A stretch of DNA of 7,055 bases, from positions 1-7,055 of the forward strand of contig SUVZ01000197.1 of assembly GCA_015061765.1 (NCBI GenBank). Direction: 5' to 3'. Made by a program: the position numbers and the translations under genes. How positions within the stretch are numbered: position 1 is the stretch's first letter; every line of letters begins with the position of its first letter. This DNA comes from Lentisphaerota bacterium. GTDB taxonomy: Bacteria; Verrucomicrobiota; Kiritimatiellia; RFP12; UBA1067. This document shows positions 1 through 7,055 of the stretch, piece after piece. The notes below the pieces were generated by a model. It had not been told where the DNA came from. It saw nothing but the letters and a program-made list of their open reading frames with translations, and searched no databases.

Positions 1-2568
1 GAGTCCGAGCTTGTGGCAGAACGCCACGGAGACCGGATCACCGCCGTGCTCGCCGCAGATTCCGCAGTGGAGCATCGGACGGGTCTTCTTGCCGTCGGTG
101 ACCGCCATCTCCATGAGCTTGCCCACTCCGCTCTGGTCGAGACGCGCGAAGGGATCGTTCTCGAAAATCTTCTTGTCGTAGTACGAGCCGAGGAACTTTC
201 CTGCGTCGTCGCGAGAGAATCCGTAGGTCATCTGCGTGAGATCGTTCGTACCGAAGCAGAAGAACTCGGCCTCGTCGGCGATCTCTCCCGCCGTAAGCGC
301 TGCACGCGGAATCTCGATCATCGTGCCGACCTCGTAGTTGAGCTTGATCTCCGCGGCCTGAATCTCGTCGTTGGCGACGTGCACGACTATGTCCTTCACG
401 AACTTGAACTCCTTCGGATCGCCCGTGAGGGGAATCATGATCTCGGGCTTCACGTTCCAGCCCTTGTGACGCTTCTGCGTATTGATGGCGGCGCGGATGA
501 CGGCCTTCGTCTGCATCACGGCTATCTCAGGGTACGTTACGCAGAGGCGGCAGCCGCGGTGCCCCATCATCGGGTTGATCTCGTGAAGGTTGTCGATGAT
601 CTCCTTGATGCGGGAAATTGGCTTGTGCTGAGCCTTGGCGAGAAGCGCGATCTCCTCTTCGCTGTGCGGCACGAACTCGTGGAGCGGCGGATCGAGGAAG
701 CGGATCGTGACGGGCTGGCCATCAAGGGCCTCGAAAAGCTGCTCAAAGTCGTCCTGCTGGTACGGGAGAATCTTGGCGAGCGCAAGGCGGCGCTCCTCGA
801 CCGTATCGGCGCATATCATCTCGCGGAATGCGGAAATGCGGCTCTGGGAGAAGAACATGTGCTCCGTACGGCAAAGGCCAATGCCCTCCGCTCCGAGTTC
901 ACGCGCCTTGCGGGCGTCGCGGGGCGTGTCGGCGTTGGTGCGCACCTTCAGGCGGCGGAACTTGTCCGCCCACATCATGATGCGGCCGAATTCGCCTGCG
1001 ATCGTCGCGTCGACCGTCGGTATGACACCGTCGTAGATGTTGCCGGTGGAACCGTCGATGGATATCCAGTCGCCCTCGCGGAACGTCTTGCCGCCGAGGA
1101 TGAACTTCTTGCCCTCCTCGTCCATCTGGATCTCCTGACATCCGGAAACGCAGCATTCGCCCATGCCGCGCGCGACTACGGCCGCGTGGCTCGTCATTCC
1201 GCCGCGAACCGTGAGAATGCCCTGTGCAGCCTTCATGCCCTCAATGTCCTCGGGGCTTGTCTCGAGACGCACGAGCACAACCTTCTCGCCGCGTTCCTTC
1301 CACGCCTTTGCGTCGTCGGCACTGAACACGACCTTGCCGCAGGCTGCCCCAGGAGATGCTGGAAGGCCTCGTCCCACCGGAACGGCGCGCTTGAGGGCCA
1401 CGGTGTCGAACTGCGGATGCAGAAGCGTATCGAGATTGCGCGGCTCTACCATGAGAACAGCCTCCTGCTCCGTGCGCATGCCCTCGTCCACGAGGTCGCA
1501 CGCGATCTTGAGCGCGGCCTTTGCGGTGCGCTTGCCGTTGCGAGTCTGGAGCATGAAGAGCTTTCCGTTCTCTATGGTGAACTCCATGTCCTGCATGTCG
1601 CGGTAGTGCTTCTCGAGTTTCGCGCACACTTCGGTGAACTGCTTGAACACCTTGGGCATGACCTCTTCCATCTTGGCGATCGGCATCGGGGTGCGGACGC
1701 CTGCGACGACATCCTCGCCCTGCGCGTTGATGAGGAACTCGCCCATCAGTCTGCGTTCGCCGGTGGCGGGATCTCGCGTGAACGCGACGCCCGTACCGGA
1801 CTCGTCGTTGAGGTTTCCGAACGCCATCATCTGTACGTTGACTGCCGTCCCCCAGCTGTAGGGGATGTCGTTGTCGCGGCGGTAGACGTTCGCGCGCGGA
1901 TTGTCCCAGCTGCGGAACACGGCCTGGATCGCCGCAAAGAGCTGCTCCTTCGCGTCATTGGGGAAGTCCTTGCCGATCGCGGACTTGTACTCGGCCTTGA
2001 ACATTGCGGCGAGCTCCTTGAGGTCGTCGGCTGTGAGCTCGACGTCGAGCTTGACGCCCTTCTTCTCCTTGACTTCGTCGATGAGCTTCTCGAAGTGCTT
2101 TTTGCCGACTTCCATGACGACGTCGGAGAACATCTGGATGAAGCGGCGGTAGCAGTCCCAGGCCCAGCGCGGGTTCTTGGTCTGCTCTGCGAGTGAGTTC
2201 ACTACCGTCTCGTTAAGGCCGAGATTGAGGATCGTATCCATCATGCCCGGCATGGATGCGCGCGCGCCGGAGCGCACGGACACGAGAAGCGGGTTCTTGG
2301 CGTCGCCGAACTTCTTTCCCGCCGACTTCTCGAGCTTATCGATGTACTCGAGCACCTGCTGCTTGATGTCGTCTCCGATCTTCTTGCCGTCATCATAGTA
2401 GCGGGTACAGGCCTCGGTCGTAATCGTGAACCCTTGCGGGACAGGCAACCCCAACGATGCCATCTCCGCAAGGTTGGCCCCCTTGCCGCCGAGGATGTTG
2501 CGCATTTCTGCATTGCCTTCGGTCGCACCTGCGCCGAAGAAATATACGTATCTGGTATTTTCTGCCAT
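1..2568 (-). CDS. ppdK: Pyruvate, phosphate dikinase (3' end cut off by window edge)
   Basis: PPDK interconverts pyruvate + ATP + phosphate and PEP + AMP + pyrophosphate in the cytosol; in anaerobes it serves pyrophosphate-linked glycolysis or gluconeogenesis. The frame is open from ATG at 2568 to the window edge: 856 residues without a stop. The N-terminal ATP-grasp domain shows GGKGANLAEM (about residues 27-36), SVRSGARASMPGMMDT (from about 96) and a later GVAFTRDPATGE. The swivelling phosphohistidine domain has GGMTSHAAVVARG with catalytic His461 (codon 1186-1188). The C-terminal TIM-barrel has GLCRTEHMF with Arg567, NPMMGHRGCRL, FGTNDLTQM and GICGEHGG with catalytic Cys838 (55-57). All are offset by +6 from the well-studied Clostridium symbiosum enzyme (874 residues), so only about 24 C-terminal residues should be missing. 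The ribosome binding site is a weak purine-rich stretch (AGAGAG) just before the start. It forms its own transcription unit. No frameshift or missing catalytic residue is seen. Confidence 0.97.
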   Translation of the reverse strand, partial: MAENTRYVYFFGAGATEGNAEMRNILGGKGANLAEMASLGLPVPQGFTITTEACTRYYDDGKKIGDDIKQQVLEYIDKLEKSAGKKFGDAKNPLLVSVRSGARASMPGMMDTILNLGLNETVVNSLAEQTKNPRWAWDCYRRFIQMFSDVVMEVGKKHFEKLIDEVKEKKGVKLDVELTADDLKELAAMFKAEYKSAIGKDFPNDAKEQLFAAIQAVFRSWDNPRANVYRRDNDIPYSWGTAVNVQMMAFGNLNDESGTGVAFTRDPATGERRLMGEFLINAQGEDVVAGVRTPMPIAKMEEVMPKVFKQFTEVCAKLEKHYRDMQDMEFTIENGKLFMLQTRNGKRTAKAALKIACDLVDEGMRTEQEAVLMVEPRNLDTLLHPQFDTVALKRAVPVGRGLPASPGAACGKVVFSADDAKAWKERGEKVVLVRLETSPEDIEGMKAAQGILTVRGGMTSHAAVVARGMGECCVSGCQEIQMDEEGKKFILGGKTFREGDWISIDGSTGNIYDGVIPTVDATIAGEFGRIMMWADKFRRLKVRTNADTPRDARKARELGAEGIGLCRTEHMFFSQSRISAFREMICADTVEERRLALAKILPYQQDDFEQLFEALDGQPVTIRFLDPPLHEFVPHSEEEIALLAKAQHKPISRIKEIIDNLHEINPMMGHRGCRLCVTYPEIAVMQTKAVIRAAINTQKRHKGWNVKPEIMIPLTGDPKEFKFVKDIVVHVANDEIQAAEIKLNYEVGTMIEIPRAALTAGEIADEAEFFCFGTNDLTQMTYGFSRDDAGKFLGSYYDKKIFENDPFARLDQSGVGKLMEMAVTDGKKTRPMLHCGICGEHGGDPVSVAFCHKLGL

Positions 2569-2609
2569 TTCTGCTCTCTTTTCTTTCACTCTTTTTCTTT
2601 TTGGCGCGG

Positions 2610-2638
2610 AGTATACTCTAATTGCATAAAAAAATAAA
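2610..2638 (-). promoter_or_regulatory. Predicted promoter of ppdK
   Basis: On the minus strand a -10 box TATACT (2610-2615, five of six matches to TATAAT) lies 17 bp downstream of a weak -35 box TTTATT (2633-2638, three of six). Transcription would begin near 2603, leaving a leader of about 35 nt before the ppdK ATG at 2568. The leader is purine-rich (runs of A and G). The site follows the terminator at 2701-2742, which fits independent expression of ppdK. The -10 box is convincing; the -35 box is only fair. Confidence 0.5.
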
Positions 2639-2700
2639 GCCTTAAACATTTCGACACAGGAAAACGCAAAACCAGAAGATGCTCGTTTCATAGCGCACTA

Positions 2701-2742
2701 CAAAGGAAATCCCCGGAAATCCGCACCCGCGGACACCGGGGA
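2701..2742 (-). terminator. Predicted intrinsic terminator of the feoA-feoB-barrel unit
   Basis: Reading the minus strand, TCCCCGG (2736-2742) pairs with CCGGGGA (2710-2716). An inner stem GTCCGC/GCGGAT (2729-2734 with 2719-2724, one G-U pair) closes a GGGT loop, with a small asymmetric internal bulge (1 nt against 2 nt) between the two stems. The hairpin is followed by the T-rich tract TTTCCTTTG (2701-2709), which is interrupted by two C residues. The plus strand has no T-run after the hairpin, so it acts for minus-strand transcripts. It sits 33 bp past the stop codon of the barrel gene and ahead of the ppdK promoter. Confidence 0.72.
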
Positions 2743-2775
2743 ATCAACCAACCAAAAAGGAAATGTATAGCCGAC

Positions 2776-3753
2776 TCAGAACGTGGCGGTGATCGAAAGA
2801 CCTCCGACTACGTTCCATGTCTTGTCGCAGCCTGCGCCCCACTCGCCGTTGTATGCAGCGGCGGCCTTGCGCATGTTGCCGTCGAACCAATAGTCGTAGT
2901 AGGCGACATATGCACCGAACGTGAGCCAATCGGTGATGGCATATTCGAGATCGACACGCAGAGTCGTATCCATCAGGCCGCCATGGTCGAAACCTTCAAC
3001 CTTCTCAAGTTCGGAGAAATAGCCCTTTGTGCGGAGGGAGTTGCCCAAGCCCTGTCCGACCGCCGGACGGAGCGTGAGGCTTTCCGCAAGCTCAAAGGTG
3101 TGGCCGAGCTCGAAATATACGTAAGTGCCGTCGTCAGCCATGATGTCGCGTTCGATTGCGAGTGTAGGCTCAAGCCAGAGATCTCCGAGCGAGAACTCAA
3201 GGTTGAGATACTGGGTGTCGCCGACCTCCCCTTCATAGCGGGGAAGATATTCGTACATGTAGCTGAAGTCGACACCGAGCGTGCCGAACGTCTCGCCGAG
3301 ATCGAACTCATGCGCAAGACCGACCATCGCATCGAGCGTCGTGTATTCGCCGGCACGGTTGCCGTAGCCGCCGCGCTTGCCGTTGCCCTTCGTGACGTCA
3401 AAGATCGCCTCGACACCGAAATACACCCAGTCGAAGAATGTCACTGATGCGTTGGGAACGATAATCGGGTCCTTGCCGTCAATCACGCCGTACGTCATAT
3501 AGCGGGAATCGAAGCCGACACCGAATTCCGCAGAAACGATTGGCGTTTCGTTGAACGAGATTCCGGCTCCCGGTTCATAGCTCCATCCGGAGCTTCCACC
3601 GCAGTCTGCGCATTTGCACGATTCGCTGGTGCAGGCGCATCCGGTGGTGCATTTGCAGGCATCCTTGCCGCATTTGCAGTTCGCGTTCTGGGCGTATAGC
3701 CCCCCTGTCAGCGCGACGATTGCCGCCGCGCCCATGATTTTCATTGTTTTCAT
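2776..3753 (-). CDS. Outer-membrane beta-barrel protein with a cysteine-rich N-terminus, third gene of the feo operon
   Basis: The product has 325 residues. Start ATG at 3753 was chosen because a good ribosome binding site (AAAGGA) precedes it and it opens a classic signal peptide: MKTMK, a hydrophobic core, then likely cleavage after LYA (residue 21). The mature protein begins with a Cys-rich stretch (C26 to C51, nine Cys), then a short Gly/Ser linker. From about residue 60 to the end follow alternating hydrophobic/polar segments rich in Tyr, Phe, Trp and Gly, consistent with roughly 12 or more beta strands, ending in SITATF. A terminal Phe is the usual sorting signal for the BAM machinery. 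The segment VSAEFGVGFDSRYMTYG followed by DGKDPIIVPNASV vaguely recalls TorF-type putative porins; I cannot confirm the family. It follows feoB by 14 bp, so a role in Fe(II) or other metal passage across the outer membrane is inferred, not shown. There is one more Cys near the end (C309). The Cys at 26 has no lipobox before it, so this is not a lipoprotein. Confidence 0.88.
   Translation of the reverse strand: MKTMKIMGAAAIVALTGGLYAQNANCKCGKDACKCTTGCACTSESCKCADCGGSSGWSYEPGAGISFNETPIVSAEFGVGFDSRYMTYGVIDGKDPIIVPNASVTFFDWVYFGVEAIFDVTKGNGKRGGYGNRAGEYTTLDAMVGLAHEFDLGETFGTLGVDFSYMYEYLPRYEGEVGDTQYLNLEFSLGDLWLEPTLAIERDIMADDGTYVYFELGHTFELAESLTLRPAVGQGLGNSLRTKGYFSELEKVEGFDHGGLMDTTLRVDLEYAITDWLTFGAYVAYYDYWFDGNMRKAAAAYNGEWGAGCDKTWNVVGGLSITATF
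3601..3678 (-). repeat. Duplicated 13-codon Cys-x-Cys unit (metallothionein-like) inside the barrel gene
   Basis: Codons 26-38 (3640-3678) and 39-51 (3601-3639) of the barrel gene form two units of the same spacing: C-x-C-x4-C-x-C-x3 and C-x-C-x4-C-x-C-x2-C. The nine cysteines are C26, C28, C33, C35, C39, C41, C46, C48 and C51. Three of the four CxC pairs read CKC and use the identical DNA string TGCAAATGC, which suggests growth by small duplications. Dense CxC spacing with small and charged residues between is typical of metal-thiolate proteins. Metal binding is inferred from spacing alone; disulfide bonding is an alternative in an oxidising periplasm. Confidence 0.8.
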
Positions 3754-3763
3754 TGTTGTTTTT

Positions 3764-3769
3764 TCCTTT
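3764..3769 (-). promoter_or_regulatory. Ribosome binding site of the barrel gene, overlapping the feoB stop codon
   Basis: The minus strand reads TAAAGGA, where TAA (3768-3770) is the feoB stop and AAAGGA (3764-3769) is the Shine-Dalgarno sequence of the next gene, with 10 nt between the GG and the ATG at 3753. Ribosomes ending feoB would sit directly on this site, so translation of the two genes is probably coupled. It also decides the start codon, since no such site precedes the in-frame upstream ATG codons inside feoB. Confidence 0.8.
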
Positions 3770-6071
3770 AGATCATATCGATCCGGTGCCTCTTTCCGTA
3801 GCACCAAAAGCCGCTGAACATTGCGGCGAGAATGCCGGTTCCTATGCAGAACCAGAGACTGCTGTGGCTTACCATCACAGCATGGTAGATTGTGGCGACA
3901 CTCCAACCGATGACGGTGAGATATCCCACGAACACGGCTCCGTAACCCTTGCCGACCTCACGGAATACGGTTCCGGTAGCGGCGATGCACGGCACATAGA
4001 GAAGGACGAACAGAAGGAACGCGAACGCCTGATGGAAGCCTTTGGAGAAGTGTTTGCGCAGTCCGGCGATCGTGGCTTCGTTTGATTCCTTCTCTTCACC
4101 CTCTACAACATCTTCGGCGGCGCCGGAGAAGCCAAGCGGATCAAGAATCGCAGAACCGGCATCCATGAGATTCGCGGGTATGGAGGCGAACGCCTCCTTC
4201 AGTCCACCGATGAGCGAATAGGGCTTTTCTTCCTCGGCTGGTTTATCCCCCTCCTTGGACTCCTTTGCGGCATCACCCTGTCCGTAAAGACCGTTGAGAG
4301 TGCCGATGACAGCCTCCTTGGCGAAAAGGCCGGTGAATATCGATACGCTTGCCTGCCAGTTGTCCTTCTCGACTCCAATGGGCTCAAACACCGGGGTGAT
4401 GCTCCTGCCCACAACCGAGAGGACTGACTTTTCGCTGTCCTCGTTGCCGATGGAGCCGTCGGTACCGACGGTATTGAGGATACCGAGCACGAGAACCATG
4501 GGAACGATGAACTTACCCGCACGCCATATGAAGATTTTCAATCTCTCCCATGTATGGAGGAAAATGTGCCTTGGGCGCGGCATGTGGTACGGAGGCAGTT
4601 CCATGATGAAATGCGTGGGAGCACCCTGGAACAGAGTGTGCTTCATGATGAGTCCCGTCACTATCCCCAGAACGATCCCGCACATGTACAGGGCAAAGAT
4701 AAGCGTACCGGGATTCTCCGGACAGAAAGCGACCCCGAACAGCACCCATACCGGAAGTTTCGCGCTGCAGCTCATGAACGGAGTCATGAATATCGTGAGC
4801 AGCCGATCCCGCTTCGATTCGAGCGTGCGTGTAGCCATGATTGCGGGAACGGAACATCCGAATCCCACAAGCATCGGCACGAAGCTTTTGCCGGGAAGAC
4901 CGATCCAGCGCATGAAACGGTCCATCACAAACGCAGCACGCGCCATATAACCGGAGTCCTCAAGCACCGAAAGACAAAGGAACATGAAGCCGACCGGCGG
5001 CAGGAACGTCGCAACAGTCTGAAGCGCCGAACCTACACCGTTCGCCAAGATCGCGGTCAGCCAATCCGGAGCACCGACGGAACCAAGGAGCTCCGCCATG
5101 CCGCTCACGAAAAGCGTGTCCCCTGCTATGTCGAAGAAGTCGATGAATGCCCCGCCTATTACCTGTGTGACCCAGAACACCATATACATCACACCGAGAA
5201 ATATAGGAATGCCGAGGAATCGGTTGATCACGAACTTGTCAATCTTTTCGGAAAGGAACACCTTGTCCGGAACAGTGCGGACAACGTCCTTCACAAGACC
5301 GGCGATTACCCCGTAGCGCGTTTCGGCAAGGACCACGTCCGGCGGATCGCCGAGGACATCGCTGCAGCGTTTCACCGCCCCGTCGATCACCTCCGGAGCC
5401 ATGTCGCGGTGACGTTCAAGCTGGCGGCGGATCAGAGGATCGCCCTCTATCGCCTTGAGTGCCACCCAGCGGGCATCGACATTGTAGTGCTCCGCCGTCT
5501 TAACCGAAGCCGAGGCGAGTATGTCGATCTCCTGCTCGAGTTCGTTCGGGAACTCTATCGGAACGCGCGGAACCTTTGGCGCGGAGATCGCATCGTCCAG
5601 AAGGGCGCGTAGTTTCGCCACATCCCTCGAATCCGTCGCGTTTACGCCGATCACCGGCACACCAAGGTGCTTGGAGAGATGGTCGAGATCGACGGAAAGC
5701 CTGCGCTGACGGGCGATATCCATCATGGTGACGACGATTACCATCGGCACCTTCAGTTCGCACATGAGAAGTGTGAGATAGAGGTTGCGCTCTATCGCCG
5801 TGGCGTCGATGACGTTTATGTAGAGATCGGCCTCGTGCGAAAGGATGTACTCAAGGCTCGCCTTCTCGTCTTCGCTCGCCGCCGTAAGGGAATATATTCC
5901 GGGAAGATCGACGATCTTGACTTCGCCGGACTTGTCGAGTTTAAATTCACCCTCCTTCTTCTCCACCGTAACGCCCGGCCAGTTGCCGATATGCTGATGA
6001 GAACCGGTAAGACCGTTGAACACGGTCGTCTTTCCGCAGTTCGGATTTCCCACAAGACCGACAGTCTTCAT
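3768..6071 (-). CDS. feoB: Ferrous iron transport protein B (Fe(II) permease with N-terminal G domain)
   Basis: FeoB is the inner-membrane Fe(II) importer of the Feo system. The product has 767 residues, normal for the family. The G domain shows G1 GNPNCGKTT (8-16), the switch-I region with PGVT (32-35), G3 DLPG (55-58) and a G4 motif that reads TMMD (115-118) where NxxD is usual. A helical regulatory domain follows to about 275. The membrane part has two Gate regions carrying the conserved cysteines: GFGCSVP (C406) and PFMSCSAKLP (C435). A third conserved Cys lies in LLYVPCIAATG (C695). LEDSGYMARAAF (370-381) is a further family hallmark. A charged Lys/Glu-rich linker lies in the loop around 600-625. 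The start ATG at 6071 overlaps the feoA stop (ATGA) and has AAGGGAG (6079-6085) 7 nt upstream, inside the feoA coding sequence. No feoC gene follows; the next gene is the barrel protein. Confidence 0.98.
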   Translation of the reverse strand: MKTVGLVGNPNCGKTTVFNGLTGSHQHIGNWPGVTVEKKEGEFKLDKSGEVKIVDLPGIYSLTAASEDEKASLEYILSHEADLYINVIDATAIERNLYLTLLMCELKVPMVIVVTMMDIARQRRLSVDLDHLSKHLGVPVIGVNATDSRDVAKLRALLDDAISAPKVPRVPIEFPNELEQEIDILASASVKTAEHYNVDARWVALKAIEGDPLIRRQLERHRDMAPEVIDGAVKRCSDVLGDPPDVVLAETRYGVIAGLVKDVVRTVPDKVFLSEKIDKFVINRFLGIPIFLGVMYMVFWVTQVIGGAFIDFFDIAGDTLFVSGMAELLGSVGAPDWLTAILANGVGSALQTVATFLPPVGFMFLCLSVLEDSGYMARAAFVMDRFMRWIGLPGKSFVPMLVGFGCSVPAIMATRTLESKRDRLLTIFMTPFMSCSAKLPVWVLFGVAFCPENPGTLIFALYMCGIVLGIVTGLIMKHTLFQGAPTHFIMELPPYHMPRPRHIFLHTWERLKIFIWRAGKFIVPMVLVLGILNTVGTDGSIGNEDSEKSVLSVVGRSITPVFEPIGVEKDNWQASVSIFTGLFAKEAVIGTLNGLYGQGDAAKESKEGDKPAEEEKPYSLIGGLKEAFASIPANLMDAGSAILDPLGFSGAAEDVVEGEEKESNEATIAGLRKHFSKGFHQAFAFLLFVLLYVPCIAATGTVFREVGKGYGAVFVGYLTVIGWSVATIYHAVMVSHSSLWFCIGTGILAAMFSGFWCYGKRHRIDMI

Positions 6072-6313
6072 TTCACATCTCCCTTCTCAAGAACTTTAAC
6101 CTTGATCACGCTGACCTCGTCGCGACGGAGGGAAAGATGAAATCCCCTGACCGCAAGCTCAAACGGGTCTCCCAGCGGAGCTACGTTCAATATCTTGATC
6201 TGCACCCCGCGCGTCATACCGAGCGCAAGCAGCTTGGCGCGGTACGCCGCATTGCCGAGCCTGTAGCCGGTGATTTCGGCCATTTGCCCTTTTTTCAATT
6301 GATCGAGTGTCAT
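6068..6313 (-). CDS. feoA: Ferrous iron transport protein A (small SH3-like partner of FeoB)
   Basis: FeoA is a small cytosolic protein with an SH3-like fold that assists FeoB. The product has 81 residues, typical for the family. Family hallmarks are LGMTRGVQIKIL in the middle and APLGDPFELAVRGFHLSLR towards the end. I chose ATG at 6313 because AAGGA (6322-6326) stands 8 nt upstream and the protein then starts MTLDQLKKGQ, the usual beginning for FeoA. A longer in-frame reading from 6373 would place the start upstream of the predicted transcription start and is rejected. It is the first gene of the operon and overlaps feoB by 4 bp (ATGA), so translation is probably coupled. Confidence 0.96.
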   Translation of the reverse strand: MTLDQLKKGQMAEITGYRLGNAAYRAKLLALGMTRGVQIKILNVAPLGDPFELAVRGFHLSLRRDEVSVIKVKVLEKGDVK

Positions 6314-6354
6314 TTCGCTAATCCTTTTGCCTCTTAAAAAATAAGACGCGGCGA

Positions 6355-6383
6355 AGTTTACCAAAACTAACAACCCTTGTCAA
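6355..6383 (-). promoter_or_regulatory. Predicted sigma70-type promoter of the feoA-feoB-barrel operon
   Basis: A perfect -35 box TTGACA (6378-6383) is followed after exactly 17 bp by the -10 box TAAACT (6355-6360, four of six matches). Transcription should start near 6348, giving a leader of about 35 nt to the feoA ATG. I see no recognisable Fur box of the GATAATGATAATCATTATC type. A short inverted repeat, AGTTT-N4-AAACT (6355-6368), covers the -10 box. Another, AAGTT-N10-AACTT (6389-6408), lies just upstream of the -35 box. Either could be an operator for a metal-responsive repressor, but both are short and lie in AT-rich DNA. Confidence 0.72.
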
Positions 6384-6427
6384 AGAAAAAGTTCACCTGA
6401 TTTAACTTATTTCCGGTGGAGGTGGAC

Positions 6428-6477
6428 AAAAAAACACACGACGGGACGCAAACCCCCGAAGAGATTTTGCGCCCCGT
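6428..6477 (-). terminator. Predicted intrinsic terminator of dapL
   Basis: On the minus strand ACGGGGCGCAAA (6466-6477) pairs with TTTGCGTCCCGT (6441-6452): 12 bp with one G-U pair. The loop can fold further as CTC-TTCG-GGG, a very stable UUCG tetraloop. After CGTGTG come seven T residues (6428-6434). The G-U position would be an A-C mismatch on the plus strand, so the element is built for minus-strand transcripts. It begins 33 bp after the dapL stop and ends upstream of the feo promoter, separating the two units. Confidence 0.88.
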
Positions 6478-6510
6478 TCAATCCGGCGGATGGAAACCGG
6501 ATCACCAGTT

Positions 6511-7055
6511 TCAGCCAAGCACCTTGGCGATGCGGCCGACTGCCTCCTCGACGTTCTCGCGGGAGTTGAATGCAGAGATGCGAATGTAGCCCTGTCCGTT
6601 CCGGCCAAAGCCGGCGCCGGGCGTCGTGACGACATTGGCCTCGTTGAGGAGCCTGTCGAAGAAGTCCCAGCTGTCGCCCTTGACGTTCACCCAGAGGTAG
6701 GGGGAGTCGGTGCCGCCGATGACGTCGTAACCGAACCCCTTCAGAGCGTCCTTGACGATCTTGGCGTTTCCGAGATAGAAATCGATGAGCGCCTTGGTCT
6801 GGGCCTGCCCTTCAGGCGTGTGGACCGCCTCGGCTCCGCGCTGGGTGATGTAGCTGCAGCCGTTGAACTTCGTCGTCTGGCGGCGCGTCCAGAAGGGGCG
6901 CAGCTCGACCGGAGTGCCGTCGGCCTTCCACGCGACGAGTCCCTTCGGAACGACCGTGTAGCCGCAGCGGATGCCGGTGAAGCCGGCCGTCTTCGAATAG
7001 CTGCGGAACTCGATCGCGCAGGAACGCGCGCCGGAGCACTCGTAGATGGAGTGGG
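6511..7055 (-). CDS. dapL: LL-diaminopimelate aminotransferase (5' part cut off by window edge)
   Basis: DapL is a PLP-dependent class I/II aminotransferase that turns tetrahydrodipicolinate directly into LL-diaminopimelate with glutamate as amino donor. It bypasses the succinyl or acetyl steps of the lysine and peptidoglycan pathway. About 180 C-terminal residues are visible out of some 410 usual for the family, ending at TGA (6511-6513). The fragment carries the PLP-lysine motif [19 protein letters not shown] (Lys codon 6991-6993), then [50 protein letters not shown] and a final helix ending [14 protein letters not shown] followed by G(Y/W)TVVP is characteristic of DapL rather than of general aspartate aminotransferases. 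The reading frame is intact throughout. A strong terminator follows at once, so dapL is the last gene of its unit. Confidence 0.94.

Follow-up and report, generated by a model that had tools for sequence, protein, structure and literature searches.

How does ferrous iron cross the outer membrane on its way to FeoB? Bacteria very widely import ferrous iron through Feo, and its passage across the outer membrane is usually ascribed to general porins. The stretch of DNA analysed here (the window, 7,055 nucleotides from a Lentisphaerota bacterium) carries a gene for a putative outer-membrane barrel directly behind feoA and feoB. The initial annotation proposed that the three genes form a two-membrane metal uptake system, with a cysteine-rich tail on the barrel handling metal in the periplasm. 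The question is whether the barrel is a dedicated partner of FeoB and, if so, what it might carry.

The feo locus and the barrel protein

The order feoA-feoB-barrel on the minus strand was confirmed in the window (Table 1). The locus has FeoA together with a FeoB carrying G-domain, Gate and FeoB_C domains (PF02421, PF07670, PF07664 and PF17910), and this FeoB scores 709.9 bits against the cut-off of 683 of NF007105. The initial annotation had read the junctions correctly: feoA and feoB overlap by ATGA, and the ATG of the barrel gene follows the feoB stop after a gap of 14 nt. The single promoter it placed ahead of the three genes is sigma-70-like, TTGACA-17-TAAACT with TG ahead of the second hexamer. 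The terminator it placed behind the barrel gene holds in part, as a good hairpin with a poor T-run that was absent from the list of a consensus scan; an 86-nt stretch of this region folds at -33.7 kcal/mol (z -3.1), with 2 of 200 shuffles equally good.

Table 1. Features of the window, in order of position
Feature	Position	Strand	Remarks
Downstream flanking gene, partial	1..2568	-	outside the system; presumably pyruvate phosphate dikinase (named by reading)
Hairpin 3' of barrel gene	2710..2742	-	likely weak terminator
Barrel gene, unnamed family	2776..3753	-	325 aa
Barrel domain, residues 70-325	2779..3546	-	12 strands in model; net charge about -23
Nine-Cys segment, residues 26-51	3601..3678	-	disordered in model; optional in family
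Signal peptide, residues 1-22	3688..3753	-	assigned by eye from a K-rich start, a hydrophobic run and LYA
feoB	3768..6071	-	767 aa; type 1 (two FeoB types accompany the barrel family)
feoA	6068..6313	-	81 aa; PF04023, 65.8 bits
Promoter with conserved element	6353..6383	-	-35 TTGACA 6383-6378; element GTTAGTTTTGGTAAACTTC 6371-6353; -10 TAAACT 6360-6355
Weak second element copy, GTTAAATCAGGTGAACTTT	6388..6406	-	upstream of -35; matrix score 12.3
Upstream flanking gene, partial	6511..7055	-	outside the system; presumably LL-diaminopimelate aminotransferase-like (named by reading)

The barrel protein reached no Pfam cut-off. Structure prediction, which the initial annotation had suggested as a check, gave a 12-strand barrel with 160 residues at pLDDT 90 or above and a low-confidence helix (residues 3-17) in the signal region. 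The barrel core is strongly acidic across the family, with a net charge of -10 to -26 (median -22, 39 sequences) and 14 invariant D/E residues against 4 R. The idea that the outer loops are unusually conserved was rejected: mean majority identity is 0.729 in loops against 0.775 in strands, with loop 1 at 0.93. The barrel showed no sequence relation to solved structures. By fold, the best solved match in Foldseek was the copper channel PcoB (7pge; TM 0.45 by query length), and in VIA-align PcoB came tenth by Z, with many barrels close. As FapF, autotransporters and KdgM stand above it there, PcoB serves as an analogy only. From the model and the charge we infer an outer-membrane protein forming an acidic, cation-favouring channel.

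Linkage to feo and a shared promoter element

Counting how often homologues sit beside feoAB, as the initial annotation had recommended, gave more linkage than chance. In 24 of 37 loci feoA or feoB lies within 500 nt of the barrel gene (measured as the gap between tblastn alignments), on the same strand in all 24. A further locus, L002, has feo at 3.6 kb, giving 25 linked loci, and the other 12 have no feo gene in reach. Some of these unlinked calls are limited by contig ends: L011 and L025 begin at one, and the contig stops 104 nt behind the barrel in L024 and 434 nt behind it in L026. The neighbours of unlinked barrels, read by eye, differ between loci (flagellar genes, dTDP-sugar genes, mutS, an rplS-like gene); no second metal transporter was noticed among them as an alternative partner.

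The 37-locus search retrieves close relatives only, and a sample of 288 genomes of the phylum, which includes its own centre (G001), is fairer. A barrel match was found in 28 of these genomes. Among the 20 with a match at E <= 1e-20, 15 have feo within 500 nt and one more (G123) at 1.9 kb; the eight weakest relatives have no feo nearby (0/8). The two sets overlap, since G001 contains L001 and L012, G016 contains L035 and G217 probably contains L015. Barrels only about 30% identical still come after feoB (L047-L050, L052-L054), and L051 lies before feoA; both gene orders occur. Two types of FeoB accompany the barrel, about 80% and about 35% identical to that of the window. Second or third barrel copies in G001, G011 and G295 (L012/L084, L083 and L071) are not near feo. 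As FeoB is present in 265 of the 288 genomes and the barrel in only 28, the family is not generally needed for Feo. Judged by gene neighbourhood, the barrel is nonetheless a genetic partner of FeoB.

A conserved element links many of the separated genes as well. The -10 region of the window promoter and the spacer preceding it are conserved in five relatives, and GTTAGnTnTGGTAAACTT is present in many feoA promoters. A regular expression matched 18 times in loci that partly overlap and total 736 kb, each time ahead of a feo operon or a barrel gene. We then scanned the 37 loci and the window with a matrix built from ten feoA promoters. The best match in the window, itself one of the ten training sites, scores 32.2. 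The 21 matches above 24 comprise the training sites, the barrel of L016, nine barrels with no feo in reach and, read on the opposite strand, the site of L005 itself. The matrix thus marks nine of the 11 barrel genes with no feo in reach, the exceptions being L012 and L026, and no unrelated site equals the score. The element had been noticed in both groups before the matrix was trained, making this a test of specificity and not a blind prediction.

Among the linked loci 11 of 25 have the element, ten by matrix and L002 through its genome, G002. It is missing at that score in 11 of the 22 linked loci with visible upstream DNA (L006, L008, L010, L019, L022, L023, L028, L029, L030, L032 and L033), three of which (L019, L023 and L033) have weaker sites, scoring 8 to 13, ahead of feoA. 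In L007, L017 and L034 the contig begins inside feoB and the upstream DNA is out of view.

A scan covered 17 genomes, six of them with unlinked barrels. Three of these six (G006, G007 and G010) have exactly two sites each within two mismatches, one at feo and one at the barrel, the feo site of G007 carrying two mismatches. In two others, G009 and G016, the barrel gene has a site and feo has none, and the sixth (G012) has no site. Overall, seven of the 17 genomes lack a site within two mismatches, and G014 has unrelated sites only. As a reversed pattern gave 14 matches against 19 for the real one at this threshold, only sites with at most one mismatch carry weight alone; 11 of these 12 lie at feo or barrel genes.

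Extended symmetrically to 31 bp, down to position 6341, the element of the window is degenerate, with 7 of 15 pairs (4 of 15 in L036). Several feoA sites show strong symmetry and others, these two among them, weak symmetry; in six of ten barrel sites it is close to that of shuffled sequences. Because about half of the barrel sites are asymmetric, the element may be a type of promoter rather than a repressor site. The weak second copy upstream of the window promoter may be due to chance. The shared promoter element is the strongest evidence for the partnership of barrel and feo.

What might read this element? A Fur site was considered and set aside because FUR is missing in 16 of the 17 genomes (found in one), and for that reason we prefer a DtxR-family regulator, a domain which occurs exactly once per genome in 16 of the 17. 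The regulator of feo and barrel is most likely this single DtxR-family metal sensor.

The cysteine segment and a small Cys-rich Feo protein

The nine cysteines seen near the N-terminus of the barrel protein in the initial annotation are indeed there, behind the signal peptide (C26, 28, 33, 35, 39, 41, 46, 48 and 51). A tail with at least five cysteines is present in 27 of 145 relatives, a set made up from the 37 loci, from the window and from 120 that were listed out of 739 relatives, and excluding P0001 (the window's own protein), 12 truncated or odd N-termini and L011, which has no motif. On a tree made by a quick method its distribution requires seven or more changes, with 15 in the most parsimonious account. 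Where the tail exists its cysteine columns are well kept (99% identical against 77% in other columns, nine distinct tails). The window protein matched no metallothionein family, and one of 36 barrel members gave a metallothionein-type match (PF12749, E 0.037).

Among the 25 feo-linked loci only three (L001, L002 and L019) have the tail. This, with its scarcity among the relatives, argues that the system does not depend on the tail to function. In our reading the tail is an optional addition on the periplasmic side, perhaps a metal buffer or a soft-metal trap. The initial annotation had staked its proposal on homologues not lying mostly away from feoAB without a conserved Cys segment; linkage holds, and across the family the segment is indeed not conserved. 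Its two halves have thus parted: a dedicated outer-membrane partner for Feo is well supported by the same-strand linkage to two FeoB types and, in part of the genomes, by the shared element, and the part given to the tail has weakened.

Another Cys-rich accessory protein occurs in feo loci of this group. In 15 of the 18 linked loci with type-2 FeoB, a small Cys-rich protein that has a single hydrophobic stretch is encoded behind feoB, and the copy in L006 passes the cut-off of PF12669 (FeoB_associated; 34.1 against 27 bits). The same filter found it in none of the seven linked type-1 loci, the window not included. Its Cys end comes after the hydrophobic stretch and positive residues and, by the positive-inside rule, is probably cytoplasmic; the barrel tail, in contrast, comes after a signal peptide, would face the periplasm and has no PF12669 profile match. 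The possibility that the tail arose by fusion from this protein was left unproven, as the topologies differ and L019 has both. An acidic insert in type-2 FeoB was extracted from L028 only, of 16 loci tried, and is described here for that locus.

A possible outer-membrane step for Feo

The best explanation is that the barrel is probably a channel of the outer membrane dedicated to supplying FeoB with Fe(II) or Mn(II). In this scheme Fe(II), or possibly Mn(II), would enter the periplasm through the cation-favouring pore of the barrel, and FeoB, a GTP-driven permease, would then carry the metal into the cytoplasm. Barrel and feo genes would share one operon; where they lie apart, they would often have promoters of one kind. 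A DtxR-family sensor would most likely control both, so that the outer and inner steps would rise together when metal is short. We infer the passage of metal, its identity and its direction, as well as the regulator, from a gene order, a linkage, an element shared in part of the genomes, a predicted fold and a negative charge that were seen directly.

The cargo could instead be an iron chelate or an iron-bearing small molecule, released or reduced in the periplasm before FeoB. The sugar-acid porins KdgM and NanC stand near the top of the fold comparison, and porins sharing the slot beside feoAB elsewhere are named after the siderophore porin LbtU, but a core this acidic speaks against anionic chelates (citrate and catecholates, for example), and we consider this reading unlikely. 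The same architecture might serve Mn(II), with FeoB a manganese importer and the DtxR-family protein a manganese sensor. The near-universal single DtxR-family domain and the rarity of FUR suit this, and in PMC8749426 a figure legend singles out Feo loci whose activity toward Fe or Mn(II) was verified by experiment. However, the FeoB passes the cut-off of a model for Fe(2+) permeases; sequence cannot settle the metal, and a purely manganese system seems to us improbable to much the same degree.

A general or structural porin, a bystander in the operon with no role in metal uptake, would not be expected to recur beside two types of FeoB or to share a promoter element at unlinked loci, nor does it fit that feo is lacking beside the eight weakest relatives in the phylum sample, and we give it little credence. 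Removal or trapping of soft metals that poison FeoB, by barrel and tail together, would make use of the nine conserved thiols, but the tail is lacking in 118 of the 145 relatives listed and no efflux pump was seen among the window genes (named by reading), so that such a protective role appears very improbable.

The channel we favour is not the only family in this position. An LbtU-family porin (NF033652) adjoins the feo genes in 13 of the 19 phylum genomes that carry one. Although these porins share the slot, they are an unrelated family: their profile matched none of 36 barrel members, and a profile comparison gave a probability of 7.5, aligned over signal-peptide columns only. No genome has both (28 and 19 of 288), but about two overlaps are expected by chance and mutual exclusion is therefore a weak case. 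The 20 control feoB loci were hand-picked from the FeoB matches listed, and are non-random; our simple gene caller gave no clean picture in L125, L127, L130, L134 and L136, and the LbtU genes of L119 and L125, which it missed, were found by profile search. The putative porin TorF (TIGR02001) shows a weak profile likeness to four of the 36 members (best E 3.4e-4), but the window protein stays below the curated cut-off (17.5 against 47.15 bits).

Known systems offer likenesses of role or shape. The dedicated outer-membrane manganese channel MnoP of Bradyrhizobium resembles the barrel in the role proposed for it, a divalent-metal channel, but belongs to another family with another partner transporter. 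In Francisella, the outer-membrane protein FupA works with FeoB on ferrous iron (PMC4905997, PMC7432831). The likeness is one of role; here, unlike FupA, the barrel gene stands beside feo or shares its promoter element, and the lineage is one of the gut. PcoB is described as a 12-stranded barrel whose pore is electronegative and whose N-terminus is flexible (PMC9210255), much as the model of the barrel has 12 strands, strong negative charge and a flexible N-terminal segment. The barrel differs in having FeoB rather than copper genes as its partner and a tail that is Cys-rich and optional, and none of the 36 members matched a CopB/PcoB-type family at E 0.1.

We found no feo-encoded outer-membrane barrel in the literature searched, which took in papers outside subscription, and the main text of an account of Feo evolution (PMC8749426) does not mention outer membrane, porin or barrel. 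Our results suggest that in gut Kiritimatiellae the barrel is usually inherited with FeoB and in many genomes apparently co-expressed with it. In these uncultured gut bacteria a separate gene seems to serve the outer step; it is linked to feoB and, in part of the genomes, has the promoter element in common with it. The element is a marker for finding further members. There is an even chance, in our judgement, that Feo often works as a two-membrane system in the Verrucomicrobiota. Lineages would then recruit a dedicated channel beside feoAB from at least two unrelated families, the acidic 12-strand barrel or an LbtU porin, and some genomes would have a very small metal regulon made up of feo and its channel. 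If true, this would explain how Fe(II) crosses the outer membrane in many members of the phylum.

Linkage of the barrel to the feo genes

The initial annotation proposed a two-membrane metal uptake system, and its overlap of feoA and feoB, 14-nt gap between feoB and the barrel gene and nine cysteines in the barrel protein were all borne out on the window sequence. The promoter it placed ahead of the three genes was also found. Its terminator held in part: the hairpin 3' of the barrel gene beat 198 of 200 shuffles in folding, but the T-run is weak. As the gap is too short for a promoter, one common transcript is expected, unless there is a promoter inside feoB. The TorF porin model matched the barrel protein weakly, under the model's cut-off.

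Genes of the three-gene operon in the window
Gene	Coordinates	Strand	Domain match
feoA	6313-6068	minus	confirms FeoA
feoB	6071-3768	minus	confirms FeoB
barrel gene, 325 aa	3753-2776	minus	below every Pfam cut-off

Searching the phylum sample gave a barrel match in 28 of 288 genomes. FeoB is present in 265 of the 288, so co-occurrence with the barrel alone tells little. The initial annotation asked how often barrel homologues sit beside feoAB. With distances measured between tblastn alignments, either feoA or feoB lay within 500 nt of the barrel in 24 of 37 loci, always on the same strand; in L002 the feo genes were 3.6 kb away, and in 12 loci no feo gene was in reach, contig ends cutting some of them. 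Among the 20 genomes with matches at E <= 1e-20, 15 had feo within 500 nt on the same strand, G123 had it 1.9 kb away, and the barrels of G016, G120, G225 and G252 were unlinked, that of G120 being cut by a contig end. None of the eight weaker matches in the sample was linked to feo.

The partner FeoB in the 25 linked loci is type 1 in seven (about 80% identity to the window's) and type 2 in 18 (about 35%). The barrel lies 3' of feoB in most loci and 5' of feoA in L016, L029, L030, L032, L046 and L051. Tandem copies of the barrel gene follow feoB at L022:6001-8115 and G292:C16:35664-38218. In the relatives P0018, P0020 and P0022 a FeoA-like start runs into the barrel, as if the intervening feoB had been lost; these are on short metagenome contigs and may be assembly artefacts. 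The type-2 FeoB at L028:3432-6011 (859 aa) has an acidic insert of about 137 residues (37 D/E, 12 K/R) in its membrane part. Other FeoB proteins of type 2 may have inserts as well, since their tblastn alignments are broken by gaps.

A promoter element shared by feo and barrel genes

Upstream of feoA, TTGAC- followed by GTTAG....GTAAACTT is common to the window and to five relatives of type 1 (L001, L003, L004, L005, L009); the same string also precedes barrel genes away from feo. All 18 matches of a regular expression for this element, in 736 kb of partly overlapping loci, precede feo operons or barrel genes and are oriented with the gene. We scanned both strands of the 37 loci and the window with a matrix built from ten feoA promoters only. 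As the element had already been seen at feo and barrel genes, the scan is a specificity check, not a blind prediction. The 21 matches scoring >24 are the ten training sites, the barrel-first operon of L016, the reverse strand of L005's own site and sites at nine of 11 barrel genes without feo in reach (L013, L014, L018, L020, L021, L024, L025, L027, L035); L012 and L026 had no match at this score, and L011 was left out because it is cut before the gene start. The best match below 24, at 18.9, lies between feoB and the barrel in L006.

The element is present in 11 of the 25 linked loci, ten by the matrix scan and L002 through its genome, G002. Eleven others with visible upstream DNA had no site scoring >24, and for three the upstream DNA is not visible. 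L019, L023 and L033 have weaker sites before feoA (scores 8 to 13). In L029 and L030, GTTAGCCTAAG, which resembles the DtxR core, replaces the usual element upstream of the barrel.

Across 17 barrel-bearing whole genomes, the pattern with up to two mismatches found 19 sites in 10 genomes. Sites with at most one mismatch precede feo or the barrel in 11 of 12 cases, those with two in two of seven. The reversed pattern gave 14 sites against the 19 forward, so the two-mismatch level counts as background. Barrel and feoB are on separate contigs in six of the 17. Three of these (G006, G007, G010) have exactly two sites each, one before the barrel and one at feo, some 310-330 nt upstream of feoA with a small FeoA-like gene in between; the feo site of G007 has two mismatches. 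At the same tolerance G009 and G016 have a site at the barrel and none at feo, and G012 has no site at all. For some members of the family, then, the element makes a striking connection between the barrel and feo.

Type-2 feo operons in L015, L031, L037 and L116-L118 start with an extra small FeoA-like gene immediately after the element. A second feoA in one genome (G003:C130:5394; L105:2395) has the same element and encodes a FeoA 95% identical to the window's; it is near a contig end and the bin may be mixed.

At several feoA promoters the site forms a long inverted repeat with ends GTTAG...CTAAC. Symmetry reaches 12 of 15 pairs in L001 and 13 of 15 in L005, the window's site is degenerate (7/15), and about half the barrel sites are without symmetry. 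The DtxR-family domain PF02742 occurs as a single copy in each of 16 of the 17 genomes, and FUR (PF01475) in one. A DtxR-family repressor is the probable binder of the element.

The cysteine-rich N-terminus

The nine cysteines of the window protein fall within residues 26-51. The initial annotation asked whether homologues keep this segment. In the window's clade, Cys columns of nine distinct tails are 99% identical compared with 77% for other columns, but only 27 of the 145 relatives in the tree (from the 37 loci, the window and, of 739 relatives, 120 among the matches listed) have a tail with at least five Cys. The tree needs 15 tail changes, at least seven forced by well-supported branches, compared with 25.2 for shuffled labels. 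P0006 joins the window's tail to a core that groups with L003 and L004, and the cores of L001 (tailed) and P0053 (tail-less) are nearly equal. The N-terminus thus behaves as an exchangeable cassette.

A short protein rich in Cys, with a single hydrophobic stretch, is encoded 3' of feoB in 15 of 18 linked type-2 loci and, by the same filter, in none of the seven linked type-1 loci; L019 has both it and a tailed barrel. Of four such proteins compared with PF12669, that of L006 scored 34.1 bits (cut-off 27) and the other three 11 to 16. Proteins of PF12669 located behind feoB are described in PMC8749426.

Other porins, precedents and a possible mechanism

We compared 20 feoB loci from barrel-free genomes of the phylum, hand-picked from the FeoB matches listed. 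An LbtU-family porin was near feoB in five at first (150-244 bits, cut-off 90), and a profile search of the 288 genomes raised this to seven (L119, L120, L121, L123, L125, L128, L129). At L133:1650-2417 a 255-aa protein, by reading barrel-like and of another kind, is immediately 5' of feoB. LbtU matches occur in 19 of the 288 genomes, 18 above the cut-off, and adjoin feoA or feoB in 13 of the 19 (L139, L141-L148, L152-L154, L156). No genome has both LbtU and the barrel; chance predicts only about two shared genomes, so this does not establish mutual exclusion. Profile comparison found the two families unrelated.

This kind of system is already known. FupA and FeoB of Francisella are presented, in PMC4905997, as an outer- and inner-membrane pair for ferrous-iron transport, and PcoB, in PMC9210255, as an electronegative channel of 12 strands with a flexible N-terminus. 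The added component of Stenotrophomonas FeoABI is an inner-membrane protein and no barrel (PMC9047314). Within the literature searched, the barrel family, its position beside feoAB and the common promoter element appear new.

From genetics and predicted structure we infer metal passage through the barrel. It would be a dedicated outer-membrane channel, negative enough for cation preference, made jointly with FeoB under metal shortage, and may supply FeoB with Fe(II) or Mn(II).
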